In this document: piece by piece, positions 1 to 64,000 of the stretch
Numbering within the stretch: position 1 is the first letter of the stretch
Layout of the letters: the number at the start of each line of letters is the position of its first letter
NCBI RefSeq assembly: GCF_003966565.1
Contig: NZ_AP018718.1
Span: forward strand, 1,240,001-1,304,000
DNA length: 64,000 nucleotides
Origin: Sulfuricystis multivorans
GTDB taxonomy: Bacteria > Pseudomonadota > Gammaproteobacteria > Burkholderiales > Rhodocyclaceae
Direction of reading: 5' to 3'
Made by a program: the position numbers and the translations under genes
Notes under the pieces: model-generated
What the model saw: the letters and a program-made list of their open reading frames with translations, nothing else
What the model was told of the DNA's origin: nothing
Database searches by the model: none

Positions 1-1
1 C

Positions 2-268
2 TATCTGCTCAAGCGCATGGGCGCCGCGGTCGTCGTGCCGGTCGCGCGCGAGCTCGTTTCCGCCTCCGCCTGGACGAAACCCGAAGACCGGCGCAGCTTC
101 CTGCGGGCGCGGATCGCTGCCGATGGCCGCGTCGAGTTGTATCCTAATCAAAGTTCCGGCGTGCTGACTTCCTGCGTCTGGGCCGACGGCCTGGTCGACA
201 CCCCAGCCCAGCAGACCTTCGCGCCGGGCGACACGGTGCGTTTTCTCGCTTTCTCCGACTTGTTGTGA
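2..268 (+). CDS. moeA: Molybdopterin molybdenumtransferase MoeA, C-terminal fragment (cut by window edge)
   Basis: This is the last ~88 residues of MoeA, which inserts molybdate into adenylylated molybdopterin in the cytoplasm. The fragment matches the MoeA C-terminal beta-barrel domain, including the NQSSGVLTS stretch followed by WADGL, and ends FLAFSDLL. The start lies outside the window. Only 4 nt separate it from moaD, and moaE follows directly, so the three form one molybdenum-cofactor operon. The family call is firm because of both the motif and the neighbours. Confidence 0.9.
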   Translation, partial: YLLKRMGAAVVVPVARELVSASAWTKPEDRRSFLRARIAADGRVELYPNQSSGVLTSCVWADGLVDTPAQQTFAPGDTVRFLAFSDLL

Positions 269-272
269 TGCG

Positions 273-518
273 ATGACTCTCAAAGTACTTTATTTCGCCA
301 GCTTGAGCGAAGCGATCGGCCTTGCTGCCGAAACCATCGACCTGCCACCCGGTGGCACGACCGTCGGCGCGCTGCGCCAGACCCTCGGCGCACGCCATCC
401 AGCGCTGTTGACCACGAAGAACCTGCGCGCTGCGGTCAACCGACAGATGTGCGGCTGGGAAGCGCCTGTCGAGGATGGCGACGAAGTGGCCTTTTTCCCA
501 CCCGTGACGGGAGGCTGA
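273..518 (+). CDS. moaD: Molybdopterin synthase sulfur-carrier subunit MoaD
   Basis: An 81-residue ubiquitin-fold protein, the usual size for MoaD. It carries the thiocarboxylate that MoaE transfers to cyclic pyranopterin monophosphate. The diagnostic C-terminal Gly-Gly is present (FFPPVTGG), as is the VEDGDEVAFFPPV region that leads into it. It lies between moeA and moaE with only a few nucleotides of spacing, so the three subunits are probably made from one message. Confidence 0.95.
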   Translation: MTLKVLYFASLSEAIGLAAETIDLPPGGTTVGALRQTLGARHPALLTTKNLRAAVNRQMCGWEAPVEDGDEVAFFPPVTGG

Positions 519-519
519 G

Positions 520-1011
520 ATGTCCGAAGTCAGCGTCCAGCAAGCCGATTTCGACGTCGGTTCTGAAATCGCGGCATTGTCGGCCGACGACCCGGAAGCC
601 GGCGCGGTGGCGAGCTTCGTCGGCCTCGTGCGCGCCGACAAGCTCTGTGCGCCGGAAGTCGGCGCTGGCGGCACGGCACAGGTCGCCGCGATGACCCTCG
701 AATACTATCCGGGCATGACCGAAGCCGCGCTCGCCGAGATCGTCGCCCAGGCCAAGGCCCGCTGGCAGCTGAAGCGGGTACGGGTGATCCATCGCGTCGG
801 CCGGCTGCTGCCTTCTGAGCACATCGTCTTCGTGGGTGTGAGCTCGTCGCATCGCCACGACGCCTTCGCTGCCTGCGAATTCATCATGGATTACCTGAAG
901 ACCCGCGCGCCGTTCTGGAAAAAGGAAGAAACCCCGGCCGGCAGCCGCTGGGTCGATGCGCGCGAGAGCGACGATCGGGCCGCCGCCCGTTGGGAAGGGA
1001 AGGAGACGTAG
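520..1011 (+). CDS. moaE: Molybdopterin synthase catalytic subunit MoaE
   Basis: A 163-residue large subunit of molybdopterin synthase. The catalytic region KTRAPFWKKEE with its conserved lysines is intact, followed by RWVDARESDDRAAARW, and the LEYYPGMTE and VIHRVGRL segments are typical. Compared from memory with E. coli MoaE, there are about ten extra residues before MTLEYYPG (reading APEVGAGGTA). These coincide with a 24-bp sequence at 656-679 that recurs in other genes of the window. Start one nucleotide after the moaD stop. Confidence 0.95.
   Translation: MSEVSVQQADFDVGSEIAALSADDPEAGAVASFVGLVRADKLCAPEVGAGGTAQVAAMTLEYYPGMTEAALAEIVAQAKARWQLKRVRVIHRVGRLLPSEHIVFVGVSSSHRHDAFAACEFIMDYLKTRAPFWKKEETPAGSRWVDARESDDRAAARWEGKET
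656..679 (+). repeat. 24-bp dispersed repeat, copy inside moaE
   Basis: Nearly the same 24 bases occur, in the opposite orientation, at 29061-29084 (selD) and 32583-32606 (hpnE), and in the same orientation upstream of the LdtD-like gene near 20450. Here the repeat adds a short in-frame segment (EVGAGGTA) to MoaE at a site where E. coli MoaE is shorter. Confidence 0.55.
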
Positions 1012-1012
1012 G

Positions 1013-1507
1013 CTATTTCGCGGCTTTGGCCATCCCGGCCACGCTCGCCGTGGTGGCCTGGGCGATCTGCTCGAAGGCGCTGTTCGCGCTCGCCATCGCC
1101 TGCTGCATCATCTCGAGCAGGTTCGGTGATTGGCCCGGCAGCGTCTTCAGGAAACCCTGGAAGGCATCGGCCATCTCCTGACTGCCGGAGGCGAGTTGCT
1201 CGGTGAGGAGCCGGGCGAAGGCGGCACGCGACTCGTTACCGATCTCGGCCACCTGCTGCGCGACGGCCATCATCTTGCGCGTGGTCTCCTGCGCGTATTC
1301 GGCGCGCAGCCGCATCACCTCCTGCGCGTCCTTCGCGGCGGCCAGCGCGCGTGCGTTGGCGACGCCATCGTCGAACAGCTCGCGCGCCAGCTCGTTTTGC
1401 AGTGCCAACACGCGCTGCGAATTCTCGATCGACAACTGCGCCAGATGCATCGCCGCTTCCATGTTCCTGCGGTTGAGTTCGCTGAATTGCTCGTTCGTGC
1501 CGGCCAT
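1013..1507 (-). CDS. Phasin family protein
   Basis: A 164-residue, almost entirely alpha-helical protein rich in Ala, Glu and Gln, with the phasin pattern of NRRNMEAAMHLAQLS at the N-terminus and an Ala/Lys-rich tail. Phasins coat polyhydroxyalkanoate granules. A GGGAG ribosome site lies upstream of the ATG at 1507. It converges with moaE with only 1 nt between stop codons. A MITE-like repeat begins 28 bp upstream of its start, so the promoter region may have been replaced. No PHA synthase lies in the window, so granule binding is inferred from the family. Confidence 0.8.
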   Translation of the reverse strand: MAGTNEQFSELNRRNMEAAMHLAQLSIENSQRVLALQNELARELFDDGVANARALAAAKDAQEVMRLRAEYAQETTRKMMAVAQQVAEIGNESRAAFARLLTEQLASGSQEMADAFQGFLKTLPGQSPNLLEMMQQAMASANSAFEQIAQATTASVAGMAKAAK

Positions 1508-1535
1508 GATTCCGCTCCCTTTCCGTTCTGTTCAA

Positions 1536-1739
1536 CCCAGATTGTCCATTGGAACGCGAGCGGGTATCAAAAGCGAGGGCGAGCAGGTTTGCGTCCCCGC
1601 GACGAGCCAATAACCCTGTCTGGCGATACGCGGGGGCGCAAAGATGCCGCCCGCAGCCCGAAAACCGCCGCGTAGGGCAATGAAATGATCGTATCGAATG
1701 CTCATGGCGAATCAGCCCGCTCTCAATGGACAATCTGGG
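1536..1739 (+). mobile_element. MITE-like element, copy 1
   Basis: A 204-bp non-coding element with perfect 15-bp terminal inverted repeats (CCCAGATTGTCCATT and its complement). It is flanked by a 5-bp direct repeat TTCAA at 1531-1535 and 1740-1744. Two relatives occur at 35946-36151 and 41722-41927. It has an internal near-palindrome around the GAGCCAATAA region and no transposase, so it would depend on an enzyme in trans. It fills most of the gap between the phasin gene and the CoA-transferase gene. Confidence 0.85.
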
Positions 1740-1814
1740 TTCAAAGACCTCCGCATCGGCAGCCTAGCATGTCCGGCTGACGGCAATCTGACCGAAATCA
1801 AAAACTTGCGAGAT

Positions 1815-3416
1815 TCACCCGGCGAGCCCCATCCTGCCATGCGCGAAGATGCGTGCATCCATCGTTGCCAGCGGGGTGCGGATGAGCGGGCGGAAATCCA
1901 TCCGGGCGAGGATGTCGCGCTCGAGATCGATCCCCGGCGCGATCTCGGTCAGTTCCAACCCTTCCGGCCCGAGCCGGAACACGCAGCGCTCGGTGATGTA
2001 AAGCACCTCCTGACCGCGCCGCAGGGCCTGTTGGCCACTGAAGGTGCGATGCTCGACCTGCGGCACGAACTTCTTTTCGCGGCCTTCTTTGACGATGCGC
2101 AGGCGACCGTCCGCGACGGCGATTTCCAGCCCACCGGCGGTGAAGGTGCCGACGAAGACGACTTTGCGCGCAGTCTGCGAGATATTGATGAAGCCGCCGG
2201 CGCCATTGAGCCGCGGGCCGAACTTGCTGACGTTCAGATTGCCCTCGCGATCGACCTGGGCGAGCCCCAGAAAGGCGATGTCGAGTCCCCCGCCGTCGTA
2301 GAAATCGAACTGGCAGGGCTGATCGATGATCGCCTGGGTGTTGGTCGCCGCGCCGAAGTTGAGGCCGCCGGCGGGAATGCCGCCGATCACGCCCGGCTCG
2401 GCGGTCAAGGTCATCCGGTCGTTGATGCGCTCCTCGGCGGCGACGGCCGCCACGCCCTCCGGCATGCCGATGCCCAGATTCACCACCGCGCCGGGGCTTA
2501 GCTCCAACGCTGCGCGCCGGGCGATGATCTTGCGCTCCGACATCGGCAGGGGCGGAATGCTCGACAACGGCACCTTGAGCTCGCCCGAGAATGCCGGGCT
2601 GTATTGCTCGATGAAGGTCTGCATGTGGTATTCGGGCTTTTCGGCGACGACCACGCAATCGACGAGGATGCCCGGAATCTTGACGTGGCGCGGATTCAGC
2701 GAGCCGCGTGCGGCGACGCGCTCGACCTGGCAAATGACGATGCCGCCGCAGTTGTGCGCCGCCATTGCGATTGCCTGCGCCTCCAAGGTCAGTGCTTCCT
2801 TTTCCATCGTCACGTTGCCTTCCTCATCCGCAGTCGTGCCGCGGATCAGCGCCACGTCGATCGGAAAGGCCCGATAGAACAGATACTCCTCGCCATCGAT
2901 CTCCATCAGCCGCACCAGCTCGCGGGTAGTCTTGTCGTTGAGCTTGCCGCCGCCGAAGCGCGGGTCGACGAAGGTGCCCAGACCGATGCGCGTCAATGTG
3001 CCCGGCTTGCCGGCGGCGATGTCGCGGAACAGATGCGAGATCACCCCTTGCGGCAGATTCCAGGCCTCGATGCGGTTGCCGACGGCGAGCTCCTGCATGC
3101 GTGGCGCCAGGCCCCAATGGCCGCCGATCACGCGCGCGACGAGGCCGTCATGGCCGAGGTGGTTCAAGCCACGCGCCTTGCCGTCGCCCTGACCGGCGGC
3201 ATAGACCAGCCCGATGCCACGCGGCGCGCTTTCTTCCAGATAGCGCTCTTCGAGTGCGACGGCGAGGTTTTCCGGAAAGCCGATGCCGACGAAGCCGCCG
3301 GTGGCGATCATGTCGCCATCGCGGATCAGGCCGACGGCTTCGCGCGCGCTCACCACCTTGCCGCTCTTGCGGGCATGCAGGGCTGCCAGTTCGGGGTGTC
3401 TCGTTCTGACGGTCAT
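1815..3416 (-). CDS. Acyl-CoA:acetate/3-ketoacid CoA-transferase (YdiF/Pct-like)
   Basis: A ~533-residue fused alpha/beta family I CoA-transferase, the length of YdiF and propionate CoA-transferases. The N-terminal half has the [10 protein letters not shown] CoA-binding motif. The second half has [10 protein letters not shown] and [14 protein letters not shown], the latter carrying the glutamate expected to form the glutamyl-CoA intermediate. The ATG at 3416 is chosen over an upstream in-frame start because GGGAGG lies just before it. Substrate range cannot be read from sequence; short-chain acids such as propionate, acetate or 3-ketoacids are the family norm. Confidence 0.88.
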
Positions 3417-3461
3417 GGATCCTCCCTCTGCCGTGATTATGCGCCGGCGGCTCACCCGCGC

Positions 3462-3833
3462 TCATTTCCTGATGAGGATCACGCCCGGAAGATTTTCGAA
3501 GTGGGTATCGCAGGTGAGCAAGTCCACCCCTGATTCGCGGGCGGTCGCATACACCACGGCATCGGCCGTCGCCAGTTTGTATTGGCGATGCAGGTCGGCG
3601 GCCTGGAGCGCGAGGCGCGTGTCGAGCGCCACGACGATGCATTTTTGCGTGTAGGCGATCATCTGGTCGGCGGCTTCTTCGCCAACCTCCCTGACGAGCC
3701 ATTTCGCCAGTTCCAGTTGCACGATGGTGGGCACGATGCATTGCGTCCGGTCGGGAATTTCCTGCGCCAGGCGGTCGCGCAACGGGCTGCCTACCAGCCA
3801 TTCGATCCAGACCGAAGTGTCGATGACCCGCAT
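3462..3833 (-). CDS. PIN-domain ribonuclease toxin, VapC-like
   Basis: A 123-residue PIN domain with the acidic pattern of VapC: MRVIDTSVWIEW at the N-terminus (first Asp), a Glu in PTIVQLELAK, Asp in ATADAVVYATA, and a late Asp in LLTCDTHF. These residues bind metal for RNA cleavage. The start codon overlaps the antitoxin stop as ATGA, the usual coupling of antitoxin and toxin synthesis. The target RNA is unknown. Confidence 0.88.
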   Translation of the reverse strand: MRVIDTSVWIEWLVGSPLRDRLAQEIPDRTQCIVPTIVQLELAKWLVREVGEEAADQMIAYTQKCIVVALDTRLALQAADLHRQYKLATADAVVYATARESGVDLLTCDTHFENLPGVILIRK

Positions 3834-4045
3834 CAGAAGCGGTCTTGCCGGTCGCGGTAGCCTTCGGTGTTGGCGCCTTGCGCCAGACCGGCGAGCTGCT
3901 CCAGTTCGGGCACCGGCATGAGCAGCACGCCTTTGCCCTTGGGAATGAAGACGAACTCCTGTCCGGCCTCCCAGTGCAGATCGTCACGGATGGCCTTGGG
4001 GACGGAGATTTGATATTTGCTGGATAAGGTGGCGGTCGCGGCCAT
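3833..4045 (-). CDS. AbrB/MazE-type antitoxin
   Basis: A 70-residue swapped-hairpin AbrB-like DNA-binding protein: LSSKYQISVPKAIRDDL is the classic N-terminal motif, followed by GQEFVFIPKGKG. The C-terminal tail would wrap the neighbouring PIN toxin. An in-frame start further upstream (4324) would read through the antisense of the EAL gene and is rejected; ATG 4045 gives the family length. The pair lies between the CoA-transferase gene and the signalling block, a typical scattered toxin-antitoxin module, probably autoregulated. Confidence 0.85.
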   Translation of the reverse strand: MAATATLSSKYQISVPKAIRDDLHWEAGQEFVFIPKGKGVLLMPVPELEQLAGLAQGANTEGYRDRQDRF

Positions 4046-4154
4046 GGCTTTACTCTTTACCTTGTGTTGATCGATCACAGATTGGTAAAAGTATAGCAAG
4101 CCCGCCTGCCGGCTGAAAACCGCCGACAAATCCCTAAAAAAATAACCTGCCCGC

Positions 4155-5348
4155 TCATGCGCTTCGCTGCACGCCGCGCGAGCGGCAGAACGCGACGAAC
4201 GCCGCCTCATCCAGCGGCCGGGCGATGAAATAGCCCTGTGCGATGTCGCAGCCCATCGTGGCGAGCGCATCCCAGTCGCCTTGCGTCTCCACGCCTTCGG
4301 CCACGGCCTTGAGCTTGAGACCATGCGCGAGCGCGAGGCTCGCCTCGACGATCACGTGCGCGGTCGGATGCTCGCCGCAGCCGGTGACGAAGCCCTGATC
4401 GATCTTCAGTTCCGTGAACGGCACCCGCGCCAGTTGCGCGAGGCTGGCAAAGCCGGTGCCGTAATCGTCGATCGACAGGCCAAAACCCTTCATGCGCAGC
4501 CGGGTGAGGTTCTCCAGCGCCGGCGCCAGCGCCGTCATCGCCGCGGTCTCGGTCACTTCCAGCACCATCTGCTCCGGCTCCAGGCCGCAGCCGGTGACGG
4601 TCGCAAGCACCCGGTCGGCCAGCGTCACGTCGTCGAGGCAGGCAGTGGAGAGGTTTACCGACAGTACAAGCTCCAGCCCGGCCTCCTTGAAGCGCCGCGC
4701 CGCATGGGCGGTCTGCTCCAGCATCGCGAAGGTCAGCGCATCGATCTTGCCGGCCTGCTCGAGCGTGAGGATGAAGCCGTAGGGCGAGACGATGCCTTTT
4801 TCCCGATGTCGCCAGCGCGCCAAGGCTTCCGCGCCCACCACGGCGCCGGTCTTCATGTCCACTTTGGGCTGGAAGAAGGGCACGAATTCGCCATTGGCGA
4901 TGCCGGCCTCGATCTCGGCCAGTGCGAAACTCGGTGCTGGCGGCGCGGCACGGCGCGGCCGCGGCTGTTCGCGCACCGCCAAGAGTTGCGCCAGATGCAC
5001 GCGCGTGACCGGCTTTTCCAGCACGCCCAACAGGCGCACGCCGTAGGCATCGGCCATCTTCGCCACCGAGCCCAACAGCGCCGGGTCCAGCGCGCTGGCG
5101 ATGATCACCGGCACGTCGGGCAGCCGCTCGCCCAGATGACGGATGAAGGCCATGCCGTCCATCTCAGGCATGTCGAGATCGCAGATCACCAGCTCGGGCG
5201 CATGGCCGGCGTCCAGCAGTTCCAGCGCCGCCTGGCCGTTGGCCGCTTCGAGCACGTTTTGCGCGCCCAACGCGGTGAGCAGCCGGGCGAGGATACGGCG
5301 CTGGAAGTCGTGGTCTTCGACGATCAGGATGGAAGAGAGGCGGTTCAT
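4155..5348 (-). CDS. Response regulator with EAL phosphodiesterase output (RocR-like)
   Basis: A 397-residue REC-EAL protein. The receiver (about 1-125) has ILIVEDHD, phospho-acceptor LVICDLDMPEMDG and the KPV lysine. The EAL domain (about 145-390) keeps GAEALARW, LSVNLS, LEVTETAAM, LSIDDYGTGF, KAVAEGVET and QGYFIARPL, so it should hydrolyse c-di-GMP to pGpG. Its start overlaps the preceding regulator gene by an ATGA junction, making it the last gene of a coupled kinase-regulator-phosphodiesterase operon. Confidence 0.92.
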   Translation of the reverse strand: MNRLSSILIVEDHDFQRRILARLLTALGAQNVLEAANGQAALELLDAGHAPELVICDLDMPEMDGMAFIRHLGERLPDVPVIIASALDPALLGSVAKMADAYGVRLLGVLEKPVTRVHLAQLLAVREQPRPRRAAPPAPSFALAEIEAGIANGEFVPFFQPKVDMKTGAVVGAEALARWRHREKGIVSPYGFILTLEQAGKIDALTFAMLEQTAHAARRFKEAGLELVLSVNLSTACLDDVTLADRVLATVTGCGLEPEQMVLEVTETAAMTALAPALENLTRLRMKGFGLSIDDYGTGFASLAQLARVPFTELKIDQGFVTGCGEHPTAHVIVEASLALAHGLKLKAVAEGVETQGDWDALATMGCDIAQGYFIARPLDEAAFVAFCRSRGVQRSA

Positions 5349-6412
5349 GGCGCAATCTCCGGCGGCATGGGCGGCGGCAGCGCCTCCCGCAGCTTGCTCA
5401 GCACCGCTGCGCGCTGGCCGGGTTTGACGATGAAGCCGGCCACGCCGTGTTGCGCCGCGGCACGCACCGTTTCGGCGTCGGCATGGCCGGTGATGACCAG
5501 ATAGGGAATGCCAGCGAGCGCCGGCACGCGCTTGGCCGCCGCGATCAGTTCCAGACCGCCGATGCCCGGCATCTCCACATCGACCAGCACGGCGTCGGGC
5601 TTGAGGCGCGGCAGCGCCACCAGCGCGCCCTGCGGATCGGTAAAGGCGCGCACTTCGTAGCCGGCGGATTCCAGCATCGAGGCGAGCACTTTCAGATAGA
5701 CCGGATCGTCATCGACGACCACCAGCCGCTGCGGCTGCTGCGCCAGCCAGGCAGCCGCCTGACTCAGTTGTGGCGCCACTGCGGCGGCGGTGTTGCGTGC
5801 CTCGGCCGAGCTGGCCACCAGTCGCCGTTCGGCCGGCGAGCAGGCCGCCTCGATCACTGGATGCAGTTCCGGTGCGGCCGCGACCAGCCGCTGGCGTGCG
5901 GCGGCCAGATCGGCGGCCACCGCTTCACTGGCTTGCGCCTGCCGCGTCAACGCGCCGTGCAGCGCTGAAGCGCCTGTTTGTGCAGCGGCGAGTTGCCGGC
6001 GCGCGGCCGCCGCCTGATCCTCGCCGCGCCGTGCGCCGGTCAGATGGCGGATGCTGATGGCCAGCCGGTGCGGATCGTAGAGCGGCCGGAACACCACATA
6101 ATCGTCGAACACGCCGCGCCTGACCAGATCGTAGGCCAGGTCCGCGTCCTGCCCCCTGCAGAGCAGGATCGACGGATGATCGCCGCCGGCAAAACCGGGT
6201 GCAGTGCGAAAGAGCTCCAGAAACGCGCGCTCGGCCAGCGCGAGGTCGACATGGGCGAACAGCAAGAGCGCCGGTGGCGCCTGCGCATAGCGTTTGGCGG
6301 CCCTCGCCCCATCCGTGAAGGCTTCGATGCGGAATCCACTGCCCTCGGCCAGCGCGCGTACTTCCTCGATCGCATCGGCATCGGCGAACAGCCAGGCGAG
6401 CGAGGCGGTCAT
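5345..6412 (-). CDS. Response regulator with degenerate N-terminal and intact C-terminal receiver
   Basis: A 355-residue protein with two receiver-like halves and no output domain. The C-terminal one (about 230-345) is intact: LVVVDDDPVY, phospho-acceptor VLVDVEMPG, VITGH and VKPG. The N-terminal half (about 1-120) has a receiver-like pattern but lacks the acidic pair and clear phospho-acceptor. An Ala-rich coiled segment (about 130-220) joins them. It is coupled by 4-nt overlaps to the hybrid kinase upstream and the REC-EAL gene downstream, so it probably works as a phosphorelay intermediate or sink. Confidence 0.8.
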   Translation of the reverse strand: MTASLAWLFADADAIEEVRALAEGSGFRIEAFTDGARAAKRYAQAPPALLLFAHVDLALAERAFLELFRTAPGFAGGDHPSILLCRGQDADLAYDLVRRGVFDDYVVFRPLYDPHRLAISIRHLTGARRGEDQAAAARRQLAAAQTGASALHGALTRQAQASEAVAADLAAARQRLVAAAPELHPVIEAACSPAERRLVASSAEARNTAAAVAPQLSQAAAWLAQQPQRLVVVDDDPVYLKVLASMLESAGYEVRAFTDPQGALVALPRLKPDAVLVDVEMPGIGGLELIAAAKRVPALAGIPYLVITGHADAETVRAAAQHGVAGFIVKPGQRAAVLSKLREALPPPMPPEIAP

Positions 6413-9400
6413 TCGTGCGCTCCTTGCAGCCGGGCCACCAGCCGCGCCCAGGCCTCATCGAGTTGGTGATAGCCGCGCGCGGCCGCTTCCCAGTCGATGT
6501 TGTTGCCGGCGGCTTCGAGCGCGGCGAGCAAGGCGGCCAGTTCCTGCGCGCCGATCGCGCGGGCGGAGGACTTGAGCTTGTGGGCGGCGCGGGCGAGATC
6601 GCGCGCCGCGCGTCTTTCGTAGGCCGCGCGAATCTCGGCGAGCGGCGCATCGGCATGGACAAAGAAGCTGTCGATCAGCTCGTGCTGCAACTTTTGTGAA
6701 TCGCCCACCATGTCGGCGAGCACCGCCGGGTCGAACACCGGCGGCGCATCGGGATTGGCCGGCTCCGCCGCCGGCGGGGCGGCAAGCCCCGCGCTGGCTT
6801 CCAGCTCGGCCAGGTCCGCCTCGATCTCGCGCAGCCGCTCGGCGGCTTGGGCGAGGTCATGACGGCGGGCGGCTTCCTCGGCGCGCGCGGCACGCGCGGC
6901 CAGGCGCAGCGCGCCGACCATCTTCGCCGCGCCTTTGATGCGGTGGGCTTCGCGCGTGGCGGCCGCCGCATCGTCACGCGCGAGCGCCGCTTCCAGCTCG
7001 GCGAGATCGCGGCGGGTTTGGTTGACGAAATCGGCGAGGATCAGCCGTTCCTCCTCGGCGCCTTCGGCGAGTTGACCGAGTACCGCGCGGTCGAGCACCA
7101 TGCCAGGATCGATGGGGATGGGCGCGCCGTTGTCGGCGGCGAACGGCAGCCAGCGCGCCAGCACCGTGCGCAGCGTGACCAGTTCTGTGGGCTTCACCAG
7201 CACGTCGTCCATGCCGGCAGCGCGGCAGCGGGCCACTTCTTCGCCCATCGCGGCGGCGGTCCAGGCGATGATCGGTGTCGGTTTGCGGCCTTCCTGGCGC
7301 TCGATCTCACGCACCGCCTGCGCGAGCTCGAACCCGTCCATCACCGGCATGTGCACGTCGGTCACGATCAGGCAGTAGTCGCCGTGTTTCCATTTCGCCA
7401 GCGCCTGGTTGCCGTTCTCGGCCAGTTCCACCGGCAGGCCCAGCAGCGCCAGCTGGCGCGCGATCAGCGCGCGGTTGGTGGGATGGTCGTCGGCCACCAG
7501 CACCGGCCGTCCGCCGCCGTCGAGCTGGCGCAAGGCCACGCTGGCGGTGGCGGGCGGGGGCGGCGCAGTCTCGGCCACCGGGAGGGTCAAGGTGACGAAA
7601 AAGGAGCTGCCGCGCGCCGGTGCCGATTCGACGCCGATCTCGCCGCCCATCAATTCGGCGAGCCGCTTGCAGATCGCCAGCCCCAGGCCGGTGCCGCCAT
7701 AGCGCCGCGCCACGGTGTGGTCGGCCTGGCTGTAGCGCTCGAACAGCTGTTTCTGCACTTCGGGCGCGATGCCGATGCCGGTATCGCGCACCGAGAGCTT
7801 GAGCGTGACCTGGCCGTCCTGCTGGCCCAGCCAGTCGGCGCGCAGCTCGACATAACCTTCGGCGGTGAATTTGAGCGCGTTGGAGACGAAGTTCTGCAGA
7901 ATCTGGCGCACGCGCAGGCCGTCCATCACCAGCGCGCGCGGCAGGCGCGGATCGACGAAACTCATCAGCGAGATGCCCTTGGCGCTGGCCGTGGCCAGAT
8001 GGGCGTCGCGCACGCCATCGATCAGCGCCGGCAGGTCTTCGGGCTCGGGCGAGAGCGTGAGCCGGCCGGCCCCGATCTTCGAGTAGTCGAGGATGTCGTC
8101 GATGATGCGCGAGAGCGCCTTGCCCGATTCGCGCGCGATCGCCAGCTGGTGGCGTTCCTCGTCCGGCAGCGGGGAGAGCGAAAGGAGCTCCAGCATGCCC
8201 AAGAGACCCGTGAGCGGCGTGCGGATCTCGTGGCTCATCGTGGCCAGAAAGTCCTGGCGCTGGACGAGCAGTTCTTCCAATTGGCGGGTGCGCTCGACGA
8301 CGCGCTGCTCCAGCTCGGCGTTGAGCCGGCGCAGGGCTTCCTCGGCTTCCTTCTGTGCGGTGATGTCGCGCACCGTGCCGTGGGCGGCGAGGAATTTGCC
8401 GTTTTCGTCGAAGAGGAGTTCCGCCCGCTCCTCGACCCACTGCGTCACGCCATCGACCACGATGCGATGTTCGATGCAATAGGGCGCACCCTTCAGGGCC
8501 GCCTGCCAGGCGGCATCGACCAGGCCGCGGTCTTCCGGATGCACGCAGGCGAGGAAGCGTGGATAGTCGAGGGGCGTTCCTTCGGGCAAACCGAATATCC
8601 TGAAAGTTTGCGGCGACCAGAAGAGATGGCCGCTGGGGCCATCCAGATGCCAGCTGCCGATCTTGGCGACTGCCTGAGCGCGCAGCAGATCGTCCCGGCT
8701 CATTTGCAAATTCGCTTCGGCACTCTGCCAGCGCAGCAACAGCAACCTGGCCGCGAGAGCGAGCAGCAGCGTGAGCACGACGCCCGCCGCACCCACTGCG
8801 ATGGGGAACCAGCGGTCCTGCACCGCTGGTTCCCAGTTGGGCAGCGCAGTGACCACCAGCGTCCATTCGGCGTCGGCGACCTTGATCGGCAACCGCGCCT
8901 GCAAGGGTAGATGCTGGGCGGCATGGGGCGCATCTTCTTCTGCGTGGGTGTCGAAGACCGGCGGGATCGCGCCGCCGAGCGGCGCCGTTGCCGGCCGGTC
9001 GTAGAGCTCCAGATCCAGCCCGGCATCGCTCGACGCGGCGATGGTCTGGATCAGCCGGTCGGGGCGGAAGATCAGCGCCACGGTGCCGGGAAGGATTTCC
9101 TCGGATTTGCCCGGCAGACGCGCCATCAGCGAGTAGTGCGGCGCTTGCGGGTATTCGTTGGCGAGCCGCTCGCTCAGCGCGAGCTCTGCCCTGGCTTCGA
9201 GCTGGGCGATGGCCTTGCGCCGCGGGCCTGGCAAGAGATCGAGGCCGAGGGCGGCCGGATTGAACGGATAGACATATTCCACCAGCAGGTATTCCGCGCG
9301 TTCGCCGGCCGGCTTGGGCGCAGGCTGGAAAGGCTTCTCGCCCACCTCGGCCAGCGAGGCCGCCACCTGCCGCTGCCAGCCAGGAAGCTCTTGCGCGCGC

Positions 9401-9726
9401 AGATGGCGCGCGTAGCGGTATTCGACCGCCGCCGGAAAGCGCTCGGCGAGGTCGAGGCGAGCGACATAGGCGCGGAAATCGCGCCGGGTCACCTCATCCG
9501 AGGTGACGAACAAGCCGGCCAGACCGCGCAGCGTTTCTTCCTGCAATGCGAACTGCTGCTGCATCCGCGCGGCGAGCTGGCCGGCCTCGTGGCGCAATTC
9601 CTCGTCGAGCGTTTCCTCGACCCAGGCCTGCGCGCGCAGGAACAGCACGACGGTGGCGGCCAGCCCCACGATCAGGACCAGCAGGGGCAAGAAGAGTTGC
9701 TGCTTCAGGAAACGTGCGCTCGCCAT
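6409..9726 (-). CDS. CHASE-PAS hybrid sensor histidine kinase with receiver and two HPt domains
   Basis: An ~1105-residue membrane sensor. Order: N-terminal transmembrane segment, extracellular CHASE domain (LRGLAGLFVTSDEVTRRDF), second membrane segment near residue 320, PAS/PAC domain, HisKA (FLATMSHEIRTPL), HATPase (NALKF, DTGIGI, GGTGLGLAI), receiver (VTDVHMPVMDG, LVKPTE) and two C-terminal HPt domains with EAHRIKGAAK and HKLKSSA. ATG 9726 is preferred to the in-frame ATG 9753 because GAGGG sits ~11 nt before it, whereas GAGG directly abuts the other. Tandem HPt domains could pass phosphate to both coupled regulators downstream. Confidence 0.9.
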   Translation of the reverse strand: MASARFLKQQLFLPLLVLIVGLAATVVLFLRAQAWVEETLDEELRHEAGQLAARMQQQFALQEETLRGLAGLFVTSDEVTRRDFRAYVARLDLAERFPAAVEYRYARHLRAQELPGWQRQVAASLAEVGEKPFQPAPKPAGERAEYLLVEYVYPFNPAALGLDLLPGPRRKAIAQLEARAELALSERLANEYPQAPHYSLMARLPGKSEEILPGTVALIFRPDRLIQTIAASSDAGLDLELYDRPATAPLGGAIPPVFDTHAEEDAPHAAQHLPLQARLPIKVADAEWTLVVTALPNWEPAVQDRWFPIAVGAAGVVLTLLLALAARLLLLRWQSAEANLQMSRDDLLRAQAVAKIGSWHLDGPSGHLFWSPQTFRIFGLPEGTPLDYPRFLACVHPEDRGLVDAAWQAALKGAPYCIEHRIVVDGVTQWVEERAELLFDENGKFLAAHGTVRDITAQKEAEEALRRLNAELEQRVVERTRQLEELLVQRQDFLATMSHEIRTPLTGLLGMLELLSLSPLPDEERHQLAIARESGKALSRIIDDILDYSKIGAGRLTLSPEPEDLPALIDGVRDAHLATASAKGISLMSFVDPRLPRALVMDGLRVRQILQNFVSNALKFTAEGYVELRADWLGQQDGQVTLKLSVRDTGIGIAPEVQKQLFERYSQADHTVARRYGGTGLGLAICKRLAELMGGEIGVESAPARGSSFFVTLTLPVAETAPPPPATASVALRQLDGGGRPVLVADDHPTNRALIARQLALLGLPVELAENGNQALAKWKHGDYCLIVTDVHMPVMDGFELAQAVREIERQEGRKPTPIIAWTAAAMGEEVARCRAAGMDDVLVKPTELVTLRTVLARWLPFAADNGAPIPIDPGMVLDRAVLGQLAEGAEEERLILADFVNQTRRDLAELEAALARDDAAAATREAHRIKGAAKMVGALRLAARAARAEEAARRHDLAQAAERLREIEADLAELEASAGLAAPPAAEPANPDAPPVFDPAVLADMVGDSQKLQHELIDSFFVHADAPLAEIRAAYERRAARDLARAAHKLKSSARAIGAQELAALLAALEAAGNNIDWEAAARGYHQLDEAWARLVARLQGAHE

Positions 9727-9779
9727 GACATGTGAAACCCTCGACGAAACCATCCTCTATGGTTGTGTATGAGCCGGGA

Positions 9780-11300
9780 CTATAGCTCATAGCCGCGCTC
9801 CATGAACAGGCGCAAACAGGCTTCGACCACGGCCGGATCAAAGAAGCGGCCCTTGTTCCGGGTCACCTCCTGCAAGGCCGGGAACACGCCGAAGCCCGGA
9901 CGGTAAGGGCGGTGCGTGGCCATCGCTTCGACGACGTCGGCCACCGCGAGGATGCGTGCTTCGAGGAGGATCTCCTCGCCCTTCAGACCGCGCGGGTAGC
10001 CCGAGCCGTCCAGCCGCTCGTGGTGCTGATGGACGATCTCCGCCACCGGCCAGGGAAAGTCGATGACCTTGAGGATTTCCCAGCCCGACAGCGGATGGGT
10101 GCGGATGATCGCGAATTCGGCGTCCGACAGCTTGGCCGGACTGGCCAGTATCTCGGCCGGCACGCGCACCTTGCCGATATCGTGCACGATGCCGGCCATG
10201 CGCAGCCCATCCACCTGCTCCCCGGGCAATCCCATCTCGGTGGCAATGGCTGCCGCCAGCTGGGCCACGCGGCGCTGATGGCCGGCGGTGTAAGGGTCGC
10301 GCATTTCCACCGTGGCGGCGATCGCGGCGACCGCATGGTCGAGGCTGTGGTCGAGCTTTTCCAGGATGCCCAGGCGCTCGGCGCGACCGCGCAGATTGGT
10401 GATGCCGTAGGCGAGATCGCCGACCAGCTCCGTCAGCAGGTCTATGACGTCCTCGGCAAAGCAATCGGCCCGTTCGCTGCCGACCCAGAGCACACCCAGC
10501 CGATCGCCGTTCGCGGCGAACGGCAGCGCGGCGGAAGCCGCGACCCCCAGTCGCGTCATGGTTTCGATGAGGAGCGGATCGTTCTCGTCCTCCAGCCGCC
10601 GGAGGTCGGGACGACCCTGACCGAGGATGTCCCGTTCGATCGACTCCGCGCGCTGTGCGCCCACTTCGGCGACGAGGCGCGCTTCTTCCACGTTCAGTCC
10701 CGCCCAGCCGGCCGGCACCACGTGTCCGGCGCGCGGGCCGAGCATTGCGCAGGCAGACTTGAATTCGCCGTGCTCGACCAGCACGCGGCACATCTCGCCG
10801 GAAAGCGCCAGCTCGTCCTCGGCGCGCACCAGCACCTGGTTGCAGCGGCTGATGGTGCGGTAGAGGCGCTGGATGCGTGCCACATGGTCTTCGGCCTGCC
10901 GTTGCGCGGTGATGTCGCGCAACACATGCAGCGAATACTGCGCAGTGCCTTGCGCGTCGCGCAGCTCGAAGCCGCGCGAGAGAAAGCGGCGTTCTCCGGC
11001 GGTGAATTCCTCGCTGCTTTCGGGACGTCCGCCTTCGTGCGTCGCGCGACAACCGGGCAGGGGCCCGTCGCCACGCGGAAAAACCTCCCAGTAGAACTTG
11101 CCGACGGCCTCCGCCGGCGTCATCCCCGCCGCCTTGAAATAGGCGTGGTTGGCGAACCGCACCCGGTAATCGGGGTCATGCAAGAAGATCGGATCCTCGA
11201 TCGCATCACACATCCTGTGCCAGATGTCGGGACTCATGGGGATGCCTTCCAGAGGGCCGGCAAGGGCGGGTTGGTTTTCTTGTTGGCTAGCTGAGGACAT
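9780..11300 (-). CDS. PAS-GAF-HD-GYP cyclic-di-GMP phosphodiesterase
   Basis: A ~506-residue protein: PAS domain (about 25-130), GAF domain (about 165-310), then HD-GYP (about 330-500) with MAGIVHDIGKVRVP, HPLSGWEIL, HQHHERLDGSGYPRGL and ARILAVADVVEA. All metal ligands and the HHExxDGSGYP signature are present, so c-di-GMP hydrolysis is likely. A longer in-frame ORF extends antisense to clpB; the ATG at 11300, preceded by GAGAGG, is the supported start. It lies directly upstream of the hybrid-kinase operon and may act in the same circuit. No membrane segment is seen. Confidence 0.92.
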   Translation of the reverse strand: MSSASQQENQPALAGPLEGIPMSPDIWHRMCDAIEDPIFLHDPDYRVRFANHAYFKAAGMTPAEAVGKFYWEVFPRGDGPLPGCRATHEGGRPESSEEFTAGERRFLSRGFELRDAQGTAQYSLHVLRDITAQRQAEDHVARIQRLYRTISRCNQVLVRAEDELALSGEMCRVLVEHGEFKSACAMLGPRAGHVVPAGWAGLNVEEARLVAEVGAQRAESIERDILGQGRPDLRRLEDENDPLLIETMTRLGVAASAALPFAANGDRLGVLWVGSERADCFAEDVIDLLTELVGDLAYGITNLRGRAERLGILEKLDHSLDHAVAAIAATVEMRDPYTAGHQRRVAQLAAAIATEMGLPGEQVDGLRMAGIVHDIGKVRVPAEILASPAKLSDAEFAIIRTHPLSGWEILKVIDFPWPVAEIVHQHHERLDGSGYPRGLKGEEILLEARILAVADVVEAMATHRPYRPGFGVFPALQEVTRNKGRFFDPAVVEACLRLFMERGYEL

Positions 11301-11434
11301 GCGCGCCTCTCTTTCGGTGATGGTGCTCGATCGCAACCCTCGTTCGAAAATGGCATCGGTCAAGATGCAAACCTGGTCGCGATAACGAGCATTTTTTGAC
11401 AATGATCGATCTGTTGCGGTTCCTGCCGCGGCCG

Positions 11435-11463
11435 CTTGAAATGCGTTCGCATATCCCAATGTT
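11435..11463 (+). promoter_or_regulatory. Sigma-32 (heat-shock) promoter of clpB
   Basis: CTTGAA at 11435-11440, a 14-nt spacer and CCCAATGTT at 11455-11463 match the RpoH consensus (CTTGAA, 13-17 nt, CCCCATNT) with one mismatch in the -10. It lies ~30 bp before the clpB start, which has GGAG upstream. Confidence 0.8.
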
Positions 11464-11492
11464 ACGCGTAGTGCCATTTTTGGAGACGAGCC

Positions 11493-14075
<2,583 letters not shown>

Positions 14076-14104
14076 TCGCATAGCGCTGCGTGCCGATGGC
14101 AGGC

Positions 14105-14144
14105 GACGAGATGGTCATTGACCAGACCCGTCGCCTGCATCAGC
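14105..14144. repeat. 40-bp direct repeat of the tag 3' end, outer copy
   Basis: Thirty-nine of 40 bases match 18174-18213, inside the 3' end of tag. On the minus strand this copy still reads LMQATGLVNDHLV, the C-terminal part of Tag, then continues [12 protein letters not shown] to a stop inside clpB. It looks like the displaced original tail of tag, separated from the rest of the gene by the exopolysaccharide operon. Confidence 0.8.
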
Positions 14145-14162
14145 ATTGCCTCGAGCGGTGAT

Positions 14163-14867
14163 TCAGAATGGCTTGGTGAATTCGAGCCCGCCGTATGGCG
14201 TCGAGGAGGTTCCGCTGCCGGTGCGGATGCCTGCCTTGATGATGGTCATGACGTTGCGGTCGAGTGGAACGACGAAGAGTCCGCCGATTTGCGTTGCTTG
14301 ATAATCGGGATCGCCATGCAGGATCATCTCGGCGCCGACGCGGCGTGAGGCGTAGAGAGATTTGAATACGCGCCCGCGCAGCCAGTAGGCATTGCTGCCA
14401 AAGGTGTAGCTGGATGCCAGATTCGCGGTCAAAGTCGGCGCGAGTTGGGTTTCACCCTCCAATTGGAGGAAGGGTTTGATTTTCCCGCCGCGGCTGGCAT
14501 TTTCCGGATCATCCGGAGACAATGAGGTCTGTTGATATCCGGCACCGAGATAACCGGCCCACCAGCCTCGTTCTCCGGCGTTTTGATAGCCGGCCGCCGC
14601 GGAGGCTCGCCAGTATCGCGCATCGATCTGCGTGCCGGATTTTTCATATCGATAGGTGCCGGCATCGAGCCATGTCCGATAGGCGAGCCCGCTACCGAGC
14701 GAAGCGCTCGCGGATTGAATGCCCCCCAAATAGAGGTAACTATTGTGGTTGGCGATCTCGAAGCCAGCCAATCCCAACCCCTGCTGCGCGCCGGCCCAGG
14801 ATGAGAAGAACAGGCAAACGGCCGGCACGAGGCGCACGAATCGGTTATGGAAAGATAGGGGCTGCAT
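14163..14867 (-). CDS. BcsS-like outer-membrane beta-barrel protein
   Basis: A 234-residue protein with a signal peptide (hydrophobic stretch ending at SSWAGA) followed by alternating aromatic/polar strands, internal Gly-rich turns and a C-terminal Phe, as in small outer-membrane barrels. The pattern resembles the cellulose biosynthesis BcsS family, recognised here by overall features and by the adjacent synthase rather than a catalytic motif. Its ATG overlaps the synthase stop (TGATG), so it is translated as the third gene of the operon. A role as a secretion barrel or OM accessory for the polymer is inferred. Confidence 0.65.
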   Translation of the reverse strand: MQPLSFHNRFVRLVPAVCLFFSSWAGAQQGLGLAGFEIANHNSYLYLGGIQSASASLGSGLAYRTWLDAGTYRYEKSGTQIDARYWRASAAAGYQNAGERGWWAGYLGAGYQQTSLSPDDPENASRGGKIKPFLQLEGETQLAPTLTANLASSYTFGSNAYWLRGRVFKSLYASRRVGAEMILHGDPDYQATQIGGLFVVPLDRNVMTIIKAGIRTGSGTSSTPYGGLEFTKPF

Positions 14868-17134
14868 CAGTCAACATGGCTCACGGCCACGGGGCTCACT
14901 TGATAAAGATACATCGGGGAGAGCGGGCTTTGTAGCGCTCTTTCCTCTCCTGCCTGCACGACGAAATCGCCGGCTTGCCGCCGGGTGAAAAAGCGACCGT
15001 CGATCATCGCTCCTTTGGGGAGGGCTCTGAAAACCAAAACGGCTTCGGGGCGACGATCATTGGTCATCGTGACCAGTCCTACCTCATGCGGATTTTTTTC
15101 GCCAGCAATTCTATAAAGCATAGCCGCCCAGTTCTTGGGCATGAATTGCGAAGAAGAGGGGAGAAGACCCATTTTTTGGGCGATCCATTCGCTTGGGGTC
15201 GGGATGCGCTCGGTCAGCGACAGCAATTGCCATTGCAGATCCGAGCCATACAGGAAGAGTTTCAACTGGTCTCGGTAGAGCCAGTCCTGCACGACGAAGC
15301 GACAACCGATGGCTTTGACGAACCGCTCTTCCTCGTCGCCGGCCTCGATTTGAGCGGTGACTTCGCCGATGAATGGAATTCTTCCCGCCGGGAGGAAGAT
15401 GATGCCACGCACCAAGTCGCCGACTTGCGGTGGCTCGATGAATGCGCCATACAGCTTGCAACCGTTCGAGGAAATGTTGTCGACCGTCATGTAGCGTGAC
15501 GTCCCATCCGCCAGTGTGACGAGTGCGGGCAATGGAATCGGAAAACGATATTCCTTGCGGCGAAATTGCGATTGACGCAAGGAAAACAGCACGATCCCCA
15601 ATGCCAGCGACAGGTTGACGGCGGCCCAGATGACGTTCGCGACGACACCGGAGATGGGAAGATGCCGCCAATAAAGGAACAGGGCTATCCCAACCGGGAT
15701 GGCCGTGGCATTGAACACGAGGATGACGATCTGCGGCATCAGCAACCGTAGCGACTCCTGGCGCGGCGGAATTTCCTTGGGCGTGACGATGAAGGAGAGC
15801 CGTTTCCTGAACAGTCCCAAGGTGGCCCAGGCGAATCCCGCGAAGCGGCCCATGTTGTACTGTTCGATATACAGCGTATTGCCGAAGCCCCGCCCGACTT
15901 CTTCGAACACCCAGAAATTCAACAAATAGTAGGGGAGGAAATGCCAGAGGAACTCCGCGCCGAGCGCATTGATCGGCATCGTGCCGGTGAAGAGGACGAT
16001 GACCGGGGCAATGTAAAAAATCGCCTTCTGCCAGCCGTCGAAATAGGTCGCCATCGAGGCGAAGTAGTTGATCCGCTGGGCGAGCGTCAAGCCGCGCGCG
16101 AAGACGACGCCCTCTTGTCGCCAAACCTGCATCGCGCCCTGCCCCCAGCGGATGCGCTGTTTCAGGAAAGGCATGACGCCGTTGGGCGCAAGGCCGAATG
16201 CGAGAGATTCAGGGTGATAAACGGATTGGTAACCCGCTTTGTGCATGCGGATCGAGGTGTGCAAATCCTCGGTCACCGACCCGGTGGCAAAACCGCCGAT
16301 GGCGTCCAGCGCCGAGCGCCGGATGACCGCGCAGCTGCCACAAAAGAACGCAGCATTCCAGTAGTCTTTGCCCCGCTGGATGACGCGAAAGAACAGCGAT
16401 TGCTCGGTCCACACCAGCTTGCGATTGGGCGACCAGCGATGCTGATAGGAGTCCAGATTGAAGAAGTCTTGCGGCGTTTGAACGAAGGCGACTTTTTCGT
16501 CCCGGAAATAGCCGAGAGTCCTGGTCAGGAAAGATTTGTGCGGGGCATGGTCGCAATCGAAAATGGCGATGAAATCCGCTTTGCTGTGACGCAAGGCATT
16601 GTTCAAATTCCCGGCCTTCGCATCCGTGTTCTCTTGCCGGGCGAGATAGCGGATGCCGAATTCCTTGGCCAAGGCCGCCATTTCAGGGCGGTTGCCATCG
16701 TCGAGCAGCCAGGTCTCGTGCGGGTAATCCATGTGGGTGGCGGCAATGAGCGTATTGCGCACCAGTTCCACCGACTCGTTGTAGGTGGGAATGAAGACAT
16801 CGACCTTGAGTCCGGCGGGTGGCGGAGGCGCAACGCGTATGCGCAGCCGCCAGGTCATGAACAGATGCAGTAGGGCTGTGAGTGTCCCATAGAGCTCGGC
16901 ACCATAGAGCAGGAGGGAAAATCCCAAGGCCTGCTCGTTGAAGGTGCCGAGCCGCCAGGTCAGATACCAGATGCTGACGCCGACGAATGTTAGGGCGATC
17001 AGCGACGCAAATCCGCCCAGGCTTTCGTATTCGATTCGTTCCGTGCTCGGCCCTGTTGAGCTTTCCGAGTCGGAACGGTGGCGAGCGCTCGTTCTTTCGT
17101 CTTTTTCTTCTAAGGAACGTTCGTCCGAATTCAT
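14867..17134 (-). CDS. Cellulose-synthase-like family 2 glycosyltransferase with PilZ domain
   Basis: A 755-residue membrane enzyme of BcsA type. Catalytic motifs are complete: LDDG (144-147), DCD (193-195), TED (288-290) and QRIRW (326-330), plus the gating-loop motif FIVTPK (448-453). About eight membrane segments surround the catalytic domain. The PilZ domain follows with RKEYR (526-530, RxxxR) and NISSNG (553-558), so c-di-GMP activation is likely. A further ~110 residues follow PilZ. No BcsB or BcsC is encoded nearby. It overlaps the PEP-CTERM gene by ATGA and the barrel gene by TGATG. Whether the product is cellulose or another beta-glucan cannot be decided. Confidence 0.88.
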   Translation of the reverse strand: MNSDERSLEEKDERTSARHRSDSESSTGPSTERIEYESLGGFASLIALTFVGVSIWYLTWRLGTFNEQALGFSLLLYGAELYGTLTALLHLFMTWRLRIRVAPPPPAGLKVDVFIPTYNESVELVRNTLIAATHMDYPHETWLLDDGNRPEMAALAKEFGIRYLARQENTDAKAGNLNNALRHSKADFIAIFDCDHAPHKSFLTRTLGYFRDEKVAFVQTPQDFFNLDSYQHRWSPNRKLVWTEQSLFFRVIQRGKDYWNAAFFCGSCAVIRRSALDAIGGFATGSVTEDLHTSIRMHKAGYQSVYHPESLAFGLAPNGVMPFLKQRIRWGQGAMQVWRQEGVVFARGLTLAQRINYFASMATYFDGWQKAIFYIAPVIVLFTGTMPINALGAEFLWHFLPYYLLNFWVFEEVGRGFGNTLYIEQYNMGRFAGFAWATLGLFRKRLSFIVTPKEIPPRQESLRLLMPQIVILVFNATAIPVGIALFLYWRHLPISGVVANVIWAAVNLSLALGIVLFSLRQSQFRRKEYRFPIPLPALVTLADGTSRYMTVDNISSNGCKLYGAFIEPPQVGDLVRGIIFLPAGRIPFIGEVTAQIEAGDEEERFVKAIGCRFVVQDWLYRDQLKLFLYGSDLQWQLLSLTERIPTPSEWIAQKMGLLPSSSQFMPKNWAAMLYRIAGEKNPHEVGLVTMTNDRRPEAVLVFRALPKGAMIDGRFFTRRQAGDFVVQAGEERALQSPLSPMYLYQVSPVAVSHVD

Positions 17135-17919
17135 CGATGAGGCAAGGTCTTGGGTTTGGTAAGACTAACAATGACGGTTTCCCCGATGCGCCCGGGCCGG
17201 GCCGCCCACAGAAAAGTCAAGGCGATCAAGAGCAGGGCCAAAACCGAGGGCTCGGGAATCGTATGCAAGGTGACTCTGACATTGTCGAGACCCCATGATT
17301 CATCGAGGTAATCCGGTGTCATACCTTGCAGCCCCTCTCCAAAAAATGTCAGGATCAGACTGTCTGCCGTATGAGAAAAATCGAAGGTCAATCGATAGAC
17401 GGCATCCATGACTTCCTCGGCGGTCTTGTTCGCATCCACATCCCAATATCCGAATTTATAACCCAAGGAATATCTCTCGACAGCACCGGTCATCGGGCTG
17501 CAAGGGGAAACGCCGCCCGGACAATAGGACTGGCCTGCAGGGTGGCCATTGCTGAAAGATTCGCGGAACAGCAGTGACGAGTCGGCACGCACACCGAATT
17601 GGTCGCGGCCGTAATCGCTGGCTTCGCCATCCCAAGAACGCAGCAGGTAAAGATCGAAACTCAAGGTGACGGCATCATGGGATGGCAGGCCGGAGAGCGA
17701 AAGCGTCGTTCCTGCATTGGAAAATTCGCCGAGGAAACGCCTCCAGCCGCCGTAATCAGGGTTGGGGGCACTCTGGATCGTTCCTGCCGACCAACCGGGC
17801 ACACTCGCACCGATGTCCCATTGGAAGTCATGGAGATAGAAAGGCGTGGCAGCGGCTTTGGTCGCAACAACCAGTAAAGAAAGGAAAATGAGCTTATTCC
17901 AATATCCTAGAGATTTCAT
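17131..17919 (-). CDS. PEP-CTERM sorting-domain protein
   Basis: A 262-residue secreted protein. A signal peptide (IFLSLLVVATKAAA) precedes a beta-rich body with DxDxNKT-like turns and two Cys in SYCPGGVSPCSP. The exosortase sorting signal is IPEPS at 221-225, then a hydrophobic segment and the basic stretch RPGR. The tail is unusual: about 20 residues follow the basic cluster where most family members end at once. The start at 17919 has GGAG eight bases upstream. It is the first gene of a sigma-54-driven operon and is coupled by ATGA to the synthase gene. No exosortase is in the window. Confidence 0.85.
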   Translation of the reverse strand: MKSLGYWNKLIFLSLLVVATKAAATPFYLHDFQWDIGASVPGWSAGTIQSAPNPDYGGWRRFLGEFSNAGTTLSLSGLPSHDAVTLSFDLYLLRSWDGEASDYGRDQFGVRADSSLLFRESFSNGHPAGQSYCPGGVSPCSPMTGAVERYSLGYKFGYWDVDANKTAEEVMDAVYRLTFDFSHTADSLILTFFGEGLQGMTPDYLDESWGLDNVRVTLHTIPEPSVLALLLIALTFLWAARPGRIGETVIVSLTKPKTLPHR

Positions 17920-17954
17920 TTGCCTTACTCCAAAAAAGTTTGCGCTAATAGATA

Positions 17955-17972
17955 AAGCAAAAGCCATGCCAA
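17955..17972 (-). promoter_or_regulatory. Sigma-54 promoter of the PEP-CTERM/exopolysaccharide operon
   Basis: On the minus strand the bases read TTGGCATGGCTTTTGCTT: GG and GC separated by ten bases, matching the RpoN consensus TGGCAYG-N4-TTGCW. The expected start of transcription is near 17945, leaving a ~25-nt leader with a good ribosome site before the ATG at 17919. Confidence 0.8.
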
Positions 17973-18030
17973 TTCATTTAGAGGGTCAGATGTTCGTATA
18001 ACCGTTTCTTTTCTGTCGAATTGGGGCGAG

Positions 18031-18110
18031 TTAACAGGCCGTTGAGAAACGTCACGAGGATGGCCAGATGCATGGTGTTTGGTGCGCAGCCACCGACATA
18101 TATCAAGCAT
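18031..18110 (-). repeat. Half copy of the ~150-bp inverted-repeat element
   Basis: The reverse complement matches the right half of the element at 23183-23332, including the CATCTGGCCATCCTCGTGAC stretch and the ending AACGGCCTGTTA. The left half is missing. It lies upstream of the sigma-54 promoter inside the region between the two tag repeats. Confidence 0.7.
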
Positions 18111-18114
18111 GACG

Positions 18115-18137
18115 ATTTCGACAACTCCTGTCGAAAT
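18115..18137. promoter_or_regulatory. Palindrome, candidate upstream activator site
   Basis: Perfect inverted repeat: ATTTCGACA, five bases, TGTCGAAAT. It lies immediately after the tag stop codon and ~145 bp upstream of the sigma-54 promoter, a normal distance for an enhancer-binding protein. There is no T-run, so it is a poor terminator candidate. Confidence 0.5.
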
Positions 18138-18743
18138 TTAGACAGTTCGGTGGTCGGGATGGACAGGGCAAGAGACGAGGTGGTCATTGACCAGACCCGT
18201 CGCCTGCATCAGCGCATAGACGATCGTCGGGCCGACGAAGCGAAAACCCCGCTGAGAAAGCGCCTTCGACAGCGCTTGGGCGGTTGGCGTGAAGACCGGC
18301 ACTTCGTCGGCAGTGCGCCAGCGGTTGATGACCGGCTTGCCTTCGACATGCTGCCAGAGCAGGCTTGCCAAGCTGCCGCCGGCTTCATGGAGTGCCAGCG
18401 TCGCGCGCGCATTGCCGATCGCCGCGTCGATTTTCAGACGGTTCCTGACGATGCCGGGATCGGCGAGCAGCCGGGCGACGTCACGATCCCCATAGCGGGC
18501 GATTTTTCCGGGGTCGAAGCCAGAGAAGGCGCGACGGAAGTTTTCGCGTTTCCTCAGGATCGTGAGCCAAGACAGACCCGCCTGCATGCCTTCGAGGATC
18601 AGGAATTCGAACAGCCGCCGCTCGTCGCGACAGGGCACGCCCCACTCGGTGTCATGATAGGTGATATAGAGCGGATCGGTGCCGCACCAGGGGCAGCGGA
18701 TTACCGCAGACTCACCAGTAACGCACTCGCCCGGTATCGACAT
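18138..18743 (-). CDS. tag: DNA-3-methyladenine glycosylase I
   Basis: About 190-200 residues. It removes 3-methyladenine from alkylated DNA. Characteristic features: RCPWCGTDPLYITYHDTEWG at the N-terminus with zinc-ligand cysteine, FEFLILEGMQAGLSW, and GFRFVGPTIVYALMQATG near the end. The start is uncertain: the ATG at 18743 overlaps the preceding gene by 32 nt; a start near the AVIRCPW segment would need a rare codon. The C-terminal tail after DHLV differs from the tail predicted at 14105, suggesting that the last residues were rewritten when adjacent DNA was inserted. Confidence 0.88.
   Translation of the reverse strand: MSIPGECVTGESAVIRCPWCGTDPLYITYHDTEWGVPCRDERRLFEFLILEGMQAGLSWLTILRKRENFRRAFSGFDPGKIARYGDRDVARLLADPGIVRNRLKIDAAIGNARATLALHEAGGSLASLLWQHVEGKPVINRWRTADEVPVFTPTAQALSKALSQRGFRFVGPTIVYALMQATGLVNDHLVSCPVHPDHRTV
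18174..18213. repeat. 40-bp direct repeat of the tag 3' end, copy inside tag
   Basis: Matches 14105-14144 with one mismatch in 40 and in the same orientation. Together the copies bracket the PEP-CTERM/synthase/barrel operon. Confidence 0.8.
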
Positions 18744-19266
18744 GGACGAACTGCTCGCGCGGGTAGTAGCCGACGCCGCCTTGCCTGAGTCCGATGGCTG
18801 CCTCGCGTAGATCGCCGAGTGGCACGCCGGGCAGACGGATGTCGATCGCCTTGCCGTCCATGTGCAGGCTGTGGCGGGCGACACCACCGCCGCGTGTGGC
18901 TTTCAGTTTTGCGTTGGTTTCCGGACAGCGATAGCCGGAAATGACATGGAAGGGCTCGCTGCAGGTGAGCTCGCGTTGCAGATGGAACAGCAGGTCGAAG
19001 AGCTGCGGGTCGATTGAACCGACTGCGCCGGTGTAGTGGTCGCGCAAGAAATGATTCAGCGCGGTCAACGCGCCGGGCAGATAGCGGTCATCGACCGCAT
19101 AGACCACCGAGAGATGCTCGCCGGTGTGCGTGTGACGGAACGCGAGGCTGCGGGCGTTGGGCAGCGAGGCGAGTGCACGGCTGGCGAAGGGGAGCATCGC
19201 GCCGCCGATCACTAGACGGGCGGAGGTGCGCAAGAAACCACGGCGTGGAGGAATGCGCTGATTCAT
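18712..19266 (-). CDS. Tat-exported YcbK/MepK-like murein endopeptidase (DUF882, M15 family)
   Basis: A 184-residue protein with a twin-arginine leader (PPRRGFLRTSARL) and an M15-type zinc site: SGYRCPETNAKL, HSLHMDGKAIDIR (His and Asp ligands) and FVHVDTG (third ligand). E. coli MepK, the closest characterised relative, cleaves meso-DAP cross-links made by L,D-transpeptidases. The gene lies 4 nt downstream of an LdtD-like gene, the same pairing as ycbB-ycbK in E. coli, which supports a role in remodelling 3-3 cross-links. Confidence 0.85.
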   Translation of the reverse strand: MNQRIPPRRGFLRTSARLVIGGAMLPFASRALASLPNARSLAFRHTHTGEHLSVVYAVDDRYLPGALTALNHFLRDHYTGAVGSIDPQLFDLLFHLQRELTCSEPFHVISGYRCPETNAKLKATRGGGVARHSLHMDGKAIDIRLPGVPLGDLREAAIGLRQGGVGYYPREQFVHVDTGRVRYW

Positions 19267-19270
19267 AAAA

Positions 19271-20392
19271 TCATTTTAACCCGTCCAACTCGTAGATGTC
19301 CGGGAAGAACGAGACCTTTTCCGGGCCGTCGGCAACAGCGGTCAAGTAGGTGATGATCACCGGCACGGGTTCCGGTAGCCTCACGATGCGCGTCTGACCG
19401 GATTGCATCGCTGCGAGGATGCCTTCCTTGGGCCAGGCCGGATCGTCGTTCAGGACGAAGCGGACCAGGGCAACCGGGTCTTCGACCCGGATGCAGCCGT
19501 GGCTGAAATCGCGCCGCGCCTTCGCGAACAGGCGCAGCGCCGGCGTGTAATGCATGTAGATGTTGTCACGGTTCGGAAATACGAATTTGACCCCGCCCAA
19601 TGCGTTTTTCGGGCCAGGCCGTTGTCGCAATTGCAGCCGGCCTTGCAACACGGCGTCGAGGCTTTCTTCCGTCAGTGCGGCAGAGGTTTCCCGCCGACCG
19701 TCGTGGAATTCGAAACCTTCCGCAGTGAAATAGCCAGGGTCGCGGCGCAGCAGTGGCACCAGTTCCTTGCGTGCGATCGAGGGCGGCACGTTCCAGTAGG
19801 GGCTGAATTCGAGGTAGCGCATTTCCTCGACGAACAGTGGCGTGGGCGTGTGGTTGTGCGCGCTGCCGACGATGATCCTGATGCGCAGCTTCTCTTCGTC
19901 GCCGGCGTAGGCGCGCAGGACGAATTCCGGCACATTGACGAGCAGATGGCGGGAGGCGAAGGGCAGCTGCCGCAGGCGATCGAGATTGAGTTCGATCTGT
20001 TTCAGCCGCGTCGCCGGCGGAATGTTCAGCGCCGCGAGGGTGTGCTTGCCGATCACACCGTCCGCCTCCAGGCCGTGACGGCGCTGGAATGCCTTGACGG
20101 CATCGATGAGCTCGCCTTCGTAGCGGGCGGGCGGCGGTGTGGCGGGCGAGAGGTCTCCGAGAGCGGTGAGCCTCCGCGCCAATAGCGGCAGGCCTGCCCA
20201 GGGTTTCCCGGGTTCCAGTTTGCGGGCACCCAAGGGTGGCAGCGGCTCGCTCCAGGCGGCCTGGATGGCCGGATCGGCGGCCAGTTGTCGGTAATGCGCC
20301 AGGGCGGTTTCGAGCCCGCCCTGCAGCGGATGCGCCAAGGCCAGGGTTTGCAACAGCAGTCCGGCCAGCCACACCAGCAGCCGAGCGGCCAT
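19271..20392 (-). CDS. L,D-transpeptidase, LdtD/YcbB-like
   Basis: A 373-residue protein with a signal peptide (LLVWLAGLLLQTLALA), a peptidoglycan-binding domain (FQRRHGLEADGVIGKHTLAALN, about 120-145), then a YkuD catalytic domain with HYTPALRLFAKARRDFSHGC and the active Cys in SHGCIR. It would form 3-3 cross-links in the periplasm. The ATG at 20392 is chosen because it opens directly with the signal peptide; the in-frame extension upstream (to 20476) runs through repeat sequence. It precedes the MepK-like gene as an operon. Confidence 0.88.
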   Translation of the reverse strand: MAARLLVWLAGLLLQTLALAHPLQGGLETALAHYRQLAADPAIQAAWSEPLPPLGARKLEPGKPWAGLPLLARRLTALGDLSPATPPPARYEGELIDAVKAFQRRHGLEADGVIGKHTLAALNIPPATRLKQIELNLDRLRQLPFASRHLLVNVPEFVLRAYAGDEEKLRIRIIVGSAHNHTPTPLFVEEMRYLEFSPYWNVPPSIARKELVPLLRRDPGYFTAEGFEFHDGRRETSAALTEESLDAVLQGRLQLRQRPGPKNALGGVKFVFPNRDNIYMHYTPALRLFAKARRDFSHGCIRVEDPVALVRFVLNDDPAWPKEGILAAMQSGQTRIVRLPEPVPVIITYLTAVADGPEKVSFFPDIYELDGLK

Positions 20393-20395
20393 GCG

Positions 20396-20473
20396 AAGTC
20401 GGCGCTGGCGGGAAAAAGAGCGTCCCGCCGGGCGCCGTCTCGCCTCGAAAAGTCGGCGCTGGTGGGACGGCAG
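20396..20473. repeat. Two copies of the 24-bp repeat between LdtD-like and acyl-CoA synthetase genes
   Basis: AAGTCGGCGCTGG occurs at 20396-20408 and again at 20450-20462; the second continues as TGGGACGGCAG, matching the repeat in moaE, selD and hpnE. These are the only clearly non-coding copies, and they occupy the short gap upstream of the LdtD-like gene. Confidence 0.55.
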
Positions 20474-20479
20474 CATCGG

Positions 20480-23176
20480 TCAGTTGAGCGTCAGCACGCC
20501 GCGTTTCAGTCCCGGATCTTCGGGATGGGGCGAGAGCACGAAGCCGAGGCTGGTGACGAACTGGATCATGCGCCGGTTTTCGACGAGGAAATCGCCGTTC
20601 ATGTACTTGATGCCGCGCGAACGCGCGGTGTCGATCAGCACGCCCATCAGTCGGCGCGCCAGGCCCTTGCCCTGCCAGGCGTCGGCGACGACGATCGCGA
20701 ACTCGCAGGATTCACCGTCCGGATTCGTCGCATAGCGGGCGACGCCGACTTCGGTTTCCTTGCCATCGATCTGGGTGATCGCGACGAAGGCCATCTCGCG
20801 ATCGTAATCGATTTGCGTCAGGCGCACCAGCTGCGCCGGCGAGAGTTCCTTCAGCGTGTTCATGAAGCGGTAGTACTTGGTTTGTGGCGACAGATTGCGC
20901 ACGAATTCCTGTTCCATGTCGGCATCCTCGGGCCGGATCGGCCGGATCGTCACCACTTGACCGTCCGGGGTCTGATACTCGGTGATCAGGTGCGAAGGAT
21001 AAGGATGGATCGCCATGTGGTCGTAGCGACCCGCGGTGAGCGGCAGATTCTCGATCACGATGCGGGCATCGACGGCCACCGCGCCGTATTCGTCGACGAT
21101 CAGTGGGTTGATGTCCATCTCGCGGATCCACGGCAGTTCGCAGACCATTTCGGAAACGCGCAGCAGCACGGCTTCGAGCGCCTCGATGTTGACGGGCGGC
21201 ATGTTGCGGTATTCGCCCAGGCGGGCGGCGATGCGCGTCGAGGCGAGCATGTCGTCGACGAGGAACTTGTTCAGCGGCGGCAACGCGACGGCGCGTTGCG
21301 CGCAAAGGGCATCGCTGCGGACATCGCTGTCTGGGGTGCCGAAGACGATGGTCGGACCGAAAATCTGGTCGCGCGTCATGCCGACGACGAGTTCGCGTCC
21401 ATTGGCCTTCTGGATCATCGGCTCGATCGCGATGCCGTGGATGACCGCATCGGGACGGTGTTTCTTCACTTCCTCGATGATCTCGGTGTAGGCATCGCGC
21501 ACTGCGGCAAGGCTGTTCAGATTCAGCCGCACCCCGCCTGAGTCGCTCTTGCTGGCGATCTGCGGCGAATCCACCTTCATCACCACGGGCAAGCCGATTT
21601 CCTCGGCGAGCACCATCGCCTCGGAGGGCGAGCGGGCGATGACGGTCTGCGCGATCGGGATGCGGAAGGCGGCGAGAAGCGCCTTCGATTCCATCTCATT
21701 GAGCACCTTGCGCCCTTCGGATAGCGCCGTTTCGATCACCAGTCGGGCGGACTCGAGCCGGGGTGCGACGTGATCGGCGATCGAAGCCGGTGCCTGCATC
21801 AACAGCTGCTGGTTGCGGTAATAGTTCGAGATGTGCGAGAACAGCTCGACCGCCGGTTCCGGGGTGTGAAAGGTCGGGATACCGGCGCCCCGCAGCAGCA
21901 GGCGCGCCTCATAGACCTGCTCGCCGCCCATCCAGCAGGTGACCACCGGCTTGTCGGATTTTTTCGAGGCTTCGATCATGGCGCGGGCCGACTGGGTCGG
22001 ATCGGTCATCGCCTGCGGCGTGAGGATCACCAGCACCCCATCGACGTCGTCGTCCGCAAGGCAGACATCGAGCGCCGCCGCATAGCGTTCCGGTGTCGCA
22101 TCGCCGACGATGTCGATGGGATTGCCTTTCGACCAGGTCGGCGGCAGCAGGGCATCGAGTCTTTCACGTGTCGCGCTGCCGATTTCGGCAAGCGGGATGC
22201 CGATGTCGGCAGCGTAGTCGGCGGCCATCACGCCGGGCCCACCGCCGTTGGTGACGATCATCAGCCGATTGCCGCGCGGCCGGAAATGCGAAAACAGCGC
22301 CTGCGCGGCCGCATACATCTGACCGACCTTGCCCAGTCGCACCACGCCGGCGCGGCGCACTGCGGCATCGAATACATCGTCGGCGCCGACCAGCGCGCCG
22401 GTGTGCGACAGCGCCGCCTGACGCCCGGCCGGATGGCGCCCGACCTTGATCAGCAATACCGGCTTGGCGCGCGCCGCGGCACGCAGCGCGCTCATGAAGC
22501 GGCGCGCGTTCTTGATGCCTTCGATGTAGAGGAAGATGCTCTCGGTGCGCGGATCGGCGACCATGTAGTCGAGCACTTCGCCGAAATCGATGTCGCTTTC
22601 GGCACCGAGCGAGACGACGTTCGAAAAGCCCACTTTGTTCGGCAGCGCCCAGTCGAGGATCGCGGTGCATAAGGCACCGGATTGGGAAATCAGGGCGATC
22701 GTGCCAGGATGCGCGCTTCCGTTGGCGAACGTGGCGTTGAGATGGCTGCCCGGCCGCATGATGCCGAGACAGTTGGGCCCCAGCAGGCGCAAGCGATGGC
22801 GGTGCGCGGAATCGAGCGTGGCGCGCAGCAGTTTCTCGCCGCGCGGGCCCATCTCGGCGAAACCGCCGGAGATGATGATCGCGTGCCGGGTGCCAGCGCG
22901 GCCGCAGGCTTCGACGATCATTGGCACCGTCTCGGCCTTGGTGCAGATCACCGCGAGATCGAGACGCTGCGGAATGCTCTCGACCGAATCGTAGGCCTTC
23001 TGGCCATAGACGAACTCGTGGCGCGGATTGACGAAGTAGAGCTTGCCGGTATAGCCGCCGTCGATGATGTTGCGCACCAGCGTGGAGCCGACAGATCCCG
23101 GTGTTTCCGAAGCGCCGACGATGGCGATGGATTGGGGCTCGAAGAGGGGGGTGAGATAATGTTTTTCGTCGTTCAT
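20480..23176 (-). CDS. Acyl-CoA synthetase (NDP-forming)/GNAT protein acetyltransferase, PatZ-like
   Basis: An 898-residue fusion. The N-terminal ~450 residues are CoA-binding and ligase-CoA domains (SIAIVGASETPGS, LLGPNCLGI, SQSGALCTAI, LSHTGALVGADDVF). The middle is an ATP-grasp domain (about 480-690), and the last ~170 residues are a GNAT domain with DAWQGKGLARRLM for acetyl-CoA binding. PatZ/Pat proteins acetylate lysines, including on acetyl-CoA synthetase. Here the SHTGAL segment keeps a His at the place where active NDP-forming synthetases have their phospho-histidine, so ligase activity is not excluded. It stands alone, convergent with nothing and followed by the LdtD-like gene. Confidence 0.88.
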   Translation of the reverse strand: MNDEKHYLTPLFEPQSIAIVGASETPGSVGSTLVRNIIDGGYTGKLYFVNPRHEFVYGQKAYDSVESIPQRLDLAVICTKAETVPMIVEACGRAGTRHAIIISGGFAEMGPRGEKLLRATLDSAHRHRLRLLGPNCLGIMRPGSHLNATFANGSAHPGTIALISQSGALCTAILDWALPNKVGFSNVVSLGAESDIDFGEVLDYMVADPRTESIFLYIEGIKNARRFMSALRAAARAKPVLLIKVGRHPAGRQAALSHTGALVGADDVFDAAVRRAGVVRLGKVGQMYAAAQALFSHFRPRGNRLMIVTNGGGPGVMAADYAADIGIPLAEIGSATRERLDALLPPTWSKGNPIDIVGDATPERYAAALDVCLADDDVDGVLVILTPQAMTDPTQSARAMIEASKKSDKPVVTCWMGGEQVYEARLLLRGAGIPTFHTPEPAVELFSHISNYYRNQQLLMQAPASIADHVAPRLESARLVIETALSEGRKVLNEMESKALLAAFRIPIAQTVIARSPSEAMVLAEEIGLPVVMKVDSPQIASKSDSGGVRLNLNSLAAVRDAYTEIIEEVKKHRPDAVIHGIAIEPMIQKANGRELVVGMTRDQIFGPTIVFGTPDSDVRSDALCAQRAVALPPLNKFLVDDMLASTRIAARLGEYRNMPPVNIEALEAVLLRVSEMVCELPWIREMDINPLIVDEYGAVAVDARIVIENLPLTAGRYDHMAIHPYPSHLITEYQTPDGQVVTIRPIRPEDADMEQEFVRNLSPQTKYYRFMNTLKELSPAQLVRLTQIDYDREMAFVAITQIDGKETEVGVARYATNPDGESCEFAIVVADAWQGKGLARRLMGVLIDTARSRGIKYMNGDFLVENRRMIQFVTSLGFVLSPHPEDPGLKRGVLTLN

Positions 23177-23182
23177 AGGGGG

Positions 23183-23332
23183 TTAGCAGGCTGTTGAAAA
23201 ACTACTGCGGTGGCCATCTGCGGCGTTGCGCGGTGCTCGCTCCCTCGCCTATCTTATTGATATGTCTCGGTCGCTGCGCTCCGTGCGCCTTGCATCTGGC
23301 CATCCTCGTGACGTTTTTCAACGGCCTGTTAG
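23183..23332. repeat. ~150-bp element with imperfect terminal inverted repeats
   Basis: The ends are TTAGCAGGCTGTTGAAAAAC and, inverted, CTAACAGGCCGTTGAAAAAC. The core shares GCGTTGCGCGGTGCTCG and GCTCCGTGCGCCTTGCATC with an element at 62626-62787; its right half recurs at 18031-18110. No coding potential. It separates the PatZ-like gene from the divergent methyltransferase gene and may carry or replace their promoters. Confidence 0.75.
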
Positions 23333-23403
23333 ACTTTGGGTCGGTCCCTCGGAAGTTGCACTGATGTTGCAGTGCAGCAGGATAACACCAACAGCGAGCC
23401 CAG

Positions 23404-24231
23404 ATGCAAGAAAAACATGCCATTCGCCCCGGTCAATCAACCGATCTGTTGAAAGAATTGCACATTCTGACGCGTGATGGGCAGCTCAATCAGGACAGCC
23501 GGCGCAAGCTCAAGCAGGTCTATCATCTGATCGGTTTCATCGAGCCGCTGATCCAGGAAACCGCCGCCCGGCAACCGGAGGTGAATCTGGTCGATTTCGG
23601 CGCCGGCAAATCCTACCTCGGTTTCCTGCTCCACGACCTGTTTTTCAAGGACGGCCGGGGCGCCGCCACGGTGCATGGCATCGAGGCGCGCCGCGAGCTG
23701 GTCGAAAAATCTCGTGCGCTTGCTGCCCGGCTGGGGTTTGCCGGCATGCAGTTCCATGCGCTGGATGCCGCGAATGCGGATTCGTGTCCCGAACTGCCAC
23801 AGTACATCGACATCGTCACCGCGCTGCATGCCTGTGACACCGCGACCGACGACGCGATCCGCTTCGCGTTGAAGCGCCAGGCCCGATTCGTCGTGCTGGT
23901 GCCCTGCTGCCAGGCCGAGGTCGCCGCGCTGTTGAGGAAACACAAGAGCCGGGCGCTCGCCAATCCGCTCGCGGAACTGTGGCGCCATCCGCTTCACACG
24001 CGCGAATTCGGCAACCTCGTCACCAACGTGCTGCGCTGCCTGCAGCTCGAGGCGCATGGCTACCAGGTAAGCGTGACCGAACTGGTCGGCTGGGAACACT
24101 CGCTGAAGAACGAGCTGATCGTCGCCCGGCGCACCGGACAGCCGGCGCGTCACCGCGGTGCGCGGCTCAGGGAAATCCTCGCTTTTCTTGGGCTAGAAAC
24201 AGAACTTTCCGAGCGCTTCTTCCTGCCTTGA
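23404..24231 (+). CDS. Class I SAM-dependent methyltransferase (Trm13/METTL25-like fold)
   Basis: A 275-residue protein with a Rossmann SAM-binding site: VDFGAGKSYLGF (motif I, about 61-72), VHGIEAR (acidic end of strand 2) and IVTALHACDTATD (motif IV region). A CCQAE segment follows (about 165). The combination of ALHACD and PCC resembles eukaryotic-type METTL25/Trm13 methyltransferases, often annotated as Methyltransf_32. The substrate is unknown; tRNA or protein is possible. It stands alone, with a repeat element upstream. Confidence 0.75.
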   Translation: MQEKHAIRPGQSTDLLKELHILTRDGQLNQDSRRKLKQVYHLIGFIEPLIQETAARQPEVNLVDFGAGKSYLGFLLHDLFFKDGRGAATVHGIEARRELVEKSRALAARLGFAGMQFHALDAANADSCPELPQYIDIVTALHACDTATDDAIRFALKRQARFVVLVPCCQAEVAALLRKHKSRALANPLAELWRHPLHTREFGNLVTNVLRCLQLEAHGYQVSVTELVGWEHSLKNELIVARRTGQPARHRGARLREILAFLGLETELSERFFLP

Positions 24232-24264
24232 GATTCACGCGCGCGAGCGTCGCAGGGGTTTTTC

Positions 24265-24666
24265 CTACATCACGTTGGCCAGATAGGCGCCCAGCCGCAT
24301 GTCGGTGGTGAGGATGTGCTCCGTCAGCCAACGTTCGAGGATTTCGATGTGCCGTTCCGTCATCTCACCGCCGCCCTGCAACAGCTCCTGCTGCAGTTCC
24401 TTGACGGTTTCGATCAGTTCCCGGTGCTCGGCCTTGTGCGCCTCCATGTCCTTGTACTGATACTTGAGCATCAGGCGTTCCTCGTGGCTGAAGTGCCAGA
24501 CGGTACAGTTGACCAACTCGTCGAGCACCGCGGTTAGATATTCCGGTGCATCTCGGTCTTTGACGGCGTGGTTGAGGGTGTTGAAAATATCGACCAGTTT
24601 GCGGTGATCCTCATCCACTTCCTCGACGCCAATGCTCAGTGTCTTGCTCCAGGTAATGCCTTTCAT
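24265..24666 (-). CDS. Bacteriohemerythrin
   Basis: A 133-residue four-helix protein with the di-iron ligand set: Asp-His in VDEDHRKLVDIFN, HFSHEERLM, EAHKAEHRELI, and HILTTDMRLGAYL at the C-terminus. It binds O2 reversibly and may act as a store or sensor in a microaerobic or facultative cell. The ATG at 24666 (GGGAGAGACATC upstream) gives the usual N-terminus GITWSKTLSIGV; an upstream in-frame start adds 26 unlikely residues. Divergent from rsuA with about 70 bp between starts. Confidence 0.93.
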   Translation of the reverse strand: MKGITWSKTLSIGVEEVDEDHRKLVDIFNTLNHAVKDRDAPEYLTAVLDELVNCTVWHFSHEERLMLKYQYKDMEAHKAEHRELIETVKELQQELLQGGGEMTERHIEILERWLTEHILTTDMRLGAYLANVM

Positions 24667-24737
24667 GATGTCTCTCCCAACGAAGTTGCCGTCTCTATGA
24701 GCATAGCAATGATGAACATGCAAATCGAGGTTTGCCG

Positions 24738-25472
24738 ATGTCACGCCTGACGCTCGACCGGATGCTGCAATCGCAAGGTTTCGGCTCGCGCAAGGCCTGC
24801 CGCGGCCTGATCGAGGCGGGCGCGGTGAAAATCGATGGAGAAATCATCGCCGACTGGCGTATCGAAATCGAGACCGACGGGCTCGAATTCGAGGTGGACG
24901 GCCGGCGCTGGGCATACCGCGAGCATGTCTATCTGGCGCTCGACAAACCGGCGGGCGTCGAATGCTCGCGACGACCGAGTCATCATCCCGGCGTGCTTTC
25001 CCTGCTGCCGGCGCCTTTCACGCTGCGCGGCGTGCAGCCAGTCGGCCGCCTCGACCACGACACGACCGGTCTTTTGCTGCTCTCCGACGATGGTGCCTTC
25101 ATCCATGCGCTGACGCATCCGAAGCGCCATGTATCGAAGACCTACCGCGTCACCACCGCCGAGCCCATCACGCAGGCGTTGATCGAACGCCTGTGCAGCG
25201 GCGTGCAACTTGCCGACGAGCCGGCGCCGCTGGCCGCGCAAGCCCGGCAGACAGGCGAGCACGAACTCGAGATCGTGCTCGAACAAGGCAAGTATCATCA
25301 GGTCAAACGCATGCTCGCCGCTGCCGGCAGCCATTGCGTCGCGCTGCGTCGGATCGCGATCGGCGGGCTGGCGCTCGAATCTCTCGGGCTCGCCGAAGGG
25401 GGGTGGTGTTTTCTCGATGATGAACCATTGGAGCGGCTGACGAGCCATGGCCGAAAAAATTTTGCCGACTGA
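24738..25472 (+). CDS. rsuA: 16S rRNA pseudouridine synthase RsuA-like
   Basis: A 244-residue enzyme with an N-terminal S4 RNA-binding domain (LDRMLQSQGFGSRKACRGLI) and the RsuA/RluB/E/F catalytic domain: YLALDKPAGVECS, VGRLDHDTTGLLLLSDDG (catalytic Asp) and KTYRV. GKYHQVKRML follows. It would make pseudouridine 516 in 16S rRNA if it is the RsuA ortholog; RluE-like activity on 23S rRNA is less likely. ATG 24738 is preferred to TTG 24732 because GAGG is at the right spacing. The 3' end overlaps the next methyltransferase gene by 26 nt. Confidence 0.85.
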   Translation: MSRLTLDRMLQSQGFGSRKACRGLIEAGAVKIDGEIIADWRIEIETDGLEFEVDGRRWAYREHVYLALDKPAGVECSRRPSHHPGVLSLLPAPFTLRGVQPVGRLDHDTTGLLLLSDDGAFIHALTHPKRHVSKTYRVTTAEPITQALIERLCSGVQLADEPAPLAAQARQTGEHELEIVLEQGKYHQVKRMLAAAGSHCVALRRIAIGGLALESLGLAEGGWCFLDDEPLERLTSHGRKNFAD

Positions 25473-26013
25473 ACCCTCTATGTGGGTAACGCGCTTCGCG
25501 TCCTTGATTCCGCCCGACGGCGAGGTGCTCGATCTGGCCTGCGGTTACGGGCGGCACGCGCGTTTTCTTGCCGGCATGGGCCTCCATGTCGAGGCGGTGG
25601 ATCGCGATGCCGAGGCGCTGGCGGCATTGGCTGGCGTCGCGAACGTGACGACACGCCATGCCGATCTGGAAAACGGGCCGTGGCCGTATTACAGCCGGGT
25701 CTTCGATGGCATCGTGGTGAGTCGTTATCTGTGGCGTCCGCTTTTCCCCCAGATTTTCAATTGCCTGGCCGAAGGCGGGGTGCTGATCTACGAGACTTTC
25801 ATGGAAGGCCAGCAGCTCTATGGCAAGCCGGAGAATCCGGCGCATCTGTTGCGGCCGGGCGAGCTGCTCGAGCTGGTCGGCAAGCGCTTCACGGTGATCG
25901 CCTTCGAGCAGGGCGAAGTCCTGGGCGCGGTCGGCGACCCGCAGGTGATCCAGCGCATTTGTGTGCGGCGCGGCCGGCCGGTCAGGCTGCCAGAATGCGT
26001 TCCGCCACCATGA
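25447..26013 (+). CDS. Class I SAM-dependent methyltransferase, TehB-like
   Basis: A 188-residue methyltransferase with VLDLACGYGRHARFLA (motif I) and VEAVDRD (acidic loop), and a YRxVFDGIVVSRYLWRPLF region as in small TehB/UbiE-like enzymes. The substrate is not evident. It starts inside the rsuA end, so the two are co-translated; a role in RNA modification is possible but not shown by sequence. Confidence 0.78.
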   Translation: MAEKILPTEPSMWVTRFASLIPPDGEVLDLACGYGRHARFLAGMGLHVEAVDRDAEALAALAGVANVTTRHADLENGPWPYYSRVFDGIVVSRYLWRPLFPQIFNCLAEGGVLIYETFMEGQQLYGKPENPAHLLRPGELLELVGKRFTVIAFEQGEVLGAVGDPQVIQRICVRRGRPVRLPECVPPP

Positions 26014-26038
26014 CGAGTCCAAGAGTTTCTATTTTAGC

Positions 26039-26044
26039 TATAAT
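26039..26044 (+). promoter_or_regulatory. -10 box of the Phd/PIN toxin-antitoxin operon
   Basis: A perfect TATAAT 28 bp before the antitoxin ATG at 26072, followed by an AT-rich near-repeat (GATATT, GATATT) that could hold the antitoxin operator. No convincing -35 box is seen at 17 bp. Confidence 0.5.
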
Positions 26045-26071
26045 GGCGATATTGGATATTTCAGGGTATTC

Positions 26072-26341
26072 ATGATGATCACCGTGACTTCCGTCGAGGC
26101 ACAAAACCGTTTTGGCGAGCTGATCGATCGTTCCCAGCGCGAGCCGGTCGCGATCACCCGGCGCGGCCGCACCGTGGCTTACGTGATTTCCGAACATGAA
26201 ATGCGCGAGCTCGAAAAAGCGCGCCGGCAGTCCGTAGCACAGCGCAAGATCGCCGATTGGCTTGCCTTGCCCGGTGTCGAGGGCGTCGATCTCGTCTTGC
26301 CTGCGCGCAGCGATCAGCCACGGGCTGTGGATCTTTGCTGA
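26072..26341 (+). CDS. Phd/YefM-family antitoxin
   Basis: An 89-residue antitoxin. The Phd/YefM fold starts ITVTSVEAQNRFGELIDRSQ, then EPVAITRRGRTVAYVIS and a helical, charged C-terminus (EMRELEKARRQ) that would cover the toxin. The stop TGA overlaps the toxin start by one base. A perfect TATAAT lies upstream and autoregulation is expected. Confidence 0.9.
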   Translation: MMITVTSVEAQNRFGELIDRSQREPVAITRRGRTVAYVISEHEMRELEKARRQSVAQRKIADWLALPGVEGVDLVLPARSDQPRAVDLC

Positions 26342-26757
26342 TGTTTTTGCTCGACACCAATGTCGTTTCCGAGCTGCGCAAGGTGCGCATGGGCAAGGCC
26401 AACCCTGGACTGGCCACGTGGGCCGATGGTGTCGAGACGGATCGTCTTTTCATTTCGGTGCTGAGCATCGAGGAGTTGGAAATCGGGGTTTTGCGCGCCG
26501 AACGCCGTGATCCGGCGCAAGGGGCGATTTTGCGCGTCTGGCTCGACCAACATGTGCTGCCCGCATTCGCCGAGCGTATCTTGCCCGTCGATCTGGCCGT
26601 GGCGCGTCTTGCCGCGAGAGTGCACGTGCCGGATCCGCGTCCGGCTTTCGATGCCTTGATCGCCGCGACTGCGTTGGCGAACGATTTCACCCTGGTGACC
26701 CGCAATGAGACAGATTTTCTGGGTATGGGCGTGAGGGTGTTGAATCCCTGGACTTGA
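26341..26757 (+). CDS. PIN-domain toxin, FitB/VapC-like
   Basis: A 138-residue PIN ribonuclease: MFLLDTNVVSELRK (first Asp), ISVLSIEELEIGV (Glu), ALIAATALAND (Asp) and LVTRNETDF (C-terminal acidic residue). The subgroup with a Phd-type partner and NVVSELRK motif is FitB-like. It is coupled to the antitoxin through a shared base. It differs clearly from the AbrB-linked VapC at 3462, so these are two independent modules. Confidence 0.9.
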   Translation: MFLLDTNVVSELRKVRMGKANPGLATWADGVETDRLFISVLSIEELEIGVLRAERRDPAQGAILRVWLDQHVLPAFAERILPVDLAVARLAARVHVPDPRPAFDALIAATALANDFTLVTRNETDFLGMGVRVLNPWT

Positions 26758-26769
26758 CGCGCATGATTG

Positions 26770-26828
26770 CTACACCCACCCGCGGAGGATGAAATAACCC
26801 ATGCGCAAAAATAAACGCCCGCCCACCC
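26770..26828 (+). repeat. 59-bp repeat, copy 1
   Basis: Matches the reverse complement of 57765-57823 at 49 of 59 positions. It includes an ATGCGCAA motif at 26801 and ends with CGCCCGCCCACCC, directly before the tandem array. Non-coding. Confidence 0.6.
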
Positions 26829-26830
26829 CT

Positions 26831-26965
26831 TGTAGGGGCGGGTCTTGTGCCCGCCCTATGGGGGGTCTTGTGCCCGCCCTATGGGGGGTCTTGTGCCCGC
26901 CCTATGGGGGGTCTTGTGCCCGCCCTATGGGGGGGTGACGGGTAGGCACAAGGCCTACCCCTACG
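26831..26965. repeat. Tandem 23-bp repeat array with inverted flanks
   Basis: Four units of GTCTTGTGCCCGCCCTATGG (23-bp period; unit starts 26842, 26865, 26888, 26911). The array is flanked by TGTAGGGGCGGG on the left and GGCCTACCCCTAC on the right, so the whole can fold into a stem. It fills the gap between the PIN toxin gene and the mnmH stop. Repeats of TGTAGGGGCGGG type are common in bacterial genomes. Confidence 0.85.
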
Positions 26966-27045
26966 GCGTGTGCGCGGCTTTGGCCGCGATCGTTGACTGC
27001 CTGTCGAGCGGCGATCGTCGAGGGCAGGGCTGATCGTATTTCACG

Positions 27046-28125
27046 TTACCCCTCGCGCCGCGGCTGACAGTGCCAGTCTGCCAGAATGCATTTCGCCAGC
27101 TGCCTGATACCGGTGGGCGAAAGATCATCGGTGGCGAACACCGGTGCATCCGCATAACGATAGTTCTTTTCCTGCGAGCGCTGGTAGAGCGGGTCGTAAT
27201 GCTTCTCCAAGAGCTCTTCGACCAGCATGCGGAATTCGCCGGCGGTGACCAGGGCGTTCCAGCGCGCCAGGGTTTCGTTGCTCTGTAGGCCACGCAGGTG
27301 GCGAAGCTGCTCGGCAAGCCACTGGGGCCGTTCGAGAAAATAGGCGTAGTCCCGCAGCAGAAAATCGGCTCTGGCGGCACGGCAGGCTTCGATCTTCAGA
27401 CAAGGCGCGGCGCGCATCGCCTCGATCAGCGCATCCGGCAGCTGCAGCTTGCCGATGCGCCGGCTTTCGGCCTCGACGAATACCGGGCGCGCCGGATCGA
27501 AACCTTCCAGGGCGGTGAGAAGCCGTGTCTCGAACATTTTCTGCGCGGGCTGTGCTGCATCCGGCAGCACGCCCAGCACCGAGCCTTTGTGCGCGGCGAT
27601 CTGCTCCAGATGCAGCACCTGGGCGCCCAACTCGGCCAGCGCCTCGAGGAGGCGACTCTTCCCGCTGCCGGTGGGGCCGGAGACGACGCGAAACGAAAAT
27701 TGCGCGGGCAACTCGGCGAGCCGGGCGAGAACATGGCGGCGCCAGCCCTTGTAGCCGCCTTCGAGCCGATGCGCATCCCAGCCGATCTCGCGCAGGATGT
27801 GCGTGAAGGCGCCGGAGCGCTGGCCGCCACGCCAGCAATAGACGAGCGGCCGCCAGTGCTTCGGCTTGTCGAGGAAGTGCGCCTCGATCAGGGCGGCGAT
27901 GTTGCGGGCGACCAGCACGGCGCCGAGTTTCTTTGCCTCGAAGGGGGAAACTTGCTTATAGAGCGTGCCGACCTGCGCGCGTTCCTCGTCCGAGAGCACA
28001 GGGCAACTGATCGCGCCGGGGACGTGATCCTCGGCGAACTCCGCCGGCGAACGGGCGTCGAGGATGGCGTCGAATTCGCCAAGTTGTGCTACCGTGGCGA
28101 CCCCTTTGGGAAGCTTGGCGGACAT
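27046..28125 (-). CDS. mnmH: tRNA 2-selenouridine synthase MnmH (SelU)
   Basis: A 359-residue enzyme that swaps sulfur for selenium at wobble 2-thiouridine in tRNAs via a geranylated intermediate. The N-terminal rhodanese domain has the active Cys in VYCWRGGQRSG; the C-terminal P-loop domain has GPTGSGKSRLL near 150. The ATG at 28125 is selected because the longer ORF begins with TTG. It is divergent from selD, which makes its selenium donor. Confidence 0.92.
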   Translation of the reverse strand: MSAKLPKGVATVAQLGEFDAILDARSPAEFAEDHVPGAISCPVLSDEERAQVGTLYKQVSPFEAKKLGAVLVARNIAALIEAHFLDKPKHWRPLVYCWRGGQRSGAFTHILREIGWDAHRLEGGYKGWRRHVLARLAELPAQFSFRVVSGPTGSGKSRLLEALAELGAQVLHLEQIAAHKGSVLGVLPDAAQPAQKMFETRLLTALEGFDPARPVFVEAESRRIGKLQLPDALIEAMRAAPCLKIEACRAARADFLLRDYAYFLERPQWLAEQLRHLRGLQSNETLARWNALVTAGEFRMLVEELLEKHYDPLYQRSQEKNYRYADAPVFATDDLSPTGIRQLAKCILADWHCQPRREG

Positions 28126-28216
28126 CGTGCTATGGATGGACAAAATCAAACTGGTTGCATTTTAGTTCCGAGATGACCCGCGGCGCGGCTTGGTCTTCGC
28201 TGAAAACTCATTCGCA

Positions 28217-29260
28217 ATGACTGAAAAAATCCAGCTCACTCGTTTTTCCCACGGTGGCGGTTGCGGCTGCAAGATCGCCCCGGCCGTGCTCTCTCGCCTG
28301 TTGGCCGAATCGCCGCTGAAATGCGTGCCTGCCGATCTTTTGGTCGGTGTCGAGACCGCCGACGACGCGGCGGTGTATCGCTTCAACGACACTCAGGCGG
28401 TGGTGGCCACCACCGATTTCTTCACGCCCATCGTCGATGATCCCTTCGATTTCGGCCGCATCGCCGCGACCAACGCGCTCTCCGATGTCTATGCGATGGG
28501 CGGCCGGCCGATCTTCGCGCTGGCGGTCGTCGGCATGCCGCTCGACAAGCTGCCGGAAGACGTGATCCGCCAGATCCTCGCCGGTGGCGAGAGCATTTGC
28601 GCCGCAGCCGGAATCCCAATCGCCGGCGGACATTCGATCGACATCGTCGAGCCGGTCTATGGTCTCGTGGCGCTCGGCATCGTCCATCCGGCGCATCTGA
28701 AGAAGAATGCGGGCGCAAAGGCGGGCGACGTGCTGATCCTCGGCAAGCCCTTGGGCATCGGCATCCTCTCGGCGGCGCTCAAGAAAGGTGAGCTGTCGGC
28801 CGCGGGCTATGCCGAGATGCTGCGCTGGACGACGAAACTCAATCTCACCGGCACGCGGCTCGCCAAGATGCCCGGCGTGCATGCGGTCACCGACGTGACG
28901 GGCTTCGGGCTGGCCGGCCATCTGCTCGAGATCTGCCGCGGCTCGGGCGTTGCCGCACGGGTGGAATTTGCCCGGCTGCCGCTGATCGAGGAGGCGGTAC
29001 GGCATGTGCGTGCGGGCACATTCACCGGCGCCTCCGGGCGCAACTGGGCGAGCTACGGCAGTGCCGTCCTGCCAGCGCCGACTATCGAAGAATGGCAGCA
29101 GAAGATCATCACCGACCCGCAAACGAGCGGCGGCCTGCTGGTCGCCTGCGCGCCGGAAAGCGCGGATGAGGTCTTGGCGGCTTTCCACACCGACGGCTTC
29201 GAGCGGGCGGCGGTGATCGGCAGTTTTGCAGCCGGTGCGCCCAGCATTACGGTCGTTTGA
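28217..29260 (+). CDS. selD: Selenide, water dikinase SelD
   Basis: A 347-residue enzyme that makes selenophosphate from selenide and ATP. The active-site loop reads GGGCGCKIAP, so the catalytic residue is Cys (TGC), not a TGA-encoded selenocysteine. Nucleotide-binding signatures include VGVETADDAAVYRF and TDPQTSGGLLVAC. A copy of the 24-bp repeat lies in frame just before the C-terminal motif. selA/selB/selC are not in the window, so the visible use of selenophosphate is tRNA modification by MnmH next door. Confidence 0.95.
   Translation: MTEKIQLTRFSHGGGCGCKIAPAVLSRLLAESPLKCVPADLLVGVETADDAAVYRFNDTQAVVATTDFFTPIVDDPFDFGRIAATNALSDVYAMGGRPIFALAVVGMPLDKLPEDVIRQILAGGESICAAAGIPIAGGHSIDIVEPVYGLVALGIVHPAHLKKNAGAKAGDVLILGKPLGIGILSAALKKGELSAAGYAEMLRWTTKLNLTGTRLAKMPGVHAVTDVTGFGLAGHLLEICRGSGVAARVEFARLPLIEEAVRHVRAGTFTGASGRNWASYGSAVLPAPTIEEWQQKIITDPQTSGGLLVACAPESADEVLAAFHTDGFERAAVIGSFAAGAPSITVV
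29061..29084 (-). repeat. 24-bp dispersed repeat, copy inside selD
   Basis: Twenty-three of 24 bases match the copy in hpnE (32583-32606). In selD it encodes SAVLPAPT between NWASYG and the DPQTSGG motif, a region of variable length in the family. Confidence 0.55.
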
Positions 29261-29855
29261 GCAGCGGCAACAGGGCCGCCCAGACATGATCGAGGATCTT
29301 CGGCTGCGCAGCCGCGGTCGGATGCAGCCGGTCGGGCTGGAAGGCGGTGTCATCGAGCGCGATCGGTTCGAGCAGGAAGGGGAGCAGTGCCGTCTTTTCC
29401 GCCTTGGCGATCTCGGAGAAGATCACATTGAATTCGCGCGAGTAGTCCGGCCCGTAGTTGGGTGGAAGTTGCATGCCGACGAGGAGCACCCGGCCGCCTG
29501 CGGCTTTGGCCTGCCTGACCATCACGGTGAGGTTCTCGCGCATCTGTCGCAAGGAGAGTCCGCGCAGGCCGTCGTTGGCGCCCAGCGCGAGGATCACGAT
29601 GCGCGGACGTTCTCGCTGCAGCACGGCCGGCAGGCGGCTTTTGCCGCCGGCCGTGGTCTCACCGCTGATGCTGGCGTTGAAGACCTCCCAGGCATGGCCC
29701 TCGCGGGCAAGCCGGGTCTGCAACAGCGCCGGCCAGCTTTGTTCGCGAGCCATGCCGTAGCCCGCCGAAAGGCTGTCGCCGAAGACGAGGATTTTTTCGG
29801 CGGCGTGGGCCTGCCCGATCAGCAGGCAGGCGAAGAATGCGAGAATCCTGAACAT
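29247..29855 (-). CDS. tesA: Periplasmic GDSL esterase/lysophospholipase TesA-like
   Basis: A 202-residue SGNH hydrolase with a signal peptide (LAFFACLLIGQAHA). Blocks: ILVFGDSLSAGYG (Ser), NASISGETTAGG (Gly), LALGANDGLRG (Asn) and DRLHPTAAAQ (Asp-His). E. coli TesA acts on acyl-CoA, lysophospholipid and aryl esters in the periplasm. ATG 29855 overlaps the divergent ABC gene's ATG by two bases; tesA/ybbA have the same divergent arrangement in E. coli. It overlaps the 3' end of selD by 14 nt. Confidence 0.9.
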   Translation of the reverse strand: MFRILAFFACLLIGQAHAAEKILVFGDSLSAGYGMAREQSWPALLQTRLAREGHAWEVFNASISGETTAGGKSRLPAVLQRERPRIVILALGANDGLRGLSLRQMRENLTVMVRQAKAAGGRVLLVGMQLPPNYGPDYSREFNVIFSEIAKAEKTALLPFLLEPIALDDTAFQPDRLHPTAAAQPKILDHVWAALLPLLKRP

Positions 29856-30522
29856 GGACACGGTATTGGCAGTGGACGATCTGGGCAAGGATGTCGTCAG
29901 CGGCGAGTCTATCCTGACCATTCTCGACGGTATTGGTTTCACGATCGCCGCCGGCGAGTCGGTGGCGATCCTCGGGCCTTCGGGGTCGGGCAAGTCGACG
30001 CTGCTCGGCTTGCTCGCCGGTCTCGACCTGCCGACACGCGGCCGGGTGGTGCTCGCTGGGCAGGATTTGGCCGCACTCGACGAGGATGCGCGCGCGGCTT
30101 TACGCGGGCGGCTGTTGGGTTTCGTCTTTCAATCATTCCAGTTGCTGCCGGCGCTCACTGCACTGGAAAACGTGATGCTGCCGCTCGAGCTGCTCGGGCT
30201 GTCTCAGCCGCGCGTGAGCGCTGAGGCGATGCTCGCGCGCGTGGGGCTCGCCGACCGGCTCGGCCATTACCCGAAGCAGCTGTCGGGCGGCGAACAGCAG
30301 CGCGTAGCGCTGGCGCGCGCCTTCGCCGTGCATCCGCGTCTGTTGCTCGCCGACGAGCCGACCGGCAATCTCGATGCGGCGACCGGTCGCCAGGTGATCG
30401 AGCTGATGTTCGCGATGAATGCCGAGCAGGGCACCACCCTGGTGCTCGTCACCCACGACGAAGCCCTCGCGCAACGCTGCGCGCGGCGTCTGCGGCTTGC
30501 TGGCGGACGACTGGTTTCCTGA
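29854..30522 (+). CDS. ybbA: ABC transporter ATP-binding protein YbbA-like
   Basis: A 222-residue LolD-type ATPase with GPSGSGKST (Walker A, about 44-52), the Q-loop FQSFQLLP, signature LSGGEQQRVALARAF, Walker B LLLADEPTGNLD and switch His THDEAL. In E. coli ybbA precedes the permease ybbP; here the next genes are two small unknowns and no permease is present, so the ATPase may work with a permease encoded elsewhere. Its start lies on top of the divergent tesA start. Confidence 0.88.
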   Translation: MDTVLAVDDLGKDVVSGESILTILDGIGFTIAAGESVAILGPSGSGKSTLLGLLAGLDLPTRGRVVLAGQDLAALDEDARAALRGRLLGFVFQSFQLLPALTALENVMLPLELLGLSQPRVSAEAMLARVGLADRLGHYPKQLSGGEQQRVALARAFAVHPRLLLADEPTGNLDAATGRQVIELMFAMNAEQGTTLVLVTHDEALAQRCARRLRLAGGRLVS

Positions 30523-30546
30523 TCAACCTGGAGGAGGAGCAAAGCC

Positions 30547-30741
30547 TTGAGCCGACCCGTCGATCCCGATCGTTACTTGCGGCAGATCGCCGAACGCATG
30601 TCCGCGACGCTGGAGCGTGAAGAAATGGAGGTGCTGCTCGATGAACTGGAATATCTCTATGACGTCATCGATCCTGTGTTGCAGGACAGCGCGGAAACGC
30701 TGATGAAGCAGTTGCGTCAGAAGCTCGGTTACGCCGCATGA
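30547..30741 (+). CDS. Small conserved acidic protein, unknown function
   Basis: A 64-residue, helix-rich, acidic protein (MEVLLDELEYLYDVIDPVL). A TTG start is used, supported by GGAGGAGGAG immediately upstream. Its stop overlaps the next gene as ATGA. I do not recognise the family; size and charge suggest a regulatory or assembly partner of the next protein. Confidence 0.65.
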   Translation: MSRPVDPDRYLRQIAERMSATLEREEMEVLLDELEYLYDVIDPVLQDSAETLMKQLRQKLGYAA

Positions 30742-31601
30742 GCGAAACGCGCTGCTACGCTTTCCGGCGCCTCAATCCTTTTCTGGGTACGACGCAAGTC
30801 GTCGACACCGCGCAGGGGCGCGCGGTGTCGGTCGATGGCGTCAACTGGGAGCTCCAGTTGCGGATGCGGTTGCCTGCCGGCTGGGGCTTCCTCGACCGCG
30901 CAGGAGGAGATACGGCTTATCTGCGTTTCGGCGTCTGGTCGAAAGCCGAGGGATTGGCGCGCTTTCCGCCGGCACGCAACGTCGATCCGAATGCCGCGGA
31001 AAAATCCGCCGCTGCGTTGCTCGATGAAATCGGCGCAGCCCTGCCGCGCCTGCCATTCGGGCTCATCGACACCCTCGAATGCTGGCTCGTCGATATCGTC
31101 CGCAAGCCGCTGGCGCTCATTGCCAGCCTCAAGGCCGATGATGTGTTGCCCGAGCGCGCCCCGCGCCGCTGGGCGCCGCTGCTGCCGGAGGTGGCGCGGG
31201 CATCGAGCGACGATTTCTCGCCGCTGAGCGGCTGGGTGGCCGAGCGCGCCTTGCCGGGCCCTTGCTGGATTTCACGCGACGCACAAGGTAACGGCACCCT
31301 CTTCAAAGGCATGAACGGCGAACGCAAGACCTTCGCCGCCGGCGAGTTTCCCGAAACTCTCGTCGATCTGGGCAGTTGCCGAGATGATCCGGTCCGCGAA
31401 TTGCATGACCGCTATCTCGCGGTGCTCGCTCCGCGCCTCTTGATGCTGCCGCTTACGCCCGCGACACGCGCCCGGCTAGAAGTGCTGGCGGCACGTCAGC
31501 CGACCGAGATTGCACGCTTCTGGCGGCTCTATCCAGCGATCTGCGACCGCGCCTTGGTCAACACCGCCCGGGTGCAGGCGCAGCTGATCGCTACGAGCTG
31601 A
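30738..31601 (+). CDS. Conserved hypothetical protein
   Basis: A 287-residue soluble protein without a signal peptide or membrane segment. It starts CYAFRRLNPFLGTTQVV and has a WGFLDRAGGDTAYLRFGVW block. No catalytic motif is visible. It is translationally coupled to the 64-residue protein, and both follow the YbbA-like ATPase; the 3' end converges with hpnE (11-nt overlap). Function unknown. Confidence 0.7.
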   Translation: MSETRCYAFRRLNPFLGTTQVVDTAQGRAVSVDGVNWELQLRMRLPAGWGFLDRAGGDTAYLRFGVWSKAEGLARFPPARNVDPNAAEKSAAALLDEIGAALPRLPFGLIDTLECWLVDIVRKPLALIASLKADDVLPERAPRRWAPLLPEVARASSDDFSPLSGWVAERALPGPCWISRDAQGNGTLFKGMNGERKTFAAGEFPETLVDLGSCRDDPVRELHDRYLAVLAPRLLMLPLTPATRARLEVLAARQPTEIARFWRLYPAICDRALVNTARVQAQLIATS

Positions 31602-32817
31602 GAATACTGCCTGCGACGGCGATTCCACTCCTGACCGCGCCTTCGAGCGTCGCGGGGTAATCGCCGGCAACGTAATCGCCGGCGAGCCAGAGGTTCGGGG
31701 AATTGGTGGCGGCCGAAGGGCGCACGAGGTTCGGCGTGCAGGCGAAGGTGGCGCGCTTTTCCTCGATCACGCGAATCTTCTTCGGCATCACGATGCCCGG
31801 CAGCAATGGCACGAGCTGGCGATGGATCGCCCAGCCGAGCTGGACGTGGTCGAGCGCCTGCCAGGGGCCGGCACCACTGATGACGACCGCCAGAAGCCCC
31901 GCTGGTCCGCCCAATAGGCCGCGGTCGAATACCCATTGGCCGTGGCCATTGCCAAGACCGAGCATCGGGAAGGCAAGACGCACCGTTTCCGGATAGTGGA
32001 GATAGATCGTCGCGATCGGCTGGGTCGCGATTCCATGTAGCGCTAGCTCCGGCGCCAGCTGGGTCAGGTGCCAGGGCGCGACCGCGAGCACGCGATGGTC
32101 GTATTCGGCCAGCGACTCCAGGCTGTCGATGCGTGTGGCGCGATGCACCTTGCCGCCGCGGACCTCGATGAATCGAGCCGCCGGTTCCGGAAACAGGCTG
32201 GAGAGATCGGTTGCCGGCAGCAAGAGGTCGGCTGCGCTGCGGTTTGCAGCCAGCGTGTCACGCAACACGTTGAGAAAGACCTGCGCCGAGGCTTCGCGTA
32301 TCGGAGTGTTGAGGGCCGCCAGACACAACGGGCCCCAAAGGAAACGGCGTAGCCGGGGCGGCTGGTTGGCGATCAGCCGGCTTGCCGGGATGTCGCTTGG
32401 CAGGCGGAAGCGAATCTTGCCGAGCGCCCGCAGGAAACGCAGCGCGGCGAGCTTGTCATGGAAATCGAGCCCTTGCGCAGTCAAAAGCGCCCAGCCGAGA
32501 GAAAGCGTGGCGGGCAGGGGCAGGGCGGGTGCGGCAAGGCGGAATTCGCGGGGGAATTCCAGATGGAGCGGAAATCGGGCGAGTGCCGTCCTGCCAGCGC
32601 CGACTTTGGCGATCAATCGCAACGTCTCGCGATAGGCGCCGACGAGGATGTGCTGACCGTTGTCGACGCTCAGCCCGTCGAGTTCCACCGCGCGCGCACG
32701 CCCGCCCAGCGTGCGCGAGGCTTCGAAGACATCGACCGCGATGCCGGCATCGGCGAGCTCGACGGCACACGCCAGGCCGGCCCAGCCGGCGCCGACGATG
32801 GCTACGCGGCGAGCCAT
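31591..32817 (-). CDS. hpnE: Squalene-associated FAD-dependent desaturase HpnE
   Basis: A 408-residue FAD enzyme with VAIVGAGWAGLACAVELADA (Rossmann dinucleotide site, residues 5-24), FEASRTLGGRARA and the C-terminal WLAGDYVAGDYPATLEGAV. It reduces hydroxysqualene to squalene in the hpnCDE route. The ATG at 32817 overlaps the hpnD stop. A 24-bp repeat (32583-32606) encodes VGAGRTAL in a non-conserved spot. A much longer in-frame ORF to 33489 is antisense-like extension and was not used. Confidence 0.9.
   Translation of the reverse strand: MARRVAIVGAGWAGLACAVELADAGIAVDVFEASRTLGGRARAVELDGLSVDNGQHILVGAYRETLRLIAKVGAGRTALARFPLHLEFPREFRLAAPALPLPATLSLGWALLTAQGLDFHDKLAALRFLRALGKIRFRLPSDIPASRLIANQPPRLRRFLWGPLCLAALNTPIREASAQVFLNVLRDTLAANRSAADLLLPATDLSSLFPEPAARFIEVRGGKVHRATRIDSLESLAEYDHRVLAVAPWHLTQLAPELALHGIATQPIATIYLHYPETVRLAFPMLGLGNGHGQWVFDRGLLGGPAGLLAVVISGAGPWQALDHVQLGWAIHRQLVPLLPGIVMPKKIRVIEEKRATFACTPNLVRPSAATNSPNLWLAGDYVAGDYPATLEGAVRSGIAVAGSILSS
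32583..32606 (-). repeat. 24-bp dispersed repeat, copy inside hpnE
   Basis: GTGCCGTCCTGCCAGCGCCG then ACTT on the plus strand; 23 of 24 bases match the copy at 29061 in selD. It is read in a different frame here (VGAGRTAL) than in selD. Confidence 0.55.
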
Positions 32818-33635
32818 GTCTTCAGCGCCAGCCAAGCCTTGCGCGCCGGCGGCAGGAAAGTGCGGCGGTCGAGGACGAGGAAGCCGTCTTTTTCGATCTC
32901 GTCGAGCAGCGTCTGGTAGATCACCGCCATCACGAGCCCGGGGCGCTGCGGCTTGCGGTCGAGGGCGGGCAGCAGCGCAAAGGCGCGGGCATAGTGTTCG
33001 CGCGCCCGCCGCGCCTGGAAGGCCATCAGCGCCTTGAATTTCGGCGTATGACGGGCGGCGAGGATGTCGGCTTCGGCAACGCCGAAAGCGGCGAGCTCGT
33101 CCTGCGGCAGGTAGATGCGCCCGCGCCGCGCATCCTCGCCGACATCGCGGATGATGTTGGTGAGCTGGAAGGCGATCCCGAGCGCATGCGCGTATTTGAG
33201 CGTCTGCCGGTCTCGATAGCCGAAGATCTCGGCCGAGAGGAGCCCTACGACGCCGGCGACGCGATGGCAGTAAAGCTGCAACTGGGCGAAGTTCGGGTAG
33301 CGCTCCTGATCGAGATCCATGCGCATGCCGTCGATGATTTCGGCGAGTTGTTCGAGCGGCAAGGCAAAATGCTCTCGGGCGGACGCCAACGCCCGGCTGA
33401 CCGGATGGCTCGGCTGGCCGCGATCGAGGCTTTCGATTTCCGAATGCCACCAGTCGAGCTTGGCGCGGGCGACGGCCGGCTCGTGGCATTCATCCACCAC
33501 GTCATCGACTTCGCGGCAGAAGGCGTACAGGGCGTTCAATGCCTGGCGGCGGGGCGCATCGAGGAAGCGAAAAGCCACAGCGAAGCTCGACGCGCTGGCT
33601 TTGACCTTGGCGGCGCAATAGTCGTCGGGACTCAT
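32802..33635 (-). CDS. hpnD: Presqualene diphosphate synthase HpnD
   Basis: A 277-residue trans-isoprenyl diphosphate synthase (all-helical). Aspartate-rich motifs: REVDDVVDE (first) and NIIRDVGEDARRGR with YLPQDEL (second). It condenses two farnesyl diphosphates into presqualene diphosphate. It overlaps hpnC by an ATGA junction and hpnE by 16 nt, so the three proteins are made from one coupled message. Confidence 0.92.
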   Translation of the reverse strand: MSPDDYCAAKVKASASSFAVAFRFLDAPRRQALNALYAFCREVDDVVDECHEPAVARAKLDWWHSEIESLDRGQPSHPVSRALASAREHFALPLEQLAEIIDGMRMDLDQERYPNFAQLQLYCHRVAGVVGLLSAEIFGYRDRQTLKYAHALGIAFQLTNIIRDVGEDARRGRIYLPQDELAAFGVAEADILAARHTPKFKALMAFQARRAREHYARAFALLPALDRKPQRPGLVMAVIYQTLLDEIEKDGFLVLDRRTFLPPARKAWLALKTWLAA

Positions 33636-34450
33636 GCGAAAGCCGCCTCGAGGAAAAGGCACGGCCAGTCGGTGGTGCGCAATACCGGCCGGTGTCTGAA
33701 AATGTCGTAGCCGCACGCCTCGATCTTGTCGAGGATCCTCAGTCCGCCATTGATGATGGCGCGGATTTCCATGCCAATGCGGCCGGAAAGGTTGCGGCCC
33801 AGCGCGGCGCCGCTCATCATCAGCGCACGGCTGCGCTCGACCTGGAAGCGCATCAGGGCGCGAAACTCGGCGCTCATGATCCGGCACCGCAGCATCTCCT
33901 CGCTGACGCCGAAACGCGCCATTTCATCTTGCGGCAAGTAGATGCGGCCGCGCGGCCCTTTGTCGAGGTCGATGCCGACATCCTGCCAATGGTTGACGAG
34001 CTGGAGCGCGGAACAGATCTTGTCCGAATCTTGCAGATTCTCGGCCGTGGCCGCGTCGAACAGGTGGAGCAGCAGCCGGCCGATCGGATTCGCCGAGCGG
34101 CGACAGTAATCGAGCAATTCGTCGTAACTGGCGTAGCGATCTTTGACGATATCCTGGGAAAAGGCATCGAGCAGGTCGTAAAACGGCGCCAGGGGCAGTC
34201 CGTGGGCGGCGATCTGGACGGCCAGCCGCTGGAAGAGCGGTTGGGTGGGAGACAAGCCGCGGCCGATGCGATCGAGTTCGGCGCGATAGCCGTCGAGGAG
34301 GTCGAGCCGCCTGGCGGCCGGGAGACTGCCTTCGTCGGCGAAATCGTCGGCCGAGCGGGCGAAGGCATAGATCGCCGTCACCGCCGGCCGCAACCGGGCT
34401 GGGAGCAACAGCGAAGCAACGGGAAAATTCTCGTAGTGATCGACCGACAT
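33632..34450 (-). CDS. hpnC: Hydroxysqualene synthase HpnC
   Basis: A 272-residue paralogue of HpnD, converting presqualene diphosphate to hydroxysqualene. Motifs: FARSADDFADEG and VNHWQDVGIDLDKGPRGRIYLPQDEM. Start MSVDHYENFPVAS is typical of HpnC; a longer in-frame start would overlap the tRNA. hpnC-D-E make squalene, probably for hopanoids, but squalene-hopene cyclase is not in this window. Confidence 0.92.
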   Translation of the reverse strand: MSVDHYENFPVASLLLPARLRPAVTAIYAFARSADDFADEGSLPAARRLDLLDGYRAELDRIGRGLSPTQPLFQRLAVQIAAHGLPLAPFYDLLDAFSQDIVKDRYASYDELLDYCRRSANPIGRLLLHLFDAATAENLQDSDKICSALQLVNHWQDVGIDLDKGPRGRIYLPQDEMARFGVSEEMLRCRIMSAEFRALMRFQVERSRALMMSGAALGRNLSGRIGMEIRAIINGGLRILDKIEACGYDIFRHRPVLRTTDWPCLFLEAAFA

Positions 34451-34486
34451 GGGGTGCCAGTATAGTGGGATAGAATCCCGGGTCAC

Positions 34487-34571
34487 GCGAGGGTGGCGGA
34501 ATTGGTAGACGCACTGGATTTAGGTTCCAGCGCCGCAAGGCATAAGGGTTCGAGTCCCTTCCTTCGCACCA
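34487..34571 (+). tRNA. tRNA-Leu (anticodon UAG)
   Basis: An 85-nt class II tRNA: acceptor GCGAGGG pairs with CCTTCGC (one G-U), anticodon stem CTGGA/TCCAG around loop TTTAGGT (anticodon TAG), a variable arm, T-loop GGTTCGAGTCC and an encoded CCA. A TAGAAT box sits just upstream. It is divergent from hpnC and precedes tig in the same direction. Confidence 0.97.
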
Positions 34572-34615
34572 CACCATCCGCCCCAACCTTTTTCTGATCA
34601 AGTCAAGGATTCTTC

Positions 34616-35944
34616 ATGGAAACGACCCAGGACACCCCTGTCCAAACCGCTGCGCCGCCCGTCAATCCGCTGGAACGCCGCCTCGACATGGCCGTGACAC
34701 TCGCAGAGATCGAACGCGAAGTCGAACAGCAATTGAAGCGCATCGCCAAGACCGCCAAGATGGCCGGCTTCCGGCCGGGCAAGGTGCCGATGAAGCTGGT
34801 CGAGAAGATGTATGCTGGCGAAGCGCGCTCCGAAGCACTCGGCGCGGCCATCGACAAGGCGTTCAACGAGCTGGTGCGTGCGCAGAACTTGCGCATCGCT
34901 GGCCAGCCGCGCGTCGAGCCCAAAGCAGGCAGCGAGGAAGGCAAGCTCGAATTCACCGCGATTTTCGAGGTCTATCCTGAATTCCAGATCGGTGACGTCA
35001 CCGGCAAGACGATCGAAAAGCCGGTGCTGACCATCACCGACGTCGAGGTCGACCAGACCATCGAGGTGCTTCGCAAGCAGCGCACTACCTATGCCGAGGT
35101 TGACCGCGCCTCGGTCAAGGGCGACCGGCTGATCGTCGATTTCACCGGGCGCAAGAATGGCGAGGAGTTTCCGGGCGGGAAGGCCACCGACTACCCGGTG
35201 TTCGTCGGCGGCGGCATGATGCTGCCGGACTTCGAGGCGGCGCTGGAAGGTGTCAAGTCGGGTGAGGAGAAGACCTTCGACGTAAACTTCCCGGAGGACT
35301 ATCACGCCAAGGATCTCGCGGGTCAGCAGGTGCAATTCACCGTCGTGGTCAAGAAGGTCGAAGAGCCGCGGCTGCCCGAGGTCGATGCCGATTTCGCCCG
35401 CGCACTCGGCATCAAGGAGGGCGACGTCGCCAAGATGCGCGAGGAGGTGAAAGCCAATCTCGAACGCGAGGTCGCCAACCGCTTGAAGAACCGCGTCAAG
35501 GAACAGGCGATGAACCTGCTGCTCGAAACCAACCCGATCGACGTCCCGCAGTCCCTGGTGCAGGCCGAGGCCCAGCAGATGGCCCAGCGCGCACTAGAAG
35601 ACCTCAAACAGCGCAACCCGCAGATGAAGGACATGCCCGTCGAGGCGAGCTGGTTTCTTGATCAGGCCGCGCGCCGCGTCAAGCTCGGCCTGATCATCGC
35701 CGAGCTGGTCAAGAGTCAGGATCTGCACGTCAAGCCGGAAGAGGTGCGCGCCGTCGTCGATGAATACGCCGCCACCTTCGAGGAGCCGCAGGAAGTCGTG
35801 CGCTGGTATTACAGCAAGCCCGAGATGCTCGCCCATGCCGAAGTGCTGGCGATGGAGAACAAGGTCGTCGACTGGGTGCTCGCCCACGCCCAGGTGACCG
35901 AAAAACCGGTGGCCTTTGACGAACTGATGGGCACTCAGGCATGA
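34616..35944 (+). CDS. tig: Trigger factor (ribosome-associated chaperone and peptidyl-prolyl isomerase)
   Basis: A 442-residue protein, the usual size. The ribosome-binding signature GFRPGKVP is at residues 44-51 in the N-terminal domain, the FKBP-like domain (about 150-245) has VDFTGRKNGEEFPGGKA, and the C-terminal helical arms follow. It is first in the tig-clpP-clpX-lon proteostasis cluster. The stop TGA falls inside the 5-bp target duplication of a MITE-like element, and before that insertion it probably overlapped the clpP start. Confidence 0.97.
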   Translation: METTQDTPVQTAAPPVNPLERRLDMAVTLAEIEREVEQQLKRIAKTAKMAGFRPGKVPMKLVEKMYAGEARSEALGAAIDKAFNELVRAQNLRIAGQPRVEPKAGSEEGKLEFTAIFEVYPEFQIGDVTGKTIEKPVLTITDVEVDQTIEVLRKQRTTYAEVDRASVKGDRLIVDFTGRKNGEEFPGGKATDYPVFVGGGMMLPDFEAALEGVKSGEEKTFDVNFPEDYHAKDLAGQQVQFTVVVKKVEEPRLPEVDADFARALGIKEGDVAKMREEVKANLEREVANRLKNRVKEQAMNLLLETNPIDVPQSLVQAEAQQMAQRALEDLKQRNPQMKDMPVEASWFLDQAARRVKLGLIIAELVKSQDLHVKPEEVRAVVDEYAATFEEPQEVVRWYYSKPEMLAHAEVLAMENKVVDWVLAHAQVTEKPVAFDELMGTQA

Positions 35945-35945
35945 T

Positions 35946-36151
35946 CCCAGATTGTCCATTAGACCGGGCTGATTCGCCATGAGCATCCGATACGATCATT
36001 TCAACGCCCTACGCGGCGGTTTTCGAGCTGCGGGCGGCATCTTTGCGCCCCCGCTCCTCGCCAATAGACACTGTTATTGGCTCGTCGCGGGGGCGCAAAC
36101 CTGCTCGCCCTCGCTTTTGATACCCGCTCGCGTTCCAATGGACAATCTGGG
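35946..36151 (-). mobile_element. MITE-like element, copy 2, inserted at the tig/clpP junction
   Basis: A 206-bp copy in reverse orientation relative to copies 1 and 3, with CCCAGATTGTCCATT ends. The direct repeat ATGAT flanks it at 35941-35945 and 36152-36156. Removing the element and one repeat restores an ATGA overlap of the tig stop and clpP start. Near the clpP side, TTGATA (36117-36122), 18 bases and GACAAT (36141-36146) form a possible outward promoter. Confidence 0.88.
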
Positions 36152-36796
36152 ATGATTTCGCGCATGGACACCCAAGCACAACGCCAAGACGACATCCAGG
36201 CGCTCGGCCTGATCCCGATGGTCATCGAGACCAGCGGACGCGGCGAGCGCGCCTACGACATCTATTCGCGCCTGCTCAAGGAGCGGGTGATTTTTCTCGT
36301 CGGGCCGGTCAATGACGTGACGGCCAATCTGGTCGTCGCGCAGCTGTTGTTCCTCGAATCGGAAAATCCGGACAAGGACATCTTTCTCTACATCAACTCG
36401 CCGGGCGGCTCGGTGTCGTCGGGGTTGGCGATCTACGACACGATGCAGTTCATCAAGCCCGACGTGTCGACGCTGTGCATCGGCCAGGCGGCGTCGATGG
36501 GCGCCTTCCTGCTCGCCGCCGGCGCGCCGGGCAAGCGTTACTGCCTGCCCAATTCGCGCGTGATGATCCACCAGCCGATGGGCGGCTTCCAGGGGCAGGC
36601 CTCGGACATCGAGATCCATGCCAAGGAAATCCTCCACATCAAACAGCGCTTGAACGAGATGCTCGCCAAGCACACCGGCCAGCCGCTGGAACGCATCGAA
36701 CGCGATACCGACCGCGATACCTTCCTCTCGGCCGAGGCCGCAGTCGAATACGGCCTGGTCGACAAGTTGCTCACTCACCGCAGCGACGCGGCATAA
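36152..36796 (+). CDS. clpP: ATP-dependent Clp protease proteolytic subunit ClpP
   Basis: A 214-residue serine protease subunit (210 if the second ATG at 36164 is used). Catalytic Ser lies in [11 protein letters not shown], His in [11 protein letters not shown] and Asp near [10 protein letters not shown]. The ATG at 36152 is part of the duplicated ATGAT at the MITE edge; no clear ribosome site remains upstream, since the MITE separates it from tig. An in-frame TTG at 36077 inside the MITE could add an extension. It is followed by clpX, its ATPase partner, 27 nt later. Confidence 0.95.
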
Positions 36797-36823
36797 GACC
36801 AAGACAGCATCGGAGAACTGACG

Positions 36824-38098
36824 ATGGCAGGAAAAAAAGAGGCACCGGAAAAACTGCTCTACTGCTCCTTCTGCGGCAAGAGCCAGCACGAGGTCAAGAA
36901 GCTGATCGCCGGTCCGTCGGTGTTCATCTGCGATGAATGCATCGACCTGTGTAACGACATCATTCGTGATGATGGCGAAGTCGGCGAGAGCGCGAAGCCG
37001 GCCAGCGATCTGCCGACGCCAGCCGAGATCCGCGCGGTGCTCGACCAGTACGTGATTGGCCAGGATCGGGCGAAGAAAGTCCTCGCCGTCGCCGTTTATA
37101 ACCACTACAAGCGGCTGCGCAGCGAGGGCAAGCCGCGGCGCGGCAAGGAGGACGTCGAGCTCGCCAAGAGCAACATCCTGCTGATCGGACCGACGGGCTC
37201 GGGCAAGACGCTGCTGGCTCAAACCCTGGCGCGGCTCTTGAACGTCCCCTTCGTGATCGCCGATGCAACCACGCTGACCGAAGCCGGCTATGTCGGCGAG
37301 GATGTCGAGAACATCATCGCCAAGCTGCTGCAGACCTGCGATCACGATCCGGCCAAGGCGCAACAGGGCATCGTCTATCTCGACGAGATCGACAAGATCT
37401 CGCGCCGCAGCGAGAACCGTTCGATCACGCGCGACGTTTCCGGGGAAGGCGTGCAGCAGGCTCTCCTGAAGCTGATCGAGGGCACGGTCGCCGCGGTGCC
37501 GCCGCAGGGTGGCCGCAAGCATCCGAACCAGGACTTCATCCAAGTCGATACCTCGAACATTCTGTTCATCTGCGGTGGTGCCTTCGACGGTCTGGACAAG
37601 ATCATCCAGGAACGTTCCGAAAAATCCGGCATCGGTTTCGCCGCGCCGGTCAAGAGCAAGACGAGCGCCAGTGTCAGCGAGATCCTCTCCCAGGTCGAGC
37701 CGGACGATCTGGTGCGCTATGGCTTGATTCCCGAGCTGATCGGTCGGCTGCCGGTAGTCGCCAATCTCAGCGAATTGGATGAAGAAGCGCTGGTGCGCAT
37801 TCTGATCGAACCGAAGAACGCACTGATCAAACAGTACCAGAAGCTCTTCGCGATGGAGGGCGTCGAACTCGAAGTGCGTCCCAGCGCCTTGCAGGCGATC
37901 GCCCGAAAGGCGATCAAGCGCAAGACCGGTGCGCGGGGCTTGCGTTCGATCATGGAAAACGTGTTGCTCGACACGATGTTCGAACTGCCGGGCATGAGCG
38001 GTGTCGAAAAGGTCGTGATCGACGAGAACACGATCGAAGCAGGCGCCAAGCCGCTATTGATCTACGCCGATCAGCCGAAGGTTTCCGGGGCCAACTGA
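36824..38098 (+). CDS. clpX: ATP-dependent Clp protease ATPase subunit ClpX
   Basis: A 424-residue unfoldase. The N-terminal zinc domain has CSFCGKSQ and CDECIDLC; the AAA+ domain has [23 protein letters not shown] (Walker B) and the [13 protein letters not shown] sensor-2 region. The IGF loop that docks on ClpP reads SGIGFAAP. It delivers substrates to ClpP and lies directly behind it. Confidence 0.98.
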
Positions 38099-38152
38099 AA
38101 GCCGGCGCCATTTGCGCTATCCTGCCGTCGTCCGCCTCGACCCGGACGTCGG

Positions 38153-38180
38153 CTTGAATCTCTTGCCCGTGGCCCCATGT
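38153..38180 (+). promoter_or_regulatory. Sigma-32 (heat-shock) promoter of lon
   Basis: CTTGAA at 38153-38158, a 14-nt spacer and CCCCATGT at 38173-38180, a full match to the RpoH consensus. It precedes the lon start by ~38 bp; lon has AGAGGA upstream of its ATG. Confidence 0.85.
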
Positions 38181-38217
38181 GCGGGGAACGGCAACTACAC
38201 AATGAGAGGATGCGTCC

Positions 38218-40644
<2,427 letters not shown>

Positions 40645-40665
40645 TAGAATGCGCGACGCTCTTCC

Positions 40666-40741
40666 GGGTGCTTAGCTCAGTTGGTAGAGCGTCGCCCTTA
40701 CAAGGCGAATGTCGGCGGTTCGAACCCGTCAGCACCCACCA
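40666..40741 (+). tRNA. tRNA-Val (anticodon UAC)
   Basis: A 76-nt tRNA with acceptor GGGTGCT paired to AGCACCC, D-arm GCTCAGTTGGTAGAGC, anticodon loop CTTACAA (TAC), T-loop GGTTCGAACCC and encoded CCA. A TAGAAT box sits ~20 bp upstream, as for the tRNA-Leu gene. A terminator follows. Confidence 0.97.
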
Positions 40742-40746
40742 ATGAA

Positions 40747-40776
40747 ATAGCCCGGCTTCGCCGGGCTATCTGTTTT
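40747..40776 (+). terminator. Rho-independent terminator after tRNA-Val
   Basis: ATAGCCCGGC, a TTC loop and GCCGGGCTAT form a 10-bp GC-rich stem followed by CTGTTTT. It lies between tRNA-Val and the stop of the convergent cnoX gene and could serve both strands. Confidence 0.85.
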
Positions 40777-40782
40777 CTGCAC

Positions 40783-41655
40783 TCAGTTCAGGGTGCGCGC
40801 CAGCGCGATACGGAACGCGCGCACCAAGTCGTCATATTGCGGCTGCGCCGACAGTAGCGTGAACAGTTTGAGCATGCCTTTGCGGCCGGCCTCGTCGTTC
40901 CATTTGCGATCGCGGCGCACGATTTCGAGCAGCTGTTCCAGCGCGGCTTGGTAGTCCTGCCGCAGGGCCAAGGCATTGGCCAGTTGCAGTCGCGCTTCGT
41001 GATCATTGGCATCGCGCTCCAGACGTGCCTGCAATGCGCCGACATCGGCACCGTTGGCCGTCTTGGCCATGTCGATGCGCGCCATGAGCGCGGCGGCGCG
41101 ATCCTGGTCGCGTACCCGATCGGCGACGGCCGACAGCAATTCCGTTGCCTCGGACAAGGCTTCCGGGGTGCCGAGATCGAGGCTGAGCTGGACGAAATCG
41201 AGGTAGGCGGTGTCATTCCTAGGATCGAGATCGATCGCCTCGGCCATCTTCTGACGGGCAGCATCGAGGTTGCCGGCGGCGGCGAGATCGAGCGCCGCAC
41301 GGCGCAGCGGCTCGGCGGGTGAGGGGATCAACCGGTCGAGGAACTCGCGAATTTGGGCTTCGGGCAGCGCGCCGGTGAATTCATCGACCAGCTCGCCACC
41401 GACGAAAGCCTTCACGGCAGGGATGCCGCGCACCCCATAGCGCATCGCCAATTCCTGGTTTTCGTCGGAATTCACCTTGGCGAGGATGAACTTGCCGGAA
41501 TATTCCGCCGCGAGTTTTTCGAGGATCGGCTTGAGAATGCGGCAGGGCTGGCACCACGGTGCCCAGAAATCGACGATCACGGGCACTCGGCGCGAGGCGG
41601 CGAGTACCTTTTCGTCGAAATCGACGACGCTGACATCGATCGCGTATTGGGACAT
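40783..41655 (-). CDS. cnoX: Chaperedoxin CnoX (YbbN), thioredoxin-TPR protein
   Basis: A 290-residue protein: N-terminal thioredoxin domain with WAPWCQPCRILKP (WCQPC active site; the E. coli protein has lost this redox pair) and GVRGIPAVKAF, then a tetratricopeptide C-terminal half (about 125-290). CnoX protects substrates from over-oxidation and hands them to GroEL or DnaK. It lies beside lon. A MITE-like element starts 67 bp upstream of its ATG. Confidence 0.9.
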   Translation of the reverse strand: MSQYAIDVSVVDFDEKVLAASRRVPVIVDFWAPWCQPCRILKPILEKLAAEYSGKFILAKVNSDENQELAMRYGVRGIPAVKAFVGGELVDEFTGALPEAQIREFLDRLIPSPAEPLRRAALDLAAAGNLDAARQKMAEAIDLDPRNDTAYLDFVQLSLDLGTPEALSEATELLSAVADRVRDQDRAAALMARIDMAKTANGADVGALQARLERDANDHEARLQLANALALRQDYQAALEQLLEIVRRDRKWNDEAGRKGMLKLFTLLSAQPQYDDLVRAFRIALARTLN

Positions 41656-41721
41656 GGATCAACCTCGTGTGCGGAAGGACAGATGCTGCCTCGCAAATGT
41701 GGGCACGCGGCTGATTTTAAA

Positions 41722-41927
41722 CCCAGATTGTCCATTGGAACGCGAGCGGGTTTCGAAGGCGAGGGCGAGCAGGTTTGCGTCCCCGCGACGAGCCAATAAC
41801 CATGTCTATTGGCGAGGAACGGGGGCGCGAAGATGCCGCCCGCAGCCCGAAAGCCGCCGTGTAGGGCGACGAAATGACCGTATCAAATGCTCATGGCGCA
41901 TCAGCCCGGTCTAATGGACAATCTGGG
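41722..41927 (+). mobile_element. MITE-like element, copy 3
   Basis: A 206-bp copy in the orientation of copy 1, with the same 15-bp ends (one mismatch tolerated inside) and a 6-bp direct repeat TTTAAA at 41716-41721 and 41928-41933. The right-hand repeat contains the stop codon of the convergent reductase gene. No coding capacity. Confidence 0.88.
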
Positions 41928-41928
41928 T

Positions 41929-42816
41929 TTAAATGCCATCACTTTCCGGCGTGCTCAGCTTTTCGAGCAGTTTCAGTGCCGCGATCGAATCTTCCTCGCC
42001 CATGCCGCTGCCGACGACCGCATTGAACATCTGCGCCGTAGCTGCCGCCGCAGGCAGCATCAGGCCGAGCCGGTGCGCTTCTTCCATGACGATGCGCAGA
42101 TCCTTCTGGTGCATCCAGGCTTTGAAACCCGGCTTGAAATTGCGCTCGATCATGCGCTGGCCGTGGTTTTCGAGGATGCGCGAGTAAGCGAAGCCTCCCA
42201 GCAGTGCCTCGCGCACCTTGGCGACATCGACGCCGTTTTTCGCCGCGAAATTGAAGGCTTCGGCCACCGCCATGACCCCGACCCCGGTGAGAATCTGATT
42301 GCAGGCCTTGGCGACCTGTCCAGCGCCGATCTCCCCGATCAGTGTCACCGACTTGCCGAGCTTCGCGAACAGCGGTTTGACCTTCTCGAAGACCTCGGAT
42401 TTGCCGCCCACCATGATCGTCAGGCTCGCATTGATCGCCCCGATCTCGCCACCAGAAACCGGCGCATCGAGGAACTCGATGCCTTTTGCGGCGAGCGCCG
42501 CGCCGATCTCGCGCGCGGCATTGGGGTTGATCGTGCTCATGTCGACGACGATCAGGCCGGGCCGTCCACCGCTGGCGATGCCGTTCTCACCCAATGTGAC
42601 CTCTCGCACGTCGGGTGCGTCGGCGACCATCGTGAAGACGATCTCGGCATGACGCGCAACTTCGGCCGCCGAGACATGAATTTTGGCGTCGACCTCCTTG
42701 AAAGGTTCGAGCGAGGCGGGCCGGCGCGCCCACAAGTGCAGCGTGTGGCCGGCTTGGGCCAGATGCAGGGCCATGGGACGTCCCATCAGCCCCAGGCCAA
42801 TGAAGCCAATGTTCAT
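41929..42816 (-). CDS. 2-hydroxy-3-oxopropionate (tartronate semialdehyde) reductase GarR/GlxR-like
   Basis: A 295-residue beta-hydroxyacid dehydrogenase: NIGFIGLGLMGRPMALHLA (Rossmann), DAPVSGGEIGA substrate segment, catalytic Lys in GQVAKACNQIL and a helical C-terminal domain. It reduces tartronate semialdehyde or a similar 3-hydroxyacid with NAD(P)H. The ATG at 42816 has AAGGAA upstream; the longer ORF overlaps the PEBP gene. The stop codon lies in the target duplication of MITE copy 3. Exact substrate is inferred from the family. Confidence 0.82.
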   Translation of the reverse strand: MNIGFIGLGLMGRPMALHLAQAGHTLHLWARRPASLEPFKEVDAKIHVSAAEVARHAEIVFTMVADAPDVREVTLGENGIASGGRPGLIVVDMSTINPNAAREIGAALAAKGIEFLDAPVSGGEIGAINASLTIMVGGKSEVFEKVKPLFAKLGKSVTLIGEIGAGQVAKACNQILTGVGVMAVAEAFNFAAKNGVDVAKVREALLGGFAYSRILENHGQRMIERNFKPGFKAWMHQKDLRIVMEEAHRLGLMLPAAAATAQMFNAVVGSGMGEEDSIAALKLLEKLSTPESDGI

Positions 42817-42847
42817 GAGGGAGTTCCTTGGTGGCGTTCGGGAGAAA

Positions 42848-43318
42848 TCAGGGATGCTTCTGATAGGTGCCGACCAGCTGCGCTTCGGCGAGGATATGAC
42901 CGGCCATCGCCTTTTCCAGTTGCGCCTTGGTGGGATGTTTGAGATCAGGCAGCACGACGTCGAGCGCATAGAGCTTGTGGAAATAGCGATGGCGGCCGAT
43001 CGGCGGACAAGGGCCACCATAGCCGGTACGCTGCCAGTCGTTGAGACCTTCGAACGTGCCGGGGGGTAAGGTCTTCACTGCTTCGGGTAGCCCAGTGACC
43101 GTCGGCGGGATGTTGTAGAGCACCCAATGCACCCAGGTCATTTTCGGCGCGGCCGGATCGGGGGCATCGGGGTCATCGACGATCAGCGCCAGGCTCTTCG
43201 TGCCCGCCGGCACCCCCGACCATGACAGGGGCGGTGAAACGTCGGCCCCTTGACAGGTATAGTGCGCGGGGATCGCGGCCAGATGCGCAAAGGCAACCGA
43301 GGTCAGGATCAGGCTCAT
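42848..43318 (-). CDS. YbhB/YbcL family PEBP (Raf-kinase-inhibitor-like) protein
   Basis: A 156-residue phosphatidylethanolamine-binding-like protein. Ligand-pocket motifs: PPLSWSGVPAGTKSLALIVDDPDAP, WVHWVLYNIPP and YGGPCPPIGRHRYFHKLYAL. The first ~20 residues are mildly hydrophobic, possibly a signal peptide. Function in bacteria is poorly defined. It is ~30 nt from the reductase gene, so possibly co-transcribed, and divergent from purL. Confidence 0.88.
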   Translation of the reverse strand: MSLILTSVAFAHLAAIPAHYTCQGADVSPPLSWSGVPAGTKSLALIVDDPDAPDPAAPKMTWVHWVLYNIPPTVTGLPEAVKTLPPGTFEGLNDWQRTGYGGPCPPIGRHRYFHKLYALDVVLPDLKHPTKAQLEKAMAGHILAEAQLVGTYQKHP

Positions 43319-43414
43319 GATGGATTCCTCCCTGAGGCAAGGAAATAGCGGTCAGTATAATCACATTCCTCCCAGCTTGGCTTGCCTGCCCAACGCCCTT
43401 CCTTATCTCGCATC

Positions 43415-46400
43415 ATGTCACGAATCCTCAAGCTGCGCGGCGCCGCCGCTTTTTCTCCCTCCCATCTCGCCCGCCTGCAAAAGGCGCTCGATACGCCGCT
43501 TGCTGCCGAGCAATGGTTTTTCGTCGAGCTCGACGCTGCACTGGAGGAGGAAGATGAGGCGCGTCTGAAAGACCTACTCGGTATTCCCGACCCGCTGCCG
43601 CCGGCGCCGCAAGGTGAGCTGCTGCTCATCACCCCGAGATTGGGAACGATCTCGCCTTGGTCGTCGAAAGCCACCGACATCGCCAAGAACTGCGGTTTTG
43701 CTGCGGTCAAACGCATCGAGCGCGGCATCGTCTACACATTGCCAAAATCGGCGCTGACGCAGCGGCACATCGCGCGGCTCCACGACCGGATGACCGAGTC
43801 GGTGCTCGATTCGATCGAGGCCGCCGAACGGCTTTTCCACCACGTTGCGCCGCAACCGCTGACGAGCGTGGACATCCTTGCCGGCGGCCGCGCCGCGCTG
43901 GTCGAGGCCAACGGCGAGCTGGGGCTGGCGCTGTCGAACGATGAGATCGACTACTTGATCGACAATTTCACGAAGCTGGGTCGCAATCCGACCGATGTCG
44001 AGCTGATGATGTTCGCGCAGGCGAATTCCGAGCACTGCCGCCACAAGATCTTCAATGCCTCGTGGGAGATCGACGGGAAACCGCAGCCCATGTCGCTGTT
44101 CGGCATGATCCGAGAAACGCACAAGGCGCATCCCGACGGGACGATCGTCGCCTACGCCGACAACGCGGCGGTGATCGAAGGGGCAGCGATTCGGCGCTTC
44201 CATCCGCGGGCCGATGGCACCTATGCCTATGTCGAGGAGGTCACGCACATCCTTGCCAAGGTCGAAACCCACAACCATCCGACTGCGATCTCGCCGTTTC
44301 CGGGTGCCGCGACAGGCTCTGGCGGCGAGATTCGCGACGAGGGCGCCACCGGCCGCGGCGCGAAGCCCAAGGCGGGCCTGTGTGGCTTTTCGGTCTCCGA
44401 CCTCAAGATTCCAGGCTTCGAGCAGCCGTGGGAGTCGAACTACGGCAAACCCGAGCGCATCGCCTCGGCCTTGGAGATCATGATCGAAGGGCCGCTGGGC
44501 GCAGCGGCGTTCAACAACGAATTCGGCCGGCCAAACCTCGCCGGTTATTTCCGCACCTTCGAGCAGCCGTTCAATGGTGAGATGCGCGGCTACCACAAGC
44601 CGATCATGATCGCCGGTGGCGTGGGCAACATCGGCGCGCGTCATTGCTTCAAGGAGAAATTTCCGGCCGGCACGAAACTCATCCAGCTCGGCGGTCCCGG
44701 GATGTCGATCGGCCTGGGCGGCGGTGCGGCCTCGTCGATGGCCACCGGCACGAATACCGCCGATCTCGATTTTGCCTCGGTGCAGCGCGGCAATCCGGAA
44801 ATGCAGCGGCGCGCGCAGGAGGTCATCGACCGCTGCTGGCAGATGGGCGAGGCGAATCCGATTCTCGCCATCCACGACGTCGGCGCGGGCGGCATCTCGA
44901 ACGCGATGCCGGAACTCGCCTTTGATGCCGGTCGCGGCGCCTGGTTCGATCTGCGCCAGGTGCCGACCGAAGAGCCGGGTATGAGCCCGCGCGAGATTTG
45001 GTGCAACGAGGCCCAGGAGCGTTATGTGCTCGCCGTCGCCCCCGAACGTCTCGCCGAATTCGAGGCGATCTGCGCTCGCGAGCGTTGCCCGTTCGCGGTG
45101 ATCGGTGAAGCGACCGAAACGCGTCAGCTCGTCGTCGAGGATCCGTATTTCGGCAACAAGCCCGTCGATATACCGATGGAAGTGCTGTTGGGCAAGCCTC
45201 CCCGCATGCACCGCAAGGCGGCACGCAAGCCGGTGGCGATGCCGCCGCTCGCTCTCGATGCGATCGATCTGGCTGATGCGGCCATGCGTGTGCTGCGCTT
45301 GCCGGCGGTGGCCAGCAAGAGTTTTTTGATCACCATCGGCGATCGCACGGTCGGCGGTTTGACGGCCCGCGACCAGTTCGTCGGCCCCTGGCAGACGCCG
45401 GTGGCCGACGTGGCGGTCACCGCGATGGGTTTCGATACCTACTTGGGCGAGTGCTTTGCAATGGGCGAGAGAACGCCCGTGGCGCTGCTCGACGCGCCCG
45501 CCTCCGGCCGCATGGCGATCGGCGAGGCGATCACCAATCTCGCCGCCGCGCAAGTGACCGATCTTGGCCAGGTGAAGCTCTCCGCCAACTGGATGGCGGC
45601 CGCTGGCCACGGCAACGAGGATGCGGCGTTGTTCGACACCGTGAAGGGCGTTGGCCTCGAATTCTGCCCGGCGCTCGGCATCTCCATCCCCGTCGGCAAA
45701 GATTCGCTGTCGATGCGCACCCAATGGGAGGAAAACGGTGTCAAAAAGTCCGTCGTCGCGCCGCTTTCCCTGATCGTCACGGCCTTTGCGCCTTGCGGCG
45801 ACGTGCGCGAAACACTCACGCCGCAATTGCAATCAGACGCAGGCGGCGAGACCGAGCTGATCCTGATCGATCTGGGGCAGGGCAAAAACCGCCTGGGCGG
45901 CTCGGCACTGGCCCAGGTCTATGGCGCTTCGGGCGACGTGCCGCCTGATGCCGATGCCGCTTTGCTCAAGCGCTTTTTCGCCGCGATCCAGACGCTGCGC
46001 CCCCTGATCCTCGCTTACCACGACCGTTCCGACGGCGGGCTGTTCGCGACCCTCTGCGAGATGAGCTTCGCCTCGCATCTGGGTATTTCGGTGAACCTCG
46101 ATATCCTGTGCTACGACCCGCTGATGAACGATGTCGATGGCATCGAACGCGCGCCGCAACTGATCGATGGCCGGATGCAGGATCGCTTGCTCGCCGCACT
46201 GTTTTCCGAGGAACTCGGCGCCGTGATCCAGATCCGCCGCTCTCAACGCACGGCCGTGATGCAGACCTTGCGCGATCATGGCCTCGGTGCATGCTCCCAC
46301 ATCATCGGCAGCCTGAACGACGCCGACGAGCTGCGCCTGTGGCGCAACGCCAAAGCCGTGCTGACCCTGCCGCGCGTCGCGCTGCAGCGCGCCTGGAGCG

Positions 46401-47296
46401 AGACGAGTTACCGAATCGCCCAGCTGCGCGACGACCCGGAATGCGCGCAGGAAGAGTTCGATGCGCTGCTCGATGCCGCCGACCCGGGACTGTCATGCCA
46501 GCCGACTTTCGATCCAGCCGCGCCGTTCGTCGTCAGCGGCGTCCGACCCAAGATCGCCATCCTGCGCGAGCAGGGCGTCAATGGCGAGATCGAGATGGCC
46601 GCCGCCTTCGACCGGGCTGGCTTCGAATGCATCGATGTGCATATGTCCGACCTGATGAGCGGCCGTGTGAAACTCGCCGACTTCAAAGGATTGGCCGCCT
46701 GCGGCGGTTTTTCCTATGGCGATGTGCTCGGCGCGGGGCAGGGCTGGGCGAAGTCGATTCTCTTCCACCCCGAACTCAAGGACGAATTCGCCGCCTTCTT
46801 CGCGCGCTCCGACACTTTTGCGCTGGGCGTGTGCAACGGTTGCCAGATGATGGCGCATCTGGCGCCGATCATCCCCGGCGCCGAACATTGGCCGACCTTC
46901 CAGCACAACCGCTCCGAGCGCTTCGAGGCGCGTTTTTCGCTGGTCGAGATTCTCGATTCGCCGTCGATCTTCTTTGCCGGCATGGCGGGATCGAAACTGC
47001 CGGTCGTGGTCTCGCACGGCGAGGGGCGGGCGGTATTCGCCAGCGATGCGCGCCCCCCGGTGGCGCTGCGCTACATCGACCATCGCGGCCAGGTGACGAT
47101 GACCTATCCTTTCAACCCGAACGGCTCGCCCGAAGGGATTACCGGCGTTACCACCCCGGACGGTCGCTTCACCATCATGATGCCGCATCCCGAGCGCGTC
47201 TTCCGCACCGTGCAGATGAGCTGGCATCCGGCAGGGCTTGGTGAGGATTCGCCGTGGCTGACGATGTTCCGCAATGCCCGGAAGTGGATGGGGTAG
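43415..47296 (+). CDS. purL: Phosphoribosylformylglycinamidine synthase PurL (large form)
   Basis: A 1293-residue single-chain FGAM synthetase, the proteobacterial long form. The N-terminal domain is followed by AIRS-like domains ([32 protein letters not shown]). The C-terminal glutaminase domain carries the nucleophile Cys in GVCNGCQMM near residue 1139 and HGEGRAVF plus MPHPERVFR for the His-Glu pair. It makes FGAM in purine synthesis. The ATG at 43415 gives the typical start [13 protein letters not shown]. relA follows 12 nt downstream. Confidence 0.98.
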
Positions 47297-47308
47297 GGGC
47301 GGAAAGTC

Positions 47309-49486
47309 ATGGTTTCCGTCACCCACGCCCTGCCGGAGTCTGGCATCGACGTCGCGACGTTCGAGCGCCTGACCGCCGGGCTATCGGAGGAGGGCGCGGC
47401 CAGGTTGCGCGATGCGGTGGCGTTTGCCGGCGAAGTCTATCGCGATGCGAAACTCGGCTCTGGCGAGACGGCACTCAGTCACGGACTGGGGGCCGCGCTG
47501 ATCCTCGCCGGCCTGAATCTGGATCTTGACACACGCTTGGCGGCGCTGCTGTTCGCGATCCCCGATTTCGTCGAGCATGCGCATGAAAAGCTCGCCCGGC
47601 AATGGGGCGAGCCGCTCGCTTTGTTGGTCGATGGCTTGCATCGCTTGAAGAATCTGCGGCCGCTGAATCTCGCCAGCGGCCAGAACATCGCCGCCCAGGC
47701 GGAGATTCTGCGCAAGATGCTGCTGGCGCTATCGACCGACATCCGTGTCGTGATGGTGCGGCTGGCCTCGCGCACCCAGACGCTGCGCTTCCTCACCGAC
47801 AATGAGACGCCGGAACGTTTCGAGATCGCGCGTGAAAGCCTGGAAATCTACGCGCCGCTCGCCAACCGGCTCGGCGTCTGGCAGATCAAGTGGGAGATCG
47901 AGGATCTGTCCTTCCGCTTCACCGAACCGGACACCTACAAGAAAATCGCCCGGCAACTGGACGAACGGCGGCAGGAGCGCGAAGCCTTCATCCGCAACGC
48001 GGTGGCGCGCCTCGAGGAGGAGCTCGTCAAAGCGGGCATCGCCCATGCCGAAGTCTATGGCCGGCCCAAGCACATCTACAGCATCTGGAACAAGATGCGC
48101 CAGAAACAGCTCGATTTCGACCAGGTGTATGACGTGCGCGCGCTGCGGATCGTCGTCGATGAGGTGCGCGACTGCTATACCGCGCTCGGTGTCGTGCATG
48201 CGCTGTGGCAGCCGATCCACGGCGAATTCGACGACTATATCTCGCACCCGAAAGGCAATTTCTACCGCTCCCTGCACACCGCGGTGATCGCCGCGGACGG
48301 GCGCGCGCTGGAGGTGCAGATCCGCACCCAGGAAATGCACCGTCATGCCGAGCTGGGCGTGGCCGCCCACTGGCGCTACAAGGAGGCCGGCAACACGCCG
48401 ACCAAGGCCGACTCCAACTATGACGACAAGATTGCCTGGCTGCGCCAACTGCTTTCCTGGCGCGACGAGATCACCGATTCGGCGGTCTGGGTCGAGCAGT
48501 TCAAGCGCGCCGCGCTCGACGACACGATCTACGTGATGACCCCGCAGGGCAGGGTGATCGATCTGCCCAAGGGCGCAACCCCGCTCGATTTCGCCTACCG
48601 TGTGCATACCGAACTTGGCCATCGCTGTCGCGGCGCGAAGGTCGACGGTCATCTGGTACCGCTCAATACGCCGCTGGCTAGCGGCCAGCAGGTCGAAATC
48701 ATCGCCGCGAAGAGTGGCGGGCCTTCGCGGGACTGGCTGGGTCCCGGCTATCTCGTCTCGCCGCGTGCGCGCCAGAAAGTCAAGGCGTGGTTCGCCGCCC
48801 AGCAGGAACAGGAGATGCTCGCCGCCGGCCGTGCCTTCGTGATGCGGGAATTGCAGCGCGACGGCGCCACGCAGGCCAATCTCGATGAACTGGCGCGCAA
48901 ACTCGGCTTCAAGAATGCCGACGCATTGTTTCTCGCCGCGGCGCGCGACGAAGTCGGTCCGCGCGCGATCGAGGCAGCGGTGAAGGGCGCGCCGATCGCC
49001 GAAGCCGCCCCGGAGATCCTCACCCATCGGGCCAAGGCCCAAGCGAGCGGACAGATTCTCGTCGTCGGCGTCGACAAGCTGATGACCCAGCTTGGCCGCT
49101 GCTGCAAGCCGGTACCGCCGGATGCGATCGCCGGCTTCGTCACGCGCGGCCGCGGCATCTCCGTGCATCGCGTCGAATGCGCGAATTTCCGCAACATGGC
49201 GGCGAGGAATCCCGAGCGCGTCATCGAAGCCACGTGGGGTAACAAACAGGTAGGCAGCTATGCCTGCGACCTGTTCATCGAGGCAGCGGACCGTCAAGGC
49301 CTGCTGCGCGACATCTCGGAGGCGCTCGCGAAAGAGAAGGTCAATGTCACCGCGGTGAAGACACGCTCGAAGGGCGCTGTCGCGCACATGTCTTTCACCG
49401 TGGAACTCGGCAGCGCCGAGCAGCTGCAAAAGATAATGTCAGTGCTGGGCGAAATCGGCGGGGTGACCCGCGTGATCCGCGGCTGA
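47309..49486 (+). CDS. relA: (p)ppGpp synthetase RelA
   Basis: A 725-residue RelA/SpoT homologue. The N-terminal HD-type domain is degenerate: LSHGLG is kept, but the HD..ED hydrolase motif is replaced by ALLFAIPDFVEH, so it is RelA (synthetase only). The synthetase domain has the EFDDYI motif typical of RelA and YRSLHTAVI. TGS follows (about 400-460), then the CC/zinc-finger region GRCCKPVPPDAIAGF and a C-terminal ACT domain. It senses amino-acid starvation at the ribosome. Confidence 0.93.
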   Translation: MVSVTHALPESGIDVATFERLTAGLSEEGAARLRDAVAFAGEVYRDAKLGSGETALSHGLGAALILAGLNLDLDTRLAALLFAIPDFVEHAHEKLARQWGEPLALLVDGLHRLKNLRPLNLASGQNIAAQAEILRKMLLALSTDIRVVMVRLASRTQTLRFLTDNETPERFEIARESLEIYAPLANRLGVWQIKWEIEDLSFRFTEPDTYKKIARQLDERRQEREAFIRNAVARLEEELVKAGIAHAEVYGRPKHIYSIWNKMRQKQLDFDQVYDVRALRIVVDEVRDCYTALGVVHALWQPIHGEFDDYISHPKGNFYRSLHTAVIAADGRALEVQIRTQEMHRHAELGVAAHWRYKEAGNTPTKADSNYDDKIAWLRQLLSWRDEITDSAVWVEQFKRAALDDTIYVMTPQGRVIDLPKGATPLDFAYRVHTELGHRCRGAKVDGHLVPLNTPLASGQQVEIIAAKSGGPSRDWLGPGYLVSPRARQKVKAWFAAQQEQEMLAAGRAFVMRELQRDGATQANLDELARKLGFKNADALFLAAARDEVGPRAIEAAVKGAPIAEAAPEILTHRAKAQASGQILVVGVDKLMTQLGRCCKPVPPDAIAGFVTRGRGISVHRVECANFRNMAARNPERVIEATWGNKQVGSYACDLFIEAADRQGLLRDISEALAKEKVNVTAVKTRSKGAVAHMSFTVELGSAEQLQKIMSVLGEIGGVTRVIRG

Positions 49487-49509
49487 GTTCTGGCCGTGGG
49501 GTAGGGTCA

Positions 49510-50079
49510 TCAGGTCCCGCTGGTCAGTTCATCGGGCGTATTCAGATTGCGGAATGCTGCCGCGTCGGGAAAATCCACGGTGACGGCGCCCTGATCGCGG
49601 CACCAGGCCATCAACTTGCGCTCGCCGCAAGCCAATCGGGCTTCCACGGTGGGCAGCAGGTCACGACGGCAGAGCAGGAAGGTCGGCTGCGTTCCTGCGG
49701 AGGTGGCGGCGATCGCCAGGGATCCAGGGCCGATTCCCGCCATCAGGCGAGGAACGAGATCGACAGGCAGGGTAGGGCAATCACAGGGAACGACCGCCAG
49801 CCACGGCGTCGTGCAGGCCGACAATCCGGCCGCGATGCCCGCCAGCGGGCCGCAACGCTCGACTGCCGCGTCGCAGACCACCGGGTAGCCGAAGGCCCGA
49901 TAAGCATCGAGATTGCGGTTGGCGCTGATCAGGAGTCGACCGACCTGCGGGGCAAAACGTTCTATGACATGGGCGATCAACGGCTTGCCGCGGTAGTCGA
50001 GCAAACCTTTGTCGGCTCCACCCATGCGACGGCCTTCGCCGCCGGCGAGGATCAGTCCGGTGACCGCGCTATCCACCAA
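49510..50079 (-). CDS. mobA: Molybdenum cofactor guanylyltransferase MobA
   Basis: A 189-residue nucleotidyltransferase: [19 protein letters not shown] (GTP loop), LLISANRN and [10 protein letters not shown] (metal site). It attaches GMP to Mo-molybdopterin to form MGD for DMSO-reductase-family enzymes. The start overlaps the moaA stop by 11 nt, so the two are expressed together. Confidence 0.93.
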
Positions 50080-51085
50080 TGTAGGACATCTCGATTTTTT
50101 TCAGATTCGGTGTCGCCGCCATGCGCAATTGTGAATAGCGGTCGGTGCGCTGTTGCCAGATGCTCTCGATCGCCGCATCGAGTGCCGCGTCGTCGGCGCC
50201 GCTGCGCAGCAGGACGCGTAGATCGTGGCCGCTGGAGGCGAACAGGCAGGTGTAGAGCTGGCCTTCGGTGGAAAGACGGATGCGCGTGCAGCTGTCGCAA
50301 AAGGCCCTGGTCACCGAAGAAATCACACCGATTTCGCCGGCGCCATCCAGATAACGCCAGCGTTGTGCCACTTCGCCGGGATAGTTCGGATCGATCGGCT
50401 CGATCGGGAAATGCTCGCCGATGCGGCGCAGCACTTCGGCAGAGGGCACGACTTCGTCGAGCTTCCAACCATTGCTGGAACCGACATCCATGTATTCGAT
50501 GAAGCGCAGGATGTGGCCGGTATGTCTGAAATGCCGCGCGAGCGGAACGATCTGGTCATCATTCATGCCGCGCTTGACCACGCAATTCACCTTCACCGGC
50601 CTCAAGCCCGCATGAGCGGCCGCCTCGATGCCGGCGAGCACCTTCGCCACCGGGTAATCGGCATCGTTCATGCGCTTGAAGGTCGCATCGTCGAGCGCAT
50701 CGAGGCTGACCGTCACCCGTGCGAGGCCAGCGGAACGCAGGAGCGCAGCTTTCCTTTCCAACAGCGAGCCATTGGTCGTCAGCGTCACTTCCAGGTCGGG
50801 AATCGCCGCCAGCATCTCGACCAATTCTTCCATGCCATGCCGCAGCAGCGGCTCGCCGCCGGTGAGGCGAATCTTCCGCACCCCGCGTGCCGCAAAGCGG
50901 CGCGTGATGCGTGTGATCTCTTCGAAGGAAAGCAGCTCGGCGCGCGGCAGGAACGGATAGTCGCGCCCGAAAACCGTCTTTGGCATGCAATAGACGCAAC
51001 GGAAATTGCAGCGATCGGTGATCGAAATGCGCAGATCGCGCACCGGCCGGCCAAACGCATCGATCAAGGAGGGCAAGGTGCTCAT
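50069..51085 (-). CDS. moaA: GTP 3',8-cyclase MoaA
   Basis: A 338-residue radical-SAM enzyme starting molybdopterin synthesis. [15 protein letters not shown] holds the N-terminal 4Fe-4S CxxxCxxC cluster; the C-terminal cluster cysteines lie in [11 protein letters not shown] and YTCLFA. The very end is SYIGG (the GG needed for GTP binding). ATG 51085 fits E. coli MoaA best; an in-frame ATG lies at 51094. TATAAT (minus strand, 51092-51097) places the transcript start close to the ATG. Confidence 0.95.
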
Positions 51086-51091
51086 GGGCTT

Positions 51092-51097
51092 CATTAT
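51092..51097 (-). promoter_or_regulatory. Possible -10 box of moaA
   Basis: On the minus strand CCTATAATG contains a perfect TATAAT only 6 bp before the chosen ATG. If used, the message would be nearly leaderless. A -35 element is not obvious. Confidence 0.35.
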
Positions 51098-51229
51098 AGG
51101 GTGGCAAGCGGCTTGCGTTTTGAGGAATCATGCCGTGCCGCCAGCGCCGAGTATAGGGCGGCATCCCATCTGTACCACGGCACGGATGCGGACCGTGGCT
51201 TGCACCTCGCGATTGCCTCAACGATTCGC

Positions 51230-51243
51230 ATAATATATATTAT
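51230..51243. promoter_or_regulatory. 14-bp AT palindrome between moaA and the V4R gene
   Basis: ATAATATATATTAT is a perfect palindrome in an otherwise GC-rich segment, between the start of moaA and the end of the V4R operon. It could be a regulator site or an AT-rich promoter element for moaA; no T-run or hairpin of terminator type is seen. Confidence 0.35.
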
Positions 51244-51288
51244 GTAAAGTAATATCTACCGCTGAGGCAGCGAATGCAATCCTGCTGT

Positions 51289-51777
51289 TCATTTCAGTAT
51301 CTTTACTTCGAAACCACAGGTCGCGTCGCCCAAGCCGCCGATACAGGACGTTTCGCGCGCCTGCACTTTGACTTGCAAAATCGAACCGATCGCGCCGGCG
51401 ATCAAGCCACCTTCAAAGGAACAAAGGGGTCTGCCGACAGGAGTCATTCCCGCGCAAGTGATGCATTCATGCACATCGACCTTGAATCCCTCATTCAGCT
51501 TTTCGACACTGATCTCGCCAAGTTTCAGCTGCCGGCAGAGATCGAGAAACTGCTCGACGCTTTGCAAGCCCAGTTGCCCGCCGAGCTTCTTGCCCGCCAG
51601 ATAGGCTTGCGCCGCCGCGGCCGGGCCAAAAAGGTCTTCGAGCACCACGAGTCGCAGCAGGCGGAATACCGCGATCGGAGCGTCCGTGCCCAATTTCGGC
51701 CGGTCGATGCGTAGCGCGTTGGCGACGTCGACGGCTGCGAATGGCGATTTCTGCAAGTTGTTCATGCTTTGGGACAT
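51289..51777 (-). CDS. V4R-domain protein
   Basis: A ~162-residue protein whose C-terminal half is a 4-vinyl-reductase (V4R) domain: ECITCAGMTPVG, then CSFEGGLIAGAIG and SCIGGLGDATCGFEV, with its cysteines and Gly-Ala pattern. V4R domains bind small hydrophobic ligands and occur in bacteriochlorophyll synthesis, XylR/DmpR sensors and Trs33-like proteins. Possible starts are 51777 and 51765; an AAAGGA lies upstream of both. It is the last gene of the eight-gene run and probably a sensor module. Confidence 0.78.
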   Translation of the reverse strand: MSQSMNNLQKSPFAAVDVANALRIDRPKLGTDAPIAVFRLLRLVVLEDLFGPAAAAQAYLAGKKLGGQLGLQSVEQFLDLCRQLKLGEISVEKLNEGFKVDVHECITCAGMTPVGRPLCSFEGGLIAGAIGSILQVKVQARETSCIGGLGDATCGFEVKILK

Positions 51778-51794
51778 TCCTTTGCTTGGTCGAT

Positions 51795-52529
51795 TCAATC
51801 GATCATTGCGGCGAGTGCGTCGAGATCGCTTTCATGGGCGGGCTCGAAACCGGAGAAATGCAGATCGGCGAGGATCCGGCTGCCCTGCGGATGGCCGTGC
51901 ATGCTGCAGAGCAATTCTTGCAGCGGCTGGAATTTGTCCCGCCATTCCGGTGCCAGACAAAAGCAGTGATAAGCGCGTCGACTCTGGGATTCGGCGATGA
52001 GGCGCAAGCTTTGACGCGTCGAATCCGCCATCCCCTGCCAAGTTTCGTTATATACGAAAGCCAGATCGGCCTTGCCCTGGATCGCCGCCTGCGCTGCGGC
52101 AAGATGGTTGCCGGTGAAGACGAATTCGCAATCGCTGCGGAGAATGCCCTGACTGTCGAGCAATTCGAGGCCCAGGATGTGCACGATCAGTTTGTCGGTC
52201 GCCGAGGCGATCTTCAGCGGCCTGCGTTGAAGATCGGCGCCGGACGCCGACCCGACCAGAAAGGTTTCGTCAAAGAACCCGACCGGCCGGGCAACCGGAA
52301 TGAAGTTTTTTTCCCTGCGAAAGATCGCCGCGCTGAACGGGTTGGCATAGACGAGCCGATATGGACCTGCCAGAACCGCTGCCCTTTCCTGGAGGAAATT
52401 GTCCTTTGGTTCGAAGTGCAGACGGCAGCCGAGGTGACGCTGGATATAGGAGTTGAGGGTATACCAACCGACCAGATTCTTGGCTGTGTCGTGCGGGCAG
52501 ACGGAAAACAACTCTGAGGCGAATTTCAT
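51795..52529 (-). CDS. PhnD-like ligand-binding protein without signal peptide (second)
   Basis: A 244-residue type II periplasmic-binding-protein fold of the PhnD/SsuA family: FASELFSVCPHDTAKNLVGW at the N-terminus, then YRLVYANPFSAAIF, KADLAFVYNETWQGM. No signal peptide is visible, so it should stay in the cytoplasm. It is similar in layout to the neighbouring paralogue. PhnD-type proteins bind phosphonates or phosphate, but the ligand here is unknown. Confidence 0.75.
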   Translation of the reverse strand: MKFASELFSVCPHDTAKNLVGWYTLNSYIQRHLGCRLHFEPKDNFLQERAAVLAGPYRLVYANPFSAAIFRREKNFIPVARPVGFFDETFLVGSASGADLQRRPLKIASATDKLIVHILGLELLDSQGILRSDCEFVFTGNHLAAAQAAIQGKADLAFVYNETWQGMADSTRQSLRLIAESQSRRAYHCFCLAPEWRDKFQPLQELLCSMHGHPQGSRILADLHFSGFEPAHESDLDALAAMID

Positions 52530-52557
52530 GTGTCTCTCTGTTGTGTCTGGATTGTCG

Positions 52558-53298
52558 TCAATCGATCAGCGTGTCCATCAGGTCGACCATGAATTCCGCT
52601 TCTTCGCCATCGGTAGCCTGCCAGCCAGTGATGCCGATCTCTTTCAGCAAGCAGGGTTCGGTGTCGTTCATGGCCAGCAGCGCCTGCCTGATCTCGACGA
52701 CTTGGTCTGTCAAGCGTGGCCCGGCCAGGAACAGATGATGGATGACGTGTATCTGGCTTTTCAAGATCACGCGCAGCCGGTTGCGGATCGTCGGCGAGAG
52801 TTCGGCAAAGGTTTCGGCGAGGAAGAATCCGGCATCGGCCTTGCCATTCATCAGGGCCTTGGCGACCAACACATAATTCTCGCAGCGCTGGTATTGGATG
52901 TCGGCCGGCGTGATGTCGGCTGGTTCCAGCAGGATCTGGCCGATCATGTTGATTTCCGGATCATCGGTGGCGGCAACACGCAAGTCCGGGTGGAAATCCT
53001 CGATGCGGGTTACTGGACTGTCGGCGGGCACGGCGATGATGGTTTCGTCGGGCCGCATCCTCGGATGCACGACCGGCACGAACTGTTTCTCACGCAGGAG
53101 CATTGCCCCGTCGGCCGGGTTGGCGTAGATCAGGTCGATCTTGCCCGCGTCGATCGCGGCATGACAGGCAGGGAAATCGGTGAACAGCTCGAGATGGATC
53201 GGCAGTCCGAGCCGTTTTTGCAGCCAGGTGTTGAAGACGAACCAGCCGGCCAGATACTTGGTGTTGAAATCTGGGCTCAGCGTGAGGGTGTATTTCAT
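52558..53298 (-). CDS. PhnD-like ligand-binding protein without signal peptide (first)
   Basis: A 246-residue paralogue of the downstream protein: KYTLTLSPDFNTKYLAGW, IDLIYANPADGAMLLREK, DADAGF-like KADAGFFLAE. It lacks a signal peptide. GGGGAG lies seven bases before the ATG, and its start overlaps the PAS gene by ATGA. The pair likely senses a cytoplasmic small anion or acts as protein-interaction modules in the GTPase operon. Confidence 0.75.
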   Translation of the reverse strand: MKYTLTLSPDFNTKYLAGWFVFNTWLQKRLGLPIHLELFTDFPACHAAIDAGKIDLIYANPADGAMLLREKQFVPVVHPRMRPDETIIAVPADSPVTRIEDFHPDLRVAATDDPEINMIGQILLEPADITPADIQYQRCENYVLVAKALMNGKADAGFFLAETFAELSPTIRNRLRVILKSQIHVIHHLFLAGPRLTDQVVEIRQALLAMNDTEPCLLKEIGITGWQATDGEEAEFMVDLMDTLID

Positions 53299-53795
53299 TG
53301 GCGTCTCCCCTGCTCTTCCTGCAGCAAGCTCTTGTAGAGGGCGGCCATTTCCTCGATCTTGCGGCGTGAAGGTTTGCGGCGTACGGAGGTATAGCTGACG
53401 ATGCGACCCTCCCGGATATTGGGCACGACGGTGGCGTAAACCCAATAGAACGCCCCATCCTTGCGCAGATTTTTCACATAGCCGTGCCACTTTTTCCCTT
53501 GGGTGATCGTATCCCACAATCCTTTGAACGCCACCGCGGGCATATTGGGATGGCGCAGGATGTAATGCTGCTCCCCTACCAGTTCATCTTCGCTATAACC
53601 GGACATGTCGACGAAGGCCTGGTTGGCGTGGGTAATCACGCCAGATGGATCGGTACGCGAAACGATCAATTTACCCTCTGGAAAGGGCACTTCACGTTGC
53701 GTGACGAACACCCGCCGCCGGAAGCCGTCGTAATAGGTGAGCCAATGCTCCTCGCCGCTTTCGCCGTGGAGATCGGCAAGCGTCATGTCGCGCAT
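53295..53795 (-). CDS. Aer-like PAS-domain protein
   Basis: A 166-residue single PAS domain (about 35-145) resembling the FAD-binding PAS of the aerotaxis receptor Aer: ITHANQAFVDMSGYSEDELVG, HNI-type LRHPNMPAVAF and KNLRKDGAFYWVYATV. It has no membrane segment, HAMP or kinase domain. The C-terminal helix (RRKIEEMAALYKSLLQE) could dimerise or dock on a partner. A redox or energy signal is inferred from the Aer resemblance. ATG 53786 is an alternative start. Confidence 0.82.
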   Translation of the reverse strand: MRDMTLADLHGESGEEHWLTYYDGFRRRVFVTQREVPFPEGKLIVSRTDPSGVITHANQAFVDMSGYSEDELVGEQHYILRHPNMPAVAFKGLWDTITQGKKWHGYVKNLRKDGAFYWVYATVVPNIREGRIVSYTSVRRKPSRRKIEEMAALYKSLLQEEQGRRQ

Positions 53796-53807
53796 GGTCT
53801 GGCGACC

Positions 53808-54170
53808 TCACAGCAGTTTGCTGACGCTTTCGGCTGCACGTTTGGCATCGAGGAAAATCAGGCCGAGCTTGGCGCCGGGGCGCGCTACCACCGACAGCAC
53901 GGCATCCTCGCCGGCATGAATCATCAGGATGTAGCCCTCCTTGCCCTTGACCATCACCTGTTCGAGCGCGCCACAGCCCAGTTCGCTCGCGCTGCGATCG
54001 CCGAGCGTCAGCATCGCCGCGTTCATCGCCCCGACGCGATCTTCATCGAGGTTGGCTGGCAACAGGCTGGCGATCATCAGGCCGTCGGTCGAAACGACCG
54101 CTGAACCGATGATATCGGCCGAACTGCCGTTCAAATCGCTCAGCACGGCACGCAACATTTCTTCACGCAT
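53808..54170 (-). CDS. Roadblock/LC7-domain protein (MglB-like)
   Basis: A 120-residue roadblock fold: ISAAV-type DIIGSAVVSTDGLMIAS, GAMNAAMLTLGDRSASELG, GYILMIHAGEDAVLSVVAR, as in MglB, the GTPase-activating partner of the polarity GTPase MglA. Strong ribosome site AAGGAG before the ATG. Its operon neighbour encodes a Ras-like GTPase fused to a kinase, so a GAP or scaffold role for that GTPase is a reasonable inference. Confidence 0.87.
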   Translation of the reverse strand: MREEMLRAVLSDLNGSSADIIGSAVVSTDGLMIASLLPANLDEDRVGAMNAAMLTLGDRSASELGCGALEQVMVKGKEGYILMIHAGEDAVLSVVARPGAKLGLIFLDAKRAAESVSKLL

Positions 54171-54186
54171 GTGAAAGTCTCCTTGT

Positions 54187-54840
54187 CTATGTGGATACGA
54201 AATCGAGTGCGGCGTATCGGCGCGACAGCCACCATACCAGATCGACGAACGCCGGACGGTCGAATGCCGGTGTGCCGGCGATCGATAGTACGAACTTCTG
54301 GCTGCCAACGATGAGTGGCCAGAAACCGAGCTGGCCATTACCGGCGGCATCGACTGCCGCCCAACCGCCTGGCGGAAGCCGCAAGTTTCTGTCGAGCAGG
54401 CCGCTATTGCGAGCCTGCAATGAAGCGATGGAGGCAGCCAATGCCGCCAATTCCTCGACGACCTCGTGGGCGAAGCCGACATTGGCGAGATAAAAACCCT
54501 GCGCGTCGGCGAGCAAGGCTTTACCGGCACCCGACAGTTCAGCGAGCAGGCGGGGAACATCTTGTTCCATGTTGAGATCCGGAGCCTCGCGACGGTCTTT
54601 GCTGCCGGCCAGCCAGCCGAGTTCCTGCAGGCGATAGAGAAGCTCGACGAAATCGGCTTCGCTGCTGCCGCCAGCGAGCTCCGCCAGAGTGGCCTGATCC
54701 AACGAAGGTGTCTCAGGCATCGAGAGCAAGCGTCCAAGCAGTGCTCGGACGGCATCATCCTGATTGCCGACGACGGCGCGATAGGCGCCCGACGGCGTGA
54801 CGTTCACATAAACCCCAGAGTTGAGGGTGTAATCAGGCAT
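54187..54840 (-). CDS. Unknown protein of the GTPase-roadblock operon
   Basis: A 217-residue soluble protein. An N-terminal part (1-105) with helical SLDQATLAELAGGSSEADF is followed by a C-terminal part (about 110-215) whose QGFYLANVGFAHEVVEELAALAA segment and strand pattern look like a second roadblock-type fold. I do not recognise a named family. The ATG at 54840 is chosen; an in-frame start at 54861 is possible. It sits between the kinase-GTPase and roadblock genes. Confidence 0.6.
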   Translation of the reverse strand: MPDYTLNSGVYVNVTPSGAYRAVVGNQDDAVRALLGRLLSMPETPSLDQATLAELAGGSSEADFVELLYRLQELGWLAGSKDRREAPDLNMEQDVPRLLAELSGAGKALLADAQGFYLANVGFAHEVVEELAALAASIASLQARNSGLLDRNLRLPPGGWAAVDAAGNGQLGFWPLIVGSQKFVLSIAGTPAFDRPAFVDLVWWLSRRYAALDFVST

Positions 54841-54935
54841 GATCGATCCAATCTTCAGCAATGGATAATCTTAATACTATCGTCATGATGGCACGGATGC
54901 CAATTTCGGTTGCGCGAAAAAGCGCGAGTCGTCGG

Positions 54936-56435
54936 TCACAATTCGTAATCCTGCACGCCAGGGTCGATCGTCACCAGCAGCGCCTGGATCAGCATGACCA
55001 CATCGGCTTTGTTGCGGGCATCGATTTCGAACACCGGCGGTTTGATCTTGGATGCACGTGCCTCGTCGAGCAGGAAGCGGTAATAGCTTTCCAGGTCGTG
55101 AGGTTGATCGAACGCCATGAAATTGACGCCGATGACGATTTTCGTCGCTGAACCCATGGCATCGTCACACCACTTCAGATAAAACGCCAGATCGTCAAGC
55201 GGCGAAGGACGCGAGTTGTCGATCAGGATCACCAGCCCCAAGACGCCCTTTTTGAGGATGTCCCACATGAAATCGAAGCGCTCCTGCCCCGGTGCGCCAT
55301 ACAGATGGACCCGCTCGTTTGGTCCGATGTTCATGATGCCGTAGTCGAATGCGACGGTGGTCTTCTCCTTTCTCGATCGGGTCATGTCCGAGGCGGTCTG
55401 ATCGGTGCCGACCACAGGCACATCGCTCAAGGCGCCGATGGCAGTCGTCTTCCCGGCACCGACCGGCCCAATGAACAGGATCTTGTGGTTGCGCACGTGC
55501 TGGCGTGGCACATATGGCACGATGGTCGCAGTCATCGACCGAGCGGCTTCGCCACTTTCAAGCTGGGCGAGAACCGCACCGACACTCGCTGGCCGTTGCT
55601 CCGGGCGCAGCCCCAGCAGGCTGTCGATGATTTCCAGAAAGCCAGATGAATATCGGCCTGCCGCGATTTTCGCCAAGGGTGCCATGGGATCCGGCATCCC
55701 CTGCTCTACTGCCAGCAAGCGGGTTTTCGCATCCACGGGTCGTTTGCCGGTGATGCAGCGCCGTAAGGTTGCCCCCAAGGCATAGAGATCCGACCATGGC
55801 CCCTGCACTCCACCTTCTTCATATTGTTCGAGCGGCGCATAACCAGGAGTCAATGCGCAGTAACCGTAGTTCGTGGCCGCCCCGAACTCGAGTTTCGCCG
55901 CACCGAAATCGATCAGTAACGGCACCCCGTCGTGACGGATATAAATATTGCTGGGCTTGATGTCGCGGTGCAGATATTTTTGCGCATGGATGGCACGCAA
56001 TCCTTCCAGCAAGGGTACGAAAATGCCCCGCAGCCAGGTTTCATCGAAGCCCTCTTGCCGGCTGCGAGCAACCATTGCCAGCGTCGTTCCTTCCTCGTAA
56101 TCCATCACGAAATATGCCGTGCCATGCGCATTGAAGTAACGCGAAATGCGCACGATGTTCGGATGCTTGAGACGGGCGAGGATGCGTGCCTCGCTGACGA
56201 AGGTCTCGAGGCCGAAGCGGTAAAGCTCATCGTCTGCCGCCGACTTGAGCGTGACGCGTTCGCCTTTGCGTATCGCCAGGTCAGCCGGAAAATATTCTTT
56301 GATCGCCACCGGGATGTTCAGGTGCGTGTCCCAACCTCGGTAAGTGATGCCGAAAGCACCGATACCCAGCACGCCGTCGATACGATATTCGTGCAACAGC
56401 GTGCCGGGCGGCAAGGCATGGGTGGCTTGGCTCAT
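54936..56435 (-). CDS. Ser/Thr protein kinase fused to Ras/MglA-like small GTPase
   Basis: A 499-residue fusion. The kinase (about 15-295) is complete: GIGAFGITYRG, VAIK (K46), Glu 82, HRDIKPSN (156-163), DFG (176-178) and APLEQY. A short linker leads to a GTPase domain (about 315-490): GPVGAGKTT (G1, 323-331), YGAPGQERFDF in place of DxxG (G3), a divergent G4 (GVNFMAFD, 436-443) and EIDARNK (G5-like). It is soluble. It overlaps the upstream pseudo-receiver gene by ATGA. Kinase activity is well supported; GTP specificity is less sure because G4 is altered. Confidence 0.85.
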   Translation of the reverse strand: MSQATHALPPGTLLHEYRIDGVLGIGAFGITYRGWDTHLNIPVAIKEYFPADLAIRKGERVTLKSAADDELYRFGLETFVSEARILARLKHPNIVRISRYFNAHGTAYFVMDYEEGTTLAMVARSRQEGFDETWLRGIFVPLLEGLRAIHAQKYLHRDIKPSNIYIRHDGVPLLIDFGAAKLEFGAATNYGYCALTPGYAPLEQYEEGGVQGPWSDLYALGATLRRCITGKRPVDAKTRLLAVEQGMPDPMAPLAKIAAGRYSSGFLEIIDSLLGLRPEQRPASVGAVLAQLESGEAARSMTATIVPYVPRQHVRNHKILFIGPVGAGKTTAIGALSDVPVVGTDQTASDMTRSRKEKTTVAFDYGIMNIGPNERVHLYGAPGQERFDFMWDILKKGVLGLVILIDNSRPSPLDDLAFYLKWCDDAMGSATKIVIGVNFMAFDQPHDLESYYRFLLDEARASKIKPPVFEIDARNKADVVMLIQALLVTIDPGVQDYEL

Positions 56436-57643
56436 CGCGTCATCAGCCCTTTCAGATAGTGCATGATGCGGCCGAGGAATTGACGTTCGCCGTGCTCCGG
56501 CGGCGCTGGGGGCGGCTCGATCAGGTGGTCGGCGGCGCGTTTGGCGATATCGAGCAGACCAATCGTGTGGGCGCAGGCGCAAAAGGCAAAGACATGACGC
56601 TGCGGAATCTGCAGAGCCTCGGCAACCCGGCTCATGCTCATCGGTTGCTCGTTCAACAGGGCGGCGATGCGCATCGCATCCGGCAGCTCCAAGAGACGGG
56701 TGAGATTGGGCCAATGTCGCAGATAGACACGCACATTCGGCGGCAGATCGACCGGCAACCGGCCACGATAGGTCCAGGCCGCCACCTTCCAGAGCAGGAC
56801 GTCTGGATGGACGGCCATCGGCCCAGGCGCGGAGGCGCTATCGGCAGGTAGTTTCTCTAAGAACAGCATCCCACCGGGAAATGCTGCTTGGCTCATGCGC
56901 TGGAGAGAGGCATCACCGACTGGCACGGCCACTGCCCGCCCCCGTGGATGAAAGATCGCAAGCGTGTTTTCTTTGTATCTGAGAGCGACCGGTTGCTTGC
57001 CCTGCTTCGCTTCTGCGAGCGCTGTCTGTAGCGCTGCGAGCAAACGACCTTCGAGCGGCAAGAACAGTTTGCTTACCTGTGCATCGTCGTTGCAATCGAT
57101 ATCTTCGACCGTACCACATACCGCTGAAAGATCCTTCCCGGGAGGAGTTGCGGGCGATTCGCTTGTCTCAGGTTCCCTTTGATGCAGGCGCAAGGTAGGG
57201 ATTCTTTGTGTCTTCTCCTCATTTTCCGTTTCCGCCGCCAGCCCCGAAGAGGGAGCGACTTGAGGCGCAGGAATCGAGGCTGCCAAGGGCAGCGGTGGGG
57301 TTTTCTGCGTATCCGGCTCGATCTGTTCGGCCAGCCGCCGAATGGTTTCGATCAGCTGCTCGACCCTGATTGGCTTTGCAATCGTTGCTGCGACGCCCTC
57401 CAGCTCGATGCCCGCGGCAGAAATGGCGATGGCGGGACAGCGGGGGCGTTTTTCATGGAACGCCTGCCAGGCTTCCTGAGCACCGACGCCATCGGCATCG
57501 ACGATCACCAAGTCGGCCCTGCCACCATCGGCCAAGCGGGCCACGGCCTTCGCAGGTCCGGCAAAGGCCATCGCAAAGGTATTGCGCATCCGCTCATTGA
57601 CACCCAACAGATCGACCGCCAATGGTAGCGTCTTACGTTTCAT
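56432..57643 (-). CDS. Pseudo-receiver protein heading the kinase-GTPase operon
   Basis: A 403-residue protein. Residues 1-105 look like a receiver with VIVDADG and AKPIR but without the acidic pair near the start, so phosphorylation is doubtful. A Pro/Ser/Thr-rich linker (about 110-180) follows, then a domain (about 190-290) containing GKQPVALRYKENTLAIFHPRG, and a C-terminal helical part (about 320-400) with LPDAMRIAALLNEQPMSMSRV resembling a winged helix. I do not recognise the full architecture. Its last bases overlap the kinase start. Confidence 0.65.
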   Translation of the reverse strand: MKRKTLPLAVDLLGVNERMRNTFAMAFAGPAKAVARLADGGRADLVIVDADGVGAQEAWQAFHEKRPRCPAIAISAAGIELEGVAATIAKPIRVEQLIETIRRLAEQIEPDTQKTPPLPLAASIPAPQVAPSSGLAAETENEEKTQRIPTLRLHQREPETSESPATPPGKDLSAVCGTVEDIDCNDDAQVSKLFLPLEGRLLAALQTALAEAKQGKQPVALRYKENTLAIFHPRGRAVAVPVGDASLQRMSQAAFPGGMLFLEKLPADSASAPGPMAVHPDVLLWKVAAWTYRGRLPVDLPPNVRVYLRHWPNLTRLLELPDAMRIAALLNEQPMSMSRVAEALQIPQRHVFAFCACAHTIGLLDIAKRAADHLIEPPPAPPEHGERQFLGRIMHYLKGLMTR

Positions 57644-57804
57644 GCTGGCTTGGTAGTCCCGAATAACTCAGCTCTGCCTGCGACGGCCTTCGTGACGCGA
57701 TCGGCAGCCAAACTTCGCGGTGCAAGCCGCGCTGATTGCCTCCCCGCCCGCGAGGGGGGCTTAAGGGTGGGCGGGTGTTTGTTCTTGCGCATGGGGGTTT
57801 TCAT
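57640..57804 (-). CDS. Possible small basic ORF coupled to the pseudo-receiver gene
   Basis: A 54-codon frame (starting KTPMRKNKHPPTLK) whose TGA overlaps the next gene's ATG as ATGA. It is Arg/Lys-rich. Much of it consists of the 59-bp repeat and a Gly/Pro-rich segment, and no good ribosome site is seen, so it may be chance. Listed because of the coupling. Confidence 0.2.
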   Translation of the reverse strand: MKTPMRKNKHPPTLKPPSRAGRQSARLAPRSLAADRVTKAVAGRAELFGTTKPA

Positions 57805-57823
57805 CTTCTGCGGGTGGGCGTGG
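57765..57823 (-). repeat. 59-bp repeat, copy 2
   Basis: The reverse complement matches 26770-26828 at 49 of 59 positions, including ATGCGCAAGAACAAAC. It lies between the 227-aa gene and the pseudo-receiver gene, i.e. in the likely promoter region of the kinase-GTPase operon. Confidence 0.6.
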
Positions 57824-57835
57824 CGATCATGCGCG

Positions 57836-58519
57836 TTAGCGAGAAACATCGGAGGCTTCCCAGAGGGGGCGCACGGCTTCCGGCACTGGTTCGATCCGTT
57901 TTCTCATGGCCGTCTTTGCCGAGTGATCGCGTGAGCGTCGGTAGATGTCCAGCAGAAGACGCGTCGCCTCGACGTCGCTCGGATTGGCTGGCAGATGTTT
58001 TTCGAGCAAAGAGCGCGCTTCATCGACTTGGCCGGCCTCCAAATGATCCAGCGCCTCGACCAACAATGTGGAATTCCCAGCTTCGGGACGACTCGAGGAA
58101 GTTCCTCGATTGGCCAGACGAATCACGATGGCTGGGGGATGAGGCTGGGACGCTTCAGCAAAATGTCCCAGGCGCTCCAAGCTCTGGGTGTCGAGCAGCG
58201 GGGAACACAAAGTGAGCAGGTGGGTGCGCAAGCCTGCTCCCCTGTTTTCCAACACGCGGAATAGATCATGCAAGGCTTCCGCGGTAACTTTTTTTTGCCG
58301 GTACGCGCGGGCGAGCAATATGCGCCGGACGTGGGCAAGCAGATCGGCGGGCTGCCGCGCGATCCGGTGTTTGAGGAAGTCGAGATAACGTTCGGCATGT
58401 TCCGCTGACGGCAACACCGGGCAAAGCTTGCCGTGACAATCGAAAAAAGCGGGCTGCCAATCATCCAACGGCGGAACGAACGGTTCGGAAACGGGCTCAA
58501 GGACCAACAACTCGTTCAT
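57836..58519 (-). CDS. Hypothetical protein with C-terminal TPR/FimV-like segment
   Basis: A 227-residue soluble protein. The C-terminal third (LLVEALDHLEAGQVDEARSL through DIYRRSRDH) has a helix-turn-helix repeat like tetratricopeptide or FimV C-terminal modules. The N-terminal part is rich in Leu/Pro without a recognised motif; ERYLDFLKHRIARQP may form a helix. It lies just upstream of the kinase-GTPase run in the same direction and could belong to it, though ~190 bp intervene. Confidence 0.55.
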   Translation of the reverse strand: MNELLVLEPVSEPFVPPLDDWQPAFFDCHGKLCPVLPSAEHAERYLDFLKHRIARQPADLLAHVRRILLARAYRQKKVTAEALHDLFRVLENRGAGLRTHLLTLCSPLLDTQSLERLGHFAEASQPHPPAIVIRLANRGTSSSRPEAGNSTLLVEALDHLEAGQVDEARSLLEKHLPANPSDVEATRLLLDIYRRSRDHSAKTAMRKRIEPVPEAVRPLWEASDVSR

Positions 58520-58565
58520 GGCGTGGAATATATGCGAAACCCTTTCTACCGGTGAGTTTTTTTCA

Positions 58566-59210
58566 TCAGCGCGCCCCGGCGCGTCGTAAAAAGTCGACGA
58601 TCTCGGCGTGATTCGCCTTGCGGGCCATGTCGAGTGCGGTGCCTTCGTCGCGATCGATCTCGTTGACCTCGGCGCCGGCGCCGACGAGCAGACGCACCAT
58701 TTCCAGATGACCGCGTTTGGCCGCCAGCATCAATGCGGTGGACCCATTCGGCGCGATGGCATTCACCTGTGCGCCGGCAGCCAGCAGTAATGCGGCGATT
58801 TGCGGGCGATTCTCGAAGGCGGCGTAATGCAGCGCCGTCCAGCCCGGCGTGTTCGGATCGGCCTTGCGGTCGAGCAGCAACCTGGCGACCGCCTCATGGC
58901 CGCGCAGCGTGGCCAGCATCAATGCGGTGTCACCATAACGGTTGCGGCGGTTGAGATTGGCGCGGTTGTCGAGCAGAAAACGCACCAGTTCAAGATTGTT
59001 TTCGCGGGCGGCGATCATCAGCAGCGTGTTGCCCTGGGCATCGGTGGTATTGACATCCATGCCGCGCCGCAACAGGTCGATGACCTGTTCGGTTTCATTT
59101 TGCTCGGCCGCGTGCAGGATGTCTTCATACACCCCGGCGACGGCGTGAATGGCAAGCAAGGCATACAAGAGTGACAGGACCAAGTATTTTTTCATCGGCT
59201 GTGCTTTCAT
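58566..59210 (-). CDS. Secreted ankyrin-repeat protein
   Basis: A 214-residue protein with a signal peptide (LVLSLLYALLAIHAVA) and about five ankyrin repeats, e.g. GNTLLMIAARENNLELVRFL, GDTALMLATLRGHEAVARLL, GWTALHYAAFENRPQIAALL. It probably works by protein binding in the periplasm. The start ATG overlaps the tatD stop (ATGA), so it is the last gene of the mltG-tmk-holB-tatD operon. Ankyrin proteins follow tatD in several betaproteobacteria. Confidence 0.88.
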   Translation of the reverse strand: MKAQPMKKYLVLSLLYALLAIHAVAGVYEDILHAAEQNETEQVIDLLRRGMDVNTTDAQGNTLLMIAARENNLELVRFLLDNRANLNRRNRYGDTALMLATLRGHEAVARLLLDRKADPNTPGWTALHYAAFENRPQIAALLLAAGAQVNAIAPNGSTALMLAAKRGHLEMVRLLVGAGAEVNEIDRDEGTALDMARKANHAEIVDFLRRAGAR

Positions 59211-59989
59211 CGTTTGGCGTGGCTGAAAAGCCGGAAGAAGTTCTCGGTCGTCTGCTCGGCGACCGCATCGAGCGTCAAGCCACGTAAGCGGGCGATCTCT
59301 TCGGCGACATGACGCACATAGGCGGGCTGATTCACCTTGCCGCGGTAGGGCACTGGCGCGAGATAAGGAGCATCGGTTTCGACGAGCATGCGTTCGAGCG
59401 GCACCATTTTTGCGACTTCCTTGAGTTCGATGGCATTTTTGAAGGTGACGATACCCGAGAACGAAATGTAGAACCCCAGATCGAGCGCAGTGCGAGCAAT
59501 CTGTGCGCTTTCGGTGAAGCAATGGAAGACACCGCCGACCGCCTCCGCCCCCTCCTCTTTCAAGATGGCCAGAGTATCGGCCGCGGCCGAGCGGGTGTGA
59601 ATGATCAGCGGCTTGCTGCAGAGCCGGGCAGCGCGAATGTGAGTGCGAAAACGCTCGCGTTGCCACTCCAGATCACCCTCGAGGCGATAATAATCGAGGC
59701 CGGTTTCGCCAATGGCCACGACTCTTGGATCATTGGCCAGTTCAAGCAAAGTCTTGGCATCGGGGTCTCTTTCAGAATATTCCGTATCCGGGTGCACACC
59801 GACTGCGGCGAAGAGGTTGGATGCCGAGCGGACGAGCGCCAGCATCGCCGGGAAACGCTCCAAGGTGACGCCAGCGCACAGTGCCCAGCCAACGTCGGCC
59901 TGCGCCATGGCGGCTAGAAGATCGTGGAGATTTTCCGCAAGCTCAGGGAAATCGAGATGGCAATGGGAGTCGACGAGTGGCGCGTTCAT
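59207..59989 (-). CDS. TatD-family metal-dependent hydrolase (YcfH-like)
   Basis: A 260-residue TIM-barrel: LVDSHCHLDFPEL (metal His pair), GETGLDYYR (Glu), IIHTRSA, HCFTES and ETDAPYLAPVPYRGK (Asp). The family includes DNases and D-aminoacyl-tRNA deacylases; cellular role is not certain. Start ATG 59989 gives the family N-terminus. It overlaps holB by 4 nt. Confidence 0.93.
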   Translation of the reverse strand: MNAPLVDSHCHLDFPELAENLHDLLAAMAQADVGWALCAGVTLERFPAMLALVRSASNLFAAVGVHPDTEYSERDPDAKTLLELANDPRVVAIGETGLDYYRLEGDLEWQRERFRTHIRAARLCSKPLIIHTRSAAADTLAILKEEGAEAVGGVFHCFTESAQIARTALDLGFYISFSGIVTFKNAIELKEVAKMVPLERMLVETDAPYLAPVPYRGKVNQPAYVRHVAEEIARLRGLTLDAVAEQTTENFFRLFSHAKR

Positions 59990-60996
59990 GATTCGAGGGG
60001 CTTGAATGCGCGCAGGCAAAGGTCTTCGAGAAAAAGTCGCGGATTGAGCGGGTGATTTGCCCAGGCGCGCAATTGGGCTATTTGCCGTTGGGCGCGGATC
60101 AACGCAGGCAGGGTGGTTCTCTGAGCGAGTGGCGCAAGCGCATCGCGGTCGAAATAGCGAGGTGCATGACCGACCCGGCACAAGCCAAGGTCGTGGAGCC
60201 ACTTTTGCACGGTCACGACCAGATCCTCGATGCCGAGCCCCGCATCATCTTTAACGAGCCCTTCCCAGCGCGCCGCGAGCGCGAGCGGTTCAGAAGGCCG
60301 CAGCAAATCGCTCACCAGCTTTTCCAGAGCCTTCAGACGGCCGCTGCGGGCGGCATCGAAAAGCTGGCGTGGAGCCTGGCCGAAAAATGGCAGCCACTTC
60401 GCCTCGCCAGCAAGTTTTTGCTCTTCCAGCCAACGTCGGCTTTGCTCGATGGGCGGAGGGGCGAAAACGACGCGTCGAGAACGGCTCAAGAGCGTCGGCA
60501 AGAGGCTGCGCCATCTGTTGGAAATCATTATGAAATAGAAAGATGTCGATGGTTCTTCAAGTATCTTGAGAAGAGAGTTGGCAACGATTGGGTTCATCGC
60601 TTCGGCCGGGTCGATCAGGCAGACCCGCGCTCCGCCGCGATGGCCGCCAACGTGGAAGAAGTCTTCCAGCTCACGGATCTGCTGGATGCGGATCTGGCGA
60701 CCGGTCTTTTTCTTTTCTCCTTCGCTATGCTTTGCGTCCTCCTCGGCCGCACTTTCAGCCTCGGGCTGGACGAGCCGAAAATCGGGATGCTGGCCATTGG
60801 CCATCATCGAACAGGACGGGCAGCGGCCGCAAGCGGGCTCATGGGGGCCGCGCGGTATCTCGCAGAGCAGACGGGCCGCCAACGCATCCGCCAACTCCCG
60901 CTTCCCGACTCCGACCGGACCAGTGAACAGCAGCGCATGGGGCAGGCGCACATCGGGCCCAGTCAGGCTCTTCCATATATCTTCATTTAGTATCAT
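59986..60996 (-). CDS. holB: DNA polymerase III subunit delta'
   Basis: A 336-residue clamp-loader subunit. GPVGVGKRELADAL (Walker A-like), a zinc-binding ACGRCPSC and LKILEEPSTSFYF are visible. It sits between tmk and tatD, the conserved order in proteobacteria. Residues 85-105 are an acidic, Lys-rich insert (AEEDAKHSEGEKKKTG) probably a flexible loop. Confidence 0.93.
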   Translation of the reverse strand: MILNEDIWKSLTGPDVRLPHALLFTGPVGVGKRELADALAARLLCEIPRGPHEPACGRCPSCSMMANGQHPDFRLVQPEAESAAEEDAKHSEGEKKKTGRQIRIQQIRELEDFFHVGGHRGGARVCLIDPAEAMNPIVANSLLKILEEPSTSFYFIMISNRWRSLLPTLLSRSRRVVFAPPPIEQSRRWLEEQKLAGEAKWLPFFGQAPRQLFDAARSGRLKALEKLVSDLLRPSEPLALAARWEGLVKDDAGLGIEDLVVTVQKWLHDLGLCRVGHAPRYFDRDALAPLAQRTTLPALIRAQRQIAQLRAWANHPLNPRLFLEDLCLRAFKPLES

Positions 60997-61000
60997 TTAT

Positions 61001-61615
61001 TCAATATCTTAAGAATATATCTTCAAGTTGTTTCTGAATGAGTGCACAACTTTGGCTGGCATCGATCACCTTCACCCGTTCCGGCATTCGACGGGCGCGC
61101 GCCAGGTAAGCAGCGCGAACGCGTTCGTGGAAATCGGCCTTTTCCTGTTCGAAACGATCGAGCTGCCGGGAAGCCTTGGCCATGCGTTGCATCGCGATCT
61201 CGACCGGCAGGTCAAAGAGGAGCGTCAGATCGGGCTGGAAACCACCTTGCACCCAGATTTCCAGTTGGGCGAGTTTTTCGGCCGACAGCCCTCGTCCACC
61301 GCCCTGATAGGCGAAGCTTGCATCAGTGAAGCGATCGCAGACGACCCAGTCGCCCCGTTCGAGCGCCGGCCAGATGAGCTCGCCCAGATGCTCGCGGCGG
61401 GCGGCGAACATCAGAAGAGCCTCGGTTTCGAGATGCATCGGTTCGGCAAGCAGCAGTCCGCGCAGCTTCTCGCCCAGGGGCGTGCCGCCCGGCTCCCGGG
61501 TCTGCACGACGCGATATCCACGCCGACGCAGGAATTCGACCAGCCAGGCAAGATGCGTGCTCTTGCCGGCGCCATCGATGCCTTCGAGCGTGATGAATTT
61601 GCCTCTTGCCGTCAC
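61001..61615 (-). CDS. tmk: Thymidylate kinase
   Basis: A 204-residue dTMP kinase: [18 protein letters not shown] (P-loop), [14 protein letters not shown] (DR/E-type motif), [16 protein letters not shown] (DRF/Q). The stop lies 4 nt before holB and the start overlaps mltG by ATGA, giving a tightly packed operon. Confidence 0.96.
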
Positions 61616-62616
61616 TTTTTCCCCAACTGGTATTTGGCTACCGCGCGATTATGCTCCTCCAGCGTGCGCGAAAAAACGCTGGAACCGTCCCCGCGGGCGA
61701 CGAAGTAGAGGAAATCGGTCTGCGGCGGATGGAGCGCCGCTTCGAGCGAAGCCATGCCCGGCAGGCAGATCGGCGTCGGTGGCAGGCCGCTGCGAGTATA
61801 GGTGTTCCAGGGGGTATCGGCCTGCAGATCGCGCTTTCTCAGATTGCCATCGAACTTTTCGCCCAGACCGTAAATCACGCTCGGATCGGTCTGCAACGGC
61901 ATGCCGAGCTTGAGGCGATTGACGAACACCGAGGCGATCTTGCCGCGATCGGTGGCAAGGCCGGTTTCCTTTTCGATGATCGAAGCCATGATCAACGCTT
62001 CGGCCGGGTTTTGATAAGGCACTGAAGGGTCGCGGTTTTCCCAGGCGACGGCCAAGCGGCGCTGCATGGCGCGGTAGGCGCGCCGGTAGATGTCGAAATC
62101 GCTCGAACGACGGACAAAGAGATAGGTGTCTGGGAAAAACCGACCTTCGGCATATGGCTCCGTCGCGCCGATGCGTTGCAGGATCTCGGCTTCAGTCAGC
62201 TCGGTGCTGTCGTGACGCAGGTCGTGATGGGCATCGATCAGCGCGCGCATGTCGCGGAAAGTCTTTCCCTCGACGATGACGATCTCGCTTAGGGTCACGT
62301 CGCCGGCAGTGAGCTTTTCGAGCAGCTGCCATGCCGTGATGCCAGCGCCGATTTCGTAAGCGCCGGCCTTGATGTTGCGGTCGCGGCCCGCCAGCCGGCC
62401 CAGCAGCGCGAATTGCCACGGCCGGATGCCGACGCCGGCATCGCGCATCGCCTGGGCAGCGCCCTTGAGGCCGAGACCGGGGCGAATGTCGAAATCCACC
62501 ACCCCGTCGGGGTTGAGTTGCAAGGAGATGGCCGCAGATGCGAACCAGACCATCCAGCCGGCGAAAGCCGCCGCGAGCAGGAAGGTCAGCCATAATAAGT
62601 GTTTGAGTAGTCGCAT
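61612..62616 (-). CDS. mltG: Endolytic murein transglycosylase MltG
   Basis: A 334-residue inner-membrane protein (TM 8-28) of the YceG/MltG family. LysM-like N-terminal part, then the catalytic core with [11 protein letters not shown] (Glu) and [15 protein letters not shown], ending [18 protein letters not shown]. It cuts nascent glycan strands and limits chain length. First gene of mltG-tmk-holB-tatD-ank. Confidence 0.93.
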
Positions 62617-62625
62617 ACGAGGCGG

Positions 62626-62787
62626 CTATGATAGTGAAACCTCTGCCTAACTTGCTGTGCGGGTGGTCTGCTGCGTTGCGCGGTGCTCGGATGCTCGCCT
62701 ACCCACGCAGGTATGTCTCGCATCCTGCGCTCCGTGCGCCTTGCATCCCATCCCGCTCGCGGCGTTATGCAGAAGTTTCATAGTGAG
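62626..62787. repeat. ~160-bp inverted-repeat element related to 23183-23332
   Basis: The core shares GCGTTGCGCGGTGCTCG and GCTCCGTGCGCCTTGCATC with the element at 23183, but the ends differ: CTATGATAGTGAAACCTCTG on the left matches, inverted, GCAGAAGTTTCATAGTGAG on the right. It occupies the gap between divergent mltG and ygfZ. Confidence 0.6.
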
Positions 62788-62887
62788 AACGCTTTACCGA
62801 CCGACCTCACCACTTGCGTTCGATCGACCCGCGGGTGGCCAAGGTCGGCGATGTGGCGTTGGCCGCTTCATCGATCGAGGATTTCGC

Positions 62888-63769
62888 ATGAGCCAGAGCA
62901 CCTTCATTCCTCTCACCGACCAGGGCTTGATCCGCGCCAGCGGCGAGGAGGCAACGAGTTTTTTGCACAACCTGCTGACCAACGACATCAACCACTTGCC
63001 GGCCGACGGCGCGCGTCATGCGGCGCTTTGCACCGCCAAGGGCCGCATGATCGCCAGTTTCCTGATCTGGCGCGAAGGGCAAGATATTCTCCTGATGCTC
63101 TCGGCCGACATCCTGCCGGGCATCCTGAAGAAACTGTCGATGTACATCCTGCGCAGCAAGGTTAGGCTCACGGACATCAGCGCCGAGCGCACGCTCTTTG
63201 GCGTGCTCGGCAGTGAAATCGGACCGACCGAGCCGATGTCGACCGCGCAGTGGCACGGCGGCACGGCGATTCGGCTCGATGCCGGGCGCGCGATCCTTGC
63301 TCTTCCCGCTGGCGCGCCTGTGCCCGCGGATGGACGTCTCGGTGAGATCGCCGCATGGCATCTGGCCGAGATTCGCGCAGGCATTCCGCGCATCGTCGCC
63401 GCCACCCAAGAGCTATTCACCCCGCAGATGGTGAATTACGAGCTTGCCAAGATCGGCGGCGTCAGCTTCCAGAAAGGCTGCTATCCAGGACAGGAAATCG
63501 TCGCCCGCACGCAGTATCTCGGCAAGGTCAAGCGGCGCATGTATCGGGTGCGGCTTAATGAGCCCTTTCCGCCAGGCACCGAGGTGTTCACCCCCGCAGC
63601 GGGCGACCAGCATTGCGGCAACGTCGTGCTGTGCGCTCCTTCGCCAGACGGCGGCTTCGAGGCTTTGCTCGTCGTGCAATCCTCGGGGGCGCAATCCGAT
63701 GGAGTGTATGTCGGCAAGCCCGACGGGGCGCGCGCCACGTTGCTCGATCTGCCCTATCCCATCGATTGA
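62888..63769 (+). CDS. ygfZ: Folate-binding YgfZ-family protein
   Basis: A 293-residue GcvT-like protein involved in Fe-S cluster repair or assembly in a folate-dependent way. The signature KGCYPGQEIVARTQYLGK is present with its Cys. ATG 62888 (GAGG upstream) opens SQSTFIPLTDQGLIR, the family start; the in-frame extension into the repeat element is discarded. Confidence 0.92.
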   Translation: MSQSTFIPLTDQGLIRASGEEATSFLHNLLTNDINHLPADGARHAALCTAKGRMIASFLIWREGQDILLMLSADILPGILKKLSMYILRSKVRLTDISAERTLFGVLGSEIGPTEPMSTAQWHGGTAIRLDAGRAILALPAGAPVPADGRLGEIAAWHLAEIRAGIPRIVAATQELFTPQMVNYELAKIGGVSFQKGCYPGQEIVARTQYLGKVKRRMYRVRLNEPFPPGTEVFTPAAGDQHCGNVVLCAPSPDGGFEALLVVQSSGAQSDGVYVGKPDGARATLLDLPYPID

Positions 63770-63772
63770 CCG

Positions 63773-64000
63773 ATGTGCCTGATTCTCGTCGCCTGGCACG
63801 CCCATCACGAGTTTCCACTCGTCGTCGCGGCGAACCGTGACGAGTTCCATGCCCGGGCGACGGCTCCGGCGGCCTTCTGGGCGGATCATCCCCAGGTGCT
63901 CGCCGGCCGTGACCTCGCCGCAGGAGGCACCTGGCTGGGCTTCACGTGCGATGGCCGCCTCGCGGCGCTGACCAATTTCCGTGATCCGGCCCGCCATCAG
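63773..64000 (+). CDS. NRDE-family (TANGO2-like) protein, 5' part
   Basis: The first 76 residues of an Ntn-hydrolase-like protein, cut by the window end. It begins MCLILVAWH and has the NRDE motif in [12 protein letters not shown] and GGTWLGF, both diagnostic. The N-terminal Cys2 fits an Ntn nucleophile. It starts 3 nt after the ygfZ stop. Function not established. Confidence 0.9.

Follow-up and report, generated by a model that had tools for sequence, protein, structure and literature searches.

Related MglA/MglB systems

The closest described relatives of the locus reported here are the Group 3 MglA systems of beta- and gammaproteobacteria, which a 2014 study classified by sequence and which comprise a REC/wHTH protein, MglA, and one or two MglB proteins (PMC4316618); the mgl operon of Snodgrassella is an example of this group (PMC11112851). 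We have analyzed a window of 64,000 nucleotides of the Sulfuricystis multivorans genome (contig NZ_AP018718.1, positions 1,240,001–1,304,000; positions below are those of the window), in which a locus resembles Group 3 in encoding a receiver-like protein, an MglA-type GTPase with motifs in the style of Groups 2–5, and two MglB proteins, all in the same order. The original prediction that these parts match no known pathway must therefore be set aside, as the core is a Group 3 MglA system. The GTPase (g2) has a threonine in G2 (TTVA), an alanine in place of the threonine of GTPGQ (YGAPGQ), and IDAR in G5, the two MglB genes (g3 and g4) lie within four genes of it as in Group 3, where one or two do so, and it is 50% identical to the GTPase of Snodgrassella gandavensis, whose locus (L073) has the order TPR-REC-GTP-RB1-RB2. 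However, g2 is 499 aa in length including its kinase and falls outside the 150–240 aa GTPase size filter used in PMC4316618, and we therefore file the locus as a Group 3 variant rather than a plain member, noting that Table 1 of that study includes longer sequences in the MglA subclade. Compared to Group 3 as published, the GTPase is fused to a kinase, PAS, two PhnD-like and V4R genes are added, and a TPR gene is here counted as belonging to the unit. A word search of the main text of PMC4316618 shows that the kinase fusion, the sensors and the TPR gene of the unit are not named there, and the plug-in sensors, TPR partner gene and kinase fusion seem to be both undescribed for this switch and recurrent in other bacteria.

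Other described systems share some of these parts. The Group 1 system of Myxococcus xanthus (MglA, MglB, MglC, RomR and SgmX) likewise combines a GTPase with a pair of roadblock paralogues, a receiver protein and a TPR effector (PMC7519303, PMC9481161, PMC7949163), but the window GTPase has YGAPGQ rather than TVPGQ, the genes form a single compact locus, and the sensors are encoded alongside the switch where Myxococcus uses the Frz chemosensory system. A Myxococcus-type Group 1 switch is ruled out by the lack in g2 of both the TVPGQ G3 motif and an arginine next to the G2 threonine, with YGAPGQ and TTVA found instead. The Group 2 conservons of actinobacteria also bring together genes for a kinase-type protein, an MglB-type protein and a GTPase in a single operon (PMC13343842). 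However, their kinase is a membrane protein resembling histidine kinases and is accompanied by CvnC, whereas the locus in the window fuses a Ser/Thr kinase to its GTPase, and Pfam searches of ten window proteins gave no match to the CvnA histidine kinase or to CvnC. HGbRL, a globin-roadblock fusion of Methylacidiphilum, similarly pairs a sensory domain directly with a roadblock domain (PMC4476040), although it is one fusion protein of one genus, whereas here there are separate genes, several kinds of sensor, and a full GTPase locus.

Organization of the locus

Eight genes (g1–g8) occupy 51289–57643, all on the minus strand as predicted, with intergenic distances from g1 to g8 of −4, 95, 16, 12, −4, 28 and −4 nt. 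The ATGA overlaps proposed for several junctions are present at g1/g2 and g5/g6, but the −4 at g7/g8 requires g8 to begin with the TTG at 51798. Pfam supports each of the kinase, GTPase, roadblock, PAS, V4R and two PhnD-like assignments. The conserved unit extends beyond these eight genes, and includes a gene just upstream that the original prediction had overlooked. This gene, g0 (57836..58519, minus strand), is the first of the conserved module and encodes a 227 aa TPR protein; its Pfam TPR matches are weak (2e-4 and weaker, below cut-off), and a profile made from 35 neighbours, with the window sequence excluded, gives it 170 bits and 4e-54 in a one-sequence search. We propose g0 as the effector of the switch.

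The 192-nt gap between g0 and g1 (57644..57835, minus strand) yielded no promoter-like site in a promoter scan; as it may nonetheless hold a promoter, co-transcription of g0 with g1–g8 is left as only possible. A weak terminator-like stem followed by a T run (51256..51270, minus strand) lies after g8, but the 11 terminator-like sites in the region compare with 7.9 (sd 3.3) in shuffles, which is not above chance, and the promoter and terminator scan of the region as a whole is not clearly above shuffled sequence.

The receiver-like and roadblock proteins

The g1 protein (56432..57643, minus strand) has a receiver-like N-terminus, a linker, and a C-terminal region; its AlphaFold2 model has a mean pLDDT of 83.5, and its best Foldseek matches are receiver domains, with VanR first at 8e-5. 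In Group 3 systems the C-terminal region of g1-type proteins was reported as a winged helix by Phyre2 and the N-terminus as receiver-like, and gene regulation was suggested, with transcription favored as the output (PMC4316618). Control of g1 and thus of gene expression by the GTPase switch, with pili not a direct target, is accordingly an alternative to the pilus-directed model below, and it draws further support from the presence of a REC gene in 70/71 non-redundant core loci. Against it, the Foldseek matches listed span about 113–132 columns, which is receiver size, such that the winged helix is not confirmed; the alignment of 34 g1 rows has Asp49 in 28 and Lys90 in 30 but lacks the acidic pair of receiver strand 1; and the TPR gene is nearly as conserved, in 66/71 core loci. 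We regard transcriptional output as unlikely, while giving it more weight than the other alternatives considered below.

The g3 protein (54187..54840, minus strand; start at ATG 54840 or TTG 54861), previously listed as unknown, is another roadblock protein, diverged and carrying an N-terminal domain, here termed MglB1. Although its Pfam Robl_LC7 match is below cut-off (E=0.0015), its AlphaFold2 model has a mean pLDDT of 93, and all 31 Foldseek matches at E<=0.001 are roadblock-fold chains, with M. xanthus MglB first. The g4 protein, MglB2 (53808..54170, minus strand), is a roadblock protein with an Asp-Gly pair (Pfam Robl_LC7 9e-14 on the longer frame), and its family is found in 46/369 genomes of the class at E<=1e-20.

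The kinase-GTPase fusion

A single open frame (g2, 54936..56435, minus strand) encodes both a Ser/Thr kinase domain (55587..56387, minus strand; Pfam Pkinase 1.5e-33, with VAIK, HRDIKPSN and DFG motifs) that appears active from these motifs, and an MglA-type GTPase domain (54936..55496, minus strand; GPVGAGKTT, TTVAFDYG, YGAPGQ and IDAR; Pfam ATP_bind_1 2.7e-8). Such fusions occur in 5/369 class genomes plus a congener, the full-length relatives of g2 being those of genomes G307, G638, G511 and G432 and of the congener G111; because the congener and four other class genomes carry the fusion, a sequencing error is ruled out. The fusions may have a single origin. Two further loci may also encode fusions, L202 (KIN 1e-6, GTP 2e-15) and L169, which is cut at a contig edge, and both were left out of the fusion counts. 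The GTPase gene is present in 68/71 core loci, but is fused in only 4/71, and the kinase-GTPase fusion is thus an infrequent addition and not, as originally supposed, the basis of the locus. None of the 7 further genomes sampled from the window's family has the GTPase at E<=1e-5, and the system is therefore patchy in that family.

In Roco/LRRK2 proteins, the state of a GTPase switches a linked kinase. By analogy the kinase could be the output, the fused kinase being switched by nucleotide state and MglB through the GTPase and the signal being carried by Ser/Thr phosphorylation, as might be supported by the intact catalytic motifs of g2 and by the occurrence of the fusion in the window, the congener and four more class genomes. 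However, the G511 fusion has HLDIKP in place of HRDIKP, the GTPase half of the G432 fusion lacks a P-loop pattern, and with only 4/71 core loci fused, kinase output cannot be the general logic and could apply to the fused branch only. We consider it quite improbable.

Soluble sensor proteins

The g5 protein (53295..53795, minus strand; 166 aa) is a stand-alone PAS protein (Pfam PAS 3e-15) whose profile finds Aer as its best solved structure (8dik, 3e-45), and it likely is an FAD redox sensor, judging from its sequence likeness to the FAD-type PAS of the Aer chemoreceptor family. Aer has a membrane anchor and an MCP signaling domain, but g5 has neither, with PAS alone by Pfam and no hydrophobic stretch by hydropathy. 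The g6 (PhnD1; 52558..53298, minus strand) and g7 (PhnD2; 51795..52529, minus strand) proteins are PhnD-like (Pfam Phosphonate-bd, with two matches in the locus of 6e-39 and 2e-31) and are predicted to be cytoplasmic; the hydropathy of both agrees with the earlier claim that they lack signal peptides, with no hydrophobic N-terminus in either, in contrast to the PhnD/PtxB transport binding proteins, which carry a periplasmic signal peptide. Phosphonate uptake is unlikely: both proteins lack signal peptides, the listed neighbourhood contains no transporter genes, and in place of the Ser-rich stretch of PtxB the PhnD1 profile shows DPDVN-like residues, a pattern matched by 26 of the 36 scanned PhnD1 frames and not by the other 10; for these three reasons we do not assume phosphonate to be the ligand. 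The g8 protein (51289..51798, minus strand; start at TTG 51798 or alternatively ATG 51777) contains a V4R domain (Pfam 4e-12), with MJ1460 (2osd, 7e-4) as its closest solved structure, and has matches in this genus only. A gene in locus L052 (8246–8719) looks like V4R by eye, with no phmmer match to g8 and no Pfam match, so that the V4R count of two in core loci consists of the congener locus (L032) and this look-alike. Taken as sensors, the PAS, PhnD-like and V4R proteins make redox and small-molecule inputs likely, as had been suggested, the PAS family being Aer-type.

Soluble sensors adjoin MglB2 in 41/71 core loci, and are of the Aer-like PAS, PhnD-like, protoglobin, CZB, FIST and V4R kinds; for protoglobin, CZB and FIST the query sequences were themselves taken from locus proteins, and the source loci therefore match themselves. 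The remaining 30/71 have no recognized sensor nearby, and the core can thus work without one. This is what would be expected of a plain polarity switch, in which MglA, MglB and TPR proteins place type IV pili at the pole and PAS, PhnD and V4R are operon passengers. We think this improbable, and slightly more so than kinase output, in that 30/34 PAS copies are on the MglB2 strand and <=220 nt from MglB2, and the PhnD-like family, found in 19/369 class genomes, occurs exclusively in those with MglB2 (19/19; p=1.4e-19, uncorrected for relatedness). Of 21 PhnD matches, 17 are within about 3 kb of MglB2 and four are distant, the latter (L208–L211) giving no clear clue to output on inspection.

Conservation of the module

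The order TPR-REC-MglA-MglB1-MglB2 recurs in tens of loci across many beta- and gammaproteobacterial families, bearing out the prediction of a conserved MglA/MglB-type cytoplasmic module whose neighbourhood is kept in other genomes. The grouping is therefore more than chance, and a fortuitous association of unrelated genes can be dismissed with near certainty; nothing favors it for g0–g6, and only the restriction of g8 matches to this genus speaks for it. The full module is also present in Methylotuvimicrobium buryatense 5G, Methylomonas and Sphaerotilus natans. The MglB2-PAS-PhnD1 block is intact even where it has been relocated so as to precede the TPR gene (L088, L095 and L096). Departures include L064, in which a PAS-PhnD1 pair follows REC at 1.8 kb from MglB2, L122, with MglB2 on the opposite strand, and L178, L199 and L200, in which the module is present with no GTPase in the locus; a GTPase-centered model fails to explain these last three.

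Proposed mechanism and implications

Judged from sequence, the locus comprises a conserved switch set (TPR, receiver-like, MglA-type GTPase and MglB1 proteins) and an input set (MglB2 and soluble sensors). We propose a sensor-equipped Group 3 MglA/MglB switch, running from sensors through the MglB pair and MglA-GTP to the TPR protein and type IV pili, a model that we consider evenly poised between right and wrong. Redox state, through PAS-FAD, and a cytosolic ligand, through the PhnD-like proteins, would alter the action of MglB1 and MglB2 on the GTPase, and this pair would then set the level of MglA-GTP; the globin-roadblock fusion of Methylacidiphilum (PMC4476040) speaks for this model. MglA-GTP would work through the TPR protein to affect how active type IV pili are or where they are placed, much as Myxococcus MglA-GTP is described as binding the TPR effector SgmX and promoting pili (PMC7519303). 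The receiver-like g1 could be a RomR-like scaffold or a transcriptional branch, and the fused kinase may add or read phosphorylation. A polarity switch is a plausible output, and one of those possible. PilT is present in 45/46 MglB2 genomes compared to 264/323 others (p=0.0026), but as it is found in 309/369 genomes overall, this link to pili is weak.

Group 3 MglA input and output are not established in the published accounts consulted, and the conserved sensors provide testable inputs (redox via the Aer-type PAS, gas or redox signals via protoglobin, and a cytosolic ligand via the PhnD-like proteins), just as the conserved TPR gene provides a testable effector. As this genus joins its Ser/Thr kinase and GTPase in a single chain, nucleotide state and phosphorylation could couple in one protein, and, if so, the fusion would naturally and compactly connect two types of switch that are more familiar from eukaryotes. 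More broadly, and tentatively, as we hold it to be rather less probable than the model for this locus, there may be a widespread class of bacterial signaling in which sensors of chemoreceptor type (Aer-PAS, protoglobin and CZB) and other cytosolic ligand-binding proteins (PhnD-like, FIST and V4R), each a separate soluble protein, plug into a roadblock/Ras-like GTPase switch rather than into CheA or a histidine kinase, and in which the GTPase of some lineages carries a fused Ser/Thr kinase. If this is true, exchangeable sensor proteins would couple bacterial cytosolic metabolism to a Ras-like switch, and bacteria would have, in addition to two-component systems and chemotaxis arrays, a third general way of linking surface behavior to the redox or metabolite state of the cytosol.

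Gene content of the locus

Eight genes, all transcribed on the minus strand, occupy positions 51289–57643, as originally predicted, and the junctions from g1 to g8 are tight, with gaps of −4, 95, 16, 12, −4, 28 and −4 nt. Pfam domains identify a Ser/Thr kinase with a C-terminal GTPase (g2), Robl_LC7 (g4), PAS (g5), two Phosphonate-bd (g6 and g7, PhnD-like) and V4R (g8), and the predicted structure of g1 is a receiver domain (REC). The product of g3, originally listed as an unknown protein, is a second roadblock protein, as seen from its AlphaFold2 model (mean pLDDT 93) and structure comparison: the best structural match is M. xanthus MglB, and all 31 structural matches at E≤0.001 are roadblock-fold chains; its Pfam roadblock match falls below the cut-off (E=0.0015). 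We refer to g3 and g4 as MglB1 and MglB2. MglB2 has the Asp-Gly pair (TDG) reported for MglB of Groups 2–5 (PMC4316618), whereas the equivalent stretch of MglB1 is ADAQG, and their roles may therefore differ; by analogy, they could be split as between MglB and MglC in Myxococcus.

A further minus-strand gene missed by the original prediction, the TPR gene g0 (57836–58519), precedes g1 after a gap of 192 nt. Against a profile made from its 35 counterparts at other loci, with the window left out, it scores 170 bits (4e-54 when this one sequence is searched). At 59207–60996, holB directly adjoins tatD with no space for pilZ, which often sits between these two genes in pilus-bearing relatives.

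A Group 3 MglA core

The locus had been thought to match no pathway known by name, which does not hold for its core: Group 3 MglA systems of the beta- and gamma-proteobacteria combine MglA and one or two MglB proteins with a protein that has receiver-like and winged-helix parts (Wuichet & Sogaard-Andersen, PMC4316618), and g1–g4 fit this already known system, g1 by its receiver domain. The GTPase domain has the motifs GPVGAGKTT, TTVA, YGAPGQ and IDAR, and is 50% identical to that of Snodgrassella gandavensis (L073); the mglA of Snodgrassella communis has been assigned to Group 3 (PMC11112851). Searches of the open-access literature turned up no publication that describes these sensors, a TPR gene or a kinase fusion in Group 3 operons, and the main text of PMC4316618 does not contain the terms TPR, tetratricopeptide, PAS, phosphonate, globin or 'kinase domain'.

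We screened 143 loci: 20 from the order scan (taken out of 39 match rows), 80 named loci (the best of 589 confirmed relatives), five fusion candidates, and 38 class-scan MglB2 loci, the 10 weakest of 52 rows being left out. Both roadblock genes occur with REC or TPR in 78 of these, and removal of seven near-identical loci gives 71 core loci; the congener's locus (L032) is among them and the window's is not. Because similarity to the window's GTPase or MglB2 guided the choice of loci, the counts are not unbiased frequencies. In this sample, including the best 80 of 589 relatives, REC is present in 70, a GTPase in 68 and the TPR gene in 66 of the 71 core loci. In 41, MglB2 has one or more sensor genes on its own strand at a distance of up to 2.5 kb, with none in this range in the other 30; PhnD-like genes are found in 32 of the same 71, PAS in 27, protoglobin in 11, FIST in two, V4R in two (one a look-alike by eye) and CZB in one.

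We propose that the soluble sensors act through the MglB pair on the GTPase, with output through the TPR protein on type IV pili. This leaves unexplained three loci (L178, L199, L200) with TPR, REC, both roadblock genes and sensors, in which the GTPase is absent from the stretch. Among other loci, the module copy in L212 (G614) is interrupted by stop codons and stretches of unknown bases, the result of either decay or poor assembly. In another branch, a conserved protein of about 80 amino acids is encoded between two MglB2-type genes (L100:8771-9013, L103:8584-8877), that of L100 having no Pfam match. Kinase-like, protoglobin-like, MglB2-type and MglA-type GTPase genes cluster in L113, from a Prosthecobacter MAG (non-proteobacterial by title).

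The kinase-GTPase fusion

Of 369 class genomes, 184 contain a match to full-length g2 at E≤1e-20, in many cases through the kinase or GTPase alone; matches across both halves occur in five (the window's own, G307, G638, G511 and G432), and the congener genome G111 likewise has a fusion. A receiver gene adjoins all six fusion genes, and both roadblock genes and TPR are present in five, the exception being G432. The searched kinase motifs are present in the fusions, except that G511 has HLDIKP in place of HRDIKP. The G432 fusion (L165, 8862–10310) adjoins REC; its GTPase half is without P-loop and G3 patterns, and neither TPR nor roadblock genes were matched in the stretch.

The GTPase tree joins the window with G111, G638 and G307 (91/90, not a starred branch); this fused clade also contains, on a long branch, free GTPase paralogues from the window's genome and from G111. 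G511 falls outside it, suggesting one or two origins of the fusion. The free MglA-like GTPase of the window's genome (L034:8536-9063; G000:C1:2525541-2526047) is 56% identical, with no recognisable module around it.

Sensor genes linked to MglB2

The 369 class genomes examined for MglB2 were also screened with the window PhnD1 (g6), and all 19 genomes with a PhnD1 match (E≤1e-15) are within the 46 having MglB2 (hypergeometric 1.4e-19, ignoring kinship of genomes). Seventeen of 21 PhnD matches are no more than about 3 kb from MglB2; the other four are elsewhere (one each in G325 and G577, two in G470), and one distant match adjoins a weak roadblock match (L211, E=7e-6). In 30 of the 34 loci with MglB2, PAS and PhnD1 (27 of these 34 being non-redundant), no more than 220 nt separate PAS from MglB2 and the two genes share a strand. 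The four departures are L061 and L065, where a protoglobin gene intervenes (690 and 935 nt), L064, where PAS is placed after REC, 1.8 kb away, and L122, where MglB2 is on the opposite strand. The MglB2-PAS-PhnD1 block is intact ahead of the TPR gene in L088, L095 and L096.

The protoglobin gene is between the two roadblock genes in eight of the 11 core loci having one and after MglB2 in three (the one tested, in L057, matches Pfam Protoglobin at 1.3e-25). CZB genes adjoin MglB2 in L090 (confirmed by Pfam), L114, L186 and L192, FIST genes follow it in two kinase-fusion loci (L162, L163), and an MCP-signal protein gene does so in L203. PAS, protoglobin and CZB domains are familiar parts of chemoreceptors; at these loci each is a soluble protein of its own. 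Methylacidiphilum offers an independent precedent for sensor-roadblock pairing in the form of a globin-roadblock fusion (PMC4476040).

The PAS family (mean column identity 64%, 17 sequences) is Aer-type, with the best solved structure 8dik (3e-45) followed by Aer 31cj and 3ewk, and family membership suggests that it binds FAD. The sequence RHPDMP, shared by 32 of 34 locus copies of PAS (the other two having Glu and Ala), reads RHPNMP in that of the window (53295–53795); the congener keeps the Asp, so the Asn is a change at the level of the species, within a loop that is conserved elsewhere. Hydropathy indicates no signal peptide in 17 of 18 PhnD1 rows, and the start of the remaining one (L084) may be misplaced; the nearest solved relatives, all weak, are PtxB, a phosphonate-binding protein and ArrX. 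V4R (g8) was matched only in the window and the congener.

Distribution and possible output

The GTPase (E≤1e-5) is present in 30 of 300 order-sample genomes and absent from the seven other sampled genomes of the window's family; the system is thus patchy, by loss or transfer. As to its output, transcription through g1 is a serious rival to pili. In Snodgrassella, mutation of an orphan mglB, not the operon copy, altered colony spreading, and transposon data are reported to show a benefit of all three mglB genes in gut colonization (PMC11112851). The MglA-GTP of Myxococcus promotes pili by binding SgmX, a TPR protein (PMC7519303), to which g0 may be a counterpart in role. Of the 46 MglB2 genomes, 45 have PilT (a count made by eye), compared to 264 of 323 others (p=0.0026), the one without a PilT match (G639) having a weak MglB2 match; with strong MglB2 matches only, PilT is in 40 of 40 (p=0.001). 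Given how widespread PilT is and how the genomes share ancestry, this co-occurrence is weakly consistent with type IV pili as the target of the system.
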